A stretch of DNA of 64,000 bases from Hyphomicrobiales bacterium. Its GTDB lineage: Bacteria > Pseudomonadota > Alphaproteobacteria > Rhizobiales > Methyloligellaceae. The position numbers and the translations under genes are program-made. The notes under the pieces were generated by a model that saw nothing but the letters and a program-made list of their open reading frames with translations, ran no database searches and was not told the DNA's origin. Positions 1 through 64,000 of this stretch are shown here, in pieces. Numbering within the stretch: position 1 is the first letter of the stretch; the number at the start of each line of letters is the position of its first letter. Location: NCBI GenBank assembly GCA_021775595.1, contig JAJFHN010000098.1, positions 1-64,000 of the forward strand, in the 5' to 3' direction.

Positions 1-228
1 CCAGATGTCATCCGGCCGGTTCGAGACCTCGACAACAATCCGCCAGGACCCCGCGGCGGCCGCGGCACCAATTGGGAAAACCCGCCAGGACCTCGTGGAG
101 GACCGGGCGCCTCGCCAGATGTCATCCGGCCGGTTCGAGACCTCGACAACAATCCGCCAGGGCCCCGCGGCGGCCGTGGAACCAATTGGGAAAACCCGCC
201 AGGACCCCGTGGCGGGCCGGGCGCTTCA
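1..228 (+). repeat. Two tandem copies of a 114-bp unit
   Basis: Bases 1-114 and 115-228 are near-identical direct repeats. The period is 114 bp (38 codons), so the reading frame is kept. Both begin CCAGATGTCATCCGGCCGG. Differences cluster in the second half and fall on third codon positions of the frame starting at base 1. More copies may lie to the left of the window. Confidence 0.85.
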
Positions 229-306
229 CCCAACGTGCAACGTCGAGCAGGGCCCGCTGTGCGCGCCAGACATCGGGCTCGTCACGTAGGCGGGCGGCGA
301 CGCTGA
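1..306 (+). CDS. C-terminal end of a Pro/Gly/Arg-rich repeat protein (partial, 5' end outside window)
   Basis: The frame beginning at base 1 is open from the window edge to a TGA at 304-306 (101 residues). It encodes two 38-residue units built on segments such as NNPPGPRGGRGTNWENPPG, followed by a basic tail rich in Arg and His. I chose this frame, not the ATG-initiated frame at base 5, because almost every difference between the two DNA repeat units is silent here (GGA/GGG, CGC/CGT, CCT/CCC, GCC/GCT). The exception is a Gly/Gly-neutral or D-to-N change at the unit edge. That pattern is purifying selection on this reading. The function is unknown. It looks like a low-complexity tail of a surface or secreted protein, and the domain that would identify it lies upstream of the window. 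Confidence 0.6.
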   Translation, partial: PDVIRPVRDLDNNPPGPRGGRGTNWENPPGPRGGPGASPDVIRPVRDLDNNPPGPRGGRGTNWENPPGPRGGPGASPNVQRRAGPAVRARHRARHVGGRRR

Positions 307-532
307 CCCCCATACCCCGCGACGCCACCCAGCCGCCGCCCGGCGATGGCCCCCGCCATCGCCGGGCTGTGTATTTTTCAGTCCTGGCAATGAGATAATG
401 CTGCATTAGCGACCAATAGAAGGCTCGCGTGTAGGGCGAGTCTCGCTTAGATTAGGGTGCTGCCCGGCGTGTTTCAGCTGCCGTTCGGGCATATTCGTCT
501 GTGGGGCGTTTGCGTTCGCAAGGGGAGGCGCC

Positions 533-850
533 ATGTTCAAGCTCATCGCAACATTGCACCGCAAGCCTGGTATGAGCCGCGAGGAATTTCTCAAGCATTG
601 GCGGGATGTGCATGTGCCGTTGGTGGCCGATCTTCCTCATCTCGAAGGGTATGTGATCAATCCTTTCCTGGAGACGATGGATGACAAGCCGCCCTACGAT
701 GGCATCGCCGAATTGTGGTACGAAGACCGGGAAAAATTTGAATTGAGTCTGGCTTCACCCCAGCGCGATGCGGCGCGGGCCGATTTGGCCGCGTTCACTG
801 ACCTGACACGAATGACGCGGGCGATCGTCGAAGAACACAGGATCATTTAG
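533..850 (+). CDS. EthD-family protein
   Basis: A 105-residue protein with the EthD/dimeric alpha-beta barrel pattern: a short N-terminal strand (FKLIATLHRKPGMS), the REEFLKHWRDVHVPL segment typical of the family, and a conserved YDGIAELWYE strand. EthD was first linked to ethyl tert-butyl ether degradation. Most members are small ferredoxin-fold proteins of unclear role, either binding or rearranging small organic compounds. The start follows a strong ribosome site (AGGGGAGG, six bases before ATG). It is the first gene of a plus-strand run reaching 5340, and the next gene begins one base after its stop, so the two are probably co-transcribed. The family call is firm; the substrate is not known. 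Confidence 0.8.
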   Translation: MFKLIATLHRKPGMSREEFLKHWRDVHVPLVADLPHLEGYVINPFLETMDDKPPYDGIAELWYEDREKFELSLASPQRDAARADLAAFTDLTRMTRAIVEEHRII

Positions 851-851
851 C

Positions 852-2558
852 ATGAGTGGTAATGCAGCTGCACAGCGCCGCGGCGGTGCCGGCCGGGCAG
901 GCGGTGGAGATGAGTCCGCCGCTTATCCGTTGGCAGTCGGGCGCTATGAGCCTGTGATTGAATCCGATCTGGAGGAAGCGCCCGAACCGGCGGATTTTGC
1001 GCCAGGCAGCGATGAGGATAATCCGAAGGTTTTCGATCTGGAAGCCTATCAGGCACTTGAAATGCAGACGGTGTACGACGCGGTTGACAGCACCAAGTTG
1101 GTGGCCGGGCAATGCGCGCTGCAACGGGTGTTGGCGTCCCCCCATCGCGATGTCGAGGCCATTCGCGCCCGGCAAGACGCGCTGAGTGAAATCCATGAGT
1201 CCCCGCAACTGCGTGAGCTGTTCGAAACGCTCGTAGAGCAGTCGGTGAAACACGAAAGTCAGCTCTACGATTTGATTTGGTCCGACTTCGTCGGTCTGAT
1301 GTCGTTTGAAAGTAGCGAGGGCCGTCCGCGCGGCGGGTTCGGCTACGAGGCCTTCAAAAGCACACGTGTTTTTTTCAACGGAATGTTCTCCTGCGGCGAG
1401 AGTCCGCCGGCGGTCAAGTCCAGCCTGCTGAAATCATTGCTCGACGACTTCGGGCGCCTCGGCGATAGTCGATTTTACAAGCTCCTGACAAAGGGTCTTT
1501 TCACCGAGGACGGTCCGGTGACGCGCGAGGAACGGCCTTGGTATATCCCCTTCTACCGGTTTCGGCCGACCACCTTTAAACCAGGCCTGCTGCTGACGTT
1601 GTTTGGCTTGCTGTGGTTTGGCGCACAATATTATTCCTTCGCCTTCGGCGTCAGCGCCAACGCGTCCGTTCCCTTTGTGGGGATATTCGTCTATTTCGCG
1701 ATTATTCCGCTGGTGGCGCTCTATATCGGCGTGGTCGGGAGTTCCGAACGCGACGGATTCATGAAACCGGTGGGCCGGGCGTTGCTCGAAGATCAATTGG
1801 CCAAGCGCGCCGTCGATGCCCTGGGCGAAATCGATCTGCTGCTCGCATTGCTGCGCTACCGCGACAACTTCCCCACGATCATGTGCATGCCGGACATAAC
1901 CGATACGGCGCACCATCAACTCTTTATGCGGGGTGTGCGCAATCCCATCGTCACGATCGACAATCCCGACTACACGCCAAACGACGTCGTGCTGGAGAAG
2001 GCCCGGCTGAGCTTCGTAACCGGCCCCAACAGTGGCGGTAAAACGGCGCTGTGTAAGACCGTGTTGCAATGCCAAGCATTGGCGCAAGCCGGCAGTTTCG
2101 TGCCGGCCACCGAGGCGAGCTTTTCGCCGGCTGATCGGGTGTTCTATCAGGTGCCCCAACCAGGGTACCTTGATCGCGCCGAAGGGCGTTTTGCCACCGA
2201 GCTCTCGCGCACCAGAGACATATTTTTCGGATGTACGCCGATGAGCCTTGTGGTGCTGGACGAACCCTTCGAGGGAACCAGCTTCAAGGAGCGGCTCACG
2301 GTCTCCAAGCAGGTGCTTGATGGATTTATCAGGCTTGGCTCGACCGTGCTGTTCATCACACACAACCACGAGCTTGCCAAGACCTACCGCAAAGCGCGCA
2401 GCGCCAAAGCGCAATTTCTGATGACCAACTTTGTCGGGGACAAGCCCACCTACATCTTCAAAAAAGGCATCGCCAGCCACAGCCACGCAGAGTTCGTGGC
2501 CAGGGAAATCGGCTTTAGCAAGGAAGACATCGACCGCCGCTTCGAAAACCAGGAGTAG
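852..2558 (+). CDS. MutS-like ATPase with an internal membrane segment
   Basis: A 568-residue protein whose C-terminal third is a MutS-type ABC ATPase: Walker A GPNSGGKT at 391-398, Walker B LVVLDEP at about 466-472, and the ITHNHE switch near 500. The middle (about 240-295) has two hydrophobic segments around LLLTLFGLLWFGAQYYSF and FVGIFVYFAIIPLVALYIG, which would anchor it in the inner membrane with the ATPase in the cytoplasm. There is no mismatch-recognition domain, so this is not a DNA mismatch repair enzyme; it is closer to the MutS-like proteins of unknown role annotated as DNA mismatch repair protein MutS. The N-terminal 40 residues are low-complexity. It sits between an EthD gene and XdhC maturation genes on the same strand. 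Its function is unassigned. Confidence 0.75.
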   Translation: MSGNAAAQRRGGAGRAGGGDESAAYPLAVGRYEPVIESDLEEAPEPADFAPGSDEDNPKVFDLEAYQALEMQTVYDAVDSTKLVAGQCALQRVLASPHRDVEAIRARQDALSEIHESPQLRELFETLVEQSVKHESQLYDLIWSDFVGLMSFESSEGRPRGGFGYEAFKSTRVFFNGMFSCGESPPAVKSSLLKSLLDDFGRLGDSRFYKLLTKGLFTEDGPVTREERPWYIPFYRFRPTTFKPGLLLTLFGLLWFGAQYYSFAFGVSANASVPFVGIFVYFAIIPLVALYIGVVGSSERDGFMKPVGRALLEDQLAKRAVDALGEIDLLLALLRYRDNFPTIMCMPDITDTAHHQLFMRGVRNPIVTIDNPDYTPNDVVLEKARLSFVTGPNSGGKTALCKTVLQCQALAQAGSFVPATEASFSPADRVFYQVPQPGYLDRAEGRFATELSRTRDIFFGCTPMSLVVLDEPFEGTSFKERLTVSKQVLDGFIRLGSTVLFITHNHELAKTYRKARSAKAQFLMTNFVGDKPTYIFKKGIASHSHAEFVAREIGFSKEDIDRRFENQE

Positions 2559-2669
2559 GACCGGCGTTTCGCTCGCGCAGGTTGCGACCTGTGCGCTGTT
2601 TCTTGCCAATCGCGCTATTGGAGTGTCACCCTGTGAGCTGAACGCAGCAGTGGCACAGAGGCGTGAGCA

Positions 2670-2999
2670 ATGGGTTCGCCGAACACATCAATCTTAAGCG
2701 AGGCGCTCGGCTGGCTTGACGAGGGCCGCGAGGTGGCGCTGGCCACGGTCGTGCAGACCTGGGGCTCTGCGCCTCAGCCGGTCGGCAGCCAGCTCCTGAT
2801 CGACAGCGATGGCAATTTTCTTGGTTCGGTCTCAGGCGGTTGCGTCGAGGGCGCGGTTATCGCCGAGGCAGGCGAGGTCATGGCGTCGGGTGAAGCCAAG
2901 TTGCTCGAATTTGGCGTCGAGGACGAAACCGCATGGCAGGTGGGTCTCGCCTGCGGCGGGACGATCCGGGTCTATGTCGAGCCGCTGAAAGCGCACTGA
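2670..2999 (+). CDS. XdhC/CoxI-family protein, N-terminal domain unit
   Basis: A 109-residue protein with the XdhC_CoxI domain signature: VALATVVQTWGSAPQPVGSQLL, then the Cys-containing SVSGGCVEGAVI and the closing GLACGGTIRVYVEP. XdhC proteins bind molybdenum cofactor, support its sulfuration, and insert it into xanthine dehydrogenase or CO dehydrogenase type enzymes. Here the family is split: this unit lacks the Rossmann half, which is the next gene 20 bases downstream. Split XdhC pairs beside a molybdopterin-binding fusion protein are common in alphaproteobacteria. The two Cys-containing loops are intact. It acts in the cytoplasm as a maturation factor; the client enzyme is not in this window. 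Confidence 0.85.
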   Translation: MGSPNTSILSEALGWLDEGREVALATVVQTWGSAPQPVGSQLLIDSDGNFLGSVSGGCVEGAVIAEAGEVMASGEAKLLEFGVEDETAWQVGLACGGTIRVYVEPLKAH

Positions 3000-3019
3000 A
3001 GCGCCAGGGAGCCAACATT

Positions 3020-3715
3020 GTGCAGAGGCAAGTCGTCGAGCAATTGATGTCGGACCGTGCCGAGCGCCGGCCCGCCGCGGTTCTGACTTGGCTTGCCAGC
3101 GGTGAACAGCGCATCATCCACGCTGAAGATATTGCGGCCATGCCCGAACTGGGCGAAGGGCTGACCGAGGCCCTGCGGCTTGACCGCTCGCGTGTGCTCG
3201 AGGGCGCCGACGGCGACGTTTTTGTCCATGTCTTCAATCCGCCGCTGCGGATGGTTGTCGTGGGCGCCGTCCACACGGCCCAATTCCTGGTGCCGATGGC
3301 CACGCTGGCGGACTATGACGTGACGATCATCGATCCGCGCACGGCGTTTGCTTCGGAGGAGCGGTTTCCAAATGTCAATTTGGTGACCGAATGGCCGGAT
3401 CAGGCACTGGCCGAATTCGGCTTGGATACACGAACGGCATTTTTGGCGCTGACCCACGATCCCAAGATCGACGATCCGGCGCTTGGCGTCGCGCTGGCGA
3501 GCGAGGCGTTCTACATCGGCGCATTGGGCAGCAAGAGGACGCACGCCAAGCGCGTCGAGCGTCTCGTCGCACAAGGTATTTCCGAACAGGCGATCGGTCG
3601 CATCCACGCGCCGATCGGTCTCAACATCGGCGCGGTGGGACCGGTCGAGATTGCCATGTCGATTATGGCCGAGGTGACGGCCGTGTTGCGCGGCAAGAGC
3701 GGGTCGGGGCCATGA
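3020..3715 (+). CDS. XdhC-family protein, C-terminal Rossmann domain unit
   Basis: A 231-residue protein carrying the XdhC Rossmann domain: MVVVGAVHTAQFLVPMA (dinucleotide-fold entry), VTIIDPRTAFASEERFP, and the family hallmark YIGALGSKRTHAKRVERL followed by RIHAPIGLNIGAVGPVEIAMSIMAE. I place the start at the GTG at 3020, which has GGGAG eight bases upstream, not at the earlier in-frame ATG inside the preceding gene. It complements the adjacent XdhC_CoxI half, and the two together equal a full-length XdhC. Its stop overlaps the next start (ATGA), so translation is coupled to the molybdopterin fusion gene. Role: cofactor handling for a molybdenum hydroxylase. Confidence 0.85.
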   Translation: MQRQVVEQLMSDRAERRPAAVLTWLASGEQRIIHAEDIAAMPELGEGLTEALRLDRSRVLEGADGDVFVHVFNPPLRMVVVGAVHTAQFLVPMATLADYDVTIIDPRTAFASEERFPNVNLVTEWPDQALAEFGLDTRTAFLALTHDPKIDDPALGVALASEAFYIGALGSKRTHAKRVERLVAQGISEQAIGRIHAPIGLNIGAVGPVEIAMSIMAEVTAVLRGKSGSGP

Positions 3716-5340
3716 AGTTCGGCATGATTTCGCTGGATGAAGCCGAAGGCGCCACCTTGGCTCATTCGGTGACAACGCCAACGGGCGCGCTCAAAAAGGG
3801 CAGGGTGCTGGCGAGGGAGGACATCGCGCGTTTGCGCGAAGGCGGTCTGACCGAAGTCATGGCGGCTCGCTTTGAAGCTGGCGATGTGGCGGAGGACGAA
3901 GCGGCCCGGCGGATCGCCGAGGCGGCTGCTGGCGAAGGCACCGACGTCGCGGCCGCGTTCACCGGGCGGGCCAATCTAATAGCCAAGGCGAGTGGCCTGG
4001 CGATGGTTGATGGCGATTTGCTGCTCGAGCTCAACCGCATGCATGAAGGGCTGACGATCGCGACGCTCGCACCGTTTGAAAAAATGGTCGCGGGGCAAAT
4101 GGCGGCCACCATCAAAGTCATCACGTTCGCCCTGCCCGAAGCGGTTGTGGTGCAGGCCGAAATTCTGTTGCGTGCGCGCGGCCCGCTGGTAGCGATCGCG
4201 CCATTCGCGACGCGCATGGCGGGACTCATCCTCACGCGGGTCGCCGGAACCAGCGAGAAACTGCTTGAGAAACGCAAGCGGGTTATCGAGGAACGGCTTG
4301 AGGCATTGGGCAGCCGGCTTGGGCGCGTCGAGATTTGCGACCATGATTTGGCGTCCGTGACGAAAGCGATCGAGGCGCTGGACGGCGAGCAGGCAGATCC
4401 GCTGCTCATATTTGGCGGTACGGCGATTGTCGATCGGGGCGACGTCATACCGGCCGCTGTCACCGATGCAGGCGGCGAAGTCGTTCATTTGGGCATGCCG
4501 GTTGATCCCGGCAATCTGCTGCTCATAGCCAAACTCGGCGAGCGCGATGTCATTGGATTGCCGAGCTGTGCCGGCTCGCCGAAGATCAACGGTTTCGACT
4601 GGGTGCTGGAGCGGCGGCTTGCGGGGCTCGATGTGGGTTGGGACGAGGTTGCGGCAATGGGCTTGGGGGGTCTGTTGAAGGAAACCCAAGTGAGGATCCA
4701 ACCCCGCCACGAGCGTAAGGCGCAAACCAGGCGGGCGCCGCGAATTGCGATTGTCGTGTTGGCGGCGGGTCGCTCGACGCGTATGGGCGCGCGCAACAAA
4801 TTGCTTGAAGAACTCCAAGATGAGCCGATCGTGCGGCATGTGACGAAGCAGGCCCTGGCGAGCAAAGCCACGCGCGTCTTGGCTGTAACCGGCCATCAAG
4901 CAGCAATGGTACGCGATACACTAGAGGGGCTGGACGTGGCCTATGTGGACAATGCCGATTTCAGCGAAGGATTGAGCACGTCGCTTCGCGCCGGCGTTCG
5001 GGCGCTGGATGAGACGATTGATGGCGTCATCGTATGCCTTGGCGACATGCCGCAGGTCGAAGCGGGCCATCTCAATAAGCTGATCGCCGCCTTCGCTCCC
5101 AAGGAGGGCCGCTCCATTTGCGTGCCGATCCGGCACGGAAGGCGTGGCAATCCGGTGTTGTGGGGCTCGGATTTTTTTGAAGAGATGGTGCAGATCCGGG
5201 GCGATGCGGGCGCCAAGCATCTGATCGGCGAACATGAAGATCAGGTTGTCGAGGTGGATCTGAATTCCGACGCGATCTTTATCGACGTGGATACGCCAGA
5301 AACGCTGTGGCGGCTGCGCGAGCTGGCGCTGCATGATTGA
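3712..5340 (+). CDS. Molybdopterin-binding domain fused to MobA/MocA-like nucleotidyltransferase
   Basis: A 542-residue fusion. Residues 1 to about 335 form a MoeA/CinA-like molybdopterin-binding region (LLIFGGTAIVDRGDVIPAAV, then a GLPSCAGSPKINGFDW loop). From about 344 a MobA-type nucleotidyltransferase begins with VVLAAGRSTRMGARNKLLE, followed by VCLGDMPQV (metal-binding Asp) and RRGNPVLW. By analogy with MocA this would attach CMP to molybdopterin, the cofactor form used by xanthine and CO dehydrogenase family enzymes, while the N-terminal half may load molybdate. The architecture is a recognised alphaproteobacterial one, usually found with XdhC genes, as here. The start ATG overlaps the previous stop. 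It ends at a strong terminator. Confidence 0.85.
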   Translation: MKFGMISLDEAEGATLAHSVTTPTGALKKGRVLAREDIARLREGGLTEVMAARFEAGDVAEDEAARRIAEAAAGEGTDVAAAFTGRANLIAKASGLAMVDGDLLLELNRMHEGLTIATLAPFEKMVAGQMAATIKVITFALPEAVVVQAEILLRARGPLVAIAPFATRMAGLILTRVAGTSEKLLEKRKRVIEERLEALGSRLGRVEICDHDLASVTKAIEALDGEQADPLLIFGGTAIVDRGDVIPAAVTDAGGEVVHLGMPVDPGNLLLIAKLGERDVIGLPSCAGSPKINGFDWVLERRLAGLDVGWDEVAAMGLGGLLKETQVRIQPRHERKAQTRRAPRIAIVVLAAGRSTRMGARNKLLEELQDEPIVRHVTKQALASKATRVLAVTGHQAAMVRDTLEGLDVAYVDNADFSEGLSTSLRAGVRALDETIDGVIVCLGDMPQVEAGHLNKLIAAFAPKEGRSICVPIRHGRRGNPVLWGSDFFEEMVQIRGDAGAKHLIGEHEDQVVEVDLNSDAIFIDVDTPETLWRLRELALHD

Positions 5341-5354
5341 GCGTGATTTTACTC

Positions 5355-5396
5355 AATAAAAAACGCCCGCCGGATCACCGACGGGCGTTTGTTTTG
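5355..5396. terminator. Bidirectional rho-independent terminator
   Basis: A perfect 9-bp stem (AAACGCCCG at 5361-5369, CGGGCGTTT at 5382-5390) closes a 12-base loop. It is followed by a T-rich tract on the plus strand and by TTTTTTATT on the minus strand. It lies between two convergent genes and would end both the molybdenum maturation operon and the monooxygenase operon. Confidence 0.85.
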
Positions 5397-5426
5397 CGTT
5401 TCAGCGGACCGTAAGGTCCGGCAGGA

Positions 5427-6248
5427 TCAGAGCGACATCGGCGACTTTTTGTCGGTCAGTTCCTTGGCGAAATCTTTGCCATAGATGGTCGGGAACAGAT
5501 AGTTGACGAACCTGTTCACGACTTCCATCAGAACGCCACCAAGCGCCAATGCGGTCCACCCGAAGATCACGAAGCCGTAATGGATCGGCGCCGTGAAGAT
5601 CTCCTCGAACGCCCAGAATGCGTGTCCCCATTCATTGAAGCCAAGATTAGGCATCAGCATGAACGGACCGGCGACGGCCATCGTCAAGGGGATCGAAATT
5701 CGACGCGAATAGATCGGCAGACGGGTCATCGCGTAGACATACGACGTGATGCCAAGCACGATGTAGAGCGGGAACGCGCCATAGAAGAGCACGATGTGGC
5801 TCGGCGTGAAGCTGGTGTCGCGGATGGCCACTTGATGCCAAGCTGCGTCCTGTTCGGCGAAGAAGCTGCCGGCCCAATAGACGGCAAAGACGTAGCAGGT
5901 CAGGATGCCGACAAAGTTGAAGATGCGTTTGACTTCCTCACGCGGCGCCAGATTTACCATATCCCGGTCGCGAGTGAGCCACAGATAGCTCCAAATGCCA
6001 ATGCCGAGAGCCGCCGTGAACGCCAGATTGAAATAGAACAGGTTCATCCAATAGAACTGGAAGTCCGGATGCGTGGAGTCCATGCCAAACTCCCACCCCG
6101 CCCATTGCTGATACCAGCGTTGGATCAACCAGCCGCTGGCGATGACCGCCATGGCGAGAAACATCTTGCCCGGTGACGTCCAAAACCACATCTTCGGCGT
6201 CTTGGTTTTTGACGTCTCGACGGTGCCAGCTGTGTCTAGAGAAGCCAT
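5427..6248 (-). CDS. pxmC: Copper membrane monooxygenase subunit C (PmoC/PxmC family)
   Basis: A 273-residue polytopic membrane protein of the PmoC/AmoC family, the subunit that carries the CuC copper site of particulate methane monooxygenase. The metal ligands are all present: D134, H138 and H151 in AEQDAAWHQVAIRDTSFTPSHI, matching Asp156, His160 and His173 of the Methylococcus enzyme with identical spacing. The downstream FMLMPNLGFNEWGHAFWAFEE segment is also family-typical. The start has a strong GAGGAGGAAG ribosome site. It is the last gene of an A-B-C operon, 175 bp after subunit B, and that gap holds a plausible promoter of its own. The substrate (methane, ammonia or short alkanes) cannot be read from sequence. 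Confidence 0.9.
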   Translation of the reverse strand: MASLDTAGTVETSKTKTPKMWFWTSPGKMFLAMAVIASGWLIQRWYQQWAGWEFGMDSTHPDFQFYWMNLFYFNLAFTAALGIGIWSYLWLTRDRDMVNLAPREEVKRIFNFVGILTCYVFAVYWAGSFFAEQDAAWHQVAIRDTSFTPSHIVLFYGAFPLYIVLGITSYVYAMTRLPIYSRRISIPLTMAVAGPFMLMPNLGFNEWGHAFWAFEEIFTAPIHYGFVIFGWTALALGGVLMEVVNRFVNYLFPTIYGKDFAKELTDKKSPMSL

Positions 6249-6334
6249 GCACTTCCTCCTCTTCGTTGCAATCTCGTTCCACTAGAGGGTCGGCGAAAAT
6301 TCGAAGCCAACCATGGAATTCGGATTCTGGTTTC

Positions 6335-6363
6335 AATATGAGCTTTTGCTTATCTTTCGTCAA
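6335..6363 (-). promoter_or_regulatory. Candidate internal sigma-70 promoter for pxmC
   Basis: On the minus strand TTGACG (6363-6358) is separated by exactly 17 bases from CATATT (6340-6335), about 90 bp before the pxmC start. The surrounding 175-bp gap is more AT-rich than its neighbours. This would let subunit C be made independently of A and B. Confidence 0.45.
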
Positions 6364-6423
6364 TCAGCAGAAGCCGCACTTACGTATATATCCTTAGCGA
6401 ATTGGCCGTTTGCTTGGTCTTAC

Positions 6424-7689
6424 TTACTCCCCAGTCGATTTCTGGAAATTGGGCAAGATGGGCCCGCCCACATTGGCGATGTACCGGTTGCCGGCGTCAT
6501 CAAAGAAAAACATCAGCCCGCCGAAGGAATTATCTGGCGAGCGCAACATTCCGACGAGACGCTCGCGTTCCCAGGCGGTGTCGCTGGCGATGGCCTCAAT
6601 ACTGCGCGTTTCACCCGGTTGGATCGGCGAGTTGTCGCTCACCTTCAGGCTGCCGACGAGCGCATAATCCGTGGGATAAGCCGAATCGACGTTAGCCACT
6701 GCGGCGGGAACCGACGAGTCGATGAAGCGCAGATTGGCGGACATGAACTCACCCAGACGCACAGGCGCGTCGGCGTTGTTTGTGACGTTCATCACCACCG
6801 TCAGGGTGCGGCCGGGAACGTAGTATTCGCCCCTGTCGACGCTCACCGTGATTTTAGGTTCGATCATCGGCGTGTTGTTGACGATTGTTTTGCCGCCCTG
6901 CAAGGGGATCGTCGTCGGGTACTTCATATCCGTGTAGACATAAGCCCCGATGACGACGGAAATAACCGATACCAGCAGGACGACGCCGACCTTGCGGTCG
7001 GTCGGCGTGATCAACCGGTCCCACTCCTTGTTGTGGACCATGATGAAGCGAGGAATGAGCAACGGCCGGGCCAGCCAATAAAGCGCCCAGCTTAGTGCGA
7101 CGGCGATCCAGAAGGCGTGCCAGGTGACGACGGTGGTGAGATTGTAAGTCTCCAGATTCTCGATTTTTTCACCAGTCATGATTTGGCTCGACTTGACATA
7201 ATCATCCTGCGAGCCCGTCACCTTGACCTCAATGCCGGGCCCGATGATGGGGCCGGAACCTTCGATGCTCAGCATCGGATGAATGTGATTGTCGCCCGGG
7301 CGGCGCGCCTTCATGACGACACGAAAATCATAATCGTGGCCGATCAGGATATCGTTGGTCGAAGTCGGAACGGGCTTGCCGTTTATGTCGAGTGCCTCGC
7401 GCGTGAACGTCGGCCCGGGAACGGCGATACCGAGAAACGTTGCCGCCTCGCCCGGCTTTTCAAGAACCTGCGGCCAGTCATAATGCATCCGGAACTTGCC
7501 GGAGATCTCGATCAAATCGTTGACCGCATACTCCCGCTTGTCCGGGAACTTCACGTCGTACCACTGAACCGTCCGCATGCGCAGGAAGGGTTCTTGATTG
7601 CGCTCGCCATGGGCCAACACGGATGCCGGAACGGCGGTGACGAACAGCGTGAGCGCCAGAAGCGCGAAAACCAAGCGTTCGAGTTTCAT
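6424..7689 (-). CDS. pxmB: Copper membrane monooxygenase subunit B (PmoB/PxmB family)
   Basis: A 421-residue protein with a signal peptide (MKLERLVFALLALTLFVTAV...VLA) that would be cleaved just before HGERNQEPFLRMRT, leaving His27 as the mature N-terminus. That His, with H135 and H137 in ARRPGDNHIHPML, forms the three-His CuB site of pMMO (His33, His137 and His139 in Methylococcus). The position equivalent to Methylococcus His48 is Gln42, a replacement also reported (as Asn) in alphaproteobacterial pMMOs. Two periplasmic cupredoxin-like domains are separated by transmembrane segments (AFWIAVALSWALYWLA and VGVVLLVSVISVVIGAYVYT). I chose ATG 7689, with GAGAGGAAC upstream, over the in-frame GTG at 7710. 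It follows pxmA by 33 bp. Confidence 0.92.
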   Translation of the reverse strand: MKLERLVFALLALTLFVTAVPASVLAHGERNQEPFLRMRTVQWYDVKFPDKREYAVNDLIEISGKFRMHYDWPQVLEKPGEAATFLGIAVPGPTFTREALDINGKPVPTSTNDILIGHDYDFRVVMKARRPGDNHIHPMLSIEGSGPIIGPGIEVKVTGSQDDYVKSSQIMTGEKIENLETYNLTTVVTWHAFWIAVALSWALYWLARPLLIPRFIMVHNKEWDRLITPTDRKVGVVLLVSVISVVIGAYVYTDMKYPTTIPLQGGKTIVNNTPMIEPKITVSVDRGEYYVPGRTLTVVMNVTNNADAPVRLGEFMSANLRFIDSSVPAAVANVDSAYPTDYALVGSLKVSDNSPIQPGETRSIEAIASDTAWERERLVGMLRSPDNSFGGLMFFFDDAGNRYIANVGGPILPNFQKSTGE

Positions 7690-7722
7690 CGACTGAGTTC
7701 CTCTCAACACAACTTGCTGTGG

Positions 7723-8544
7723 TTAGGCCTTGAGGGGCAAATCGCCCTCATTGGGTTTTTCTTCTTGGCCATAGCCCATATGGGTGCGCAGCACGTTGGG
7801 TATGGTGATGAGCTTGCAGAAGAATTTACCGATCTGCCACCAGATCATGTACATGATGATGCACAAGAAGGCGGAGAAAAACGCCGAGACCGGCGCGGCC
7901 GAGCCGCCGAAGGTTCGAAGCGTGCCGCGGTTGATGATCCGCAAATACTCCGGCGTCGAAGTCCGGGTGTAGGTGTAGCCAATCTGATCGGCGACCGACA
8001 TCAACGAGCCATGGACGTCGACCGGCTGCATAAAGGCCGCAAGCATCGGCCAGTTGCCCGGATAGAACATCAGACCAAACGCCATGCCGCCGAAGATCGC
8101 GGTCATCAGCATGTTGCCGGTCAGCATGAGCACAAGATCAAGCACGATGGCGCCCGGGATCAGCGTCGCCGGCCAAACCATGGAGAAGGGCATATAGGCC
8201 CACATGTTGAAGGCGGTGACGCGGGTGATCCACTCCGCGAGAACGAGGGCCAGGAGGCAGAGCGTTGCTGCGAATGGCAGTCGGAAATTTTCCCAGAAGA
8301 TGTATTGAAAGGCGGCGGGGAAGGTGATCAGCAGCACGGGCGTAATCACGACCCAAAAACGCTCATCCTTCCAGTCCACCCAAAAGTCCCAATCGCCGAT
8401 GGTCAGCATTGCGTGAACGTGGAATGCCGCCATCAGCAGCATCAGCACGATCAATGCGACGGCGAAGTCGAATATGCGGGACAGGAAACGGAGGTCCGCG
8501 CCCGAACCGAGTTTCGAATCCGAACCACTCTCAGAAACTGCCAT
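7723..8544 (-). CDS. pxmA: Copper membrane monooxygenase subunit A (PmoA/PxmA family)
   Basis: A 273-residue integral membrane protein of the PmoA/AmoA family with about seven hydrophobic segments. Diagnostic motifs are HVHAMLTIGDWDFWVDWKD (residues 42-60, the GDWDFW site targeted by the classic pmoA primer), PAAFQYIFWENFRLP, and RTSTPEYLRIINRGTLRTFGG. The N-terminus is about 20 residues longer than Methylococcus PmoA, and a polar C-terminal tail is present. I chose ATG 8544, which has GGGAGAG upstream, over the earlier in-frame ATG at 8577. Its position as first gene (A-B-C) differs from canonical pmoCAB and amoCAB and matches pxmABC operons. It is controlled by an FNR-type promoter just upstream. 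Confidence 0.92.
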   Translation of the reverse strand: MAVSESGSDSKLGSGADLRFLSRIFDFAVALIVLMLLMAAFHVHAMLTIGDWDFWVDWKDERFWVVITPVLLITFPAAFQYIFWENFRLPFAATLCLLALVLAEWITRVTAFNMWAYMPFSMVWPATLIPGAIVLDLVLMLTGNMLMTAIFGGMAFGLMFYPGNWPMLAAFMQPVDVHGSLMSVADQIGYTYTRTSTPEYLRIINRGTLRTFGGSAAPVSAFFSAFLCIIMYMIWWQIGKFFCKLITIPNVLRTHMGYGQEEKPNEGDLPLKA

Positions 8545-8624
8545 GACGTTCTCTCCCAGAAACGCGGTAAGGGACAATGCGGCTATTCCGCTCTGCCCCG
8601 ATTTGCTCTCACCGTGCGATCTGC

Positions 8625-8666
8625 ACTATGCCGAGCCCGTTCTATTGCGTGCTTGATACAGATCAA
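8625..8666 (-). promoter_or_regulatory. FNR/FixK-type box and class II promoter for pxmABC
   Basis: TTGATACAGATCAA at 8653-8666 is a perfect TTGAT-N4-ATCAA site. Read on the minus strand, the -10-like hexamer CATAGT (8630-8625) lies with its centre 32 bp from the box centre. That is the geometry of a class II FNR/CRP promoter (activator at -41.5) and predicts transcription starting near 8618, about 74 bases before the pxmA ATG. This suggests induction when oxygen is low. Confidence 0.7.
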
Positions 8667-8796
8667 TCAGCGGCATTCATATGCTTCGAATCGCCGCATC
8701 AAGAACATTGCTTTCTCTTAGTTGTGCTCAGCTGGTCAAACTATACCAGACTGTGCCCCTGAAAGGGTTTGAGACGGTAACACAAAGTTGTCAGCA

Positions 8797-8820
8797 CAGA
8801 TTATGCGGACGTGTAATCTG
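8797..8820 (+). promoter_or_regulatory. Inverted repeat upstream of the SDR gene
   Basis: CAGATTA (8797-8803) and TAATCTG (8814-8820) form perfect 7-bp arms around a 10-base centre, about 80 bp before the gene starting at 8903. It could be an operator or a transcript hairpin. There is no matching regulator gene nearby. Confidence 0.35.
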
Positions 8821-8902
8821 CGGTTCAGCGCGCCCGCGCGCACCCGGTGTTCGAAAAAAATGAGCGCCTGGCGAACGATGAAAAGATATCTGGGAGGATG
8901 AA

Positions 8903-9631
8903 ATGGCGGGAGCTCAAGTGGCGGTCATTGCGGGTGCCGGTCCGGGTCTGGGCCAGGCGCTGGCCAAGCGATTTGCACAAGGCGGCTTTGAAACGGTGAT
9001 TGCCGCCCGAAGCAAAGACAAGCTCGAGGCGATGGCCAATGATATCGGCGATGTTGGTGGCACGATCCACGTGGTGCCGACCGATGTGACGGATCCTGGC
9101 GCGGTGGCGAAGCTGTTTGAGGAAGCGGACAAAATCGGTCCGCTCGGCGTGACGGTCTTCAACGCGGGCAACATGCACAGCGGACCAATTCTCGAGATTG
9201 ACCCGAAGGACTTCGAAGAGGTCTGGCGCGTCGCCTGCTATGCTGGATTTCTGGTCGGTCAGCAGGCAGGCCTGCGGCTGGCGCCCAGCAAGCAAGGCAC
9301 TCTGCTTTTTACCGGCGCCACCGCCTCGATGCGGGGCGGACCGCGGTTTGTCACCTTTGCTTCGGCCAAGGCGGGGCTGCGCTCGGTGGCGCAATCCTTC
9401 GCGCGTTCGCTTGGTCCCGAAGGCGTGCATGTCGGACATATCGTCGTCGACGGTGTGATCGATACGGTTTCAATCCGTGGCAAGATGCCCGACTTGGCGA
9501 AAAAACTCGACGCCGACGACGGTTTCATGAAACCCGACGAGATTGCGGAGGTTTATTTCGCACTGCACGAGCAGCCGAAATCGGCCTGGAGTTTCGAGAT
9601 CGATATCCGACCGGCGGGCGAAAACTTCTAA
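8903..9631 (+). CDS. SDR-family oxidoreductase with Phe in place of the catalytic Tyr
   Basis: A 242-residue short-chain dehydrogenase/reductase fold. The dinucleotide motif is GAGPGLGQALA near the N-terminus, followed by NAG and the Ser of GATASMRGG (S142). Where the active-site YxxxK is expected the sequence reads FASAK (152-156), so the catalytic Tyr is Phe while Ser and Lys remain. Either this subgroup uses a different mechanism or the protein binds nucleotide without dehydrogenase activity. The start has GGGAGGATGAA before ATG. It is transcribed away from the monooxygenase operon, sharing a 358-bp divergent promoter region, and its 3' end overlaps convergent phnN by 4 bp. Whether it acts on products of the monooxygenase is a guess from position only. 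Confidence 0.8.
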   Translation: MAGAQVAVIAGAGPGLGQALAKRFAQGGFETVIAARSKDKLEAMANDIGDVGGTIHVVPTDVTDPGAVAKLFEEADKIGPLGVTVFNAGNMHSGPILEIDPKDFEEVWRVACYAGFLVGQQAGLRLAPSKQGTLLFTGATASMRGGPRFVTFASAKAGLRSVAQSFARSLGPEGVHVGHIVVDGVIDTVSIRGKMPDLAKKLDADDGFMKPDEIAEVYFALHEQPKSAWSFEIDIRPAGENF

Positions 9632-10191
9632 GCGTCAAGTTCTTCGAGCGCGCCAACGAAGGCGGCTGCCGCCTCAGCCAGATTGCCGCCATTGTCGATT
9701 GTCACGAGGGGTATGTCTTCGGGGACATCGAGCACCGCCACCCGCGCCAGGCGGCGGGCGACGGCGTCGCCGTCTTCGCGGCCCCGCGCGAGCAGGCGCG
9801 CGCGCAGCACGTCCTCTGGCGCGATGACGTGAATGACGGCAAGCCTCGGCCAGGCCGAATGGGCATCGGTGATTGCGGTGCGCGACACATTCACGACCAC
9901 GACGCGCCCAGCTTGCAACTGGGCCATCGCGTCGGACGCAATGGCGTAGAGATCGCCATGAGCCTCCCAACTCAGCAAATACTGTGACCGCTGCGCGCTG
10001 GTGCGTTCGAGCTGGCGGTGGCGCTCGCCGATCTGACTGGATCGGCTGATCAGGCGCTCGGGAAACACAAAGCGCGGTTTGTCGCCGAAATGGCGGCGGG
10101 CTTCCTGGATCAGCGTGTCTTTGCCGGCACCACTTGGGCCGACGACGCAAACGAGTGTGCCGGGCTTGGCGGCGGCGCCATCGAAGCTCAT
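9628..10191 (-). CDS. phnN: Ribose 1,5-bisphosphate phosphokinase PhnN
   Basis: A 187-residue P-loop kinase with Walker A GPSGAGKDTL near residues 18-27, FPERLISR, and the guanylate-kinase-like WEAHGDLYAI segment, matching PhnN. PhnN phosphorylates ribose 1,5-bisphosphate to PRPP, the last step that returns the ribose of C-P lyase products to metabolism. The ATG at 10191 overlaps the phnM stop (ATGA), so the two are translationally coupled. The C-P lyase core (phnGHIJKL) is not in the window. The pair instead closes an ABC exporter operon, so the enzyme may serve PRPP salvage or handle another ribosyl phosphate. Its length is close to the family norm. Confidence 0.88.
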   Translation of the reverse strand: MSFDGAAAKPGTLVCVVGPSGAGKDTLIQEARRHFGDKPRFVFPERLISRSSQIGERHRQLERTSAQRSQYLLSWEAHGDLYAIASDAMAQLQAGRVVVVNVSRTAITDAHSAWPRLAVIHVIAPEDVLRARLLARGREDGDAVARRLARVAVLDVPEDIPLVTIDNGGNLAEAAAAFVGALEELDA

Positions 10192-11354
10192 GCGATTCTG
10201 ATGCCCTGCCGCCAAACGCCGCGAATGACCGGCGTCATGTCCCTAGCTGCGAAGCGCACAAGATCGCCGCGCAGGCCAGTGGCGATCGCGCCCCGGTCGG
10301 CCAAGCCAATTGCCGCGGCGGGCGTCTTGCTCACCATCGCAATTGCACGCGGTAGCGCGGTTGTTTCGTTCGCGCTCAATGGACCGGCAGCCAAGATCAG
10401 CGCGGCATGCAGCGCCGAGGAGGGCACGTAGTCCGACGAGACGATGTCGAGAAGGCCCTGTTGGCACAGATCGCCAGCAGAAACATTGCCCGTATGCGAG
10501 CGGCCGCGCACCACATTGGGTCCGCCCATCAGCACGGCCAGCCCGCTCTCATGCGCCCGGCGCGCGGCCTCCTGGGTGGTGGGAAACTCGGCAACGGCGG
10601 CCCCGTCGAGCTTGGCCTCGTCGGCGTGCTCGACGGTGGCGTCGTCGTGACTGGCGAGCGGCAGCGCACGGGCGCGGACCAACTCGACCACGGCACGGCG
10701 GTTCGAAGCGCTGTGGCGCGCCCCGTCGGCCCGGCGCTCGGCGATAAAGGCTTCCAGCTCGGCATCGCTCAAAGCGAACTTGCCCTGATAGTACTCGGCG
10801 TAGTGTTCGACCTCGACATATTGCCTGGCGCCCGGCGTGTGATCCATCACCGAGACAAGGCCGAGATTGGCCCGATCGATATGGCGCGCGAGCAATGGCA
10901 GGAGCCCGCCATAGCTGATTTCACAGCGCAGATGCAGCCGGTGGTCGGCTTTCAGCGCGCCAGCTTCGCTGAGGTCCGCCAGCGCATCGCACACCTCATC
11001 CACGATCTCGACACGAAGCGATTTTGGATGCACCTCGCCCACGCACACGGCATCGAAACACGTGGTGATGCCGGCGGCGGCGATTTCCCGATCATGCGCC
11101 AAAATGGCGGCCTGCAGCGGCCATTGGGTACCGGGGCGCGGCAAGACATGGCGTTCAATGTTGTCGGTGTGGAGCTCGACGAGGCCTGGCGCTAGAAAAT
11201 CGCCGGCGCAGTCGAGCGCGCCGGCCGCATTGCTTGGCGTTTCGTCAATGTCGGCGATAACGCCATCGCGGACGACCAGGCTGCCCAGCGCGACCCGCTC
11301 GGGAAGCAACAGGCGCGCGTTGGTTAGGATCAACTCGTCCAAGCCGTCCCCCAC
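10188..11354 (-). CDS. phnM: Alpha-D-ribose 1-methylphosphonate 5-triphosphate diphosphatase PhnM
   Basis: A 388-residue amidohydrolase-fold protein. The opening matches PhnM (LILTNARLLLP, DFLAPGLVELHTDNIERHVLPRPGTQWP, with the His-x-Asp metal site), as do VMDHTPGARQY, LASHDDATVEH and GGPNVVRGRSHTGNVSA. PhnM removes diphosphate from the 5'-triphosphate intermediate of phosphonate breakdown. The start is a GTG directly abutting the stop of the upstream membrane-fusion gene; a TTG four codons later, after GGGGGA, is an alternative. It is part of a five-gene minus-strand operon (ATPase, permease, adaptor, phnM, phnN) with gaps of 7, 3, 0 and -4 bp. No phosphonate uptake or C-P lyase genes accompany it. 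Confidence 0.9.
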   Translation of the reverse strand: MGDGLDELILTNARLLLPERVALGSLVVRDGVIADIDETPSNAAGALDCAGDFLAPGLVELHTDNIERHVLPRPGTQWPLQAAILAHDREIAAAGITTCFDAVCVGEVHPKSLRVEIVDEVCDALADLSEAGALKADHRLHLRCEISYGGLLPLLARHIDRANLGLVSVMDHTPGARQYVEVEHYAEYYQGKFALSDAELEAFIAERRADGARHSASNRRAVVELVRARALPLASHDDATVEHADEAKLDGAAVAEFPTTQEAARRAHESGLAVLMGGPNVVRGRSHTGNVSAGDLCQQGLLDIVSSDYVPSSALHAALILAAGPLSANETTALPRAIAMVSKTPAAAIGLADRGAIATGLRGDLVRFAARDMTPVIRGVWRQGIRIA

Positions 11355-12620
11355 TCACAAACCGGTAATGTCGCGTTCCTCGATTGCAATGCCATCGACC
11401 ACCCGGTCGCTGGGATGCAATATCACGCGATCGCCGGGCTCAAGACCATTTAAAACCTCGGCGTGCTCGGTGTTGCGTTGACCGATCTCAACCTTTGCGA
11501 GACGCGCCTCGCCATCCACGACCTTGAACACGGACCAGGCGTTGCCAGAGCGAAACAGCGCGCTTAAAGGCACGCGCAGCGCGGTGTCCGATTTCCATAT
11601 GGTGATGCGCACGAACACCCGAAAATCATGGCCCAGCTGCTGCCAGCTTGATTTCACGTCGATCAAGTCGAGCACGGTGTTGACGCGCTGTTCCTCGATG
11701 CCAAGGGCCGAGACCTTGGTGAAGCCGGCCGGGTCGATGCGGCGCACACGGGCTTGCAGATCCTTATCGCCGCCCCAGCCTTCGATGTGGGCGGGCGCGC
11801 CTTTGGTAACTTTGACGGCGTCGGTCGAGAGCAAATCCACGACGATCTCCAGATCCTGCGGATCGCCAATTTCAAGCAGTGGCGAGCCGGCGCCAACGAC
11901 CTGTTCGCTTTCGCTCAAGATTTTGAGGACGCGGCCGCCCTCGGGCGCCTTGACCTGAACGCAGCAGTCGTCGCCATCGTCGACGGGACCCGATTGGGTC
12001 TCGGGTCCGATCAGGCGTGCCCTGGCGCTATCGAGTTCGCGATGGCGCAATTCCAAATCTGACTTGGCTTCATCGAGCGCGGCGGCGCGCACACCGACCG
12101 CCATGTCCGCCTTTTCGAGCGTGCGCTGGGAAACCGTGCCGCGGTTGGCCAGCGACTGGGCGCGCTTCAATTCGCTGCGGGCAAATTTGAGCTCGGCCTC
12201 GGCGCGGATGATGTGTGTCTTTGCATGCGAGACGGCCGCCTCGTCGGCGGCGACCGCCGCTTCGAGCTCGCGCCGTTTGCGCACGTCCAAGAACGAAGGA
12301 TCGCCCGGCTGGATCACCGCCACAACCGTCTCGCCCTTGACGACCTCGTCGCCGACCTCGCGCGGCGAACGGCGCACCTTGCCGGCGATGGGCGCTGAGA
12401 CGGTATAGATTTCACGAATTCTGGTCTCGCCCTCCTCGTCCACGGTGACCTCAAGCACGCCCTCGCTGACGACGGCGACATCGACCAAGATGGGATTGGG
12501 CAGCAGCGCGTAGACGAAGCCGCTTGCCAGCAACAGCGCAAAGGCGGCCAGCAAAGCCCGCTTGATCTGCTTCTGGTCGAGCTGGGGGAGGCTCGGGCGT
12601 TTGATCGGTTTCTTGCTCAT
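11355..12620 (-). CDS. HlyD-type periplasmic adaptor subunit of an ABC exporter
   Basis: A 421-residue membrane-fusion protein: one N-terminal transmembrane helix (ALLAAFALLLASGFVYALL), a lipoyl/barrel-sandwich half (SAPIAGKVRRSPREVGDEV), an alpha-helical hairpin with coiled-coil character (about 105-200), the second lipoyl half (VKAPEGGRVLKILSESEQVVGAGSPLLEIGD), and a beta-barrel plus membrane-proximal domain. It would link an inner-membrane MacB-like pump to the periplasm or an outer-membrane channel. It is directly followed by phnM without a gap and preceded by the permease by 3 bp. The substrate is unknown. CC at about residues 219-220 is unusual for this class. Confidence 0.85.
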   Translation of the reverse strand: MSKKPIKRPSLPQLDQKQIKRALLAAFALLLASGFVYALLPNPILVDVAVVSEGVLEVTVDEEGETRIREIYTVSAPIAGKVRRSPREVGDEVVKGETVVAVIQPGDPSFLDVRKRRELEAAVAADEAAVSHAKTHIIRAEAELKFARSELKRAQSLANRGTVSQRTLEKADMAVGVRAAALDEAKSDLELRHRELDSARARLIGPETQSGPVDDGDDCCVQVKAPEGGRVLKILSESEQVVGAGSPLLEIGDPQDLEIVVDLLSTDAVKVTKGAPAHIEGWGGDKDLQARVRRIDPAGFTKVSALGIEEQRVNTVLDLIDVKSSWQQLGHDFRVFVRITIWKSDTALRVPLSALFRSGNAWSVFKVVDGEARLAKVEIGQRNTEHAEVLNGLEPGDRVILHPSDRVVDGIAIEERDITGL

Positions 12621-12623
12621 AGC

Positions 12624-14987
12624 TTATTCCCGCGTCTTCAATGCGCTCACGAGGTCGAGCCGGTTGATGCGGCGGTGCACCATTAGGGCAGAAAAGCCCG
12701 CGGCGATGAGCACCACGATTGACGCGACGGCATAGGTGCTGGGCGCGATGACAAAGGGCATGCGATAGAGGTCGCTTTCGAAGGACTTCACCACGACGCT
12801 GGCAAAGCCATAGCCGATCAGATAGCCGAGCGGAATGGCAAGCAATACGAGAGTTGCCAACTCGGTAAACATCACGCGAGAGACTTCGTTGCGGGTGAAG
12901 CCCAGCACACGCAGGCTGGCGAATTCGCGCGAGCGCTCAGAAAGCTGGATGCGGGCGCTGTTGTAAACCACGCCGAAGGCGATCACGCCGCTGAGCGCTA
13001 TATAGACGGTCGTCATGATGTAGATCGTTTGGGCCAGGGTCTCGCGGAAGCGAGCGAGCGAGGTCTTTTGCAGGGCGATGGCCGAGACGGCGGGCAAATT
13101 TTTGACGGCTTCGAACAACTCCTCGGTGGCCGCACCGTCATAGGCGATATGGGCGCCGCTCACCTGGACGCTTTCGTCGAGAATTTCCGACAGCGCGGCG
13201 TTGTCCATGTAGACGGCCATGCCGAGATAGGTCTGGATGATCTGGCTCACCGGCAGGGAAAGCTTGGCGCGCCGGCCCTCGAGTACTTCGACCTCCAGGC
13301 GCTGGCCAGGCCGCACATTGAGCTCGTTGGCGACGTGTTCGCTGAGCACGAGGCCGGCTTCCGGCAGAATGACCGGCTGGAGATTGAGATCCAGCACGCG
13401 GCTTAAATCCGTTTCGGGCGGTTTGCCGGAAATCGCGATCTTGCGGTGCAAGTGACCGTGACGCAGACGCACCGGCACGCTGCGGAAGGGCTCGGCGCGC
13501 AGCACCCCCGGCAAGCGCTCGACGGCTTGCATGACCGACAGCGGCCGTTCGTCGACAAAGGTGATGGTGGCGTCCTGCCGGTCGGCCCGGAAGAAGGTGG
13601 CGTCGATCATGTACTCGATCGAATCCAGCGAAAACAGTGCGACGATCAACAGCGACACCGACATGGCAACGCCAAGGATGGTCAAGCCGGTGCGCACGGG
13701 AAAACGGATCATATGGCGCAGCGCCATCATGGTGAGCTGGGTAACGTGGCGGAAGAGGGCCGTGTGTTCGAGGCCGAGATGTCGGTAGCGGATCGGCGCG
13801 GGCGGCGACATGGCGACGGCTGGCGGCTGGGTGAGCACCGAATAGAGCGCGCGAAGCGCGCCGGCGACGGCGGCAGCGAGCGAAATGGCGGCAGCGATGA
13901 CATAGATATCCGGATTGCGCTGAAAGATCAGAAACGGAAAGTGGAAGAAATCGCCATATAGACGCGTCAGCCCCTGGCCGAGCAGCGTGCCGGCGGCAAA
14001 GCCGATCAGGATGCCGCCGCCGGCAATCACGACAACCAATTTGAGATAATGAGCGACAATCGTGCGCCGCCAATAGCCCAACGCCTTCAGCAGTCCGATC
14101 TGCTCGCGCTCAAGCGCGATGAGGCGCATCAGCGTCATGTTGATGAGAAAGGCCGAAACGGCGAGAAAGATCGGCGGTATGACGCGCGCCATGCCCTGGA
14201 GCTGTTTGAGCTCGGCGTCGATGAAGGCGTGGGATTGCTGGTCCTTGCGGCCATAAGCCCCGCTGCCGCCATAGCGTTCGAGAAGGTCATCGAGGCGCTT
14301 GATGGTTTCGGCTTCATCGGTGTTGCGGAGCAGTTTGACGCTGACTGAATTGAAGGCGCCGTCGAGATCGAAAATCGCCTCGAGCGATTTTTGCGACATC
14401 CACATGACGCCAAAGCGTTTGGGGTCGGGGATCACGTCGCCTGGCCCCAGCGCATAAATGAATTCTGGCGACAGGGCGATGCCCACGACACGCAAGGCGC
14501 GCTTTCGTCCGTTCAGTATCGCGCTGAAGGTGGCGGCAATATCCATGTCATGGGCGTTGGCGAAACTCTCATCGACGGCGACCTCATCGACGCGTCCGGC
14601 CTGGGGCAGGCGGCCACGGCGCACGAACAGCCGGTTGAGCGTGACGTCCCGGTGATCGGGAAGCGAAATCGCCATGCCCGTCGCCGGTTGAACCATGCCC
14701 GCCACATCGAGCAGGGCAAATTCCGCAATTCGGGTTTCGACCGCAGCGACACCTGGAATCTGCAGGATCCGCTGCTTGAGATGGGTTGGCGCGCGGGTGG
14801 CGGATGCAAAGATGTCCGCGAAGCGATAACGCTCATAATAGGCCGAGCGCGTCTCCTCGAGCGACCGGTAGGCGCCGACCGCCAGAATCAACGTGGCAAC
14901 GCCTGCCGCCATCACCAGCGCGATGGCGAGCGCCTGTCCCGACAGCCGTCTGAAGTCGCGTATGAGTTTGCGGTCGAGGGGGCGCAT
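12624..14987 (-). CDS. FtsX-like ABC transporter permease
   Basis: A 787-residue permease with a membrane helix at the N-terminus, a large periplasmic domain, and two FtsX-type transmembrane blocks. The first lies around PIFLAVSAFLINMTLMRLIALEREQIGLLKALGYWRR; the second at the C-terminus contains SERSREFASLRVLGFTRNEV, the coupling motif of MacB/LolCE-type transporters. It works with the adjacent ATPase and HlyD-type adaptor, in the arrangement of mechanotransmission-type exporters and not of importers. It begins 7 bp after the ATPase stop. The duplicated architecture and length are typical of the larger FtsX permeases in alphaproteobacteria. The cargo cannot be deduced. Confidence 0.87.
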   Translation of the reverse strand: MRPLDRKLIRDFRRLSGQALAIALVMAAGVATLILAVGAYRSLEETRSAYYERYRFADIFASATRAPTHLKQRILQIPGVAAVETRIAEFALLDVAGMVQPATGMAISLPDHRDVTLNRLFVRRGRLPQAGRVDEVAVDESFANAHDMDIAATFSAILNGRKRALRVVGIALSPEFIYALGPGDVIPDPKRFGVMWMSQKSLEAIFDLDGAFNSVSVKLLRNTDEAETIKRLDDLLERYGGSGAYGRKDQQSHAFIDAELKQLQGMARVIPPIFLAVSAFLINMTLMRLIALEREQIGLLKALGYWRRTIVAHYLKLVVVIAGGGILIGFAAGTLLGQGLTRLYGDFFHFPFLIFQRNPDIYVIAAAISLAAAVAGALRALYSVLTQPPAVAMSPPAPIRYRHLGLEHTALFRHVTQLTMMALRHMIRFPVRTGLTILGVAMSVSLLIVALFSLDSIEYMIDATFFRADRQDATITFVDERPLSVMQAVERLPGVLRAEPFRSVPVRLRHGHLHRKIAISGKPPETDLSRVLDLNLQPVILPEAGLVLSEHVANELNVRPGQRLEVEVLEGRRAKLSLPVSQIIQTYLGMAVYMDNAALSEILDESVQVSGAHIAYDGAATEELFEAVKNLPAVSAIALQKTSLARFRETLAQTIYIMTTVYIALSGVIAFGVVYNSARIQLSERSREFASLRVLGFTRNEVSRVMFTELATLVLLAIPLGYLIGYGFASVVVKSFESDLYRMPFVIAPSTYAVASIVVLIAAGFSALMVHRRINRLDLVSALKTRE

Positions 14988-14994
14988 TGTGGGC

Positions 14995-15702
14995 TCACCA
15001 AGTCACTTGGGCGGGCTTGAGGCGTTTGCGGTTCGCCCGGGTCTGCACGATCTTGCCGTCGCCGAATTGGAACACGCGGTGACCGATCGCCCGCACGGCC
15101 GCGTTGTGGGTGATCAGCGCGGTGGTGGTGCCCAACTCTTCGTTGACCTGGGCCAGAGCTTCGAGCACGCGCACGCCGGTCTTGCTGTCGAGCGCGCCGG
15201 TCGGCTCGTCGCACAGAAGCACCTCGGGACGTTTTGCTATGGCGCGCGCGATCGCCACGCGCTGCTGCTCGCCGCCTGAGAGCTGCGAGGGAAAATGGCT
15301 GAGGCGTTCGCCAAGTCCAACGATGTCGAGGGCCTCGCGCGGCGACATCGGATTGGGCGCGATTTCTGTCACCAAGGAAACGTTTTCTTCGGCGCTGAGC
15401 GAGGGGATCAGATTGTAGAACTGAAAGACGAAGCCCACATGATCGCGGCGATAAAGATTGAGCTCGCGCTCATCCATATCGGTCAAAACCATATCGCGGA
15501 AGGTCGCCGTGCCGCTGGTCGCCGTGTCCAAGCCGCCCAGTATGTTGAGCAATGTGGATTTGCCGCTGCCCGAGGGGCCGAGCAGCACCGTCATCTCGCC
15601 TTCGCGCAGCCGCATATTTACGCCGCGCAGGGCGTGAATCTCCACATCACCGGAGCGATAAACCTTCGTGAGGTTCTTAACGTCGAACACTGTCGCGACC
15701 AT
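14995..15702 (-). CDS. ABC transporter ATP-binding protein (LolD/MacB type)
   Basis: A 235-residue nucleotide-binding domain: Walker [15 protein letters not shown], the Q-loop region [18 protein letters not shown], signature [14 protein letters not shown], Walker [12 protein letters not shown], and the H-loop THN. The LGGLD and [12 protein letters not shown] patterns are those of the LolD/MacB/FtsE group that power FtsX-type permeases. I chose the start at 15702, with GAGGA five bases upstream, over an in-frame start 15 codons earlier. It is the first gene of the exporter-phnMN operon. Confidence 0.9.
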
Positions 15703-16151
15703 AGGGTCCTCATGTGCGCGCCTCCCCAGCGGGCAAACGTGCTTCAAGATATGAGGGCGTAGCGGGTGAGGGGCAAGGCATCGACGCCCAATGGCCTCTT
15801 GTCAACCGATCAAGCATCTTCGAATCGCCATAAAGCAGGCCGACCGTCTGCCCCTCGGCAGCATGCCACTGACAGCCCGTCAGCGCGATGCCGCCGGTGG
15901 GCTGGTGTTATCCAAAGAAATAAGGGTGTGGAGCGCGTATAAATGCTCAAAAGCCTTTGCGTTGCCGGGGCGAAACACCTATATGGCGGGTTGGTCGCAA
16001 GCGGGTGTTTTGATTCCCGTGAGGGACGCACGTTTGGTGATCGATCAAGGGGTCTGTCTTCGCGCAATTTGGAAGCGGAGATGCGAGGTTCTGTGAACCC
16101 ATTGCGCAACAGACGCAGCGGGCTTGAAGTCGGTCCAAGGGTGATGGTCCG
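15703..16151. other. Divergent intergenic region between the exporter operon and korCAB
   Basis: About 450 bases without a convincing gene. It must hold promoters for both divergent operons. A TATAAA at about 15939-15944 is the only -10-like plus-strand element I see, and no good -35 partner is present. No repeats or hairpins stand out. Confidence 0.5.
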
Positions 16152-17990
16152 ATGAAGCCCAAAGACGCCACCGCAGCGCGCCGCGGCGTGCCGCCAACCG
16201 ACATTTCCAATCCAAATTACTTCCACAAAATTGTCGACTGCCAATGGGCCTGTCCGACACACACACCCGTGCCCGAATACATCCGCTTGATAGCCCAGGC
16301 GCGTTACACCGACGCCTTCATGCTCAATTGGGAATCGAACGTCTTTCCGGGCATTCTGGGACGCACTTGCGACAGGCCGTGCGAACCCGCTTGCCGGCGC
16401 GGGCGCTTGGATGAAAAACCGGTGGCAATTTGCCGCCTGAAGCGCGTTGCCGCCGATTATAAAGGCGACATCGAGCACCGGCTGCCAAAGGTTCCCAAAC
16501 GCAAGAACGGCAAGCGGATTGCCTTGATCGGCGCCGGTCCTGCCTCGCTCACCGTGGCGCGCGATCTGATGCCACTCGGCTACCGCTGTGTGCTGATCGA
16601 AAAAGATCCCCAGGGCGGCGGCTTGATGCGCAGCAATATTCCGCGCTTCCGGTTGCCCGAGTCCGTGCTCGATGAGGAAGTCGACCGGATCGTCGATATG
16701 GGTTTGGAGACGCGCTACGGCCAGGAAGTCGCCAGCCTGAAATCTGTTTTGGATGAGGACTTCGACGCCGTATTTGTCGGCACCGGCGCGCCGCGCGGCA
16801 AAGATTTGCAGATCACGGGCCGCGAGGCCGGCGCCGCCAACATCCATATCGGCATCGATTGGCTCTCCTCGATCGCCTTTGGTCACGCCGACTCGATCGG
16901 CAAGCGGGTCGTCGTTATCGGCGGCGGCAACACGGCGATGGATTGTTGCCGCACGGCGCTGCGGGTGGGCGGCAAGGACGTGCGGGTGACCGTGCGCAGC
17001 CCGCGCAAGGACATGAAGGCCTCGGAATGGGAAATTGAGGACGCCGAAAAAGAAGGCGTGCCAATTTTCGACAATCATGCGCCGCAGGAATTCATCGTCG
17101 AAAACGGCAAATTAACCGGCGTGCGCTTTGCCAAAATGAAGGCCGAGTATGACGAGGCCGGCAAGCGCACCCTGGTGCCAACGGGCGAGGAAGTGGTGTT
17201 TGAGTGCGACGACGTTCTGATGGCGATCGGTCAGGACAACGCCCTGCCGTGGATTGAGCGCGACATCGGCATCAGTTTCAACGAATGGGACATGCCGGTT
17301 GTCGATGGCACGACGATGCAGTCGACCAGACCGAATGTGTTTTTCGGCGGTGACGCAGCCTGGGGCCCAGAGAACATCATTTGGGCCGTCGCTCACGGCC
17401 ATCAGGCGGCCATCTCGATCGATTTGTTCTGCAAGGGCCAGTCGCTGAGTAACCGTTTGGCGCCTGGCGCCAGCCTGGTCAGCCAGAAAATGGGAATTCA
17501 CGAGTGGTCCTACGACAATGATTTTTCCGGCGACCGGCGGGTGCCGGTGCCCCATGCCGACAATCAAAAGGCGCTCAAGGACCTCGATGTCGAAGTCGAA
17601 CTTGGCTATGACGACAGGCTGGCTTTTCAAGAAGCCGAGCGTTGCCTCAACTGCGACGTGCAGACGGTTTTCGAGCGCGATTTGTGCATCGAGTGCGACG
17701 CCTGCATGGACGTTTGTCCCGTCGACTGCATCAACTTCACGTTCAATGCGGATGAGGCGAATTTGCGCGAACGGCTGCGCGTGCCGGCGGCGAATGAAGA
17801 ACAGGACCTCTATGTTTCCGATGCGCTGAAGACGGGCCGCGTGATGGCCAAAGATGAAGATCTCTGCCTACACTGTGGACTGTGCGCCGAGAGGTGCCCG
17901 ACAGGCGCTTGGGATATGCAGAAATTCACCTATGTGGAGGCTCAGGCATCGCCCAGTTGCGCGGCCTACAGCACGTCTTATTTGCGATGA
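16152..17990 (+). CDS. korC: GltD-like iron-sulfur flavoprotein, KorC-type subunit of a 2-oxoacid oxidoreductase
   Basis: A 612-residue protein in three parts. The N-terminal GltD-like cluster domain has C30, C34, C73, C77 and C81 (CQWACP and CDRPCEPAC). The FAD/NAD(P)H module has GAGPASLTVARDL at about 126-138 and GGGNTAMDCCRTALR. The C-terminus holds two [4Fe-4S] ferredoxin motifs (CIECDACMDVCPVDC and CLHCGLCAERCPTGA). It would pass electrons between KorAB and NAD(P)(H). The size and gene order match KorC of the 2-oxoglutarate:NADP+ oxidoreductase described in Azoarcus evansii. GAGPAS instead of the usual GAGPAG is a mild variation. Its stop overlaps the korA start (ATGA), so the subunits are translationally coupled. 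Confidence 0.8.
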   Translation: MKPKDATAARRGVPPTDISNPNYFHKIVDCQWACPTHTPVPEYIRLIAQARYTDAFMLNWESNVFPGILGRTCDRPCEPACRRGRLDEKPVAICRLKRVAADYKGDIEHRLPKVPKRKNGKRIALIGAGPASLTVARDLMPLGYRCVLIEKDPQGGGLMRSNIPRFRLPESVLDEEVDRIVDMGLETRYGQEVASLKSVLDEDFDAVFVGTGAPRGKDLQITGREAGAANIHIGIDWLSSIAFGHADSIGKRVVVIGGGNTAMDCCRTALRVGGKDVRVTVRSPRKDMKASEWEIEDAEKEGVPIFDNHAPQEFIVENGKLTGVRFAKMKAEYDEAGKRTLVPTGEEVVFECDDVLMAIGQDNALPWIERDIGISFNEWDMPVVDGTTMQSTRPNVFFGGDAAWGPENIIWAVAHGHQAAISIDLFCKGQSLSNRLAPGASLVSQKMGIHEWSYDNDFSGDRRVPVPHADNQKALKDLDVEVELGYDDRLAFQEAERCLNCDVQTVFERDLCIECDACMDVCPVDCINFTFNADEANLRERLRVPAANEEQDLYVSDALKTGRVMAKDEDLCLHCGLCAERCPTGAWDMQKFTYVEAQASPSCAAYSTSYLR

Positions 17991-19819
17991 AACGTATCAA
18001 CGAATTCGTCATCAAGCTGGCCACGGTCAACGGATCGGGGTCCGCCAGCGCGAACACGCTGTTTGCTAAGGCCTTGTTCCGCTTGGGCCTGTATGTCAGC
18101 CCGAAGAATATCTTCCCGTCGAACATCCAGGGACTGCCGACTTGGTATGAAGTGCGGGTGAGCCAGGCTGGCCATATGGCGCGGCGCGAGGGCGTCGACA
18201 TCATGGTGGCGATGAACCCGCAGACCTATGCCGAGGACGCCACAGAGGTGTTGCCGGGCGGATATTTGATTTACGATTCGAGTTTGATCCGGTCTTTCGA
18301 GCGCGACGATATCGAGGTGCTGCCCATCCCGATCGCGCAGATGTGCGCTAAGGAATACAAGGATCTGCGCGAACGTCAGCTCTTTAAGAACATCGTTTAT
18401 GTCGGCGCGCTCACCGCGCTGCTCGATATGGACTATGACATCGTCACCCAGTTGGTCGAAGAGCGCTTCAAGCGCAAACCAAAACTGATCAAGCCCAACC
18501 TCAAAGCGCTTGAGATTGGACGAAAATACGTGCTGGAGACGTTCCAGTGTCCGTTGCCGGTCAAGGTACGCCCTTGCGAGGGTACGCACGGCAAGATCAT
18601 CATGACGGGAAACGAAGCGGCGGCGCTTGGCTGTGTGTGGGCCGGCGCCACGGTCGCATCCTGGTACCCGATCACGCCATCCACATCGCTGGCTGAGGCG
18701 TTTGAGAAATATTCCAGCAAGCTGCGGCTCGATGAAGAGGGCCGCAGACGCGTCGCCGTGGTCCAGGCGGAGGACGAGCTGGCGGCGATCGGGATAGCGA
18801 TTGGCGCGGGCTGGAACGGCGCGCGCGCCTTTACCGCCACATCGGGCCCGGGCGTCTCTTTGATGAGCGAATTTCTGGGACTTGCCTATTTCGCCGAGGT
18901 GCCTCTGGTGCTCTTTAACGTACAACGTGGCGGCCCCTCGACCGGCATGCCGACGCGCACGCAGCAATCGGATATCATTTGTTGCGCCTATGCCTCGCAC
19001 GGCGACACCCGGCAGGTGCTGCTGATACCTGGCGACCCGCATGAGTGCTTCGACTTCGCCGCCCAGGCCTTCGATCTGGCCGAACGGCTGCAAACGCCGA
19101 TCATCGTCATGAGCGATCTCGATCTTGGCATGAACGATTGGGTGATCGACCCCTTGATCTGGGACGACACACACAAGCACGACCGCGGCAAAGTATTGGA
19201 TGCGGAAGCGCTCGAAGAGATCGAGCAGTTCGGCCGCTATCTTGACGTCGATGGCGACGCCATTCCCTACCGCACGATTCCGGGCACCCATCCCACCAAG
19301 GGCGCCTATTTCTCGCGCGGCTCATCGCATGACGCCTATGCGCGATACACCGAAAACGGTGAGTTGAACGCCGCCAATCTCGATCGCTTGGCGCGCAAGT
19401 TCGAGACGGCGGCCAAAATGATGCCGCGCCCGGTGATCAAGCGGGCCAGCAAAGCCTCCAAGCTCGGCCTGATCAATTTCGGATCGACCGAGCCCGCCGT
19501 CCGCGAAGCAGTGGGATTGCTCAAACGCGATGGCTACAAGCTCAACACCATGCGCCTGCGCGCCTTTCCATTTGGCAAGGACATCGCGGCGTTTGCGGCT
19601 GAACACGAACGCATTTTCGTCGTGGAGATGAACCGGGATGCGCAGATGCGCACGCTGCTCATCGCCGAGGCCGGTATCCCGGCTGAAAAACTAATCCCGG
19701 TGCTGAGCTATGACGGCATGCCGATGACGGCGCGCCAAATCGCGGCGAAAGTACAGGGCACGATCGAAAGCGACAAAAGCGTCGCTCAGGCGCTGCGGCT
19801 GTCGGCGGCAGCGATGTGA
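17987..19819 (+). CDS. korA: 2-oxoacid:acceptor oxidoreductase, fused gamma-alpha subunit (KorA)
   Basis: A 610-residue protein in which the gamma domain (about 1-190; VNGSGSASANTLFAKALFRLG, then SNIQGLPTWYEVRVS) precedes the pyrimidine-binding alpha domain (GNEAAALGCVWAGATVASWYPITPSTSLAE, EDELAAIGIAIGAGWNGARAFTATSGPGVSLM, NVQRGGPSTGMPTRTQQSD). These are hallmarks of 2-oxoglutarate/2-oxoacid:ferredoxin oxidoreductase alpha subunits. With KorB it decarboxylates a 2-oxoacid to its acyl-CoA using thiamine diphosphate. The ATG at 17987 overlaps the korC stop. The precise 2-oxoacid is not certain; 2-oxoglutarate is favoured because the three-gene set matches the Azoarcus enzyme. Confidence 0.85.
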   Translation: MKRINEFVIKLATVNGSGSASANTLFAKALFRLGLYVSPKNIFPSNIQGLPTWYEVRVSQAGHMARREGVDIMVAMNPQTYAEDATEVLPGGYLIYDSSLIRSFERDDIEVLPIPIAQMCAKEYKDLRERQLFKNIVYVGALTALLDMDYDIVTQLVEERFKRKPKLIKPNLKALEIGRKYVLETFQCPLPVKVRPCEGTHGKIIMTGNEAAALGCVWAGATVASWYPITPSTSLAEAFEKYSSKLRLDEEGRRRVAVVQAEDELAAIGIAIGAGWNGARAFTATSGPGVSLMSEFLGLAYFAEVPLVLFNVQRGGPSTGMPTRTQQSDIICCAYASHGDTRQVLLIPGDPHECFDFAAQAFDLAERLQTPIIVMSDLDLGMNDWVIDPLIWDDTHKHDRGKVLDAEALEEIEQFGRYLDVDGDAIPYRTIPGTHPTKGAYFSRGSSHDAYARYTENGELNAANLDRLARKFETAAKMMPRPVIKRASKASKLGLINFGSTEPAVREAVGLLKRDGYKLNTMRLRAFPFGKDIAAFAAEHERIFVVEMNRDAQMRTLLIAEAGIPAEKLIPVLSYDGMPMTARQIAAKVQGTIESDKSVAQALRLSAAAM

Positions 19820-19841
19820 AGCGAGTGAGGAACAAGGCGAG

Positions 19842-20897
19842 ATGACCTACATCAAGAAGCCGGCGATCCGCCATCCGGGATTGCGGCAAAACAATCTGGG
19901 ACTGACGCGGCGCGATTATGAGGGCGTGCTTTCGACGCTGTGCGCTGGCTGCGGACACGACTCGATTTCTGCCGCCATCATCGAGACCTGCTTCGAGCTC
20001 GATTTGCCGGCCAACCGCATCGCCAAGCTCTCGGGCATCGGCTGCTCGTCTAAGACGCCGAACTATTTTCTCGATCGCGCACACGGTTTCAATGGCGTGC
20101 ACGGGCGCATGCCCTCGGTGGCGACCGGCGCCAACATTGCCAATCGCGACCTGATTTATCTCGGCATCTCCGGCGACGGAGACACGGCCTCGATTGGGCT
20201 CGGCCAGTTCAGCCACGCCATAAGGCGGCGGGTCAACATGATCTATATCGTTGAGAACAACGGCACCTATGGCCTCACCAAGGGCCAGTTCTCGGCGACC
20301 AACGACCGGGATTCCAAGAGCAAGAAGGGCGAGGACAATCTGTTTGATTCCATCGACCTGGCGATGTTGGGGATCCAGCTCGGCGCGGGCTTCGTGGGGC
20401 GCTCGTTTTCAGGCGATAAAGATCAGCTCGTGCCGCTGATGAAAGCGGCGATGCGCTATAACGGCTTCGCGCTGCTCGACATCATTTCGCCGTGCGTGAC
20501 GTTCAACAATCACGCCGCCTCGACCAAGAGCTACGACTATATCCGCGATCATTCCGAGGCGGTCGATAAGCTCGATTTCGTGCCCGAGCGCGAAGAGATC
20601 ACGGCCGACTATGAAGAAGGTCAGACGATCTACGTGAAAATGCACGACGGCTCGATGATGCAGCTCCATAAGCTGTCGCAGGATTACGATCCGCGCGATG
20701 CGGATGCGGCCCTTGCCACATTGCGCAAGCGTTTTACCTCGGGGCAGGTCGTAACAGGGCTGCTCTATATCGACGACCGCAAGCAGGATTTACACGAGCT
20801 GATGAAAACCACGAAGACGCCATTGAACGCGCTCCATATGGATGAGCTCTGTCCCGGCAGAGCCAAGCTCGATGAGATCAACAAGGAATTTGCCTGA
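19842..20897 (+). CDS. korB: 2-oxoacid:acceptor oxidoreductase beta subunit (KorB)
   Basis: A 351-residue thiamine diphosphate-binding subunit. Cluster-ligand cysteines are seen at C34 and C37 (LCAGCGH), C68 (GIGCSS) and in SPCVTF. The thiamine-Mg site reads GDGD (111-114) followed by ENN (138-140) in IYIVENNGTYGLTKGQ. The residues after SPCVTFNN match KorB and not pyruvate-specific subunits. It follows korA by 22 bp with AGGAACAAGGCGAG before its ATG, and converges with an aminotransferase gene 11 bp beyond its stop. The enzyme is cytoplasmic and oxygen sensitivity would be expected for this family. Confidence 0.87.
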   Translation: MTYIKKPAIRHPGLRQNNLGLTRRDYEGVLSTLCAGCGHDSISAAIIETCFELDLPANRIAKLSGIGCSSKTPNYFLDRAHGFNGVHGRMPSVATGANIANRDLIYLGISGDGDTASIGLGQFSHAIRRRVNMIYIVENNGTYGLTKGQFSATNDRDSKSKKGEDNLFDSIDLAMLGIQLGAGFVGRSFSGDKDQLVPLMKAAMRYNGFALLDIISPCVTFNNHAASTKSYDYIRDHSEAVDKLDFVPEREEITADYEEGQTIYVKMHDGSMMQLHKLSQDYDPRDADAALATLRKRFTSGQVVTGLLYIDDRKQDLHELMKTTKTPLNALHMDELCPGRAKLDEINKEFA

Positions 20898-20908
20898 GAT
20901 CGGGCGAT

Positions 20909-22225
20909 CTATTGCGGCATGTCTTCGATCGTCGCGCGCAGAATGGCGGCAATCTGATCGAAGTGCGTCTCATCGCTCACCAAGGGTGGGGCGACAACGG
21001 CGGTGTCGCCGGTGAATTTGATGTGCAGGCCATTGGCGAACAGGCGCTTCTGAAGCTCGGCACCGCGTGCACCTGGACGCTCACCCGGTGTGATGTCGAT
21101 GCCGGCAATCAGGCCGATGCCTCTGATATCGCTGATCAGTTCGATATCGCGCAAACCAAACACGCTATCGAGAAACGCGCCCGAAAGCTGGCCGGCGCGC
21201 TCGAACAGCTTCTCTTTTTCGTAAATCTGCAATGCCGCTAAAGCAGCGGCGCAGGCGGCCGGGTGGGCTGAAAATGTGTAGCCGTGAAACAGCTCGATTG
21301 CGCCCTCGGGCGCGGCATCGACGACGGTTTCATATATGTCATCGCGCACGGCCACCGCGCCCATCGGGATCGCGCCATTGGTGATCGCCTTGGCCATGGT
21401 GACCATGTCGGGTTCGACGCCGAACGCTTCCATGGAAAACGGCGTGCCCAAGCGGCCAAAGCCGCAGATGACTTCGTCGAAGATCAGCAAAATGCCGGCG
21501 TCGTCGCAGATTTCGCGGATGCGCTCAAGATACCCTTTTGGTGGGACGAGGCAGCCGGTGGAGCCGGCGACAGGTTCAATAAAGCAAGCGGCGATGGCAT
21601 CAGCGCCGTGGTCGTCGACAAAGCGCGCCAAGTCTTCCGCAAGGTCGGCGCCCGCACCGGGTTGGCCGCGGGAGAAGCTGTTTTCTTCGAGCCAAGTGTG
21701 GCGCAGGAACAGAACGCCCGGGATCACACCGCCAAAGGCTTTCCGGTTGTTGGGCAGGCCGCTCAAGGAGAGCCCACCAATATTGACGCCGTGATAGCCC
21801 CGCTCGCGCGAGACGAAGTGGGTGCGCGCGGTCTCACCCTTGGCGTCCCAATAAGCCATGGCGATCTTCATCGCCGTATCGACCGCCTCAGATCCCGAAT
21901 TGGCAAAGAACACGTGGTTCATGGCCTTCGGCATCAGGGCGGAAATTGCGCGCGCGAGCTCGAAGGCGGCGGGGTGACCCAGCTGGAATGATGTCGTGTA
22001 ATCAAGCTTCAGCAGCTGATCGCGTACGGCTTCGGCGATTTCGCTGCGGCCGTGACCGGCGGCCGAACAGAACAGGGCCGATGAGCCGTCGAGTATTTTT
22101 TGGCCGCGGTTGTCGGTGAACCAAACCCCGTCTCCTTCGACCAAAATGCGGGGTTCGGCCTTGAAGTCGCGATTGGCCGTAAACGGCATCCAATGATGTT
22201 CGAGGGTATTGGCGGCAGTCGGCAT
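20909..22225 (-). CDS. Class III aminotransferase, omega-amino acid:pyruvate type
   Basis: A 438-residue PLP-dependent transaminase. Family motifs are MNHVFFANSGSEAVDTAMKIA, the acidic LLIFDEVICGFGRLG with the PLP-contacting Asp, and MAKAITNGAIPMGAV carrying the Schiff-base Lys. The start EHHWMPFTANRDFKAEPRI is characteristic of beta-alanine/omega-amino acid:pyruvate transaminases. It would convert beta-alanine or related omega-amino acids (or amines such as putrescine) to semialdehydes, making alanine. It is transcribed alone, and neighbours give no clear pathway. The substrate within the family is uncertain. Confidence 0.87.
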   Translation of the reverse strand: MPTAANTLEHHWMPFTANRDFKAEPRILVEGDGVWFTDNRGQKILDGSSALFCSAAGHGRSEIAEAVRDQLLKLDYTTSFQLGHPAAFELARAISALMPKAMNHVFFANSGSEAVDTAMKIAMAYWDAKGETARTHFVSRERGYHGVNIGGLSLSGLPNNRKAFGGVIPGVLFLRHTWLEENSFSRGQPGAGADLAEDLARFVDDHGADAIAACFIEPVAGSTGCLVPPKGYLERIREICDDAGILLIFDEVICGFGRLGTPFSMEAFGVEPDMVTMAKAITNGAIPMGAVAVRDDIYETVVDAAPEGAIELFHGYTFSAHPAACAAALAALQIYEKEKLFERAGQLSGAFLDSVFGLRDIELISDIRGIGLIAGIDITPGERPGARGAELQKRLFANGLHIKFTGDTAVVAPPLVSDETHFDQIAAILRATIEDMPQ

Positions 22226-22358
22226 GACCTGTCATCCCTGCTGGGCGAGTTTGGGGCGCGATTGGCCCAGCAGCATATCGGAAGAAAACGCGGTGAGCGC
22301 AAGGGCGGAGACGAGGCGGCATCGCGGTGCGCGCTACCGCCTCGAGATAATTCGCGCT

Positions 22359-22850
22359 CTACCAGCGGCGGAAAGAACTCGTGGGCTGCGCCTCGTCGCC
22401 ATCTTCAGCCTCTTCGTCGCCGCTCTCGTCTTCTTCCCCGTCCGTTTCGGCTTCGGCCTCGGTATCATCGGTCATATGCGCCGTCGATTCCTTGATGATA
22501 TCGGTGGTCAAATCGCGAATCTCCTCGAGCTGTTTTGAGAAGGTCTCCATCTGTTTGCGGGCGTGGTTGTTCTGCAGCTCCAGCGCCTTGGGCATGTCCT
22601 TTGCTTCGGCCAGCTTCAGCGCCAGATTAAAGTTGGCGTCCGCGTTCTCGCGCGTGATCTCGGCGATCTTGTCATTGAGTGATTTCATGCTGCCGGACGC
22701 GGCCTGTGATGACGATTCGACGCTCTCCCATGCTTTTTCGCTGGAGGTGACAAATGTATCGAAGGCTTGTTTGGCCTGTTCGATGCTGGATTTCATGAGG
22801 TCGCGAATGGATTCGGGGATTTCGGATTTACTTGATGGATCCGATGCCAT
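22359..22850 (-). CDS. Phasin-family protein with acidic C-terminus
   Basis: A 163-residue protein: an amphipathic helical core (ESIRDLMKSSIEQAKQAFDTFVTSSEKAWESVES through LELQNNHARKQMETFSKQLEEIRDLTTDI) typical of phasin_2 proteins that coat polyhydroxyalkanoate granules, then an acidic tail rich in Glu and Asp. The start at 22850 is set by AAAGGAGAG just upstream. An upstream in-frame start would add 45 residues without phasin character. It lacks the PhaR-like upstream box found before the other phasin in this window, so the two may be regulated differently. Confidence 0.82.
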   Translation of the reverse strand: MASDPSSKSEIPESIRDLMKSSIEQAKQAFDTFVTSSEKAWESVESSSQAASGSMKSLNDKIAEITRENADANFNLALKLAEAKDMPKALELQNNHARKQMETFSKQLEEIRDLTTDIIKESTAHMTDDTEAEAETDGEEDESGDEEAEDGDEAQPTSSFRRW

Positions 22851-23097
22851 GGAACTCTCCTTTTTACTGACTGATACTTTGCAACCAACGCGTCGCGCTG
22901 CGCTTGCTGGACGGCTCCCTAAGCCAGATCCAGTTGATGAGCGTGACAGGCAACTCTGACATCTCAGTGACCGGCCGAAAACCAATCAGCGGAACGGCAA
23001 ATGCCGAGCGCGCGCCTTATCCACAGATCATTCATGGAATGCGGTGCAGGGATCTGGGACTTGGGTGAAATAGGAGGGCGGTTGGCTCGCGAGTAGC

Positions 23098-23532
23098 TCA
23101 GGATCCGTTCAGCCAGTAATCGGCGACTATGTTTGCAACCTCTCCGACTTCCTTATCAAACTGATCGCGGCGGATGGCGTAGCTGGCGCCGGCGTTTAGA
23201 TACGTGTCGATGGCGCAGATCTCTTCCACTCCGGTCAGCACGATGATCGGCATGTTCTGCAGCACCGTTTGATTGCGGATGCGGCGCATTGCTTTGCAAC
23301 GAATGGCGCAGGGCTCGTCCGTACCAAGGATGATGCAATCGGGCTTCCAAGCGGGAGGGCGTTGGTCGCTCCGGCCATAGGCCTCGATCGTGCGGCCCAC
23401 GGTTTGATGAACTTCGAATTCCAGCGAGCACCACAACGCGGAAATGGGGCCCCTGAGCCGATCGAGATCGGCTTTGTCGCCAATCAGCAGAAACTTGATC
23501 TGCGAGATTTCGGTGGCGGTGCTGGCGTGCAT
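23098..23532 (-). CDS. Degenerate response-regulator receiver-like protein
   Basis: About 144 residues from ATG 23532 (a GTG at 23604 would add 24). The pattern is a single receiver domain: IKFLLIGDKADLDRL, then PDCIILGTDEP where DLxLPD is normal, PIIVLTGVEE, and LNAGASYAIRRDQFDKEV. The expected phosphoacceptor Asp is Gly (ILGTDEP aligned with LLDLNLP), and the conserved Lys of the KP loop is Arg. The protein is therefore probably not phosphorylated in the usual way and may act as a constitutive partner. There is no output domain. The family assignment rests on pattern only. Neither candidate start has a strong ribosome site. Confidence 0.55.
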   Translation of the reverse strand: MHASTATEISQIKFLLIGDKADLDRLRGPISALWCSLEFEVHQTVGRTIEAYGRSDQRPPAWKPDCIILGTDEPCAIRCKAMRRIRNQTVLQNMPIIVLTGVEEICAIDTYLNAGASYAIRRDQFDKEVGEVANIVADYWLNGS

Positions 23533-23641
23533 TGGCAGGCTCGTATTGCTGGCAGCAGTCGCTGAAGCGGGAGAACTCAGTCTCGCTGGTTGCTGTGGGC
23601 ACAATTACTAACGGGCAATCGGTTTAAAATACAATTAAAGC

Positions 23642-23791
23642 GTGAGCGGAAATGCCTATCTGCACGCGTCGCGCGTATCGCATCGCGCCCTGCCAAGATG
23701 CGATATTGACGAAGATGAATTCGGCGTGCCCGATGGTGGCGGTATCAAGCCTAATGGGGGCGATGGACGATCGAAATGGACGGCACATTAA
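23642..23791 (+). CDS. Possible small acidic protein (49 residues)
   Basis: A GTG-initiated frame encoding 49 residues, with an acidic centre (DIDEDEFGVPDGGG). Codon use looks coding-like, but the ribosome site is weak and there is no recognisable family. It overlaps the start of the next small frame by 16 bases, which would fit translational coupling. It could also be chance. Confidence 0.25.
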   Translation: MSGNAYLHASRVSHRALPRCDIDEDEFGVPDGGGIKPNGGDGRSKWTAH

Positions 23792-23952
23792 GCGAATGGG
23801 CAGCGGTCGGACTGGCGGCCGTCTTTGCGATCTATTGCTTCAGCTACCGTGACGCGTTGGGCCAACACCCATGGTTGCACCTGCTGCTTGGCGCAATCGT
23901 TGCGCTGTCGGGCTTGCGCCGATTTCTGGACGATATCCTCAATGTTTGGTGA
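23776..23952 (+). CDS. Small membrane protein (58 residues)
   Basis: ATG 23776 opens a 58-residue frame, MDGTLSEWAAVGLAAVFAIYC at the start, followed by a polar turn (SYRDALGQHPW) and a second hydrophobic stretch (LHLLLGAIVALSGLRRFL). Two short transmembrane helices are plausible. Third-position GC bias agrees with neighbouring genes. It converges with the TPR gene 3 bp beyond its stop. The ribosome site is poor, which lowers confidence. No function can be proposed. Confidence 0.45.
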   Translation: MDGTLSEWAAVGLAAVFAIYCFSYRDALGQHPWLHLLLGAIVALSGLRRFLDDILNVW

Positions 23953-23955
23953 GTT

Positions 23956-24543
23956 CTAGCGCGCGTAGGGCCGTTGCTTGGCGTCGATTTCGGGGCGGCG
24001 CAAAACGCGTTCACTTTCGGGCAAAGCCAACTGAGATTTCAAATAGACCAAGCGGTCAGCCACGGTCGGCGGCGGTTGCTGAACGTTGTAGAGCAGGCGG
24101 TCGAGCCAACCCATGCCCTGAGCGACGCTGGGATCGAGGGCAAGCGCCTTCTCGTAATCGGCGACGGCGCCGGTATGGGCGCCCATATGGTCGAGGACGA
24201 TGCCGCGGATCGCATAGTTGCCGCCAAAGTCGGGCTCGAGCGCGATGGCGCGATTGATCGCCGCGAGGGCGTCGTCCAGCCGGCGCGACTGAAGATGGGC
24301 ATTGGCCAAGCCCCGTAGCGCGGGACTGTGATTTGCATTTTCGGCAAGCGCCTCGCTGTAAAGCGCGATGGCCCGATCGTATTGAGCATCTTCGAATGAG
24401 TTGTTGGCGGCGAGATAGGCGCCGTCGCCGGGAGCAGATGTGCTGGGCTCGCCGGTGCCGGGGGCGAATTGGAGGCTAAGCCAGAGGAGGCCGAGGCCCG
24501 CGGCGAGCACGAAAGCCGCCCAGCGCAAGCGGTCGCCCGTCAT
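23956..24543 (-). CDS. Membrane-anchored TPR-repeat protein
   Basis: About 195 residues: an N-terminal transmembrane anchor (RLRWAAFVLAAGLGLLWLSLQF), then at least three tetratricopeptide repeats (YDRAIALYSEALAENANHSPAL, RLDDALAAINRAIALEPDF, HTGAVADYEKALALDPSV), and a charged C-terminus. TPR domains mediate protein contacts, and this one would face the periplasm. I chose ATG 24543 because the hydrophobic anchor begins right after it. It starts 22 bp after the symporter stop and is probably in the same transcript. The partner is unknown. Confidence 0.7.
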   Translation of the reverse strand: MTGDRLRWAAFVLAAGLGLLWLSLQFAPGTGEPSTSAPGDGAYLAANNSFEDAQYDRAIALYSEALAENANHSPALRGLANAHLQSRRLDDALAAINRAIALEPDFGGNYAIRGIVLDHMGAHTGAVADYEKALALDPSVAQGMGWLDRLLYNVQQPPPTVADRLVYLKSQLALPESERVLRRPEIDAKQRPYAR

Positions 24544-24565
24544 GACGGCACGCGATCGGCCGGTT

Positions 24566-26542
24566 TCATTCCGCCGGCGCGCGCGCCAGACGATCCTCGC
24601 CCTCGCCCAGATCGCCGATGTCGTCCACGATTGCCACGATCTCGTCGTGAGGCATGGTCGACATCTCAAGCCGGTAGGCGAGGAGCCACATCATCGCCAC
24701 GCCCGCCACCCACCAAAGGACCTGCCAGACCCAGATCGACGGCATGCCGAATACCCACCAAGTCTCAGGAGCATTGGGATCGCCAAACAGTGTGTTGCCG
24801 ATGATTGCTCCAGGGCCGACGGCGAAAAAGAACCACATCAGCGCGACGACCCAGGCGACGGGTATGAGATGGCGCCGGTCGTCGGCTATTGCCGTGTTGG
24901 CTCTGAGGAAGCGGTGAAAGCGCTGGCGGTGGTCGGCGTCGGTGCGCTCTTGGGTGAGCGCGGAGACCGCGATTGCAGTGCCGAGATTGGCAAGCATGCC
25001 CCAAAAGGCCGAGTGCAGCGTGAGCGGCCAGCGGCCCCAAGCGGTGATGCCGAGTATCTGGCCGAGTGAATCGGTGCAGATGACGCCAATGATACCGGCC
25101 AGCAGGCCCAATGTAATTCCTTGCCGGGTGAACCAAGGCACGTAGCAAACGGCGATCAATGCGGGAAACATTTGAAAGCCGAAAGCGACGGCGAGACCGC
25201 CCAGCAGGACGAGCGCGTCATCGGCATTGGAGGCGACGAACAGGGAAGCGATGACGATCAGTGCCACACCGAGCCGCCCCGACAGTTTTTGGGCGGCGTG
25301 TGAGGCGTTGGGCATCAAAAAGTGCTTCAATAGGTCTCGCGTCAACATGGCGCTGGCGGTCGACATGTAACCAGCCCCCGTCGATTGCATTGCTGCCAGC
25401 GCGCAGACGGCGAGCAATCCCACAACCCAAGGCGCGGTCTTGCCCATCAGCCCGATCAGCAACGGCACCAACATGCCCTGCTTGCCGTCGGTGGACATCA
25501 GGTCCTGACCGTTCAGCGCTTCGCCCAGCACATTGTTTGTGAGGTGGGGGAAGCGCTCGAGGAAGGCCAGATCGGCGCCCAAGAAGTGGCCGCCGATACC
25601 TTGGATTGCGGTGAAGGAAAATAAGATGAGGCCGATGGCAAAAGCCGATGCCCAAACCTGCTGAGGAGCGAAGGGGGCGGGACTGCGATTGGAGAAGGCC
25701 CACATCGAAAAGGCCGGCGCGGCTTGGATGCCCATGAGCGCGAACATGTAGGTGAGGATCATCATGCCGGTCCAACCGCCGCCGACGGCAGACGGGCCGT
25801 TTGAGACGAATTGTATGACGCCGGGAATAGCGACGTAGTGGCTGTAACCGTCGGGCGTTCGCTTATCGTCCATCGTCGAAAGCGCAGCCAGTCCTTCGAC
25901 AAAGCGCTCCCAGCCTCCGATATAGCTGAGCGCGATCATGCCGATCACGATGATGCCAAGTGCCAACAGCAGGCACTGCAGGGTGTCGACATAGGCAACG
26001 GCGCGCAGCCCGCCGGAAGCGACATAGATGAGGACGACGGCCGAAAGCATCCACATGCCGGTGTTGACGTCCAACAGGCCGTCGGTCAGCACGTTGAACA
26101 GAAATCCCGAGGCGCGCAGCTGCAAACCCAGATAGGGAATTGAAAAACACAGCGCGACGACCACCGTGAGCAGCCGGATCGCGTCACCGCGAAAATACTC
26201 TGAAAGCATTTCGCCAGGCGTGACGAAGCCGTAGTGCTTGCCCAGAATCCACTGGCGCTTGAGAAACAGCACGCCGGTCAAGGGAATCGTGATCGCGTAG
26301 AACGAGGCGTAGGCGTAAGGAAATCCGTCGCGGTATTCCAGCCCGGGATGGCCGACGAAAGTCCAGCCAGAGAATGATGTTGCCGTGGCCGCCAGAACGA
26401 AGACCCAGAGCGAGATGCCGCGGCCGGCGATAAAATAATCGCTAGCGGTCTTTGCGGTCTGCGCGCCCCTGATGCCCCAATAAATGCAGTAGGCCCAGTA
26501 GAGAAACACAAAAATGAAAAGCCAAACGATTTTCGGCTCCAT
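24566..26542 (-). CDS. Sodium:solute symporter family protein
   Basis: A 658-residue polytopic membrane protein of the SSS family. It opens with the SDYFIAGRGISLWVFVLAATATSFSGWTFVGHPG block that carries the Na+-site helix, followed by about 13 hydrophobic segments, and ASGGLRAVAYVDTLQ, the SSS signature region. The C-terminal 50 residues are polar and acidic. Substrates of this family include carboxylates, amino acids and sugars; this sequence does not decide. GGGAGATAAG precedes the ATG. It lies between a secreted unknown and a TPR protein on the same strand. Confidence 0.85.
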   Translation of the reverse strand: MEPKIVWLFIFVFLYWAYCIYWGIRGAQTAKTASDYFIAGRGISLWVFVLAATATSFSGWTFVGHPGLEYRDGFPYAYASFYAITIPLTGVLFLKRQWILGKHYGFVTPGEMLSEYFRGDAIRLLTVVVALCFSIPYLGLQLRASGFLFNVLTDGLLDVNTGMWMLSAVVLIYVASGGLRAVAYVDTLQCLLLALGIIVIGMIALSYIGGWERFVEGLAALSTMDDKRTPDGYSHYVAIPGVIQFVSNGPSAVGGGWTGMMILTYMFALMGIQAAPAFSMWAFSNRSPAPFAPQQVWASAFAIGLILFSFTAIQGIGGHFLGADLAFLERFPHLTNNVLGEALNGQDLMSTDGKQGMLVPLLIGLMGKTAPWVVGLLAVCALAAMQSTGAGYMSTASAMLTRDLLKHFLMPNASHAAQKLSGRLGVALIVIASLFVASNADDALVLLGGLAVAFGFQMFPALIAVCYVPWFTRQGITLGLLAGIIGVICTDSLGQILGITAWGRWPLTLHSAFWGMLANLGTAIAVSALTQERTDADHRQRFHRFLRANTAIADDRRHLIPVAWVVALMWFFFAVGPGAIIGNTLFGDPNAPETWWVFGMPSIWVWQVLWWVAGVAMMWLLAYRLEMSTMPHDEIVAIVDDIGDLGEGEDRLARAPAE

Positions 26543-26604
26543 AGCTCACTTATCTCCCGTGATTGGGCGGACGAGGTGGCTCGGCGCCAGATCGAGCGCC
26601 GGTC

Positions 26605-28263
26605 TCAGCCGCCGCAGCGGCAATGGGTGCCATGGGCATCGCGGATGGCGACCATGCTGCCTTCAATCGTATCGCGCAGATCTTGATATTGGCCGGCCAC
26701 CAAGCTCAGATACTCGGCCGCCTCAATGGCGCCCAACGCTTTCTTTATGGCGCTAACCTGCTGCTTATCCAGGGGCGCGTCCCGTTTCTTTTTGAGGCCG
26801 CTCGACATCGCTTTCAACGCAGCGTGGGCGCTCGGCGCTTGGGCCACTTCGTCCTTCAGCGCTTCATCTCCGGTTTGCCCGGCCAATTGCAGGATGAGCG
26901 CTTGGAGCTGCGGTTTTTGCGGCGCGGCGGCGGCGGTGCTTGAGACGATCTGAGCCGAGCTTTCAGCAGGCTGCGCGCCAGCGGTGGTGATCTCACCCGC
27001 CTTGATCACCTTATCCAATGCGATGGCTTGCGCGTCGTCGGCAGCCTTCGAAAATTTCTCGGCCCGCTGCCAAAAATCCTTCATGCGCCCGTCGAAGAAT
27101 CCGACAAAGCCAATGGCGCCGGTGCAAATGGCGGGATGGGCGTCTTGCTTCAGATAGCCCCTTAGATCCGTCGCCACCTTCTGACTCACCCAGCCATAAT
27201 TGCGTTTGCTCGACATTTCAGGATCGATGCCGCGCGACCTGACAAAGACCCGCGCCTGACGATTGACCTTGCGCGCCTCGGCGCTGTCGTTTGGAGGACT
27301 GAAAAGCCAGCCGCCGGAGCGCGAGCGGTCGCGGCTGCGCGCGCGCTTCAGGGCGTCTCCCATGGCATCGGACTTGGTTTCGCGAACCTTCGTGATGGCG
27401 CTGTAAAAGGCTTGGGCGCAGTTGGACACCGGCCAGCGCAAAATAGTTTGATCGCTTGGGCCCTCGACGACGGCGGCGGCCTCCATGACGGGAATCCGAA
27501 TTTCCTTTTTCCGAGTGGTGTTTCGCCGGCCCCAGCGGACGCAGCGCCGCCGCCTGCCATTCCAAAACTGGGTGTAGCCGTAGGCGCGGCAATAGGATTT
27601 TGAGACCGTGTTGGTAATGACCTTGGTCTCGTATTTGGGATTCGATGGCTGACGCAAGGTGACCTTCATGCGGCTTTCGCCGCGCGCGCCGGCATCGGCG
27701 GCGCCATTCACCTTCAGCTCGACGACAATCTTTTGTGCTTCGCCCTTTTTGAGGTCGCCGACCCGCACCATGCGCACCGCGCCATCCTCGGCCGTTGCCA
27801 GGTTTTTGCCTGTGACGCCAGCGATCTCACCTTCCTCCGCCTCAAGCACGAGATCGGCCTGGGTGTTGGCCGCGTCGCTTTCATTGCTCAGAGTGATCTC
27901 GGTGAAGACCGAGCTGCCGGCGCCAAACAGGGTGCCAGGTTTGGCAGCGGTGAGCGCCGCGCGCACGGCGCCGGCGGAAAGCTCGGTTTTGACGTCGCGC
28001 GCGGTGCCAGACCAGACGGGTCGCAACGTCTGTGCGGTGCCGCTGTCTGTGGGCTCGACCTCGGCCGATGCCGGATGCACAGCGGCACCAAAGCCGCTCG
28101 CTGCCAAAAAGACGATTGCGCCGGTGGCAGCGCCGCGAAACAGGCGCGCGAATGCGTTTGTAATCCCACGCCGCCAACTTGGATTTGTGTAGTCAGTTCT
28201 CAGCCGTGCCACCGCTGTCCTCCGCCACAAGGATTTGTCCAAATTCGATTGCTTGCCGTTCAT
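26605..28263 (-). CDS. Secreted protein of unknown function (552 residues)
   Basis: I do not recognise this protein. From ATG 28263 it has a positively charged N-terminus, a hydrophobic stretch (GAIVFLAASGFGAAVHPASA) with a likely cleavage site, a beta-rich domain resembling adhesion or CARDB-like modules (VFTEITLSNESDAANTQADLVLEAEEGEI, KKGEAQKIVVELKVNG), a Cys-containing basic patch (YCRAYGYTQFWNGRRRRC), and a helical, Ala/Lys-rich C-terminus ending in CRCGG. The start is uncertain; an upstream in-frame ATG exists 35 codons earlier and the ribosome site is weak for both. It lies 105 bp downstream of an orphan binding protein and 62 bp before the symporter, co-directional with both. Confidence 0.6.
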   Translation of the reverse strand: MNGKQSNLDKSLWRRTAVARLRTDYTNPSWRRGITNAFARLFRGAATGAIVFLAASGFGAAVHPASAEVEPTDSGTAQTLRPVWSGTARDVKTELSAGAVRAALTAAKPGTLFGAGSSVFTEITLSNESDAANTQADLVLEAEEGEIAGVTGKNLATAEDGAVRMVRVGDLKKGEAQKIVVELKVNGAADAGARGESRMKVTLRQPSNPKYETKVITNTVSKSYCRAYGYTQFWNGRRRRCVRWGRRNTTRKKEIRIPVMEAAAVVEGPSDQTILRWPVSNCAQAFYSAITKVRETKSDAMGDALKRARSRDRSRSGGWLFSPPNDSAEARKVNRQARVFVRSRGIDPEMSSKRNYGWVSQKVATDLRGYLKQDAHPAICTGAIGFVGFFDGRMKDFWQRAEKFSKAADDAQAIALDKVIKAGEITTAGAQPAESSAQIVSSTAAAAPQKPQLQALILQLAGQTGDEALKDEVAQAPSAHAALKAMSSGLKKKRDAPLDKQQVSAIKKALGAIEAAEYLSLVAGQYQDLRDTIEGSMVAIRDAHGTHCRCGG

Positions 28264-28368
28264 TTGCCGGCGTGTGTGACTCTGTTTCTCATGAGATGCC
28301 CGCGGGCACAAGACGGCAGCGCAATTGCGTGATGCAATGTCGGGGTACGGGCGCGGCCCGATCGGCAC

Positions 28369-29541
28369 TTAGGGCGCTACGGTTGCCTCTTTTTTGTCCT
28401 TTTCGCCCTCGGTGCTGCTGGTGCGCACGGTTGTGTCCAGCGTAACTTCGTTGGTATCAAGCCATTGCTTAAATTTGGCCTCGAGCCGATCCCCGTGGGT
28501 CAACCACCAGCCGGCGTCGACCCGCAGCGCATGACTCAAATTGGCAACGCTTGTGGGCAAGTAACCGGACATGGTCACGTCGATTTCTGCGTGATCACCC
28601 ACCATGGCGAGGGCCGATTTTCGCACCGGGCCGTAGGGGAACCATTTGGCCTGCTGTGCCAACCGGTCGGGCTTTGTCGAGAAATCGATGAAGCGCCGCG
28701 CCGCAGTCTTGTTTTGCGAAGTTTTCGGAATTGCCCACGAATTCATGGTGTAGAGCTGGCCGTGCCACAGGATCTCCAGCGATCTGTTTTCGGCCATCAG
28801 CGAACCGAAGGCGCGCGCGTTAAACGCCATTGCCATAACGGCCTTGCTGTCGGCTAGCAGCTTGAGATGATCCTCGCTGCCGTCCCACCAGATGATGTTG
28901 TCCTTTATGCGCTCAAGGACGCCAAACGCTCGCTTCACACCTTGCTCGGTCGCCAATTCGGCATAAACGTCTTTCGGCGCGACGCCGTCACCCAACAGCG
29001 CAAGCTCCAGGGTGTATTTCGCACCACGACGCAAAACGCGTTTGCCGGGAAACTGCTTGATATCGAAAAAATCAGCGACCGTTTTCGGCTGTTTGCCGTC
29101 GAACGCGCGCTTGTCGTAGACGATAATCGACGACCAGGCGACGCTCGCTACGCCGCAATCGGTGAGTGCGCCAGGCAGAAAATCATCATTGGCCGATGTG
29201 CCGTCCCTGGCTGCGGTCAAGCCGGCTGGAGAAATCGTTTCCAGCAAGCCGTCGCGACAGGCGCTCAACAGCGCGTCGGCGCTGAGGTCCACGACGTCCC
29301 AGTTTTGGAAGCGATAGGAGCGGCCCTTGCCCAAAAGCGCGGACTGTCCGCCGTGATACTTTGTGGCGATAGATATGCCCGTTTCCTTTTGGAAGGGTTG
29401 GAAATAGGCGATTTTTTGGGACTGCGCATAAGCGCCGCCCCAAGAGGCGATCGTGAGCTTGGTGTCCTGGGCCGCGACCGGCGTCCCCACGATTAGCACT
29501 GCGCTCGCGATCAACATGGTCAGCCAGCTGGGCGCACTCAT
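28369..29541 (-). CDS. Extracellular solute-binding protein, PotD-like
   Basis: A 390-residue periplasmic binding protein: a signal peptide (MSAPSWLTMLIASAVLIVGTPVAAQ), then the type 2 binding-protein opening LTIASWGGAYAQSQKIAYFQPFQKETGISI typical of spermidine/putrescine and related cationic ligands. The rest keeps family blocks (WDVVDLSADALLSACRDGLLE, DIKQFPGKRVLRR, NSWAIPKTSQNK, ARRFIDFSTKPDRLAQQ). No ABC permease or ATPase lies beside it, so it is an orphan that would use a transporter elsewhere. The last 20 residues are a polar extension. I set the start at 29541, where the signal peptide begins. Confidence 0.82.
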   Translation of the reverse strand: MSAPSWLTMLIASAVLIVGTPVAAQDTKLTIASWGGAYAQSQKIAYFQPFQKETGISIATKYHGGQSALLGKGRSYRFQNWDVVDLSADALLSACRDGLLETISPAGLTAARDGTSANDDFLPGALTDCGVASVAWSSIIVYDKRAFDGKQPKTVADFFDIKQFPGKRVLRRGAKYTLELALLGDGVAPKDVYAELATEQGVKRAFGVLERIKDNIIWWDGSEDHLKLLADSKAVMAMAFNARAFGSLMAENRSLEILWHGQLYTMNSWAIPKTSQNKTAARRFIDFSTKPDRLAQQAKWFPYGPVRKSALAMVGDHAEIDVTMSGYLPTSVANLSHALRVDAGWWLTHGDRLEAKFKQWLDTNEVTLDTTVRTSSTEGEKDKKEATVAP

Positions 29542-29637
29542 GTCATATTGCCTTGTCACCTCTGTTCATGGATTGCGGCCAACCATCGCGAATCCACTAT
29601 ACGTATTCGGGCATCGGCCCGCCAGGGATCGGATCGC

Positions 29638-31485
29638 TTAGAACGCGCGCGCCGGGCGAAATCGGGCCGAGTGGCGCTCAATGACAGCTTCGCCGTCAGC
29701 GCGTCTTTGCTCCAAACGAAATACTGGTTCCGACCATGAACCCTGAATGTGGAGGGAGTGCGTCAAATCGGCCACGACTTGGTCGGGCTCTGGGGCGGGC
29801 GGTTCTTCGCCGCTCGGCAAGCGGAGCCGCCAGTCGAGTTGACGGGTCGGAATATCTATAGTGCCGCTGCCGGTGATCTTAGAAGCGCCGGCCTGCACCA
29901 TGAATTTGTCGCTGCGCGCCGCACCCCGTTCCAGCGCAAAATTGGCCTCGAGCTGTTCAAAACTCGTCGCGCTTCCTTGGGCTGCCGTCCAACCCCGTAC
30001 GTCGCCCTTTTTCGTCTCGGCCACGACCTTGTCGAAGTCAAGTTCCAGTATGCCGGCGGCCATAGAAATCGCCAGTGTCCCCGAAACGCCATCGAGCCAA
30101 TCCTCAAGTGTCGGGCCGCGACCGTTCAGATCGACTTCGACGTCCATTGCGCCCTCAATGGGGCTCTTGATGCTGAAGGTCTCGATGCTTGGCTTGGCCG
30201 CCAAGCCGGTGAGGTTTGCGCTCAGGCGCAGTTGTGGCGGCGCTTGGGCGGCATCGATTTCGAGCCGGCCGTTGCCGCGGCCCTCGAACAGATCGAGAAT
30301 TGAAAAATCAGCCGACAACGCGCCCGATTTGATTGCAAGCGTTAGTGCGGTCTGCCCGGCCTCAACGGATTTGGCCTCGAATTGCGTTGCCGAGATGCGC
30401 AAATCGACATCGATGTGCTGCATCAGCGGGAACGTGAAATCGGGGCTCTTGGTTGCCGTCTTGGCGCTCTCCTCATCGGCGACGGTCTGGGGCAGATATT
30501 GGTCCAGGTTCAGGGTCTGCAGCGCGAGCGTTCCTTCGATCTCGGGCCGTTGGTGGCCGTAGAGCACGGCCAGAGCACCAATCGCGCGATTTCCGTCGAG
30601 CACGAAAGTGCCGTTGTCAAAGGCGACGCGCTGGCCGACCCAGTTGAAATCGCCCGCCGCGTTGAAAGCGCCCAAGCCGGTTCCCTCAGCAATGTCGATG
30701 CCCATCCAATTGGCGAATTTGCGCGTGTTCGGCAGCGTTAGATCGAGGACGCCGGACAACCTGATATCCTTATCAAGCGTTGCCTCTCCTTGGATCGAAG
30801 CCGATATCAGATTGCCGCCAAACGTCAGGCTTAGCGGTACCCTGCCGGACTTGGCGACTATTGTCGGTGCCTCGCTTTGCAGATTGATGCTCGCGGTCTC
30901 GCCGCGCCACTCGAATGCGCCCTCGAGCGTTGCGGCACCCGTTTGCGAAAGGGACAAATCTGCTTGCACGTTGGAAACCGCTTCGCTGCCCTCAGGTCCG
31001 CTGATCTGCATGGTGCCTTCTTCGATGGTCATGCGCGAGAACGGGGCTTGGCGCAGCGCGCGCAACAGCAGCGATCTCATTTCACCCTTCGCCGTTTCCG
31101 CGCTGGTGACATCGCCACGTTTGATCGTGAATTTTGGTTCGAACAAGATGAGCCGGCTAATGCGCGGTTCGCCCCACAGCAGCGACCAAACGCCGAATTC
31201 GGCTCTGAGTATTTTGACCTCAACGCCCTGCAATTCGGACATGTAAGGCAACGTGCTGAGCTTTACATTCTCGACTTCGACGCGGGTGCGCGGAAAGATG
31301 AAAATGCGCGTGGGGCCATCGATCACAAGCTCGCTGCCGGTCCATGCGGCAAAGCGCGCCTTGAGATGGGCGCGCAACTCATCCTTGTCGGTGAACGTCG
31401 ATCGCGCGACCAAGGCAGTCACGCCCAGTGCGATCACCACCAGCGATGCAAATATCACAATTTTGGTACGCGACAGGTTGAACAT
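29638..31485 (-). CDS. AsmA-family membrane protein
   Basis: A 615-residue protein with a single N-terminal transmembrane helix (IVIFASLVVIALGVTALVA) followed by a long periplasmic beta-rich body typical of AsmA: LVIDGPTRIFIFPRTRVEVENVKL near the start and the C-terminal GAMDVEVDLNGRGPTLEDWLDGVSGTLAISMAAGILELDFDKVV block. AsmA-like proteins are thought to move or balance phospholipids in the envelope. GGAG lies five bases before the ATG. It begins a co-directional series (orphan binding protein, secreted unknown, symporter, TPR protein), although spacing of about 100 bp does not prove one operon. Confidence 0.85.
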   Translation of the reverse strand: MFNLSRTKIVIFASLVVIALGVTALVARSTFTDKDELRAHLKARFAAWTGSELVIDGPTRIFIFPRTRVEVENVKLSTLPYMSELQGVEVKILRAEFGVWSLLWGEPRISRLILFEPKFTIKRGDVTSAETAKGEMRSLLLRALRQAPFSRMTIEEGTMQISGPEGSEAVSNVQADLSLSQTGAATLEGAFEWRGETASINLQSEAPTIVAKSGRVPLSLTFGGNLISASIQGEATLDKDIRLSGVLDLTLPNTRKFANWMGIDIAEGTGLGAFNAAGDFNWVGQRVAFDNGTFVLDGNRAIGALAVLYGHQRPEIEGTLALQTLNLDQYLPQTVADEESAKTATKSPDFTFPLMQHIDVDLRISATQFEAKSVEAGQTALTLAIKSGALSADFSILDLFEGRGNGRLEIDAAQAPPQLRLSANLTGLAAKPSIETFSIKSPIEGAMDVEVDLNGRGPTLEDWLDGVSGTLAISMAAGILELDFDKVVAETKKGDVRGWTAAQGSATSFEQLEANFALERGAARSDKFMVQAGASKITGSGTIDIPTRQLDWRLRLPSGEEPPAPEPDQVVADLTHSLHIQGSWSEPVFRLEQRRADGEAVIERHSARFRPARAF

Positions 31486-31648
31486 TGCACTCCGGATGTT
31501 TGTCGCCCCTCAGCAACGGCGCACATGCCAATGCAGCGGATCGGGCAGGGGCCAAACTCGAAAATTTGTCGCTCGGGACGTCTGGACGTATAGGGGACAA
31601 TTACCCGTGGCTGCAACATTGCGAGTTCAGAACAATAAACACTGGGCC

Positions 31649-32296
31649 TCACTCATTTAGGTGCGTGGAATATTTTGCTTTCGTTTTTGCCTTCACTTCA
31701 TCGGCACTGACATCGGGTGCCAACTCGATGAGCTTGAAGGGGCTGTTGTGATCTGGTCGGTGGAAAACGCACAGATCGGTAATGATCATGTCCACCACAT
31801 TAGCCCCTGTCAGCGGCAGGGTGCATCCGGGAATGAACTTGGGACTGCCGTCTTTGGCGCAATGATCCATCACCACGATGATCTTCTTGACGCCCGCGAC
31901 GAGGTCCATCGCGCCGCCCATGCCCTTGATCATCTTGCCCGGGATCATCCAGTTGGCGATATCGCCATTCTCGGCAACTTCCATCGCACCGAGTACGGTC
32001 AGGTCAATATGCCCGCCACGGATCATCGCAAAGCTGTCGGCACTTCCGAAATAGCTCGACGACGGCAGTTCGCTGATCGTTTGCTTGCCCGCATTGATCA
32101 GGTCGGCATCTTCTTCTCCCTCATAAGGGAATGGTCCGATGCCAAGCATTCCATTTTCAGATTGCAGCGTAACTTCTATGCCGTCGGGAATATGGTTGGC
32201 TACCAGAGTTGGAATACCGATGCCAAGATTGACGTAATAGCCGTCTTGCAACTCTTTGGCCGCACGGGCGGCCATTTGATCGCGGGTCCAGCTCAT
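31649..32296 (-). CDS. scoB: 3-oxoacid CoA-transferase subunit B
   Basis: A 215-residue subunit B of succinyl-CoA:3-ketoacid CoA-transferase. It has the catalytic SENG motif with the Glu that forms the CoA thioester ([16 protein letters not shown]), [18 protein letters not shown] near the N-terminus, and [27 protein letters not shown]. It moves CoA between succinyl-CoA and acetoacetate, allowing ketone bodies and stored polyhydroxybutyrate to be burned. It overlaps subunit A by 4 bp (ATGA), which couples their translation and supports equal amounts. Two phasins elsewhere in the window suggest PHB storage. Confidence 0.93.
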
Positions 32297-33003
32297 GATG
32301 CATTCTCCCGCTTGCGGGTCATACGAAATTCGATTTTCTTGTCATAGGGCGCGCCGCAGATCAGGCGTTTGACGTAGATGCCCGGGAGGTGGATTGCATC
32401 GGGATCAAGCTCTCCCACTTCGACAATCTCTTGCACCTCGGCAACGCAGATCTTGCCCGCCGTTGCCATTGGTTCGTTGAAATTGCGCGCAGTCTTACGG
32501 AATATCAAATTGCCCGCTTTGTCGGCTTTCCAGCCTTTAATTAGACATAGGTCAGCAAATATGCCGCGTTCGAGAATATAATCCTCGCCGTCGAAATTCT
32601 TGACCTCTTTGCCTTCCGCGACCTGCGTACCGACACCCGTTTTGGTATAGAAACCAGGAATACCAGCACCGCCGGCACGGCAACGTTCAGCCAGCGTGCC
32701 TTGGGGGCAAAATTCGACTTCGAGTTCACCCGACAGAAATTGTCGCTCAAACTCTTTATTCTCTCCAACATAGGAAGAGATCATCTTCTTCACTTGGCGG
32801 CTGCGCAGGAGCTTGCCCAGACCTTCATTATCGATCCCGGCGTTATTGGACGCAATCGTCAGGTCGTTGACGCCCGCTTCCTGCAGCGCATCAATTAACC
32901 GTTCGGGAATCCCGCAAAGACCGAACCCGCCAACGCACAAATGCATACCATCAAACAACAGTCCATCGAGCGCAGAGGCTGCATCAGGAAAGGCTTTCTT
33001 CAT
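32293..33003 (-). CDS. scoA: 3-oxoacid CoA-transferase subunit A
   Basis: A 236-residue subunit [32 protein letters not shown] (CoA-binding region), [33 protein letters not shown], and [28 protein letters not shown] are all diagnostic. It pairs with ScoB to make the active transferase. Base composition is a little more AT-rich than in neighbouring genes. GAGGTAG lies eight bases before the ATG. It is the first gene of a two-gene operon. Confidence 0.93.
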
Positions 33004-33216
33004 ATACTAACTACCTCATGGCTAAAATCGCGGCAGGCCGTTATCGTTTTGGAAAGCGCGTCGGCAACGCATGATTCGACCGCGCCGCCGCTGGGCGGTT
33101 GTTCCAACACCCCAATCCGTTGACCTGCCCCCATTGATTGGTCCAGTTTGAATGTTAGTTCATGGTTGGACTTTCCTGCAACGCAATGATGGTTACCGGC
33201 GCTGAAGGACAAAATC

Positions 33217-33405
33217 GTGCGCAAGATTTTCGCCGGGACGTCGCCGCGCCACGTGCCGGAAGAGATTGTCGAAGTGGCCGATAGTGCGCGCACGAAATCG
33301 AGCAAAATCACGGAGCTGGCGGTGCGTGATGCTGTGCATGGACGCGAGGTCAAGAATACCGAGGCGCTGGTACATTTTCGCGACCGCGCCGAACTCGCAT
33401 TCTGA
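33217..33405 (+). CDS. Small hypothetical protein (62 residues)
   Basis: A GTG start with AAGGA seven bases upstream opens a 62-residue soluble, charged protein. Codon positions show the pattern expected of coding DNA in this genome (GC-rich first and third positions, GC-poor second). There is no recognised family. It lies upstream of the bfd-like gene on the same strand, 39 bp apart, and may be co-transcribed with it. Confidence 0.45.
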
Positions 33406-33444
33406 TCACCCCAACACCCAGCACAACCAGCCGCGACCTCTCAT

Positions 33445-33657
33445 ATGATAGTTTGCTCGTGTAACGTAATTTCCCACCACGACATTGAGGCAACCATTGC
33501 CGCGTTGCGCGATTTGGATCCCAATGTCGTGCTCACGGCGGGGCTGGTTTACCGCACGATGGGCCATCGTCCCAAATGCGGCAATTGCCTGTCCAACATC
33601 GTCCGTATGATCCATGCCATCCACACGGACGAAGCGGATAAGCAGGCGCAGAAATGA
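33445..33657 (+). CDS. bfd: Bacterioferritin-associated ferredoxin-like protein (Bfd)
   Basis: A 70-residue [2Fe-2S] protein with the BFD pattern: C4 and C6 ([10 protein letters not shown]) and C45 and C48 (KCGNC). E. coli Bfd has the same arrangement with a shorter loop. Bfd binds bacterioferritin and supplies electrons to release stored iron as Fe(II). The pairing with bfr about 100 bp downstream fits that role. It is cytoplasmic. The 7-residue longer loop between cysteine pairs is normal for alphaproteobacterial members. Confidence 0.85.
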
Positions 33658-33686
33658 GTGCTTGGAGCTCTCATGCGCGTTCCTAG

Positions 33687-33703
33687 ATTGTAATCGTTCT
33701 AAG
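33687..33703 (+). promoter_or_regulatory. Possible degenerate Irr box upstream of bfr
   Basis: The 17 bases end in GTTCTAAG, close to the right arm of the alphaproteobacterial iron control element (TTTAGAA..TTCTAAA), but the left arm matches only about half. It lies 58 bp before the bfr ATG, where Irr repression of bacterioferritin would be expected in this lineage. Confidence 0.25.
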
Positions 33704-33760
33704 GTTGCGATACGAAGATTGACCCATGGTCCTCATGCTGGACCACACAAGGAGGCGTTT

Positions 33761-34249
33761 ATGAAAGGCGACAAAACGGTAATCGAATATCTCAACAAGG
33801 CGTTGCGCCACGAGATGACGGCCGTCAACCAGTACTGGCTGCACTACCGGCTGCTCGACGATTGGGGATTTGGCAAGCTCGCGAAGAAGTTGCGCGAGGA
33901 ATCCATCGAGGAAATGGAGCACGCCGACAAGCTGATCGAGCGCATTTTGATGCTGGAGGGCTTTCCCAACATGCAGGAGCTCGACTCGCTGATGATCGGT
34001 GAGAACATTCAGGAAGTTCTGGAGTGCGATCTCAAGGCCGAATACAGCGCGCGCGCGCTGTATCAGGAGGCCCGTGATGTGTGCCGCAAGAAAGACGACT
34101 ACGTCACGATGCGCTTGTTCGAATCCTTGATGGAAGACGAGGAAAGCCACATCGATTGGATTGAGACGCAGCTCGACAACCTCAAGGCAATCGGCAAGGA
34201 AAATTACGGCCTGCTGCAGAGCCAGGCGGGTGGCGAATCCGGCGACTGA
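33761..34249 (+). CDS. bfr: Bacterioferritin
   Basis: A 162-residue ferritin-fold protein beginning [25 protein letters not shown], as in E. coli Bfr. The heme-ligating Met is kept in [19 protein letters not shown], and the ferroxidase residues appear as E18, the EEMEHAD block, and [14 protein letters not shown]. It oxidises and stores iron in a 24-subunit shell with heme at subunit interfaces. A consensus AGGAGG lies upstream of ATG 33761. It follows the bfd-like gene and converges with the iron-transport permease, so storage and uptake genes are grouped here. Confidence 0.95.
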
Positions 34250-34253
34250 CTGC

Positions 34254-35999
34254 TCAAGCCGATGAGGATTTTATGCCGGGTCTGGCCAAGGCAATGGCGC
34301 GGTGCATGAGAATGATCGGCGCCAGGCCAATGACGACGATGGTGAGGGCTGCCAGTGCTGCCTCCTCGAACTGATCGAGGCTCGCCAGCGTGTAGACATG
34401 GGTCGCCAGCGTGTCGAAATTGAAAGGCCGCAGCAACAGCGAAGCCGGTAATTCCTTCATCGAATCCACGAACACAAGTAACGCTGCCGCGCCAATGGCC
34501 GGCGCCAGGATGGGCAGGTGCACGCGAAACAGCGTTCCGCCCAACCCAACGCCCAATGTGCGAGAGGCGGCGTCCAGGTTGCGCGAAGTCTTTTTGAAGC
34601 TGGCATCGATTGGCCCTAACGATACGGCCATGAAGCGGGCGGTATAGGCGAAGATCAGGGCAAAGACCGACCCCGACAGCAGCAACCCGGTGGAGATGCC
34701 GAGTGACGAGCGCAGAAACGCATCGACGGCGTTGTCGAAGGCAGCCAGCGGCACCAGGATGCCGATCGCCAGAACGGTGCCTGGAACGGCGTAACCGACC
34801 GCGGCGAGTCCGGTGGCGCCATGAACCAGCTTGGAGCGCGTTGCGCGCCGCGCATAGGCAAGCACGATGGCCAGGGTGACGGCTAGGCACGCTGCCCCCA
34901 CTGCCAGAAGTAGGCTGTGGCCGGCGTTGCGCCAAAAGGCGCCTGCAAGGGCGCTTTCATAGTTTTCCAAGGCCGAGCCGACGAGCACGCTGATCGGCAG
35001 CGCAAATCCGATCACAACGGGCGCAGCACAGGCGATCAGCGCCGCAACGCCCGACCAGCCCGCGAGGCGTTCTTCGGGCAAATGCCGGTATTTGCCGGTT
35101 GTGTGGTGAAAGCGTTGACGCGACCGGGCTGTGCGCTCTGCCCAAAGCAGACACATAACGAACAGCAGCATGACGCAGGCGATCTGGGCAGCGCCCGCGA
35201 GGCTGCCCCGATCAAGCCATGTCGTGTAGACGCTGACGGTCAGAGTGTTGACGCCGAGAAATTCGACGGCACCGATGTCGTTCAGACACTCCATCAGCGC
35301 CAAGGACATGCCGGCGACCAGGGCCGGGCGCGCTAGCGGCAGGGCCACTTCCCACAGGCAGCCCCAGGCGCTGCGACCCAGCGTGCGGCTGACCTCCAGC
35401 ACGCAGACCGACTGCTGCAGGAAGCTCGCGCGCGCCGTGAGGTAGACATAGGGGTAGAGCACGAAACTCATGACCAGAATGGCGCCCCAAAGAGACCGGA
35501 TGTCCGGGAACCAATATTGCCTCGCGTTTTGCCAGCCAAACAGGTCCCGCAGACCGGTTTGAATGCTGCCGGCGTAATCAAAGAGTTCGAGATAACAAAA
35601 GGCGATGATGTATGTCGGCACCGCCAGCGGCAACAGCAGCATCCATTCGAGCCAACCGCTCAGCGGAAAGCGGTACATGGTCACGAGCCACGCGGTGCCG
35701 GCGCCGATAACAAGCGTGATCGCCCCGACGCCCGCCATCAGCAGCAGAGTGCGGGCGACGGCGCTGGGCAGAACGGTCTCGATGAGATGGGGCCATGTAT
35801 CGCCGCTGGACTCAAGAGCCAGGATGGCGATCGCAATGAGCGGCGCGCTGAGCAGGGCTGAAATGGCAAGCGCGCCGAGCGACCAACCCAAATTGCCCGC
35901 GCTCGAAATCCGGTTGACCAGAGATCGCCATGTCACCGGATGGACCGCGTACGCGCCATTGCCCGGCGGAGAGCTCAGGTCATTGGGCGTGGATGTCAT
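34254..35999 (-). CDS. Ferric iron ABC transporter permease (FbpB type)
   Basis: A 581-residue double-domain permease with about 12 hydrophobic segments. Each half carries an EAA-type coupling loop for the ATPase (EVSRTLGRSAWGCLWEVALPLARPALVAG and DAASRTLGVGLGGTLFRVHLPILAPAIGAA). This duplicated architecture is that of FbpB/SfuB/AfuB iron importers. It starts 21 bp after the binding-protein stop. No ATPase gene (fbpC) follows; the next gene is bacterioferritin on the other strand, so the energising subunit must be encoded elsewhere. Confidence 0.9.
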   Translation of the reverse strand: MTSTPNDLSSPPGNGAYAVHPVTWRSLVNRISSAGNLGWSLGALAISALLSAPLIAIAILALESSGDTWPHLIETVLPSAVARTLLLMAGVGAITLVIGAGTAWLVTMYRFPLSGWLEWMLLLPLAVPTYIIAFCYLELFDYAGSIQTGLRDLFGWQNARQYWFPDIRSLWGAILVMSFVLYPYVYLTARASFLQQSVCVLEVSRTLGRSAWGCLWEVALPLARPALVAGMSLALMECLNDIGAVEFLGVNTLTVSVYTTWLDRGSLAGAAQIACVMLLFVMCLLWAERTARSRQRFHHTTGKYRHLPEERLAGWSGVAALIACAAPVVIGFALPISVLVGSALENYESALAGAFWRNAGHSLLLAVGAACLAVTLAIVLAYARRATRSKLVHGATGLAAVGYAVPGTVLAIGILVPLAAFDNAVDAFLRSSLGISTGLLLSGSVFALIFAYTARFMAVSLGPIDASFKKTSRNLDAASRTLGVGLGGTLFRVHLPILAPAIGAAALLVFVDSMKELPASLLLRPFNFDTLATHVYTLASLDQFEEAALAALTIVVIGLAPIILMHRAIALARPGIKSSSA

Positions 36000-36020
36000 G
36001 ACTGCGACCGGAGTGAGCGC

Positions 36021-37106
36021 TTATGAGCTGGGGCCGTCGTCGAAGGCGACCTTATCGACGAGCTCGCTGGCGCGTTTGCGGTTTGCCGCTACGTCTTGCA
36101 GCGCGACTTCGTCGGCTTTGAAGTTGCCCCAAGATTGAACCATGGTTGACCAGGGCACGCCGTCCTTGACCGGGTATTCATGATTGATCTCGGCATAAAT
36201 TCGCTGCGCCTCGTCGGAGGAAAGATACTCCATCAGGGCAAGCGCCGCGGCTTTATTGGGCGCATTCTTGGCAAGCGACATGCCGGAGATATTGACATGG
36301 GTGCCGCGGCCGTCGGTGTTGGGGAACAGCATTTTGACCGACTCGGCCCACCCCTTTTGCTCGGGATTTTTCTCGTTCAGCATCATCTGGGCCATGTAGT
36401 AGGTGTTGCCGACCGCGATGTCGCATTCGCCTGCAAACACGCCTTTGACCTGGGCGCGGTCGTTGCCCCCGGGCTTGCGCGCCAAATTGGCTTTCAATCC
36501 CTGCAACCACTGCTCGGTTTTCGCTTCGCCCAAATGGGACGCCATGGCGGCGATCAGCGCGACGTTATAGACGTGGTGGCCAGAGCGGATACAGATTCTG
36601 CCGCGCCATTTGGGATCGGCGAGCTCTTCATAGGTAATGGCGTCTTGGGCGACGCGCGCCTTGGATGCATAGACGACGCGCCCGCGCCGTGTCAGCGCGA
36701 ACCAGTTGCCGTTGGGATCACGGTAGCGGGCGGGGATGTTCTGATTGATCGTCTCCGAAACGATGGGTTGGGTCACACCCTTTTGCGCCGCTGCCGTCAG
36801 TTCGCCGACGCCTGTGGTGAGCAACAGATCAGCGGGACTGTTGGCGCCCTCGGCTGCGATGCGTTCGATCAGGCCCTTCTTGGCGAAAATGACGTTGGAT
36901 TTGATGCCCGTTTTCTTTTCGAAGGCTTCGAGCAAGGGCGCGATCAAATAGGGCTGGCGGTAGGAGTAAATGTTGACTTCGCCGCCGGATACAGGCGGCG
37001 CCGCCGATTGCTCGGCGTGGCTGCTCGATGTCGCAGTCAGCAAGACCAGCGCCAAGGCGAACAGCATTTTCAACGGCGTCAAATGGCGTGAATGTGTGGC
37101 GGGCAT
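36021..37106 (-). CDS. Ferric iron ABC transporter substrate-binding protein (FbpA/FutA type)
   Basis: A 361-residue periplasmic protein: a signal peptide (LKMLFALALVLLTATSSSHA), then VNIYSYRQPYLIAPLLEAFEKKTGIKSNVIFAKKGLIERIAAEG, the FbpA/FutA opening. The paired Tyr residues of YGNTYYM-type iron sites appear in CDIAVGNTYYMAQMM. It binds Fe(III) in the periplasm and hands it to the permease encoded 21 bp downstream. AAGGAGCG precedes the ATG. An Irr-type box and a promoter with a perfect TTGACA sit upstream, indicating control by iron. Confidence 0.92.
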   Translation of the reverse strand: MPATHSRHLTPLKMLFALALVLLTATSSSHAEQSAAPPVSGGEVNIYSYRQPYLIAPLLEAFEKKTGIKSNVIFAKKGLIERIAAEGANSPADLLLTTGVGELTAAAQKGVTQPIVSETINQNIPARYRDPNGNWFALTRRGRVVYASKARVAQDAITYEELADPKWRGRICIRSGHHVYNVALIAAMASHLGEAKTEQWLQGLKANLARKPGGNDRAQVKGVFAGECDIAVGNTYYMAQMMLNEKNPEQKGWAESVKMLFPNTDGRGTHVNISGMSLAKNAPNKAAALALMEYLSSDEAQRIYAEINHEYPVKDGVPWSTMVQSWGNFKADEVALQDVAANRKRASELVDKVAFDDGPSS

Positions 37107-37193
37107 GGAACGCTCCTTATTGTGTCTCGCTCTGGTCCCGTCTTGGGGACCGGCGACACCGGCCGGACACGGCGCGGCAATGCCTCGCGGCGG

Positions 37194-37252
37194 GATAAAG
37201 CGCAGACGGCATGATGTGTCAATAATAATCGCGTGTTTAAAACGGTTCTAAA
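37194..37252 (-). promoter_or_regulatory. Irr-type iron control element and promoter of the iron transport genes
   Basis: TTTAAAACGGTTCTAAA (37236-37252) is a 17-bp palindrome with one mismatch, matching the iron control element bound by Irr (TTTAGAA..TTCTAAA). On the minus strand a perfect -35 TTGACA (37222-37217) follows 14 bp later, with a weaker -10 (TTTATC, 37199-37194) at 17-bp spacing. A site upstream of -35 is the position expected when Irr activates uptake genes under iron limitation. Confidence 0.65.
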
Positions 37253-37428
37253 CTAGCATTATATTTTTATAATTATTCTAAAAGAAAATATATTCTATAC
37301 TACACTAAGTAATTATACAGATATATTTTCGAATATATTGCGTTTGTTGGGCGAATGCCGGGGCAGAATTGCCAATATCGCATCGGTCTGCCGGGACAGC
37401 CTCCGACAAATGGCATTGTCGGACCGGA
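37253..37428. other. AT-rich spacer between the iron operon promoter and the kinase gene
   Basis: Bases 37253-37345 are strikingly AT-rich for this genome, with runs such as TATATTTTTATAATTATTC. It lies upstream of the Irr-type box and downstream of the kinase stop. It may be an UP-element, a binding site for nucleoid proteins, or simply a relaxed spacer. I see no gene in it. Confidence 0.6.
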
Positions 37429-38799
37429 TTAGGATTTGATCACGCGCTCGGAGGGAAATCGGATGTCGATGCTTGTGCCCACGCGCCGTGCGCTCTCGAT
37501 GTGAATCTGCGCGCGGTTGGCTTCGGCAAGCGCTTTGGAGAGCGGAAGACCGAGACCGGTACCAGCTTGCTGTCGCGGTGCGGTGTCGAGCTGGCGAAAC
37601 GGCTTCATGGCCAGAGCGATATCGTCTTCAGTCATGCCGACGCCGGTGTCGCGCACGCGCAGCAGCACCGAGCCGTTTTCCTCGCGCGACGATGAGATGA
37701 TCACTTGGCCACCGGCGTGTGTGAATTTAACTGCGTTGGTCAGCAGGTTGAGTAAAATTTGTTTGAGGCTGCGGCGGTCGGCGAGAACACCGGGTAAGGC
37801 GTCGTCGAGGTCGACGCGCAGCACGACTCTGTCCTGGCGCGCCTGGGTCTCGATCAGATGCACGCAGTCTTCGATCACATCGTTTGCGTCGACGGCTGTG
37901 AAATTCAGTTCGAAATTGCCGGACTGAATTTTGGAAAGATCGAGCAAGTCATTGATGATGCCGAGCGCGTAATTCCCGCTCTCGACGATATCGCCGGCAT
38001 AACCCAGGTATTTGACATTGCCGAGGGGGCCGAAGCGCTCGTCCTTCATCAACTCGGCAAAACCAATGATCGAATTCAGCGGTGTCCTGACTTCGTGACT
38101 CACCTTGGCGAGCAGCTCAATCGTGCCGCTGTCGTCTGTTTGCGGCGCTTGGGGGGCTGGTTTTGCATCGATTGGCACCGGCTTGGGAGCTGCTGGTTGC
38201 TCTTGTGGTTCCAGAGCCGCCGGCGCGATGGGCGCGGCGCCGGGCTCGGCCGGATGAAGCACCAAAAGGTCGATGCCGACCGGCTCGGGGAAACGATGAA
38301 TGATGGCGGGAACGGTGATCTTGCGGCCGCTTTTGGTGCGCGCTTCGAGCGTGCGTTTGATGCTGGTGGCCTCAGGCTCAGCTTGGTCCTTTGAGAGCGC
38401 GTCGGGATCGGCAAAGAAATCATGGCTGACGCCGGAAAAAATGCGCACAAGGCCGCCATCTTCCAGCAGCTCGGCGCAGGACGAGAAGCCGAATGCCATA
38501 GCGAAGCTCTCGTTGGCGCGAAGCAATTTGCCGTGATTGACGATTGCCAGCGCGGCGGGAATGCTCTCAAACAGCAGTCCCAGCAACGATCCATCCAGCG
38601 TTTCGCCGGTCTCTATCTGCTCGTGCTTTGAGGATTGGGCGGCCGAACCGCCATTTTCGCTCGAAACGGTGGCGCCTGGCCCGCTGCCCTTGTCGGCATC
38701 TGCCGGGGCCGCCGCATTTGGCCCGTCTTCGCCATTTTTCTCGGCGATCAGTCGCGCGATCTCCTTCAGCGCAGCTTGATCATTGGGAGTATGGGCCAA
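37429..38799 (-). CDS. Soluble PAS-domain histidine kinase (PleC/PdhS-like)
   Basis: About 456 residues from a TTG start (38799) preceded by AAAGGA at good spacing; ATG 38850 is the alternative. A PAS domain (LLFESIPAALAIVNHGKLLRANESFAMAFGF) is followed by a Pro/Ala linker. HisKA has H235 in LAKVSHEVRTPLNSIIGFAELMKDERFGPLGNVKYLGYAGDIVESG. HATPase_c has N, G1 and G2 boxes (LLNLLTNAVKFTHAG, VRDTGVGM, GTGLGLPLSKAL). The HisKA sequence is of the PleC/DivJ/PdhS type that talks to DivK in alphaproteobacterial cell-cycle control. There is no transmembrane segment and no adjacent response regulator. The signal is unknown. Confidence 0.82.
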   Translation of the reverse strand: MAHTPNDQAALKEIARLIAEKNGEDGPNAAAPADADKGSGPGATVSSENGGSAAQSSKHEQIETGETLDGSLLGLLFESIPAALAIVNHGKLLRANESFAMAFGFSSCAELLEDGGLVRIFSGVSHDFFADPDALSKDQAEPEATSIKRTLEARTKSGRKITVPAIIHRFPEPVGIDLLVLHPAEPGAAPIAPAALEPQEQPAAPKPVPIDAKPAPQAPQTDDSGTIELLAKVSHEVRTPLNSIIGFAELMKDERFGPLGNVKYLGYAGDIVESGNYALGIINDLLDLSKIQSGNFELNFTAVDANDVIEDCVHLIETQARQDRVVLRVDLDDALPGVLADRRSLKQILLNLLTNAVKFTHAGGQVIISSSREENGSVLLRVRDTGVGMTEDDIALAMKPFRQLDTAPRQQAGTGLGLPLSKALAEANRAQIHIESARRVGTSIDIRFPSERVIKS

Positions 38800-38897
38800 T
38801 ACGGACGATCCTTTTACTGCACAACAACTGGGCGGAACGCCTTGGTCCATAGCGCGAATTCCGTAACCCGTCCACACGGTGGCGCGCACACAATAAT

Positions 38898-38947
38898 TTG
38901 TGCATCGCAATATAAATATTGCAATGCAACAATATCGGCACTAAATT
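38898..38947 (+). promoter_or_regulatory. Phasin promoter overlapped by a PhaR-like palindrome
   Basis: An extended inverted repeat (38902-38927) is centred on GCAATATAAATATTGC, with outer GCAT/ATGC arms, and each half contains a TGC-N3-GCA element. PhaR, the polyhydroxyalkanoate-sensing repressor of alphaproteobacteria, binds TGC/GCA-rich sites of this sort. The right half overlaps a -35 (TTGCAA, 38919-38924), followed after 17 bp by TAAATT (38942-38947). Repression of the phasin gene until granules titrate PhaR is the natural reading. Confidence 0.55.
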
Positions 38948-39027
38948 GGTGACCAACGCGGAGTCGTCGAGGTGTTGAGGCTTGGAGCCGATGCTGCCGG
39001 GCGCAAACAGCTGAAAGGTTGAACGAC

Positions 39028-39552
39028 ATGTCAGAGATCTACAACGTGACGCCGATGCGGCCCAATGGCGCGGACAACCGTGCGGACAACAGTGCGAGCG
39101 AAGATGTGGCGAGCCATGCCGTAAACGAGAGCGCCGAAGACACCGTCGGTGCGGTGGCGCCATCCGTGCGCGCGCTGGCCGAGACGATGATCGCCCAATA
39201 TCGCGATGCATATGAGCGGGGACGTGAATCGATGGACGAAGCCGTCAGCATGGTCGAGGTCACGATCGAGCGCGGCGGCGAGGGGGCTATTGCCCTCAAT
39301 CGCAAGGTGATCGATATCGCCCAGGACAATCTCAATTCAAGCTTGGACCTCGCCAAGCAATTGGCCGGCGCCGACAGCTTGAACACCGCCATGGAACTCA
39401 ACGTCGCCTTTATGCGCAAGCAGTTCGAGACGTTCACTGCACAGGCCCAAGAGGTGCGTGAACTCACCACGCAAGTCGCCAACAACACAAGCGCGCCCGC
39501 CAAAGCCCATGTCAGTCATTCGATCCAGGCGCTGAACAAGACGAACCATTGA
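39028..39552 (+). CDS. Phasin-family protein
   Basis: A 174-residue protein: about 45 disordered polar residues, then the phasin_2 helical core (VRALAETMIAQYRDAYERGRESMDEAVSMVEVTIERGGEGAIALNRKVIDIAQDNLNSSLDLAKQLAGADSLNTAMELNVAFMRKQFETFTAQAQEVRELTTQVA). The hydrophobic-charged alternation and the ELNVAFMRKQFETF segment are typical of granule-associated phasins. ATG 39028 has GAAAGG nine bases upstream. A PhaR-like operator overlaps its promoter and a strong terminator follows, so it is a single-gene unit linked to PHB storage. Confidence 0.88.
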   Translation: MSEIYNVTPMRPNGADNRADNSASEDVASHAVNESAEDTVGAVAPSVRALAETMIAQYRDAYERGRESMDEAVSMVEVTIERGGEGAIALNRKVIDIAQDNLNSSLDLAKQLAGADSLNTAMELNVAFMRKQFETFTAQAQEVRELTTQVANNTSAPAKAHVSHSIQALNKTNH

Positions 39553-39659
39553 GTTCATCGAAGTTCGCCAATCGGAGTTGATTGGCGCTGTAGCGTAAGA
39601 TCAGTTGCGTTCTGCGTGTGGTGCCCCCCGCGTAACATGGCGCGCCAAGATTTGAGTCG

Positions 39660-39695
39660 AAGGCCCGGAGCGCATAGCGTGCTCCGGGCCTTTGT
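39660..39695 (+). terminator. Rho-independent terminator after the phasin gene
   Basis: A perfect 12-bp stem (AAGGCCCGGAGC at 39660-39671 with GCTCCGGGCCTT at 39681-39692) around a 9-base loop, followed by a short T tract (TTGT). It lies about 110 bp after the phasin stop. Confidence 0.85.
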
Positions 39696-39808
39696 ATCTC
39701 GAGGTCGGCCAACGACGGCGGCGCTTGATCTTGGTGTGTTGCAACATGCCTGCGTAGCGCCTAATTTGACGCCCGATTGCGGCCGCCGACAAAGCACTCC
39801 GTGCCTGT

Positions 39809-39885
39809 GCCGCTGTAGCTCAGTTGGTTAGAGCGCTAGATTGTGGATCTAGAGGTCCCTGGTTCGATTCCAGGCAGCGGTACCA
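39809..39885 (+). tRNA. tRNA-His (GTG anticodon)
   Basis: 77 bases with a full cloverleaf: acceptor stem GCCGCTG paired with CAGCGGT, D-arm GCTC...GAGC, anticodon stem CTAGA/TCTAG around TTGTGGA (anticodon GTG), T-arm CCTGG-TTCGATT-CCAGG, and an encoded CCA. The base before G1 is T, and the discriminator is A73, so the G-1:C73 pair that identifies tRNA-His in most bacteria is missing. This is the form described for most alphaproteobacteria, which have a divergent histidyl-tRNA synthetase. Confidence 0.97.
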
Positions 39886-39945
39886 TTCCCAATTCATTGG
39901 TTTGAACAGAAGAACGGGCGGATCGCTGCGACGGCCTGCGGATGG

Positions 39946-42900
39946 CTAGGCAACCTGTTTGGCCCGCTTTGCTCGGCGTTCGAGGAAGCGCGCTATGTGC
40001 GAAGCGGGTTTGGGTGGGCTGAACAGAAAGCCCTGAGCTTCCGTGCAACCTTTTTTTCGAACGATCTCCAGCTGCGCCCGGGTCTCTACGCCCTCGGCAA
40101 CTGTAGCCACCGAGAGCGAGGAGGCGAAGCCCACGATCGTCTGCACGATATCGAAACTCTCCTCGGAGTCGGAAAGGTTGCTGATGAATGACCGATCGAT
40201 CTTGATCTTGTCGAACGGAAAACTGCTCAGATAACTCAGCGAAGAATATCCGGTTCCAAAATCATCAAGCGAGATGTGAACACCGAGATCGCGCAATTGA
40301 TGCAGCGTGTCCAAGGTCGCTTTATCGTCCTGCAGCAACACAGATTCGGTGATCTCGAGTTCGAGCCGACCGGCCGGCAGGCCCGTTGTGGCCAATGCGT
40401 TGACGACCGCTGAAATCAGACCGCCGCCCTTGAACTGGGCGGGCGATGCGTTGACTGCGACTTTTATGTCATCGGACCAGGTGCTGGCCTCGGCGCAGGC
40501 CTGGCGCAACACCCATTCACCCAATTGGCTGATGAAGCCGATCCGCTCGGCGATCGGGATAAACTCAGCCGGCGAAACCAATCCGCGCTGGGGGTGGTGC
40601 CAGCGCAACAGCGCTTCGAAGCTGCTCACCTCGATCTTTTCGAGATTGATGATCGGCTGATAGTAGACCTCGAGTTCGCCGTTGGCGAGGGCCTTTCTCA
40701 GATCGAGACCCAGCGTGCGGCGGTCCTTGATGCTGGTTTCCATCTCTTGGTCAAACAGCCGGTATGACCCGCGACCGACGCTCTTGGCACGATAAAGCGC
40801 CATGTCGGAGCGATTGAGCAGAAGGTCTGTCTCGCTGCCGTCCGATGGAGCGATGGCGATGCCAATACTCGTGCCAACGATGATCTGGTGATCCTTCAGG
40901 TTGTAAGGCGACCCGATCTCGTAGCAGATGCGCTCCGCCAAGCTCATGGCGTCCTGAGGCATGTATTTGGAATTCTGGATGATCGCGAATTCATCGCCGC
41001 CCAGGCGTGCGACCATATCGCTTTCCCTGACGCAGGAGCGCAGCCGCTCGCCGACCTGCTTCAGCAACTCGTCTCCGACAGGGTGCCCAAGCGTATCATT
41101 CACGCCCTTAAGTCCGTCCAGGTCGAGACAAAGCAGAGCAAAACCTTCGCCATTCTTGGCGCGCTCGAGCAAAGTTTTCATGCGTTCGCGCAACATCACG
41201 CGGTTGGGCAAGCCGGTCAGATGATCGTGGTGGGCGAGGTAAGCAATACGCTCCTCGACACGCCGCTGCTCAGTGACATCTTCATGGGTAACCAGCCAGC
41301 CGCCGCTGGCGATCGGATGACGTAAAATCCGCATCGTCCGTTCATCGCTCAGCTCATGAAATTGTGTGGCCGGTTCGGCTTTATCGAAATTCGACCAGTC
41401 GACCAGGTCTTCAACGTAGCGTTCGGGATCGTCGCCGGCATAGATGCCGTTGGCCACGCGATTTTCAAGAATTGCGCGCAGTGGTGTTCCACTTTCGGTG
41501 AGTTCTTTCGGCAGGTCGTACAATTGGGCAAAGCGCTTATTGCAGACGATCAAGCGTTGCTCGCCATCGAACATGACGAGACCCTGGGACATGTTGTCGA
41601 GCGCGGCATTGAAGCGTTCGTTCTGTTGTTCGAGGATTTTTTGCGTCTTGAGCAGGTCGGAGATATCGCGCGCGATACCGACGAAGGCGCGTTGCTTGCC
41701 GCGCCGCACCTCGCCAATGGCCAGTTCTAAGGGGAACTCGCTGCCGTCTTTGCGAAGCCCTTTGACGTGGCGCGGGCCGACGCCGAGCATCTTTGGGTTT
41801 CCGGTTTCCAAATAGGTCCGGATGTATCCGTCATGGCCCGATTTGTGCGGTTCTGGCATCAGCAGATTGACGTTGCGGCCGATGGCCTCGGCCGCAACGT
41901 AGCCGAATGTTTTCTCGGCCGATGGGTTGAATGTCTCGATGATCCCGTGTTGATCGATGGCAATCACCGCTTCGGGTACGTTTCGAACAATTTGGTCGAG
42001 CTGTTCGCGCTGCTCTTGGGCCAGCGCTTCGGCCTTCTTGCGGTCGGTGATATCGACGGAAATCGATCCGACGGCATCGATCGTTCCCTCGGGCGTTGAT
42101 ATGGGAAATTTCAAAACCAGCCAGTCGAGAACGTCACCGCTCGGTGAGCTGATCCGGAGCTCCTTCTCGACGACCGCGCCCTGCTCCATCACCTGGTTCT
42201 CCATGGCGCGCAACTCCGCGGTCGCGGCGTCATCTTCGATCAAGTCGAAAACGTACTTATTTTCGAATTCATCGGGAGAGCGGCTCCACCATTTGGCGAA
42301 ACTATCGTTGACCAGAAGATACTTACCCTCGGCGCTCTTCAGGGTCAGATGAAACGGCGTGTTGTCGATGATTGCCTGCAGCAAGGTCTGGTTCTTGAGC
42401 AGGCCTTGCTCGGCTGCCTCTAGGCGGTTGCGCTCGCTGACATCAAACGAGACCGTTCCGATGGCCTCGACGGAGCCATCGGGCGCCGCGACGGGAAATT
42501 TGATCAATAGCCAGTCGCCGTGCTTGCCGTCTCGTCCCCGGTCGTGGACCAATTTTTCAACGACCTCACCGGTCTCAATGACCCGCTGTTCGCTCTCCCG
42601 CAGCAATTCCAATTCCTCGGGATTGTCCAACAGATCGTCGGCCGTCTTGCCGATGCATTCTCCGCTCTCCAGTCCCCACCAATCCGCAAAGCGCTGATTG
42701 ACCAGCCGGTAACGGCCATTGAGGTCCTTCAGATGCAAATGAACGGGCGTGTTGTCGAGAATGGCCTGAAGCAGTGCTTGGTTTTTATGCAGAGCATCTT
42801 GGGCGCCTTTGAGCTCGGTCACGTCCTCCAGGACATAGACAAGGCCCCGAACACCGCCAGTACGTTTGTGCTGTGGGGAGACGGAAAGCCTGACATGGAT

Positions 42901-43290
42901 GGTGCGGCCAACCTTGTGCCTGCTTTGAACCTGTAGATTTTGGAGAGTTTCGCCTGAGAGAACGCGAGGAGCGTAAGTATCGAACGTCTTGGCCGTCGCT
43001 GTTGGGACGAGCATGCTGATCGGTTGGCCAAGCAGTTCTGCTTTGCCGTAGCCGAACATGATCATAAGCTGGTTGTTTACATGCTGAATTCGGCCGTTCG
43101 AATTAACGAGAGCAATGGCGCTGGGCATGGACTCGAGCAGACGCTCATTGGGCCCTCCGATCCGCCATCCGGCCTTGCTCTCGTTTGAACGGTCAGGGGG
43201 CGTGTCGCAATGAACATTGCGCGAGGCGTCCAGTACGCTCGATTTCTCGCGTGTTGACGTCATTGACCACCCGCAGCCCGCGTTCGGCAT
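39946..43290 (-). CDS. Multi-PAS GGDEF-EAL protein (c-di-GMP turnover)
   Basis: 1114 residues: five PAS-type sensor domains in tandem (about 50-165, 170-290, 297-415, 425-545 and 555-685), a GGDEF domain, and an EAL domain. The GGDEF active site is intact (ARLGGDEFAII, residues 764-768) with an RESD inhibitory site just before it. The EAL active site is intact too (SSFEALLRWHHP, 892-894; DDFGTGYSS). It could therefore both make and break c-di-GMP, with the net direction set by the PAS inputs. No transmembrane segment is seen, so sensing is cytoplasmic. Start: ATG 43290, with ATG 43263 as an alternative; neither has a strong ribosome site. PAS2 and PAS3 are similar to each other, suggesting internal duplication. 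Confidence 0.93.
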   Translation of the reverse strand: MPNAGCGWSMTSTREKSSVLDASRNVHCDTPPDRSNESKAGWRIGGPNERLLESMPSAIALVNSNGRIQHVNNQLMIMFGYGKAELLGQPISMLVPTATAKTFDTYAPRVLSGETLQNLQVQSRHKVGRTIHVRLSVSPQHKRTGGVRGLVYVLEDVTELKGAQDALHKNQALLQAILDNTPVHLHLKDLNGRYRLVNQRFADWWGLESGECIGKTADDLLDNPEELELLRESEQRVIETGEVVEKLVHDRGRDGKHGDWLLIKFPVAAPDGSVEAIGTVSFDVSERNRLEAAEQGLLKNQTLLQAIIDNTPFHLTLKSAEGKYLLVNDSFAKWWSRSPDEFENKYVFDLIEDDAATAELRAMENQVMEQGAVVEKELRISSPSGDVLDWLVLKFPISTPEGTIDAVGSISVDITDRKKAEALAQEQREQLDQIVRNVPEAVIAIDQHGIIETFNPSAEKTFGYVAAEAIGRNVNLLMPEPHKSGHDGYIRTYLETGNPKMLGVGPRHVKGLRKDGSEFPLELAIGEVRRGKQRAFVGIARDISDLLKTQKILEQQNERFNAALDNMSQGLVMFDGEQRLIVCNKRFAQLYDLPKELTESGTPLRAILENRVANGIYAGDDPERYVEDLVDWSNFDKAEPATQFHELSDERTMRILRHPIASGGWLVTHEDVTEQRRVEERIAYLAHHDHLTGLPNRVMLRERMKTLLERAKNGEGFALLCLDLDGLKGVNDTLGHPVGDELLKQVGERLRSCVRESDMVARLGGDEFAIIQNSKYMPQDAMSLAERICYEIGSPYNLKDHQIIVGTSIGIAIAPSDGSETDLLLNRSDMALYRAKSVGRGSYRLFDQEMETSIKDRRTLGLDLRKALANGELEVYYQPIINLEKIEVSSFEALLRWHHPQRGLVSPAEFIPIAERIGFISQLGEWVLRQACAEASTWSDDIKVAVNASPAQFKGGGLISAVVNALATTGLPAGRLELEITESVLLQDDKATLDTLHQLRDLGVHISLDDFGTGYSSLSYLSSFPFDKIKIDRSFISNLSDSEESFDIVQTIVGFASSLSVATVAEGVETRAQLEIVRKKGCTEAQGFLFSPPKPASHIARFLERRAKRAKQVA

Positions 43291-43776
43291 GACACTGTGC
43301 TGGTCAGTAGAGCTGCAAAGAACGCGGTCGATGGTCTTGCCGCGTCACGGTGTATTCGAACCAGGAAAAGCAGCATCTCTCCAACTGATTTGAGTTTCTC
43401 GAGAATATTGATCAATCGGAAACCCAGTACACATTCAAATCATGCTGAATACATAAATATGGAATACATCTTTATGAGATTTTCCTCACCGTAAGATGCT
43501 AGAATAGCGGTATTAATGAATTCCTACCCATGAAGTATTTGGTATATCCCTCCTAAATAAAGACGACCCAATTATCGAGTATTTCGTCTATATTTTTGCG
43601 CGACTTAGATCCAAGTTGAAACTCAATGGAAAGCCCAAACCATCTGGCTGGGCCATGTCTGGCGGCCAGATCGGTTGACCTCCGGCCTGCCTAGCGCTGA
43701 CCGGCATCTTTCGAGTAGCGTGCAGAATGTGAGTCGGCGGCGCCGAGGCGGCGGGCGGGCGACCGCGGGGATGCAC
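43291..43776. other. AT-rich divergent intergenic region
   Basis: Nearly 490 bases between the GGDEF-EAL gene and the malic enzyme. The stretch 43390-43620 is clearly more AT-rich than the genome average and should contain both promoters. I see no convincing -35/-10 pair, hairpin or small gene. The last 100 bases before the malic enzyme return to high GC. Confidence 0.55.
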
Positions 43777-45438
43777 ATGAGCGAACCTATCCGATCACGC
43801 CAAGTCCGGCCAAAGCCGCACGGCCAAGGTCTGCTCGAATTGCCGCAACACAATAAGGGCACGGCCTTCAGCTGGGAGGACCGGCTGGAAAACGGATTGC
43901 TTGGCTTGCTGCCGGCGCGCATCGAAACGCTGGAGCAGCAGGTGGCCCGCGCCCATCGCGCCTATGAGGCCAAGGAGTCCGATCTCGAGCGCCACATCTA
44001 TTTGCGGCAGCTGCAGGACTTCAACGAGACGTTGTTCTACCGGCTGATCATGGACCATCCCGCGGAGATGATACCCATCATCTACACGCCCACGGTGGGT
44101 GAAGCGTGCCAGAAATTCTCGGAGATCTATCGCAAGCCGCGGGGCTTGTTCATTTCCTATCCCGAGCGCGAGCACATCGAGAGCGTGCTGACCAACGCGG
44201 CGCTCGATGACGCCCATGTCATCGTGATGACGGACGCAGAAGCAATTCTGGGTATTGGTGATCAGGGCGCCGGCGGCATGGGCATTCCGATCGGCAAGCT
44301 GGCGCTCTACACCGCGCTGGGCGGCATCGATCCCAAGGTCTGTCTGCCGATCCTCATCGACGTTGGAACCAACAATCAGGCGTTGCTTGAGGATCCGCTC
44401 TATGTGGGCTGGCAGCACGAGCGTATCAGCGGCGCCGAATACGATGATTTTCTTGAAGCTGTGGTGCAGGGCATTGAGCGCGCTTTTCCCAACGCCCTGC
44501 TGCAATTTGAGGACTTCGGCGCACGAAACGCCAACGCGCTGCTAACGCGCTACCGCGAACGCCTGTGCTGCTTCAATGACGATATCCAAGGGACGGCGGC
44601 CGTCACGCTGGGAACGGTGCTGGCCGCCGTCTCGGCAACGGGCCGGGCTTTCAGGGACCACCGGTTTGTCATCTTCGGGGCAGGTGCTGCGGGCTGCGGC
44701 ATCGCCGGACAATTGGTGCGGGGGCTGATGGGCGAGGGCATGACGGAGACCCAGGCGCGTGAGCGCTTTCATCTGGTCGACCGCGATGGCTTGGTGCGCG
44801 AGGGATTGGCAAGCATCACCCCGACGCAACTGCCCTTTGCCCGCGCGAGGGAGGAGCTGCAAACCTGGAGCGGTGATTTCGAGCTCGCTTCAGTAATCGC
44901 CAACGCCAAGCCATCTGTCTTGATCGGCGTTTCGGGTCAGACAGGCAAATTCAGCCAGGAGGTCGTTGCGTTGATGTCGCAGCTCAATGAGCGGCCAATC
45001 ATCTTTCCGCTGTCCAATCCGACGAGCCGGGCCGAAGCAGAACCCGCCGACGTGATCGCTTGGAGCGATGGGCGGGCGCTTGTGGCGACGGGGAGTCCGT
45101 TTCCGCCGGTCGTTCACGGGGGACAAACCTATTCGATTGCTCAGTGCAACAACGCCTATGCCTTTCCCGGAATTGGGCTCGGGGTGATCGGCGTAGGTGC
45201 ATCCAGAGTGACCAACGAGATGTTCATGGCCTGCGCGCATGCAATTGCAGCCGCCGCACCCGACCAGGGTGTTGCGGGAGCGCCGCTGCTGCCGCCGCTC
45301 ACCGATATCCGCCCGCTCAGCCGCGATATCGCACTCGCGGTCGGGCGGGTCGCGACCGAGCAGGGCCTGGCGGAGTGTCGCTCGATCGACGAAGTCGAGT
45401 GGATGATTGACGCGGCGGTTTGGACGCCCACCTACTGA
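43777..45438 (+). CDS. maeA: NAD-dependent malic enzyme (malate dehydrogenase, oxaloacetate-decarboxylating)
   Basis: A 553-residue malic enzyme of the large class: YTPTVGEACQKFSEIYRKPRGLFISY with the catalytic Tyr, VIVMTDAEAILGIGDQGAGGMGIPIGKLALY with the substrate loop, LQFEDFGARNANALLTRYRERLCCFNDDIQGTAAV with metal ligands, and a Rossmann GAGAAGCGIAGQLVRG. It converts malate to pyruvate plus CO2 in the cytoplasm. The class resembles E. coli SfcA/MaeA and not the shorter malic enzyme fused to phosphotransacetylase. ATG 43777 has GCGGGG six bases upstream; an in-frame ATG two codons earlier is less well placed. Its 3' end overlaps the convergent glycosyltransferase gene by 7 bp. Confidence 0.93.
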   Translation: MSEPIRSRQVRPKPHGQGLLELPQHNKGTAFSWEDRLENGLLGLLPARIETLEQQVARAHRAYEAKESDLERHIYLRQLQDFNETLFYRLIMDHPAEMIPIIYTPTVGEACQKFSEIYRKPRGLFISYPEREHIESVLTNAALDDAHVIVMTDAEAILGIGDQGAGGMGIPIGKLALYTALGGIDPKVCLPILIDVGTNNQALLEDPLYVGWQHERISGAEYDDFLEAVVQGIERAFPNALLQFEDFGARNANALLTRYRERLCCFNDDIQGTAAVTLGTVLAAVSATGRAFRDHRFVIFGAGAAGCGIAGQLVRGLMGEGMTETQARERFHLVDRDGLVREGLASITPTQLPFARAREELQTWSGDFELASVIANAKPSVLIGVSGQTGKFSQEVVALMSQLNERPIIFPLSNPTSRAEAEPADVIAWSDGRALVATGSPFPPVVHGGQTYSIAQCNNAYAFPGIGLGVIGVGASRVTNEMFMACAHAIAAAAPDQGVAGAPLLPPLTDIRPLSRDIALAVGRVATEQGLAECRSIDEVEWMIDAAVWTPTY

Positions 45439-46163
45439 TTTGGCCGGGCGCGAACAGGACGAGTGAACCGTGGTCCGTACGCGAAGGCAAACCTAGCAAT
45501 CGTCCAAATGATTTTGATACCGGCCATGACCGTGCCCTTAAGGGTGCCGGATATTTTCGACGTGCCGATGCGTTGCCGGTAGCCGACCGCAACCTCACGG
45601 GTAGCCAAGCCTGCAAGGACGGCCTTGATTTGCATCTCGATCGTCCAGCCATAATTGCGGTCAGCCATGGCGAGCGACTTGAGGGCATCGGAGCTGATCG
45701 CACGGAACGGCCCCAAATCGGTGTATTCGGTGCGCCAGAGCAGGCGCATCAGGCGGCAGGCCAGCCAATTGCCGAAGCGCTGCTGGGGGGTCAGTGCGCC
45801 GGCGTGAACGCCATCTCCCCGGCGCGCGCCCAAAACGAATTGACATTCGCCCGCCGCGATCGGATCGACCAGTTGGGCCATTTGAGCGGGTTGATCGGAA
45901 TGATCGCCATCCAGGAAAACGACGATCGAGACGTCGTCGAGGGTCGCGATACCGCGCAGACAAGCAGCGCCATAGCCTCGCTGGGGCTCGTGCACCACTG
46001 TTGCGCCCGCGGCGCGCGCTCGTTCTGGCGTGGCATCATCTGAGCCGTTGTCCACGACCACGATCTGATCGACCCAAGCGGGGATTTCGCCAATGACCTT
46101 GGCGATGGCGCGCTCCTCGTTGAGCGCTGGGATAACGACGCCGACGCTTTTGCCTTGGCGCAC
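45432..46163 (-). CDS. Family 2 glycosyltransferase (polyprenyl-phosphate sugar synthase type)
   Basis: A 243-residue GT-A enzyme: VGVVIPALNEERAIAKVIGEIP, VVDNGSDDAT and VVFLDGDHSDQPAQMAQLVDPI with the metal-binding DGD. This matches dolichyl/polyprenyl-phosphate mannose or glucose synthase-like transferases. It lacks C-terminal membrane helices but has hydrophobic patches that could touch the membrane. It follows a membrane glycosyltransferase by 3 bp, which suggests this enzyme charges a lipid carrier that the membrane enzyme then uses. GTG start. The acceptor is unknown. Confidence 0.8.
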   Translation of the reverse strand: MRQGKSVGVVIPALNEERAIAKVIGEIPAWVDQIVVVDNGSDDATPERARAAGATVVHEPQRGYGAACLRGIATLDDVSIVVFLDGDHSDQPAQMAQLVDPIAAGECQFVLGARRGDGVHAGALTPQQRFGNWLACRLMRLLWRTEYTDLGPFRAISSDALKSLAMADRNYGWTIEMQIKAVLAGLATREVAVGYRQRIGTSKISGTLKGTVMAGIKIIWTIARFAFAYGPRFTRPVRARPNQ

Positions 46164-46166
46164 CGC

Positions 46167-47618
46167 TCAGGACCTTGTCGGAACGGGGCCGCGCTGGCTG
46201 CGCAATCGCGCGAACCACAAGGCCAAAAGCGCCCAAGCAGGCAGCCAAATGAGCCAAACGAGCTTCTGGCTGAAGACGTCATAGGCATCGCGCGCGATGA
46301 AGTGGAACGACGCGTAATAGAGCGGCAGCGTGGCGGTCAAGACAAGCAGCCCATAGAGCGGCACGAAAGGCAGGAACGGTGCGATCCAAAGATAGTACCA
46401 GGGGAATTGGGCGGGCATCAGCAAAAACAGAGCCACAACGAGAATGGCCGAGCGCTGCATCAGATCATGGGCGTTTTCCAACCTGCGCTGGGCGAGCACC
46501 AGCGACAGCACGGCGAGCGCCAGTCCGACAAATCCGCGGCTCAGCAATGCGGGCTCAAGCGCCGTGAGACCAAGCCAAGCCTGAAGGATTGCGAACACGT
46601 GTTCGATCAGCGGGAACAACGCGCTGTTGGTCGTCCAGCCTTTGGCGTAAGCGACGAGCCCGGAGGATGCATCGAGCCCGCCGGCCAGCATCGGCCAGGC
46701 AAAAAGACCGGCGGCGAACGCGCTCGCTGCGACTGCAAGGCCGAGCGCAACTGGCCGGGCGAGCAGCGGGCGCCAGATGAGCGGCAGCAGCAGCGCCGGC
46801 CAAATCTTGATGCCCGCCGCCGCGACCAAGGCGGCGGTGGCCAGCAACGGGCGCGAGCGGACGGCAAGCAGAAGCGCAGCCAACACCAGCGGCAGCAGCA
46901 ACACGTCCATATGGGCTGAATTGACGACTTCCTTGACCACCAGTGGGTTCCACCAGTAGAGCGCGGACCAAGCTGCGGGCCGGCCAGCCGCGGCCAACAG
47001 CAGCAGGATAAGGCCAAACGCGGCCCCGTCGCACGCAAGACAAACCAGGCGCCAAGCCGTCAGGCTCCATGGACCGAGCCAGTGCGCCAACGCAAACGCC
47101 GCCTGCGCTATGGGCGGATAGAGGGTTTTGAGGTGGGGGTGATTGACGCGCCCCAGAACTTCGCCGGACTCGCGCGCCAGCCGGCCGATCGATGACTCAG
47201 GATCGGCGGATTTGGCCGCTTGCGGCGTCGCCGCGTAGGGATTGAGCGCATGCGCCGTTTGTCCGCCGTCCCAGAGATAGCGCTGGTAATCGTCTTCCAG
47301 CACAGGTTCGCTTGCCAACAGGCTCAGGCGCATGAAGACACCGACGGCGATGATCGCGATCAGCGTGAAGCGTTCGGTGTGGCGCGCTCGCGACGCCTTG
47401 CCGATCAAAGGGGGAAGCGTTTGATAGATCAAGCCAGCTGCCACAAGCAGCGCCACGGCGGCGAAAACGGGCATATCGACCACCAAATAAGCATAGCCAA
47501 AACGCGGCGACAGCAGCGCGAACGCGCCGGTGAGCGCGACAAGACCCGTGCCGGCTAGGATCAGTAGGAGCTGGTGGTGCGCGATACGCGGAGGTCGTGG
47601 CAACGGTCCACACTGCAA
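46167..47618 (-). CDS. Polytopic membrane glycosyltransferase (GT-C type, GT87-like)
   Basis: A 483-residue protein with about 11 hydrophobic segments. The first large extracytoplasmic loop has the EDDYQRYLWDGGQTAHALNPYAATP motif typical of lipid-linked mannosyltransferases (GT87/PIG-M-like), with the acidic DD pair as the likely catalytic site. Later helices include YWWNPLVVKEVVNSAHMDVLLLPLV. It would move a sugar from a polyprenyl-phosphate donor, probably made by the product of the next gene. The start is uncertain: TTG 47618 has a GAGG upstream but other rare starts are possible. Confidence 0.75.
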   Translation of the reverse strand: MQCGPLPRPPRIAHHQLLLILAGTGLVALTGAFALLSPRFGYAYLVVDMPVFAAVALLVAAGLIYQTLPPLIGKASRARHTERFTLIAIIAVGVFMRLSLLASEPVLEDDYQRYLWDGGQTAHALNPYAATPQAAKSADPESSIGRLARESGEVLGRVNHPHLKTLYPPIAQAAFALAHWLGPWSLTAWRLVCLACDGAAFGLILLLLAAAGRPAAWSALYWWNPLVVKEVVNSAHMDVLLLPLVLAALLLAVRSRPLLATAALVAAAGIKIWPALLLPLIWRPLLARPVALGLAVAASAFAAGLFAWPMLAGGLDASSGLVAYAKGWTTNSALFPLIEHVFAILQAWLGLTALEPALLSRGFVGLALAVLSLVLAQRRLENAHDLMQRSAILVVALFLLMPAQFPWYYLWIAPFLPFVPLYGLLVLTATLPLYYASFHFIARDAYDVFSQKLVWLIWLPAWALLALWFARLRSQRGPVPTRS

Positions 47619-47679
47619 ACGCCTCGCAAGAGGCAGGAGCGCCCGCGGCTTTGATGCGAAGTCCGCAGGTTAGTGGGCG

Positions 47680-47877
47680 CTAGTATGACCCACGCGGGCT
47701 CTCGGGGACACAGCGTTGTTTGTCGTCGCTCCAGACTTTGCCATCTGGGCAGGCCTGCTGCATGACGATTGAAGGAGGCGTGACGGCCGACCGCGTATCA
47801 GCGTGCGTCGGGCTGAGCGACAGCAAGCTCAACATGGCGGCGAAGGCGGCGAAGAGAACGAGTTTGGTGACGGTCAT
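47680..47877 (-). CDS. Small secreted protein with one Cys pair
   Basis: A 65-residue protein: a clean signal peptide (MTVTKLVLFAAFAAMLSLLS...HA) and a short mature part ending in CPDGKVWSDDKQRCVPESPRG, a two-Cys loop resembling small chitin-binding or EGF-like fragments found in many alphaproteobacterial exported peptides. GAGGGATATC precedes the ATG. It stands alone, 60 bp from the membrane glycosyltransferase. The function is unknown. Confidence 0.75.
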   Translation of the reverse strand: MTVTKLVLFAAFAAMLSLLSLSPTHADTRSAVTPPSIVMQQACPDGKVWSDDKQRCVPESPRGSY

Positions 47878-48005
47878 CTGATATCCCTCACAGTATGGCG
47901 TAGCCAGTTGGGTGATCGAGTGTTGCGGCCAAGCCTAATCGAGATTCGCCTCACGCGGAGTCAATTCCCCGTTACGGCCGATCCAACTCTACCGCCTCGC
48001 CCGTT

Positions 48006-48362
48006 CTAAGCCTGGCGTTTGCTGAGGTAGCGGGGGTTGGAAATCTCGAGTTTGGCGCAGACATAAGCCAGCAGGATGTCTCGCAATTCCGGGTGTGTGG
48101 CCGCACTGATGTGCCCGGCGCGAATGGCAGCGGCCAAGGCCTTCAGTTCAGCCGATCCGCTGCTTGCGGTTTTCTCAGTCAGGCCTTCCAACAGCTTGGC
48201 CGGGTCGTCGCGCTCAAGGGCGCGCGCGGCGATGTCCATGGCGTTGGCCACCATGGCGCCGATATAGCGCTTGGATCCCGACAGCTCTTCGAGAACCTCC
48301 GAGCGGTAAGTTTTGTGTGCGATCTCCAGCAGCTGGCGCGATGTCTCGGTGTTGTCAGACAC
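48006..48362 (-). CDS. lvaB: DUF6285 protein, LvaB-like partner of the kinase
   Basis: A 118-residue helical protein (ETSRQLLEIAHKTYRSEVLEELSGSKRYIGAMVANAMDIAARAL). It starts with GTG 48362 inside the end of the kinase gene (8-bp overlap), so the two are translationally coupled. In Pseudomonas putida the levulinic acid operon has a small helical protein, LvaB, required for activity of the LvaA kinase. Size, partner and coupling here match. The DUF6285 family assignment is from memory of the pattern. Last gene of a four-gene operon. Confidence 0.7.
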   Translation of the reverse strand: MSDNTETSRQLLEIAHKTYRSEVLEELSGSKRYIGAMVANAMDIAARALERDDPAKLLEGLTEKTASSGSAELKALAAAIRAGHISAATHPELRDILLAYVCAKLEISNPRYLSKRQA

Positions 48363-49425
48363 GGCTCGGGTCCTTTGCCCCATCCAGCGCTGCAATATCC
48401 ATCAGCGCATCGAATTCCATTTCGGGCGCCATCATCCCGGTCAGCAGGAGCTCGAGCGATTCCTCCTTGCCCGAGCTGTGCCGCTCGCCCTGCAGCAGTG
48501 CTACGATGGCCCAGCGGGCGGCCGCCATCACCTCCCAATAGGGCACGATCTTGGGGTCGAGCGGTGTCGATGAGACGCCGTCATAACCGCGATAGAAGGC
48601 CGCCCGGCTGCCGATGCCGCCTGCTTCGCGTTCGTTGGCGCCGAACCGCCAGCACTTGGCGCAAAACCAGCCGACATCCTCGTGCCGGTCTCCCCAATGG
48701 GCAAATTCCCAATCGAGAATGGCGGTCAGCCGGCCGTCATCGACCATGTAATTTCCGGTGCGGTAATCGGAATGACAGAGCACGATGGCCGAAGCGGCGG
48801 GCGCGTTTTCTTCGAGCCAGGCCAGAATGTATTCAAGGGCCGGGTGGGGCTCTTCGATGTCGGTGTCGAGGTGCCGGCGCAAGCCCTCCACTTGGTGGCG
48901 TGCCGGATTGTCTGGCGGCGGGCCCATGAAATCGAGCTGCGGGCGTGGGGGAGTGACCGAGTGGATTTTAGCGAGCTCGGCGCCCAAGCGTTCGGCCAGC
49001 GCTTCGCCGAAATTCGCGACCTCGGGGTCGCGCGTGATTTTGCGCCCTTGGGCGATGCCGCTGGCAAAGCCGGTGACCATAAAGGGCGCGCCGATCAGAT
49101 CGCGGTCATCCGATTGAGCGATGGGATCAGGCACGGTGACGCCGGCGGCGTGGGCTGCCTCCAAACAGGCGAACTCCTGGTTCTTCTGGTGGCTAAGCGC
49201 GACGCCCGAGGGCGCATCGGTGCGCAGCACCCAGTCGTGCGTGCCAGCGTGCGCGCCGCCCTCGACGCGCGCTCCCAGCCGCCAGTTTTCGCCAATCGCG
49301 CCGCCGGACAGCAGTTCGACTGGTCCAAGTGCGACGCGGCTGGCGCCGATCGTTGCCGCCAGCCAGGATTCCAGCGGTTTCAGATTGTCGGGATCGAGCG
49401 TGCGTGGCCTGGCCGCGTGCGCCAT
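48355..49425 (-). CDS. lvaA: APH-family acyl-CoA kinase, LvaA-like
   Basis: A 356-residue aminoglycoside-phosphotransferase fold protein: LLSGGAIGENWRLGA (ATP loop), the catalytic Brenner motif HSDYRTGN in IVLCHSDYRTGNYMVDDG, and the metal-binding LDWEFAHWGD. This subgroup is not an antibiotic enzyme. It includes the kinase domain of mammalian ACAD10/ACAD11 and LvaA, which phosphorylates the 4-hydroxyl of 4-hydroxyacyl-CoA. It is encoded directly after an ACAD10/11-like dehydrogenase, with stop and start overlapping by one base (TGATG), and before its LvaB-like partner. These links support a 4-hydroxyacid role. ATG 49425 is chosen from the overlap. Confidence 0.8.
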   Translation of the reverse strand: MAHAARPRTLDPDNLKPLESWLAATIGASRVALGPVELLSGGAIGENWRLGARVEGGAHAGTHDWVLRTDAPSGVALSHQKNQEFACLEAAHAAGVTVPDPIAQSDDRDLIGAPFMVTGFASGIAQGRKITRDPEVANFGEALAERLGAELAKIHSVTPPRPQLDFMGPPPDNPARHQVEGLRRHLDTDIEEPHPALEYILAWLEENAPAASAIVLCHSDYRTGNYMVDDGRLTAILDWEFAHWGDRHEDVGWFCAKCWRFGANEREAGGIGSRAAFYRGYDGVSSTPLDPKIVPYWEVMAAARWAIVALLQGERHSSGKEESLELLLTGMMAPEMEFDALMDIAALDGAKDPSRV

Positions 49426-50627
49426 CACACACCCCAAGACCAGAAGTCGCTGCCTTCCTTGGCGTAGAAACGGGCCAGCACCATTTTGTGCACTTCGTCA
49501 GCGCCGTCGACGAGCCGAGCCTGGCGTGCGTAGCGGTACACCCATTCGAGGATCGTATCCTTGGAATAGCCGCGCGCACCGTTGAGTTGGATGCAGGTGT
49601 CGGCCGCCTTGTGCAGCGTGTCGGCGACATGCACCTTGGCCATGGAAACCTCTTTGCGCGCATAGTCACCCTGATCGAGCGTCCAGGCGGCCTGCATCAC
49701 GAGCAACCGGCCAATCTGAATTTCGTAAGCCAGTTGCCCCATCTTGAGCTGCACGGATTCATGATCGGCCAGCTTGACGCCAAAGGCTTCGCGTTCGTTG
49801 ATATAGGCCTGGGCGATTTCCATGCAGCGCTTGGCCAGTCCAAGCCAACGCATGCAATGGGTGAGACGGGCCGGGCCGAGGCGGATTTGGGTGACGCGCA
49901 GACCGTCGCCCACCTCCATCAGGCGCTGGTCGTCGGGAATTTCGAGCCCGTCAAACGTCAGCTCGCAGTGGCCGCCATGTTCTTCGGGTCCCATGATCGG
50001 AATGCGCCGCGTGATTTCCCACCCCGGTTGATCGGCATCGAACAGAAAAGCCGACAGGCCCCGGCGGGCGTCATCGGAAGTGCGCGCAATCAGAATGAAA
50101 TAACGCGCCCAGCCGGCGCCGGTGATGAACCATTTGTGGCCATTGATGATCCAATTATCGCCCTTCTTTTCGGCGTAGGTGCGGATCATGCCGGGATCGG
50201 AGCCGCCGCCTGGATGGGGTTCGGTCATGGCGAAGGCGCCGCGCAGTTCACCCTTGATCGTGGGATACAGCCAGCGCTCTTTCTGGGCGTCCGTCGCCAC
50301 CTGATTCAACAGGCGCATATTGCCGTCGTCGGGTGCGGCGCAGTTAAAACAGACTGGCCCAAAGATCGAACGATTGGCCTCCTCATACATCACCGCCTGA
50401 CCGACGAAGGGCAGACCCATGCCGCCGTGTTCCTTGGGCATTTGAGGCGACCAGAGTCCCTCGGCGCGCGCTTTCTCGCGCACGGTCTCCAGCACATCGC
50501 CGCGGATGTTTTCGTGGTCGTCATAATTGCCGCGGTCCAATTCGAGCGGAAGGATATGGTCGGCGACGAAGGTCCGCACCCTTAAGCGCGTTTCCTCAAT
50601 CTCGGGCGAGAGCGTGAAGTCGATCAT
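49425..50627 (-). CDS. lvaC: Acyl-CoA dehydrogenase of the ACAD10/11-LvaC group
   Basis: A 400-residue flavoenzyme: FAMTEPHPGGGSDPGMIRTYAEKKGD (FAD/substrate strand), KWFITGAGWARYFI, and C-terminal YRYARQARLVDGADEVHK. In place of the catalytic-Glu context of classic fatty acyl dehydrogenases (YEGTSEI) this has VDGADEVH, the form seen in ACAD10/11-type enzymes (ADGPDEVH). In the lva pathway LvaC works on the phosphorylated 4-hydroxyacyl-CoA made by LvaA. Gene order SDR, this gene, kinase, DUF6285 supports that assignment. It follows the SDR by 32 bp. It could alternatively be an ordinary medium or long-chain dehydrogenase. Confidence 0.82.
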   Translation of the reverse strand: MIDFTLSPEIEETRLRVRTFVADHILPLELDRGNYDDHENIRGDVLETVREKARAEGLWSPQMPKEHGGMGLPFVGQAVMYEEANRSIFGPVCFNCAAPDDGNMRLLNQVATDAQKERWLYPTIKGELRGAFAMTEPHPGGGSDPGMIRTYAEKKGDNWIINGHKWFITGAGWARYFILIARTSDDARRGLSAFLFDADQPGWEITRRIPIMGPEEHGGHCELTFDGLEIPDDQRLMEVGDGLRVTQIRLGPARLTHCMRWLGLAKRCMEIAQAYINEREAFGVKLADHESVQLKMGQLAYEIQIGRLLVMQAAWTLDQGDYARKEVSMAKVHVADTLHKAADTCIQLNGARGYSKDTILEWVYRYARQARLVDGADEVHKMVLARFYAKEGSDFWSWGV

Positions 50628-50659
50628 GATTTGAGGTCTTTCTCACAGATACCGGGCGA

Positions 50660-51436
50660 TTAGTCCAAGGACAGCAGGGTGCCGCCGTCGACGGGTAGGA
50701 TGACGCCAGTGATAAAGGAACCGGCATCGGAGGCAAGCAGCAGCAGGGGGCCGTCGAGTTCGCTCAACTCGCCGACCCGGCCCTGAGGAATGCGCGAGAG
50801 CATCTCCTGGCCAGCTTCGCTTGCAAGATAGTCGGCGTTCATCTCGGTCGAGAAGTAACCGGGCGCCAGCGCGTTGACGCGAATGTCGAATTGAGCGAGC
50901 TCCAGCGCCATCGATTTGGTCAATTGGGAAACGGCTGTCTTCGAAACACCATAAGCGGTCAACCGCTTTTGTGTTAAGCCCGCGCCCAAAATCGAGCTGA
51001 TATTTGTGATCGAACCGCCTTTGCCGTGCGCCCTCATGCGGCGCGCCGCCTCGCGGCCGATACGGAAGACGCCGTCCAGATTGACGTCCATGATCTTCCG
51101 CCAATCATCGTCTTCGATATCCGTAATCCAGGCTGAGCTGGCGACGCCCGCATTGTTGATCACGATTGTTATGGGTCCGAGCTCCTGCTCGGCTTCGTCG
51201 AATGTCTTGCCGATGGCTTGCGGGTCGGAGACATCGAGCGCCACAGCCGCTGCTTTGCCTCCGTTGGCCGTGATCTCGCCAGCGGCGTCCTCGAGGCGGT
51301 CAATGCGACGTGCGGCGAGCGCCACGCTTGCGCCCGCATTTGCCAATGTCATGGCGAAGTGGCGCCCCAGGCCGCTGGATGCGCCAGTTACCAGCGCGGT
51401 GTGGCCATTGAGGCTTAGAGGGTCGGCATCGGTCAT
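50660..51436 (-). CDS. SDR-family oxidoreductase (LvaD-like position)
   Basis: A 258-residue classical short-chain dehydrogenase: TGASSGLGRHFA cofactor loop, NNAG at about 93-96, catalytic Ser in NISSILGAG, YGVSK catalytic Tyr/Lys, and a C-terminal PVDGGT. All active-site residues are in place, unlike the SDR at 8903. As first gene of the operon it would match LvaD, which interconverts 4-oxo- and 4-hydroxyacyl-CoA, but SDR specificity cannot be read directly. I chose ATG 51436, seven bases after AAGGA, over ATG 51442. Confidence 0.85.
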   Translation of the reverse strand: MTDADPLSLNGHTALVTGASSGLGRHFAMTLANAGASVALAARRIDRLEDAAGEITANGGKAAAVALDVSDPQAIGKTFDEAEQELGPITIVINNAGVASSAWITDIEDDDWRKIMDVNLDGVFRIGREAARRMRAHGKGGSITNISSILGAGLTQKRLTAYGVSKTAVSQLTKSMALELAQFDIRVNALAPGYFSTEMNADYLASEAGQEMLSRIPQGRVGELSELDGPLLLLASDAGSFITGVILPVDGGTLLSLD

Positions 51437-51521
51437 GGGCATATCCTTCAGGGTGTCGAGCGCAACTCAGCAAAGTTGTTGTATGGACGCAAGACCCCGG
51501 AGCGGGCAGGGCGAACCGCCT

Positions 51522-52724
51522 CTAGCTCTCGAAGCGGGAGATGATGTTACGAGCGAGGTCGGCACGCTCCTTCAAGGCGCCAGCGTCCAAGGTCGGATGG
51601 ACCTCAAACATCAGGCTGACGCGGCCAAGCGCCTTGGCAGTTTGACGCGGTGTCACCTTAAGATGAGCAAAGGCATTCTCGCGGTAGATTTCTGGACAAG
51701 GGCCGGAAAACGCACGCACGCCGCCTTCGATCAAAGCGGCCAGCACGTCGTCGCGGGACACGCCTGGCTTGAGATGGTCGGGTTCTAGAAAAGCGATGAA
51801 CTTGTAATTGGCGTGCTTCATCTCGTCGGGCGGACTTGGAATGCGCAGCGCCTTGCAGTGGGACAATGCTTGACGCCAAATTGCTGCATTGGCGGCGCGC
51901 TTTTCGAGCCAGTCATCGAGCTTGCCAAGCTGAACCAAGCCGATGGCCGCTTGCATTTCGGTCATGCGCCAATTGGTGCCAACGCTCTCGTGCACGAAAC
52001 GGAAGCCTGGCGCCGCGGAGGGTTGGCGTATGAGGTCGAAGCCTTTGCCATGGTCCTTGTAAGACCAGGCGCGCTTGAAGGCGCCTTCATCGCGGAACAG
52101 CGCCATGCCGCCTTCGCCGCCGGTCGTCATGATCTTGTCCTGGCAGAAGGAAAATACGGCGGCATCGCCGAGCGAGCCGGCGGGTTGGCCGCCGATTGTT
52201 GCGCCGATCGACTGGGCGCAATCCTCGATCACCAAGATGCCCGTCTTCTTCGCCAACGCCATCAGCGGCGCCATATCGACAGGCCAGCCGGCGAGATGAA
52301 CGGCAATGATGGCGCGCGTTGCCGGCGTGATATGGGGTGCGACCGTGGCTGCGCTGATGTTTTGCGAATCCGCCTCAACGTCGGCGAAGACGGGTGTCGC
52401 GCCAACAAGCGCCACGCAGCTCGCCGATGCGACAAAGCTGGCGGGCGTGACGATAACCTCATCGCCCGGTCCGATGCCAAGCGCCTTCAACGCCAATTCG
52501 AGTGCGACCGAGCCATTGGCGAGCGCCACGGCGTGGGGCATGCCAAGACGCGCGGCCAAGGCGTTCTCGAAGGCGTGCACCTGCTCGCCGGTCCACTGAT
52601 TGACCCGCCCCGAGCGCAACACCCGGGCGGTCGCCTCGATTTCGTCTTCACCGAATTGCGGCCATGCTTCCTCAGGACGCAGCGTCGGTTGACTGGATCT
52701 TTTTCTTGAACTCATGACGGTCAT
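51522..52724 (-). CDS. DegT/DnrJ/EryC1-type sugar aminotransferase (PglE-like)
   Basis: A 400-residue PLP enzyme of the nucleotide-sugar aminotransferase family: GEQVHAFENALAARLGMPHAVALANGSVALELALKALGIGPGDEVIVTPASFVASA, LVIEDCAQSIGATIGG (PLP-binding Asp), and the Schiff-base Lys in FSFCQDKIMTTGGEGG. With the 4,6-dehydratase-type protein encoded two genes upstream it would make a 4-amino-4,6-dideoxy sugar, as PglE does in bacillosamine synthesis. It starts 10 bp after the glycosyltransferase stop. No sugar N-acetyltransferase is seen nearby. Confidence 0.85.
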   Translation of the reverse strand: MTVMSSRKRSSQPTLRPEEAWPQFGEDEIEATARVLRSGRVNQWTGEQVHAFENALAARLGMPHAVALANGSVALELALKALGIGPGDEVIVTPASFVASASCVALVGATPVFADVEADSQNISAATVAPHITPATRAIIAVHLAGWPVDMAPLMALAKKTGILVIEDCAQSIGATIGGQPAGSLGDAAVFSFCQDKIMTTGGEGGMALFRDEGAFKRAWSYKDHGKGFDLIRQPSAAPGFRFVHESVGTNWRMTEMQAAIGLVQLGKLDDWLEKRAANAAIWRQALSHCKALRIPSPPDEMKHANYKFIAFLEPDHLKPGVSRDDVLAALIEGGVRAFSGPCPEIYRENAFAHLKVTPRQTAKALGRVSLMFEVHPTLDAGALKERADLARNIISRFES

Positions 52725-52734
52725 TTATGCACGT

Positions 52735-53883
52735 TCACACGGTGCCAGATAGTCCCAAGGCCTCAAGCATGGCGGCATTCACCTTGCGCACATCGAATGT
52801 CGTTTCGGCCAAGCGGCGGCTCTCGCGTCCCATGGCCGTCAATTTGTCTCCGCGCGCCGCCAATTCGCTCATGGCCCGGGCCAAGGCCTCGGCGCTGCGC
52901 GGGGCCACCAGCAAACCGTTCTTGCCTGCCACTACCGTCTCGCGGCAACCGCGCGCGTCGCTGGTGATGACCGGCCGCCCGATGGCAAGCGCCTCGAGCA
53001 CCGTGCGCGGCATTCCTTCGCCGTAAGACGGCAGCACATAGATATGGGCTTGGGCGAGCAGGGGGCGCACGTCATCGACGGGCCCCAGATAGCTCACGGC
53101 GCTGCCAGCGGCTTCGAGCTCCGAAACGGGAAAGCCGGCGGGACCGGATTCTTCGGGGCCGGCCAGCAGAAAGCGCGCGCTTGGCAGTTGAGATTTGACC
53201 ATGTCGGCGGCTGTGCAGTACTCGGCGATCCCCTTGTAGCGAACGAGCCGCGCGATCATCAGGAAAGTCGGGGCCTGATCAAGCGGCGGCATAGGCTGGA
53301 GAGCAAAGTGATCGAGATCCACGCCCGATCCCCGCACCACGACTGTCGGCAAGGAAGCCGGCAGGCAGCCCGTTTCAGCGAGCACGGCGCGGTCGTCAGC
53401 ATTGTGGAACACGGCGCAATGGCTCACTGCGAAGGCGCGGGCATAAAGCGCCGCGGTGACGCGGCGGATTAGGTCGGCTTTCAGACCACCGCCATCGAGG
53501 AAGGCATAGCCCAAGCCCGTGACCATGGGCGCGATGCGGGGCACGTTCGCGCGCGCGGCCGCGAGCGACGCATAGATCGAAGGCTTGGGCGTGTAGCCCA
53601 TCACGACATCGGGCTGGTGTTTGCGGAAGAGCTGGGTGAGCGCGTTGAGCGTGGCCAAATCGGCGAAGGGATTGAGACCGGTGCGCGAAAGCGGAATCTC
53701 GATCGGCGTGGCGCCAAGGTCTTTCAGAGCGCTGCTTGTTGCGGGCTCCATGTCGGGCGCAAGCGCCAAGACATCGTGACCCTGCGCACCAATCGCTTCG
53801 ATAAGGGGCTGGCGGAAGAGCAGAAGAGACGGGGCGTGGGAGGCGACGAGGGCGACACGCTTTGTCCCGCGCTCAGCACTCAA
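52735..53883 (-). CDS. Family 4 glycosyltransferase (PglA/WbpH-like)
   Basis: A 382-residue GT-B enzyme: VALVASHAPSLLLFRQPLIEAIGAQGHDVLALAPD, the early VVMGYTPKPSIYASLAAARANVPRIAPMVTGLGYAF typical of PglA/WbpH/WbaZ relatives, and the C-terminal donor site YVLPSYGEGMPRTVLEALAIGRPVITSDARGCRE with the EX7E pattern. It transfers a hexosamine-type sugar onto a polyprenyl-linked acceptor at the cytoplasmic face. The ATG overlaps the stop of the dehydratase gene by 4 bp. Likely part of an O-antigen, capsule or protein-glycan pathway. Confidence 0.87.
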   Translation of the reverse strand: MSAERGTKRVALVASHAPSLLLFRQPLIEAIGAQGHDVLALAPDMEPATSSALKDLGATPIEIPLSRTGLNPFADLATLNALTQLFRKHQPDVVMGYTPKPSIYASLAAARANVPRIAPMVTGLGYAFLDGGGLKADLIRRVTAALYARAFAVSHCAVFHNADDRAVLAETGCLPASLPTVVVRGSGVDLDHFALQPMPPLDQAPTFLMIARLVRYKGIAEYCTAADMVKSQLPSARFLLAGPEESGPAGFPVSELEAAGSAVSYLGPVDDVRPLLAQAHIYVLPSYGEGMPRTVLEALAIGRPVITSDARGCRETVVAGKNGLLVAPRSAEALARAMSELAARGDKLTAMGRESRRLAETTFDVRKVNAAMLEALGLSGTV

Positions 53884-55865
53884 TGGAGCGTCCGTGGCAT
53901 GTCAGACCAATCCTCGGCCTCGTCCTCATCCTCGCTCAACCGCAAGCCGCGCACCCGGTAACCCTCCACAGTGTCGTTGAGGATCGGCTGCACTGCATCG
54001 AGATCTTGGGATTCGATGGCGTCCTGCAGACGTTCGAGTTGGACGCCGAGCTCCTCGAGTGAAAGAAACGGCTCGATGTTCTTCATCACGCGGGGGTGTT
54101 GCGTGCCGGTCGTGTTTTCGCCGATCAGCAGTTCCTCGTAGAGCTTTTCGCCCTGGCGCAGTCCGACATACTCGATGGCAATGTCGCCGGATGGATTTTC
54201 ATCGTTGCGAACATCAAGCCCCGACAGACGCACCATGGTGTGCGCCAGGTCGTCGATCTTCACCGGTTTGCCCATGTCGAGTACGAATACGTCACCGCCT
54301 TCGGCCATTGCGCCTGCTTGAATGACGAGTTCGGCGGCCTCGGGAATCGACATGAAATAGCGGATGATGTCGCGATGAGTAACAGTGACTGGACCGCCGC
54401 GTTCGATTTGTTTGCGGAAACGGCGCACGACCGAGCCCGACGAATCTAGCACATTGCCAAAGCGCACCATTGTGAAGAGCGTGTTGGTTTCGCCAGCGGC
54501 CGCCAACGCCTGGAGTACGAGTTCGGCCAACCGTTTGCTGGCGCCCATGACGCTGGTCGGGCGCACCGCCTTGTCGGTCGAGATCAGCACAAAGCGCGAA
54601 ACGCCGAGTTCGTCGGCTGACTGGGCGAGCGTCAGTGTGCCGAAGGTGTTGTTGGCAAGGCCGGTGAGTTGATTGATCTCGACCAGCGGAACGTGCTTGT
54701 AGGCGGCGGCGTGATAAATGGTGTCGACGGTATGGCTTGAGATCGTGTGGCGCACCAAATTGTCGTCGAGAATGGAGCCCAGCACCGGCACGATCTTGGG
54801 CGCGCGCCAGTCGTCCGATTTGCCGCCTGATTCGGGCCCAAGACTCTGCTGCAGTTCGCTCAATTGCATTTCGATCTCATAAAGCGCTGCCTCGGATACC
54901 TCGAACAGCACGAGTTTCTTTGGCAGCAGGCGCAATACCTGGCGGGAGAGTTCCGAACCGATTGTGCCGCCAGCGCCGGTGATCATCACGCTCTTGCCGC
55001 GGATATCCTGCCCCAACAAATCGGCGTCGGGCGGAACGGGGTCGCGGCCCAGCAGGTCATCGACGTCGACCGGGCGCAAGTCGCTCACCTTGACGCGGCC
55101 CGAGGCGATGTCTTCGAGTGCCGGCAGTGTTTTGACGACGATCTGATGAGCCTCGAGATTATGGATCACGGACCGGCGTTGCTGGCGCGTGGCCGATGGC
55201 ATGGCCAGAAAGACTTCCTTGACGCCGTTGCGCTCGATCAGTTTGGCGATCTTGCTGGGGCGGTAGACCTTGTTGCGGTCGATGATTTGGCCCCACAGCG
55301 ATTTGTCGTCGTCGATGAAGGCAATCGTCTTGTAGTTGCCGCTGCCGCGGAGTGCCCGCGACAGCTCCATGCCCGTTTTGCCGGCGCCATAGACGGCGAC
55401 CTTGATGCGTGGATCGAAGCTCGCGGGCGTGGCGTAGGGCATGGCGTCCAGCACCCAGCCGGCGAAGTGGCGCGAAAGACGAATGAAGGCGGCGGCGAAC
55501 AGGCCGTAAATGATAATGACCGAACGCGGAACGCCGACGACGCCGGCGAGCAAGATCAGCAACACCCATAGCAACACGCCGAGCGCGACGGAGACATAGA
55601 CACGCGTCGCAGCCTCTTGGCCGATATAGCGGGTGACCAGGCGATAGAGGCCGCGCACATAAAACGTCGCCACGCCGATAATGGGCGCGGCCAGAAAGAC
55701 GGCCCAAGTTTGCTGATCGTGAGGCAGGTAGAGGACGTTGAGCCGCAGCGAGTAGGCGGCCCACAGCGCGATAGCCAATAGGGCAGCGTCATTGCCGATC
55801 AGCAATGCGCGCTTTGCCCAACGGGGCAGCTTGATAAGCCAGGTGCGAAATTGTTTGCTGGACAT
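53880..55865 (-). CDS. Membrane-bound UDP-sugar 4,6-dehydratase (PglF/WbpM/CapD family)
   Basis: A 661-residue protein: four N-terminal transmembrane helices (about 20-125), a first Rossmann-like CoA-binding/sensor domain (KVAVYGAGKTGMELSRALRG), and the catalytic extended SDR domain beginning SVMITGAGGTIGSELSRQVL. The active site reads FVLISTDKAVRPTSVMGASKRLAE: the Tyr of SYK is Met, as in this long group (WbpM, PglF), with Asp/Lys of STDKA doing the chemistry. It would convert UDP-GlcNAc to the 4-keto-6-deoxy sugar. First gene of the three-gene sugar operon. Confidence 0.9.
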   Translation of the reverse strand: MSSKQFRTWLIKLPRWAKRALLIGNDAALLAIALWAAYSLRLNVLYLPHDQQTWAVFLAAPIIGVATFYVRGLYRLVTRYIGQEAATRVYVSVALGVLLWVLLILLAGVVGVPRSVIIIYGLFAAAFIRLSRHFAGWVLDAMPYATPASFDPRIKVAVYGAGKTGMELSRALRGSGNYKTIAFIDDDKSLWGQIIDRNKVYRPSKIAKLIERNGVKEVFLAMPSATRQQRRSVIHNLEAHQIVVKTLPALEDIASGRVKVSDLRPVDVDDLLGRDPVPPDADLLGQDIRGKSVMITGAGGTIGSELSRQVLRLLPKKLVLFEVSEAALYEIEMQLSELQQSLGPESGGKSDDWRAPKIVPVLGSILDDNLVRHTISSHTVDTIYHAAAYKHVPLVEINQLTGLANNTFGTLTLAQSADELGVSRFVLISTDKAVRPTSVMGASKRLAELVLQALAAAGETNTLFTMVRFGNVLDSSGSVVRRFRKQIERGGPVTVTHRDIIRYFMSIPEAAELVIQAGAMAEGGDVFVLDMGKPVKIDDLAHTMVRLSGLDVRNDENPSGDIAIEYVGLRQGEKLYEELLIGENTTGTQHPRVMKNIEPFLSLEELGVQLERLQDAIESQDLDAVQPILNDTVEGYRVRGLRLSEDEDEAEDWSDMPRTLH

Positions 55866-56074
55866 GGGCGGGTGCGTCGGCTGCGCAGGCTCTCAACTCA
55901 AAAACAAATATGATGTCGCATCGTCGTGCCGTTCAATTCCGACGCGGAAACGCGCAGGCAAACGGCAAGGGGTGAAGATTAGACAATCGCACATGCCCCG
56001 CATAGGACGTTTTGGCAAGCGGGGTTAACCATGGCGCCGCGCCGCGCGCCTCGAGACTCGCTGCAGGTGGCTTT

Positions 56075-56701
56075 CTACCAAAGAACGACGGTCTTGCCGT
56101 CTGCCCGCATCTTGTCGGCGCGCTCTTTCAAAAACGCCTGGAAATTCTTGGATTTGTAGTGCTGGCCTTGGACATAGGCGAACATCGTCGCGAAGTGGAA
56201 CGGCTTGAAATATCCGGGCATTCGGGTGACTTCGGCATCGACGCCGATCTTGCCCTCGACGCTGGCTGGATCGGTCGAGAAGAAACACAGTGTCGGCGTA
56301 AACGAAATGCGCCAGCGCTGAGCAAGCTCCTTTTCACTCATCACCGTTCCGTCGAAGTCGGTGACCTTGCGGGGGCCGTGAATGTCGAATTGCAGGATCG
56401 TGAAATTGGCCTTGATGAAGTCCGCCACTTCGGGATCGGCAAAATTGACGGCGTGCAATTCGCGGCAATAGGGGCAGCCGCGTTGTTCCCACAAAACCGC
56501 GAAATTCTTGCCCGCGCTGCTGGCTTCGACGAGGTCATCCTTCAGGTCCATGAACGACTGTAAGAACCAGGGCTGGGTGTAGAGACCGGCGCTGTCCTTC
56601 ATAGGCTCGTCGCCGGTGGCAGCCAGCGCCGCGCCGGGCGCTAGGGCGATCGTCCCCGCCGCGGCGGTCATTTCGAGAATTTGGCGTCGTGTGAGCGTCA
56701 T
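56075..56701 (-). CDS. Tat-exported thioredoxin-fold protein (SoxW-like)
   Basis: A 208-residue protein: N-terminal TRRQILEMTAAAGTIALAPGAALA is a Tat-like signal, followed by a thioredoxin fold with the CxxC in EQRGCPYCRELHAVNF and the cis-Pro loop ISFTPTLCFFS. The pattern matches SoxW-type periplasmic thioredoxins that reduce partners such as SoxYZ or c-type cytochrome apoproteins. No other sox genes are in view, so a general periplasmic reductant role is equally likely. I chose ATG 56701, at the start of the signal, over an upstream start that would add 16 residues. Confidence 0.8.
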   Translation of the reverse strand: MTLTRRQILEMTAAAGTIALAPGAALAATGDEPMKDSAGLYTQPWFLQSFMDLKDDLVEASSAGKNFAVLWEQRGCPYCRELHAVNFADPEVADFIKANFTILQFDIHGPRKVTDFDGTVMSEKELAQRWRISFTPTLCFFSTDPASVEGKIGVDAEVTRMPGYFKPFHFATMFAYVQGQHYKSKNFQAFLKERADKMRADGKTVVLW

Positions 56702-56827
56702 GGGCAAACGGCCTTTCTGCGGCAGCGCTCTGCCTTCGGCTGGGAGCAATTCTAACCTGCAAATTCTATATAAGCACGCTAGAGCGCATGCGCTACTGGG
56801 CTTTGGGCGGATTCGGTACCTCGGCGC

Positions 56828-57499
56828 TCAGCCGACGACGATGACGTGCAGGCGGCGGGGACCGTGGGCACCCATTACCATTGTTTGCTCGATGTCGGCC
56901 GTGCGCGAGGGCCCGGAAATCAGATTGACGTTGCGCGGCAACGTGCCCTCGCCATAGCTCTTACGCAGCCTGTTCCAGGCATCTTCATAGCCGCCGACAA
57001 TGTCGGATTTGCGGATTACGGCGATATGGGTCTCAGGGAGAAAATTGAGAGTGGTCGGATTGTCGGGCCCAGAAGTCAAAAACAACGTGCCCGTTTCTGC
57101 CGCGCCGACCTGCGCGCGGGTGATGCCTGTCGTGTCCGATGGCTCGGCCGGGCCCGAGGCGATTTCGAGCGCGCCCGCCATTTTCCAAGGCAGTTCCGAT
57201 AGCATTTCGTCTTCGCCGATACGCACGCGGGCGGCCAGATTGAGATCCCGCAGATAGCGCGCCACCGCCTCAGGCACGTCTTCCTCGCGCGCGATCCAGT
57301 CGAGGGAGGCTGCTTGACCCTCCAGCATATCGGCGAACAAGGTGGCGAGATTCTCGATCTCGCCCTTGGCGCGCGCCGGCACGGTTCCGGAGGGGTGGTG
57401 CTTGAGACGCTCGGCAGCGCTGGAGGCACGGATCTTGTCGGAACCGGAAACACCGAGCCCGGTGCGGATTGCGCTCAATGTGCGTTCGCGGGCCGTCAT
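56828..57499 (-). CDS. lutC: LUD-domain protein LutC
   Basis: A 223-residue LutC/YkgG-family protein: TARERTLSAIRTGLG opening, central VGAAETGTLFLTSGPDNPTTLNFLPETHIAVIRKSDIVGGYEDAW, and the closing DIEQTMVMGAHGPRRLHVIVV. LutC is a subunit of the LutABC L-lactate oxidase complex, without its own Fe-S motif. ATG 57499 overlaps the lutB stop (ATGA). Last gene of the lutABC operon (order lutA-lutB-lutC on the minus strand). Confidence 0.9.
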   Translation of the reverse strand: MTARERTLSAIRTGLGVSGSDKIRASSAAERLKHHPSGTVPARAKGEIENLATLFADMLEGQAASLDWIAREEDVPEAVARYLRDLNLAARVRIGEDEMLSELPWKMAGALEIASGPAEPSDTTGITRAQVGAAETGTLFLTSGPDNPTTLNFLPETHIAVIRKSDIVGGYEDAWNRLRKSYGEGTLPRNVNLISGPSRTADIEQTMVMGAHGPRRLHVIVVG

Positions 57500-58914
57500 G
57501 TCCGCCAACCCGCGCGCCATTGATCCTGAAATGTGCGCCCTTGGGGTGCGGGGAGGTCGCGGTTGCGGGTCCAACCGCTCAGCAAGGGCAGAGACCGGAT
57601 GGCGCCCTTGCGGCGGCCCAGAAGCGACAGAAATCCAACGCCGATCGATGTCGCGGCGTGATAGAGCGCGGGACGCTTGGCGAGAAAGGCCCACGCCTTG
57701 AATGCAGTGCGCTGCCCCAGCGGCATGCGGCCTTGGTCGACCTCGCGTTCGCGCCAATGACGCATCATCTTGGGCAAGGGTATCGACATTGGGCAGACGG
57801 CCTCGCAACGGCCGCAGAAACTGGATGCGTTGGGCAGATGGCCGGCCTCCTCGACACCCACCAGCGAGGGCGTGAGGACGGCGCCCATCGGCCCGGGATA
57901 GACCCATCCATAGGCGTGGCCACCGACGGCGTTGTAGACGGGGCAATGGTTCAGGCAAGCGCCGCAGCGGATGCAGCACAACATGTCGTGGAACTGACCG
58001 CCCAGCATGGCCGAGCGGCCATTGTCCAGCAGGACCACGTGATAGTTGTCGGGCCCATCGAGATCGCCATCGCGCTTGGGGCCGGTGGAATAGGTCGTGT
58101 ATGTCGACATGTCTTGGCCGGTGGCCGAGCGTGCCAGGATGCGCAGGATTGTGTTGGCGTCTTCCAAGGTTGGCGCCATCTTCTCGATGCTGGCGATCAC
58201 GATGTGGGTGCGCGGCAGCGTTTGGGTCAGATCACCGTTGCCCTCGTTGGTGACGATCACAGACGTACCCGTTTCGGCAATCAGCAGATTGGCGCCGGTG
58301 ATGCCGACATCTGCTGCGACAAAGCGCTCGCGCAGCACGGCGCGGGCTTCGGCAACCAGATTTTCGGCGTTGCTAAGATCACGCTCGGCAGGCAGGTCGG
58401 TGTGGGTGCGGCGGAAATCGGCTTCGATCTGCGGCCGCGTTAAATGGATTGCCGGCCCGATGATATGGCTTGGCGCTTCGCCCCGGATCTGAATCAGATA
58501 TTCGCCGAGATCGGTCTCGAACACCTCAAAGCCGGCGTGTTCCAAATGGTCGTTGATGGCGATCTCTTCGCCGATCATTGACTTGCCCTTGGTCACCGTG
58601 CGGGCGTTTTGCTGGCGGCAGATGTCGGCAATGATACCGCAAGCCTCGGCCGCGTCGGCTGCCCAATGAACGTGACCGCCATGCTCGACCACCTTGGCTT
58701 CATAGGCTTCGAGATAGAGATCGAGGTGAGCGAGCGTGTGATTCTTGATGTCGCGCGCTTCGTTACACAGTTGATCGAATTCCGGCAGAGCGCTGCGCGC
58801 GCGCGCGCGTTTGGCGACAAAACCGCTGCGAACATTGGAGAGCGCTGATTGCAGAACATCGTCGTGCAGGGCGCGGGCGGCGTTTTCCTTAAAATTGTGG
58901 GAACGCGGTTGCAT
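57496..58914 (-). CDS. lutB: LutB, iron-sulfur LUD-domain subunit of L-lactate oxidation
   Basis: A 472-residue protein: an N-terminal LUD domain (TVTKGKSMIGEEIAINDHLEHAGFEVFETDLGEYLIQI, GITGANLLIAETGTSVIVTNEGNGDL), then two [4Fe-4S] motifs, CCIRCGACLNHCPVY and FCGRCEAVCPMSIPLP. This is the LutB/YkgF pattern. The complex oxidises L-lactate to pyruvate and passes electrons to the respiratory chain. It begins 6 bp after lutA. The second cluster motif is CxxCxxxCP, the usual form. Confidence 0.92.
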   Translation of the reverse strand: MQPRSHNFKENAARALHDDVLQSALSNVRSGFVAKRARARSALPEFDQLCNEARDIKNHTLAHLDLYLEAYEAKVVEHGGHVHWAADAAEACGIIADICRQQNARTVTKGKSMIGEEIAINDHLEHAGFEVFETDLGEYLIQIRGEAPSHIIGPAIHLTRPQIEADFRRTHTDLPAERDLSNAENLVAEARAVLRERFVAADVGITGANLLIAETGTSVIVTNEGNGDLTQTLPRTHIVIASIEKMAPTLEDANTILRILARSATGQDMSTYTTYSTGPKRDGDLDGPDNYHVVLLDNGRSAMLGGQFHDMLCCIRCGACLNHCPVYNAVGGHAYGWVYPGPMGAVLTPSLVGVEEAGHLPNASSFCGRCEAVCPMSIPLPKMMRHWREREVDQGRMPLGQRTAFKAWAFLAKRPALYHAATSIGVGFLSLLGRRKGAIRSLPLLSGWTRNRDLPAPQGRTFQDQWRAGWRT

Positions 58915-58920
58915 CGTCGG

Positions 58921-59706
58921 TTAGTCCTCGACCGCGCCGATCGCGGGCTCCTCGGTCATGCCGGCGAGCACTTCGGCGACGTGGCGCACGCTCATGCCGG
59001 AGCCCTCGCGTGAAAGCTTGCCAGCCAACTGCATCAGACAGCCCAAATCGCCGGCCACCAGGCAGTCCGCGCCAGCCTCGTTTGCGCAGCGGGTTTTGCG
59101 TTCGGCGATGGCGCCGGAAATATCGGGGTATTTCACGGCAAAGGCGCCGCCGAAACCACAGCAGGTCTCGGCTTCATCCATTTCCTTGAGCTCGAGCCCC
59201 TTGACGCTGGCCAGCAGGCGTCTGGGCTGATCCTTGATGTCGAGTTCGCGCAGGCCCGAGCAAGCGTCGTGATAGGTCACGCTGCCTTCGAAGCTGGCGT
59301 CGACACCATCGATCTCCATGACGTCGACCAGGAAGGAAACGAGTTCGTGGACTTTTTCGGCGAACGCCTGAGCGCGCGGGGCAAGGGCGGCGTCGGCGGC
59401 GAAAAGCTCGGGATAATGCAGCCGCAGCATGGCGGCACACGAGCCCGACGGCGCCACCACATAGTCGTAGTCCTCAAACGCCGTGATCACCTTGGCGGCG
59501 ATCTCGCGCGCGTCTGTCCGCAGACCCGAATTATAAGCCGGCTGACCGCAGCAGGTTTGCAGGCGCGGTACCTCGACGTCGCAGCCCGCCTCGCGCAGCA
59601 GCTTCAGCGCTGCAAAGGCGACCGACGGCCGGAACAGATCGACAATACAAGTGACGAACAGGCCGACGCGGGCAGGTGTTTCACGGGACTGTCGGGTTCC
59701 AGGCAC
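58921..59706 (-). CDS. lutA: LutA, CCG-motif iron-sulfur subunit of L-lactate oxidation
   Basis: A 261-residue protein with two CCG domains: LQTCCGQPAYNSG and AETCCGFGGAFAVKYPDIS, with VTCIVDLFRPSVAFAALKLL near the N-terminus. These bind an unusual Fe-S cluster in LutA, GlcF and heterodisulfide reductase relatives. It is the first gene of lutABC. The start is a GTG at 59706 with only a weak ribosome site; no better in-frame start precedes the first motif. The upstream cytochrome c gene lies 26 bp away on the same strand. Confidence 0.9.
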   Translation of the reverse strand: MPGTRQSRETPARVGLFVTCIVDLFRPSVAFAALKLLREAGCDVEVPRLQTCCGQPAYNSGLRTDAREIAAKVITAFEDYDYVVAPSGSCAAMLRLHYPELFAADAALAPRAQAFAEKVHELVSFLVDVMEIDGVDASFEGSVTYHDACSGLRELDIKDQPRRLLASVKGLELKEMDEAETCCGFGGAFAVKYPDISGAIAERKTRCANEAGADCLVAGDLGCLMQLAGKLSREGSGMSVRHVAEVLAGMTEEPAIGAVED

Positions 59707-59732
59707 GAAGCCAAGGGTATGAAAACTTGAGC

Positions 59733-60131
59733 CTACTGGCTATCGGAGAATTGCTTCAGATAGGCAATGACGTTCACGCGATCCTCGTCTTTGCGCAGAC
59801 CGGCGAAGGCCATCTTGCCTTTGGGCACCAAATCACGCGGCTTCTTGAGATATTTATCGAGGTTCTCGTCGTTCCAGACCAAACCATTCTCACCGGCTTC
59901 TTTCATGGCTGCGGAATATTTGAAATCCCCGCGAGAACCGGCCTTTGCGCCGACGATATTGTTGAGTTCCGGGCCGACCTTATTCTTGGCGCCCTCGCCG
60001 ACGGCATGGCAAGCCTGGCATTTCTTGAAGACCTTTTTACCATTTTCGGCGTCTGGGTCATCGGCCAAAGCCGGACCGGCAAACGCCAGGGCGGAAATCA
60101 TCGCTAAGGTGATGGCGGATCGTCTCGTCAT
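59733..60131 (-). CDS. Periplasmic cytochrome c (class I, c2/c550-like)
   Basis: A 132-residue protein: a signal peptide (SAITLAMISALAFAGPALA), heme site KKCQACHAVG (CxxCH), a VGPELNNIVG turn, and the axial Met in LVPKGKMAFAGLRK. The length, an insertion-free body and the MAFAGL ligand region match cytochrome c2/c550 of alphaproteobacteria. It carries electrons in the periplasm. It sits 26 bp upstream of lutA on the same strand and divergent to glcD, so it could accept electrons downstream of lactate or glycolate oxidation, but that is position-based inference. Confidence 0.92.
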   Translation of the reverse strand: MTRRSAITLAMISALAFAGPALADDPDAENGKKVFKKCQACHAVGEGAKNKVGPELNNIVGAKAGSRGDFKYSAAMKEAGENGLVWNDENLDKYLKKPRDLVPKGKMAFAGLRKDEDRVNVIAYLKQFSDSQ

Positions 60132-60461
60132 CCTGGGAACTCCTTGTATTCCATGAGCTAAAGTTTGGTGTTCGGTTCAGTCTCACTATCACAAATTCGA
60201 CCGCAGCAGTCAGTCGTGCGATTGCTGGGTTAATGAGCGCTGGCTCATCTAGCAGAAAACCCGTCAATCCGATACGTGAATTCGACGAATTGACAAAACC
60301 TTACGCCGATTATCCTGAACCTCGAATGAACGGTTCAAGCGGTGTGGCATAGCCGCCAAGCCGCCGTTAGACTATGACTGTGCGGCTCGCGATTATGCCG
60401 CGCGCTTGGATTTTAGAGGTTGCGGCTTGACCGCGCCCGCATCGAAACAACGAGCTGCTCA
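60132..60461. other. Divergent promoter region between cytochrome c and glcD
   Basis: About 330 bases without a gene, expected to hold promoters in both directions. A TTGACA at 60290-60295 faces glcD, but the best -10 (TATCCT, 60311) sits at an unfavourable 15-bp spacing, so the assignment is weak. No operator-like palindrome stands out. Confidence 0.4.
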
Positions 60462-61898
60462 ATGGACGCCATTGCCCTTCCCGAGCCAAGGGAAGATATC
60501 ATTGCCCGGCGAGAAGAGATTGTCCGCAAGCTCAAGACGTTGGTCGCGCCCGATTGCGTGATCGACGATGAGACGGGCCGGCGAGCCTATGAGACCGACG
60601 CCCTGACGGCCTATAAGCGATTGCCCCTGGCGGTGGTCCTGCCGAGCAACACGCAGGAGGTCTCGCGTGTGCTGGCCTATTGCAACGAGAACGCAATCAA
60701 AGTGGTTGCACGCGGCGCGGGAACGTCGTTGTGCGGCGGCGCTCTGCCGCAGGAAGACGCCATCGTACTCGGCGTCTCCAAGCTCAATCGCGTGCTACAT
60801 ATCGATTATCAAAACCGCACGGCGCGCGTCGAAGCCGGCATCACAAACATTGCGATCTCCAATGCCGTAGCATCGGCCGGTTTCTTCTACGCGCCAGATC
60901 CTTCCAGTCAAATCGCCTGCACGCTGGCGGGCAACATCGCAATGAATTCCGGCGGCGCCCACTGCCTCAAATACGGCGTGACCACGAACAATGTGCTTGG
61001 CATCAAAATGGTGCTGATGACAGGCGAGGTGATTGAATTCGGCGGTGAGGCGCTCGATGCGCCGACCTATGATCTGCTCGCGCTCATCGTCGGATCGGAA
61101 GGCCAATTCGGAATTGTGACCGAGGCGACGGTACGCATTTTGCCCGCCGCAGAGGCGGCGCGGCCGATGCTGCTTGGATTTGAGACGAGCAAGGCGGCGG
61201 GGGCCTGTGTTGCTGCAATCATCGGGGCTGGCGTCATTCCGGTGGCGATCGAGTTCATGGACCGGCCGGCGATCGAGGTGTGCGACGACTTCTCGAAGGC
61301 AGGCTACCCGCGCGATGTCGAAGCGCTGCTGATCGTCGAAGTCGAGGGGTCCGAATCTGAAATCGAAAATCTGCTCACTCGCATTCAACAGATCGCCAGC
61401 TTCTTCGAGCCCAAAGTGATCCGTGTCAGTCAAAGTGCGGAAGAGAGTGCCGCTATCTGGAAGGGGCGCAAGGCGGCCTTTGGCGCCATGGGCCATATTT
61501 CCGACTACTACTGCATGGACGGCGTCATTCCGTTGCGCAAACTGGCCGACGTGTTGGTTGAGATTTCGCGAATTTGCACCGAGCACTCGTTGCCCGTGGC
61601 CAATATTTTTCACGCCGGCGATGGCAATCTGCATCCGCTTATTCTCTACAACGCCAACGATGCCGAGGAGGCAAGCCGGGCCGAGGCGTGCGGCGCAGAA
61701 ATTCTCAAGCACTGCGTCAAGGTGGGCGGCTGCCTGACCGGCGAACACGGTGTGGGTATCGAAAAGCGCGACCTTATGGGCCTGCAATTCACGAAGATCG
61801 ACTTAGAACAGCAGATGCGCATCAAGTCCGTATTCGACCCCAACTGGTTGCTGAACCCCGCCAAGGTCTTTCCCTTGGACGGCCGCGAGATGCCGTAA
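60462..61898 (+). CDS. glcD: Glycolate oxidase FAD-linked subunit GlcD
   Basis: A 478-residue FAD-binding oxidoreductase (FAD_binding_4 plus C-terminal FAD-oxidase domain): VARGAGTSLCGGALPQEDAIVLGVSKLNRVLHID (FAD loop), NIAMNSGGAHCLKYGVTTNNVLG, and GDGNLHPL with GEHGVGIEKRDLMGLQF. It oxidises glycolate, and often D-lactate, to glyoxylate or pyruvate. ATG 60462 is preferred; a TTG 14 codons earlier follows AGAGG and cannot be excluded. First gene of glcDEF, divergent from the cytochrome c and lutABC. Confidence 0.93.
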   Translation: MDAIALPEPREDIIARREEIVRKLKTLVAPDCVIDDETGRRAYETDALTAYKRLPLAVVLPSNTQEVSRVLAYCNENAIKVVARGAGTSLCGGALPQEDAIVLGVSKLNRVLHIDYQNRTARVEAGITNIAISNAVASAGFFYAPDPSSQIACTLAGNIAMNSGGAHCLKYGVTTNNVLGIKMVLMTGEVIEFGGEALDAPTYDLLALIVGSEGQFGIVTEATVRILPAAEAARPMLLGFETSKAAGACVAAIIGAGVIPVAIEFMDRPAIEVCDDFSKAGYPRDVEALLIVEVEGSESEIENLLTRIQQIASFFEPKVIRVSQSAEESAAIWKGRKAAFGAMGHISDYYCMDGVIPLRKLADVLVEISRICTEHSLPVANIFHAGDGNLHPLILYNANDAEEASRAEACGAEILKHCVKVGGCLTGEHGVGIEKRDLMGLQFTKIDLEQQMRIKSVFDPNWLLNPAKVFPLDGREMP

Positions 61899-61911
61899 AG
61901 AGGGCTTGAGA

Positions 61912-63132
61912 GTGTCTGACATCGTTCACCCGGGCGGCGAATACGAGCTGCACCAGTTCATCGCGCAGGCAGCGGCAGCCGGTACGACGCTGGAGATCGG
62001 CGGCCGCGGATCCAAAAGGGACATCGGCCGGCCCGTCCAAGCCGAAACGGTGGTCAGTACGGCCAGCATGTCAGGCATTACGCTCTATGAGCCAAATGAG
62101 TTGGTGATTTCGGCACGCGCTGGAACGCTGGTGCACATGGTCGAGGCGACCCTGGCGCGAAACAAACAACAGCTGGCCTTCGAGCCGATCGATTTGGGAC
62201 CAGTTATGGGCGAGCCTGAGGGTCAGGGCAGTATTGGGGCGGTGTTTGCTTCCAACCTGTCGGGATCGCGCAGAATTCTGGCTGGTTCCGCCCGGGACCA
62301 TTTTCTCGGCGTGCGCGCGATCAATGGCAAGGGCGAGCTGTTTAAGTCGGGCGGACGCGTTCTGAAAAACGTCACCGGTTACGATTTGACGCGAGGAATA
62401 ACAGGCTCGTGGGGAACGCTCGCGGTGATGAGCGAAGTCACCATGAAAGTGCTGCCAGCGGCCGAGGCGGTCGCCACGCTGGTGTTTGAGGGTTTGACGG
62501 ACGACGTCGCCATCGAAGCGATGTGCGAGGCAATGGCGACGCCTTTTGAAGTCTCCGGCACGCTGCATCTCCAGGGCGAGCTGGTCCCCGCCATGGAGAT
62601 GGATGCATTGGGCAAGCGGGGGCAGGCGGTGACGGCGGTGCGTTTGGAAACGTACGCCGATTCAATCGACGAGCGCGTACGCAAGCTCTCTCGGGCGATC
62701 GCGGAATTTGGCGAACCGAAAATATTGAATGACATCGAGGCGCGCCTGTTTTGGACCAATGCCCGTAAACTGCAATTCCTGCAGGGGACGGCCGGTTCGC
62801 TGTGGCGAATTTCGGTGGCGCCACGCAATGGCGCGCGTCTGGTCGCGGCGATCACGCGGCGGCTCAAATGCCGCACTGCCTATGATTGGTCTGGTGGCTT
62901 GGTCTGGTTGATCGTCGATTCAGGCCGAGACGCTGGCGCGACGGAAGTTCGGCGCTGCGTCGGCGAGATCGGCGGGCACGCAATGCTCATTCGCGCCGAG
63001 CCGGCGATCCGCAGCGCCGTCGACGTTTTTCAAACGCTCGACTCGGGGACAGCGCGGCTCGCGGCCGGCATCAAATCCGCTTTCGACCCGGAAGGCATTC
63101 TCAATCCCGGCCGCATGTACGCGAGTTTGTGA
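61912..63132 (+). CDS. glcE: Glycolate oxidase subunit GlcE
   Basis: A 406-residue second FAD-binding subunit: LEIGGRGSKRDIGRP, GITLYEPNELVISARAGTLVHMVEATLA, GQGSIGAVFASNLSGSRRILAGSARDHFLGVRAINGKGELFKSGGRVLKNVTGYDLTRGITGSWGTLAVMSEVTMKVLP are GlcE hallmarks. It lacks the C-terminal oxidase domain of GlcD. The start is a GTG at 61912 after AGAGGG; a TTG at 61906 is in frame. It follows glcD by 13 bp and precedes glcF by 6 bp. Confidence 0.92.
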   Translation: MSDIVHPGGEYELHQFIAQAAAAGTTLEIGGRGSKRDIGRPVQAETVVSTASMSGITLYEPNELVISARAGTLVHMVEATLARNKQQLAFEPIDLGPVMGEPEGQGSIGAVFASNLSGSRRILAGSARDHFLGVRAINGKGELFKSGGRVLKNVTGYDLTRGITGSWGTLAVMSEVTMKVLPAAEAVATLVFEGLTDDVAIEAMCEAMATPFEVSGTLHLQGELVPAMEMDALGKRGQAVTAVRLETYADSIDERVRKLSRAIAEFGEPKILNDIEARLFWTNARKLQFLQGTAGSLWRISVAPRNGARLVAAITRRLKCRTAYDWSGGLVWLIVDSGRDAGATEVRRCVGEIGGHAMLIRAEPAIRSAVDVFQTLDSGTARLAAGIKSAFDPEGILNPGRMYASL

Positions 63133-63138
63133 GAGGCC

Positions 63139-64000
63139 GTGGAAACCAAATTTACAGCCGAACAGCTCTCCCAGCCGCGCATTGCCGAGGCCGATGCCAT
63201 TTTGCGTAAATGCGTGCATTGCGGACTGTGCACGGCATCGTGTCCGACCTATGTGCTGAGGGGAGATGAGCGCGACAGTCCACGCGGCCGGATCTATTTG
63301 ATCAAGGGCATGCTGGAGAGCAGCGAGGGGGCCGGCAAGGACGTATCGCGCCATGTCGACCGGTGCCTGTCATGCCTGACCTGCATGACAGCCTGCCCCA
63401 GCGGCGTCGATTATATGCATCTGGTGGATTTGGCGCGGGCTCATATCGAAGAGACCGCAAAACGTCCGGCCCGTGAGCGGCTGCTGCGCCAGATGCTGGC
63501 GCGCGTGCTGCCCGATGCGCGCACTTTTCGCCGTGCGATGTGGGCGGGCGTCGCGGCCCAACCCTTCAAGGGTCTGTTGCGCAAGATAGGGCTGGCGGAT
63601 ATCGCGCACATGCTGGATCTTTCGGGCGGCCAGTTGCCGCGTCGCGGGCGTTATGCCGGCGCCGAGACGGTTGCGCCAACGGGTGAACCCAAGGGACGCG
63701 TGGCGCTTCTTGCCGGATGTGTTCAATCCGCGCTGCGGCCGGAAATCACCGACGCCGCGGCGCGTGTTCTTTCGTCGCAAGGCTATGAAGTCACCATGGC
63801 CGAAGGCCAAGGCTGTTGTGGCGCGCTCAACCATCATTTGGGACTGGTCGATGAGGCGGAGGCCCATGCCATGGCCAATGTCGATGCATTTTCGGCCGCC
63901 ATGCGCCACGCGCCGCTTGATGCGATCGTCGTGACGGGGTCGGGATGCGGCACGATGATGAAGGACTACACACATATATTGACGCGTGACCAAGCCTATT
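63139..64000 (+). CDS. glcF: Glycolate oxidase iron-sulfur subunit GlcF (partial, 3' end outside window)
   Basis: The GTG-initiated frame is open for 287 residues to the window edge. It has the GlcF layout: ADAILRKCVHCGLCTASCPTY and CLSCLTCMTACPSGVDY bind two [4Fe-4S] clusters, followed by the conserved RGRIYLIKGML and the first CCG domain (AGCVQSALRP, EGQGCCGALNHHLG). It passes electrons from GlcD/GlcE towards quinone. GAGAGG lies two bases before the GTG, which is unusually close. The missing part would contain the second CCG domain. Confidence 0.93.
   Translation, partial: METKFTAEQLSQPRIAEADAILRKCVHCGLCTASCPTYVLRGDERDSPRGRIYLIKGMLESSEGAGKDVSRHVDRCLSCLTCMTACPSGVDYMHLVDLARAHIEETAKRPARERLLRQMLARVLPDARTFRRAMWAGVAAQPFKGLLRKIGLADIAHMLDLSGGQLPRRGRYAGAETVAPTGEPKGRVALLAGCVQSALRPEITDAAARVLSSQGYEVTMAEGQGCCGALNHHLGLVDEAEAHAMANVDAFSAAMRHAPLDAIVVTGSGCGTMMKDYTHILTRDQAY

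Follow-up and report, generated by a model that had tools for sequence, protein, structure and literature searches.

An A-B-C-ordered copper membrane monooxygenase operon, probably of hydrocarbon type, in an uncultivated alphaproteobacterial genome

Among copper membrane monooxygenases (CuMMOs), a family whose members oxidise methane and ammonia, the gene order A-B-C is the one described for Pxm of methanotrophs, and PMC6215863 describes pxmABC as uniquely organised in this way. For the pHMO of Cycloclasticus, PMC12510462 groups phmo with clades active on ethane and butane and hypothesises that it acts on n-pentane. Here we describe a CuMMO operon found in a stretch of 64,000 nucleotides (the window) from one contig. 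From comparative sequence evidence, we consider it probable that the operon encodes a pHMO-like, proteobacterial hydrocarbon-type CuMMO, an oxidiser of short-chain hydrocarbons, and that its A-B-C order was reached independently of Pxm.

Gene layout and copper ligands

Three adjacent, intact open reading frames on the minus strand make up a complete CuMMO in the order A-B-C; frames and Pfam families alike agree with a reading made from the sequence only, which had described three adjacent minus-strand genes in this noncanonical arrangement. xmoA (PmoA-like subunit, 7723..8544), read from the ATG at 8544, codes for 273 aa and matches the Pfam family AMO at 330 bits, xmoB (PmoB-like subunit, 6424..7689) encodes 421 aa from an ATG and matches Monooxygenase_B at 433 bits, and xmoC (PmoC-like subunit, 5427..6248) encodes 273 aa from an ATG and matches AmoC at 310 bits, all three scores lying far over their cut-offs. 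Longer open frames are available to the first two genes: 284 aa at 8577..7723 for xmoA, with TTG first and the ATG at 8544 as residue 12, and 428 aa at 7710..6424 for xmoB, with GTG first and the ATG at 7689 as residue 8.

The gap between xmoB and xmoC (6249..6423, minus strand) measures 175 nt, compared with 7-69 nt across 36 Pxm operons. It contains a weak promoter-like match 5' of xmoC (6335..6363, minus strand; 9 of 12 positions), one of three such sites in the region, where 1.8 are expected by chance; the match does not count as evidence that the site functions. Starting 36 nt past the xmoC stop is a terminator-like hairpin (5361..5390, minus strand) of 13 pairs, 9 of them G-C, with a loop of 4 followed by TTTATT. 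The region holds six terminator-like sites against 4.0 (sd 1.9) in shuffles, and the stem at 5361..5390 is by far the longest.

Twenty window proteins were scanned against Pfam. The neighbours of the operon (XdhC, MobA-like and SDR) give no clue to its substrate, and no downstream oxidation gene was found within the operon; synteny of the SDR neighbour across 30 family genomes was uninformative because SDRs are too numerous. Lactate and glycolate genes, already suggested for the window, were found as LUD/LutB_C genes (57496-58914) and an FAD-linked oxidase (60420-61898).

The copper ligands that the sequence-only reading had reported as complete were all located: the CuB ligands of xmoB are H27, H135 and H137 counted from the ATG (H34/H142/H144 in the long frame), and the CuC/CuD ligands of xmoC include D134, H138 and H151. 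xmoC further carries N205, H209 and H223, which were absent from the earlier ligand list.

The residues around this site distinguish the window PmoC from Pxm and canonical pMMO. Its motif is QDAAWHQ..RDTSFTPSH, compared with QDNSWHQ..RDTPFTANH in 16 of 16 Pxm rows, and Ser146 occupies a position that holds Asp in canonical pMMO (10/10) and Pro in the other A-B-C (Pxm) loci (37/37). Serine is also present at this position in Nitrosomonas, so Ser alone is no proof of hydrocarbon type. The methane-type Asp occurs in none of the five host PmoC sequences that span the site, which have Ser in the window and on contigs C32 and C64, Pro on C57 and Ala on C73.

Phylogenetic position and the relationship to Pxm

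We placed the enzyme in a concatenated C+A+B tree of 49 rows (915 columns), hand-picked to span the groups and including one AMO row. The window enzyme falls inside a 19-row clade (97/97) whose remaining 18 rows are all C-A-B and which takes in the host's own C57 and C73 copies. Its nearest neighbours there are Cycloclasticus pHMO and L049, with modest support (85/96), and it sits on a long terminal branch (0.96). All of the remaining A-B-C rows, 16 Pxm sequences, form a single clade elsewhere (100/100). The canonical methanotroph clade, where a position of the subunits was to count against the sequence-only reading, does not contain the window enzyme. When nine long or isolated rows were removed, the resulting 40-row tree grouped the window enzyme with 12 C-A-B rows (96/94), at the base of these 13 rows and no longer as sister to Cycloclasticus. 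To our knowledge, most rows of the 19-row hydrocarbon-type clade have no assay.

A quick PmoA tree, from which 12 near-duplicate or broken loci were left out, has a branch (SH-aLRT 95) that sets the window enzyme on the side of the C-A-B hydrocarbon-type rows (24 rows) and off Pxm, and a quick PmoB tree, leaving out 15 named loci and every PmoB shorter than 350 aa, puts it beside Cycloclasticus and L049 (93); L121 (G433) was included in none of the trees. The nearest PmoA relatives among the best 80 of 106 (L028-L039, 53-57% identity) are C-A-B in order, L038 being scored so once an over-long B frame was allowed for. The window PmoB reaches 387-415 bits against Cycloclasticus-type C-A-B rows and 289-340 bits against full-length Pxm PmoB. 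A plasmid collection yielded five PmoB relatives, each below 40% identity, two of which were taken as outgroup; viral contigs gave no pattern match for relatives.

An operon of this order could also be a deep-branching true Pxm, its arrangement inherited from a Pxm ancestor and its sequence since diverged. Among the loci read, A-B-C occurs outside the window only in Pxm, in keeping with the "unique" order of PMC6215863, and no A-B-C CuMMO outside Pxm appeared in the titles and abstracts of the matches listed, subscription papers lying mostly beyond the scope of that search. Forcing all A-B-C rows into one clade was nonetheless rejected by AU tests on the concatenated data (p 0.040 with 49 rows, 0.00175 with 40 rows), while the single-gene AU tests on quick trees, which covered PmoA and PmoB, did not reject union with Pxm (p 0.36 and 0.131, respectively) and are compatible with such a descent. 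Given that the PmoC residues and the B-C gap also differ and that PmoB scores are higher against Cycloclasticus-type rows, we regard a true Pxm as unlikely. The earlier equation of A-B-C with the pxm arrangement does not stand up to the concatenated trees, the PmoC residues and the B-C spacing, which set the window apart, with the single-gene AU tests indecisive; we accordingly dropped gene order alone as grounds for Pxm identity.

Gene content of the host genome

The host genome (2.9 Mb in 103 contigs, 97.8% complete, contamination estimate 0.17%) belongs to an uncultivated alphaproteobacterium, probably of the order of Methylocystis, since a genome of the same order has a PmoA 98.8% identical to Methylocystis loci; 16S was not found in the 103-contig assembly. 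It contains four PmoA loci, including that of the window. The C75 operon is sister to a clade of alphaproteobacterial and related pMMO (85/87, 49-row tree), genes for acyl-CoA ligase and enoyl-CoA hydratase are found close to the C73 operon, and the C57 operon lies near beta-oxidation and BoxB genes.

Searches with TIGR03075 gave matches on C16, C64 and C81 and a weak one on C3, with none on the window's contig (C101), in line with the reported lack of a methanol dehydrogenase in the window. Three PQQ-dependent alcohol dehydrogenases exceed the cut-off in the genome. The closest solved relative of the first is a quinoprotein ethanol dehydrogenase (844 bits; best methanol dehydrogenase 382), that of the second is a type II quinohaemoprotein alcohol dehydrogenase (797 bits; best methanol dehydrogenase 344), and the third scores 344 bits against ethanol dehydrogenase and 288 against XoxF/methanol dehydrogenase, a small margin. 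The genome-wide xoxF/mxaF search proposed in the sequence-only reading, once run, gave no PQQ dehydrogenase closest to XoxF/MxaF. Searches for a formaldehyde route covered the H4MPT genes Fae and Mch, both without a match across the whole host genome while the controls matched, with the reservation that a gene absent from a 103-contig assembly may be an assembly gap; the formaldehyde genes said to be missing from the window are, for Fae, missing genome-wide. These results fit the earlier suggestion that the enzyme may oxidise a substrate other than methane. PF13447 (hydroxylamine oxidoreductase) and PF02332 (soluble diiron) had no match in the host, nor in any control genome, so these two profiles are uninformative here.

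The same gene content bears on whether the operon encodes a high-affinity or micro-oxic methane monooxygenase isozyme of a methanotroph. CuMMOs are promiscuous, the copper sites are intact and the C75 operon has its sister position to pMMO, all of which would suit such an isozyme, but the genome lacks a detected XoxF/MxaF-closest dehydrogenase, Fae and Mch, and methane-type Asp is missing from every host PmoC that spans the site, making a methane isozyme quite unlikely.

Automatic annotation would call the enzyme an ammonia monooxygenase, as all three subunits exceed the NCBIfam AmoA/B/C_BACT equivalog cut-offs. The best PDB match of the window PmoC is to AMO chains (263 bits), its Ser is shared with Nitrosomonas, and the lone AMO row (Nitrosomonas) comes out as sister of the 19-row clade, with weak support (80/72). 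However, PmoA (294 bits) and PmoB (366 bits) match pMMO chains best, two other host CuMMO operons lie near acyl-CoA genes, and the AMO row sits on a branch of 1.28 and shifts between trees, joining C75 in the quick PmoA tree and moving elsewhere again in the quick PmoB tree. The C75, C57 and C73 copies also pass AmoB_BACT, which, being passed by all four full PmoB copies, does not discriminate; AMO identity based on NCBIfam cut-offs was dropped, and we consider it very unlikely.

Tetranucleotide agreement of the window pieces is 0.70-0.75 among themselves, 0.68-0.78 with C57 and 0.66-0.73 with C64 and C16, compared with 0.24-0.66 for 14 other loci; C73 (0.55-0.65) and C81 (0.56-0.62) are no closer than a Skermanella locus (0.66). 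Mis-binning, in which the operon and the remaining gene set came from different organisms, might be suspected from these last two contigs, the 103-contig assembly and several PmoC pieces at contig ends, but is most improbable given an operon internal to a 79.7 kb contig, the low contamination estimate and window pieces that agree with each other and with C57, C64 and C16.

Proposed function and comparison with known systems

For the pHMO-like hydrocarbon-type enzyme that we favour, the A, B and C subunits, if expressed, would assemble in the membrane, and the PmoC copper site (D134, H138 and H151, with N205, H209 and H223 beside it) would activate O2 for the putative hydroxylation of some small hydrophobic compound, with C2-C5 alkanes or alkenes as the likeliest candidates. 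The resulting alcohol would be oxidised by the PQQ-dependent ethanol-type and quinohaemoprotein alcohol dehydrogenases, and its carbon would be taken up via acyl-CoA ligases, enoyl-CoA hydratases and beta-oxidation. The A-B-C order would have arisen from a C-A-B operon by rearrangement, separately from Pxm, for example if the operon was duplicated in tandem and then lost its first C and its final A-B.

More tentatively, the operon could represent a second independent origin of A-B-C, within a separate lineage of hydrocarbon type, in an alphaproteobacterial gaseous-alkane specialist with four phylogenetically distinct CuMMO operons, no methanotroph C1 pathway and a substrate new for CuMMOs. If A-B-C arose twice, an operon cannot be called Pxm from its gene order alone, and labels such as AmoABC in databases would be misleading for this one. 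The genome also offers a testable CuMMO-rich, apparently non-methanotrophic alphaproteobacterium that bears on natural consumers of ethane to pentane.

Cycloclasticus-type pHMO is the nearest supported group in the 49-row and PmoB trees and shares the copper ligands and a non-methane PmoC site; it differs in being C-A-B in loci with all three genes, its closest PmoB (L044) is only 47% identical, the window host is an alphaproteobacterium, and the sister position is lost in the reduced tree. Pxm shares the A-B-C order and is likewise one among several CuMMO operons in a genome, but it forms a separate clade in the concatenated trees, with another PmoC motif and B-C spacing, and its hosts are methanotrophs; in the window host the methanotroph C1-oxidation genes searched for were not found. 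The actinobacterial HMO/BMO of Mycolicibacterium chubuense NBB4, also a hydrocarbon-type CuMMO, has an AMP-binding gene shortly 3' of its operon, as on the host's C73, but is C-A-B with about 30% PmoB identity and Ala at the PmoC site, and served as outgroup. Canonical pMMO (pmoCAB) belongs to the same superfamily and has the same CuB/CuC/CuD ligands, but differs in its C-A-B order, the Asp at the PmoC site and its separate clade.

An intact copper monooxygenase operon

The window carries a real and complete copper membrane monooxygenase (CuMMO) locus. ORF reading bore out three intact minus-strand genes from 8544 to 5427 in the order A-B-C: xmoA (8544-7723), xmoB (7689-6424) and xmoC (6248-5427). 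Their products match the Pfam families AMO, Monooxygenase_B and AmoC, each far over the cut-off, and the start at 8544 is an ATG at residue 12 within a longer, TTG-started frame. All CuB and CuC ligands listed in the sequence-only reading are present, and PmoC additionally has N205, H209 and H223. A terminator-like hairpin of 13 pairs lies 36 nt past the last stop of the operon (the region has six terminator-like sites, its shuffled versions 4.0). The gene that comes next downstream is oriented the opposite way, so the operon appears to consist of A, B and C only.

All three subunits (window 5427-8577) also exceed the NCBIfam AmoA/B/C_BACT equivalog cut-offs, as do three other PmoB copies of the host genome for AmoB_BACT; automatic annotation would thus suggest ammonia oxidation. 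Elsewhere in the window, XdhC is present as two overlapping ORFs (2670-3715; XdhC_CoxI part 2670-2999, Rossmann part 2933-3715), representing two genes or one gene with a frameshift. Positions 16152-20897 encode an Fe-S pyridine-nucleotide oxidoreductase and, after it, a 2-oxoacid:ferredoxin oxidoreductase made up of two genes (POR domains, TPP domain), a set that may be surprising next to an oxygen-using oxidase.

Relatives, gene spacing and PmoC residues

Among the best 80 of 106 relatives, which were fetched and read for gene order, the nearest by PmoA are loci L028-L039 (53-57%), which have the order C-A-B once an over-long B frame in L038 is allowed for and of which most belong to MAGs whose titles give Gamma-, Beta- or Alphaproteobacteria; the Pxm loci of methanotrophs have the order A-B-C. 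L034 and L036 lie on MAG contigs titled Klebsiella pneumoniae, names that are very likely wrong; their CuMMO operons nest among those of gammaproteobacterial MAGs. The A-B-C operon of L093, with B and C each in two ORFs, is broken or misassembled.

A concatenated tree of 49 rows groups the window enzyme with the Cycloclasticus pHMO and locus L049 (branch supports 85/96), nested in a 19-row clade (97/97) whose members are hydrocarbon-type or unassigned enzymes and include the host's own copies on contigs C57 and C73. A separate clade (100/100) unites the other 16 A-B-C rows, and AMO, represented by the single Nitrosomonas row, is weakly sister to the 19-row clade (80/72). In a reduced tree that omits nine long or isolated rows, the window enzyme still falls with 12 C-A-B rows (96/94), basal to them and not beside Cycloclasticus. 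Uniting all A-B-C rows in one clade gave AU p values of 0.040 (49 rows) and 0.00175 (40 rows) on the concatenation; in quick single-gene trees of PmoA and PmoB the union was not rejected (p 0.36 and 0.131). The quick PmoA tree leaves the window's position unsettled among 24 rows, which a branch of 95 separates from Pxm and pMMO, and the quick PmoB tree places it with Cycloclasticus and L049 (93).

The gap between B and C is 175 nt in the window, compared with 7-69 nt (median 18) across 36 Pxm operons; for 35 C-A-B operons the median C-A gap is 145 nt, with extremes of -47 and 409, individual values being approximate since starts were picked by script. The 175-nt gap fits, but does not prove, retention by pmoC of its own leader as the order changed.

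The HmoC Ala151 site of PmoC is reported to be a conserved Ala in HMO, with Asp preferred in methane oxidisers (PMC8630023). We took the residue after RDT to be this site, going by motif and not by number; the Ala is residue 127 of the NBB4 protein as annotated and residue 152 of the Rhodococcus one. In the alignment it is Asp in 10/10 canonical pMMO rows with PmoC and Pro in 16/16 Pxm rows, which have the variant TANH; the window PmoC has Ser, with TPSH. Across loci with a readable PmoC, all 37 A-B-C loci other than the window have Pro; among the C-A-B loci, 15 have Ser, 15 Asp, 8 Ala and 2 Pro, with one unread. Elsewhere in the host genome the residue is Ser on C32 and C64, Pro on C57 and Ala on C73, so the methane-type Asp is absent from 5/5 host PmoC sequences spanning the site. 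Since Nitrosomonas likewise has Ser, this residue counts against the methane and Pxm types rather than for hydrocarbon.

The host genome and its other CuMMO loci

The host genome (2,895,596 bases, 103 contigs, completeness 97.8%, contamination 0.17%), in which the window occupies positions 1-64000 of contig C101, has four PmoA genes. A PmoC search found eight places, five of them partial and at contig ends (C32, C64, C38, C75, C82). The C32 and C64 pieces, among the contig ends L022, L023, L024, L025 and L018, are near-identical heads; that on C82 duplicates the start of the C73 gene, the C38 tail is similar to the C73 and C57 type, and C75 has another tail. The genome probably has more pmoC copies than were assembled.

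On C57 (L019, 1044-16601), a C-A-B operon is flanked to one side by beta-oxidation-type genes, for acyl-CoA ligase and 3-hydroxyacyl-CoA dehydrogenase, and to the other by a benzoyl-CoA epoxidase cluster with BoxB (equivalog, 886 bits). C73 has a C-A-B operon with genes for acyl-CoA ligase and enoyl-CoA hydratase in its vicinity. C75 (L018) carries a PmoC tail, then CuMMO A-B, then two small proteins, and a protein resembling a multicopper oxidase; its A-B is sister to the pMMO clade (85/87, 49-row tree).

Near the C73 operon and acyl-CoA ligase, a stand-alone gene (L020:5734-6732) encodes a PmoB-like protein of 332 aa in which both cupredoxin halves are retained, along with the CuB histidines (AHGE, SHIHP), but the transmembrane middle part is missing, and which we take to be a natural counterpart of engineered soluble PmoB. 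No second such gene was found among the 80 fetched relatives (best 80 of 106) and their flanks, where L093 has a split B; plasmid matches are annotated as ordinary subunit B.

Among 30 genomes of the host's family, PmoB is real only in the host, two others having weak matches (E 2e-4 and 6e-5). Counting the host, PF02461 occurs in 3/397 genomes sampled from the order and PmoB in 2/385 from the class. One same-order genome (G259) has a PmoA 98.8% identical to Methylocystis loci, which suggests that the host shares the order of Methylocystis (Hyphomicrobiales/Rhizobiales). Another alphaproteobacterium from the class sample (G433, contig C97, L121) has a PmoB relative with 39% identity and one in-frame TGA.

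TIGR03075 found three PQQ alcohol dehydrogenases over the cut-off and two weak places under it. Among solved relatives, the first scores best with quinoprotein ethanol dehydrogenase (844 bits, versus 382 for the best methanol dehydrogenase), the second with type II quinohaemoprotein alcohol dehydrogenase (797 versus 344), and the third with ethanol dehydrogenase (344 versus 288, a small margin). Fae and Mch, the formaldehyde routes searched, were not found in the genome, and the controls were detected. This gene set looks more like that of a hydrocarbon or alcohol oxidiser than that of a methanotroph.

Origin of the gene order

The three genes have GC 0.56-0.58, where 34 long window ORFs have 0.61 (sd 0.026), and GC3 0.76-0.78, where those ORFs have 0.727 (sd 0.058). 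With GC one to two sd low and GC3 within one sd, composition gives no glaring sign of recent import. Rearrangement may have taken place in this genome or before the operon reached it.

Our best reading is a probable hydrocarbon role for the enzyme and a second origin of A-B-C. It is made less certain chiefly by the length of the branch, a sister group that changes between trees, single-gene tests that do not decide, and a weak link to AMO. The Pxm affinity first suggested by gene order would not extend beyond it: the window and Pxm have the order in common, but appear to differ in sequence, as judged from the concatenated trees, the AU tests on them, the PmoC residues and the B-C gap.
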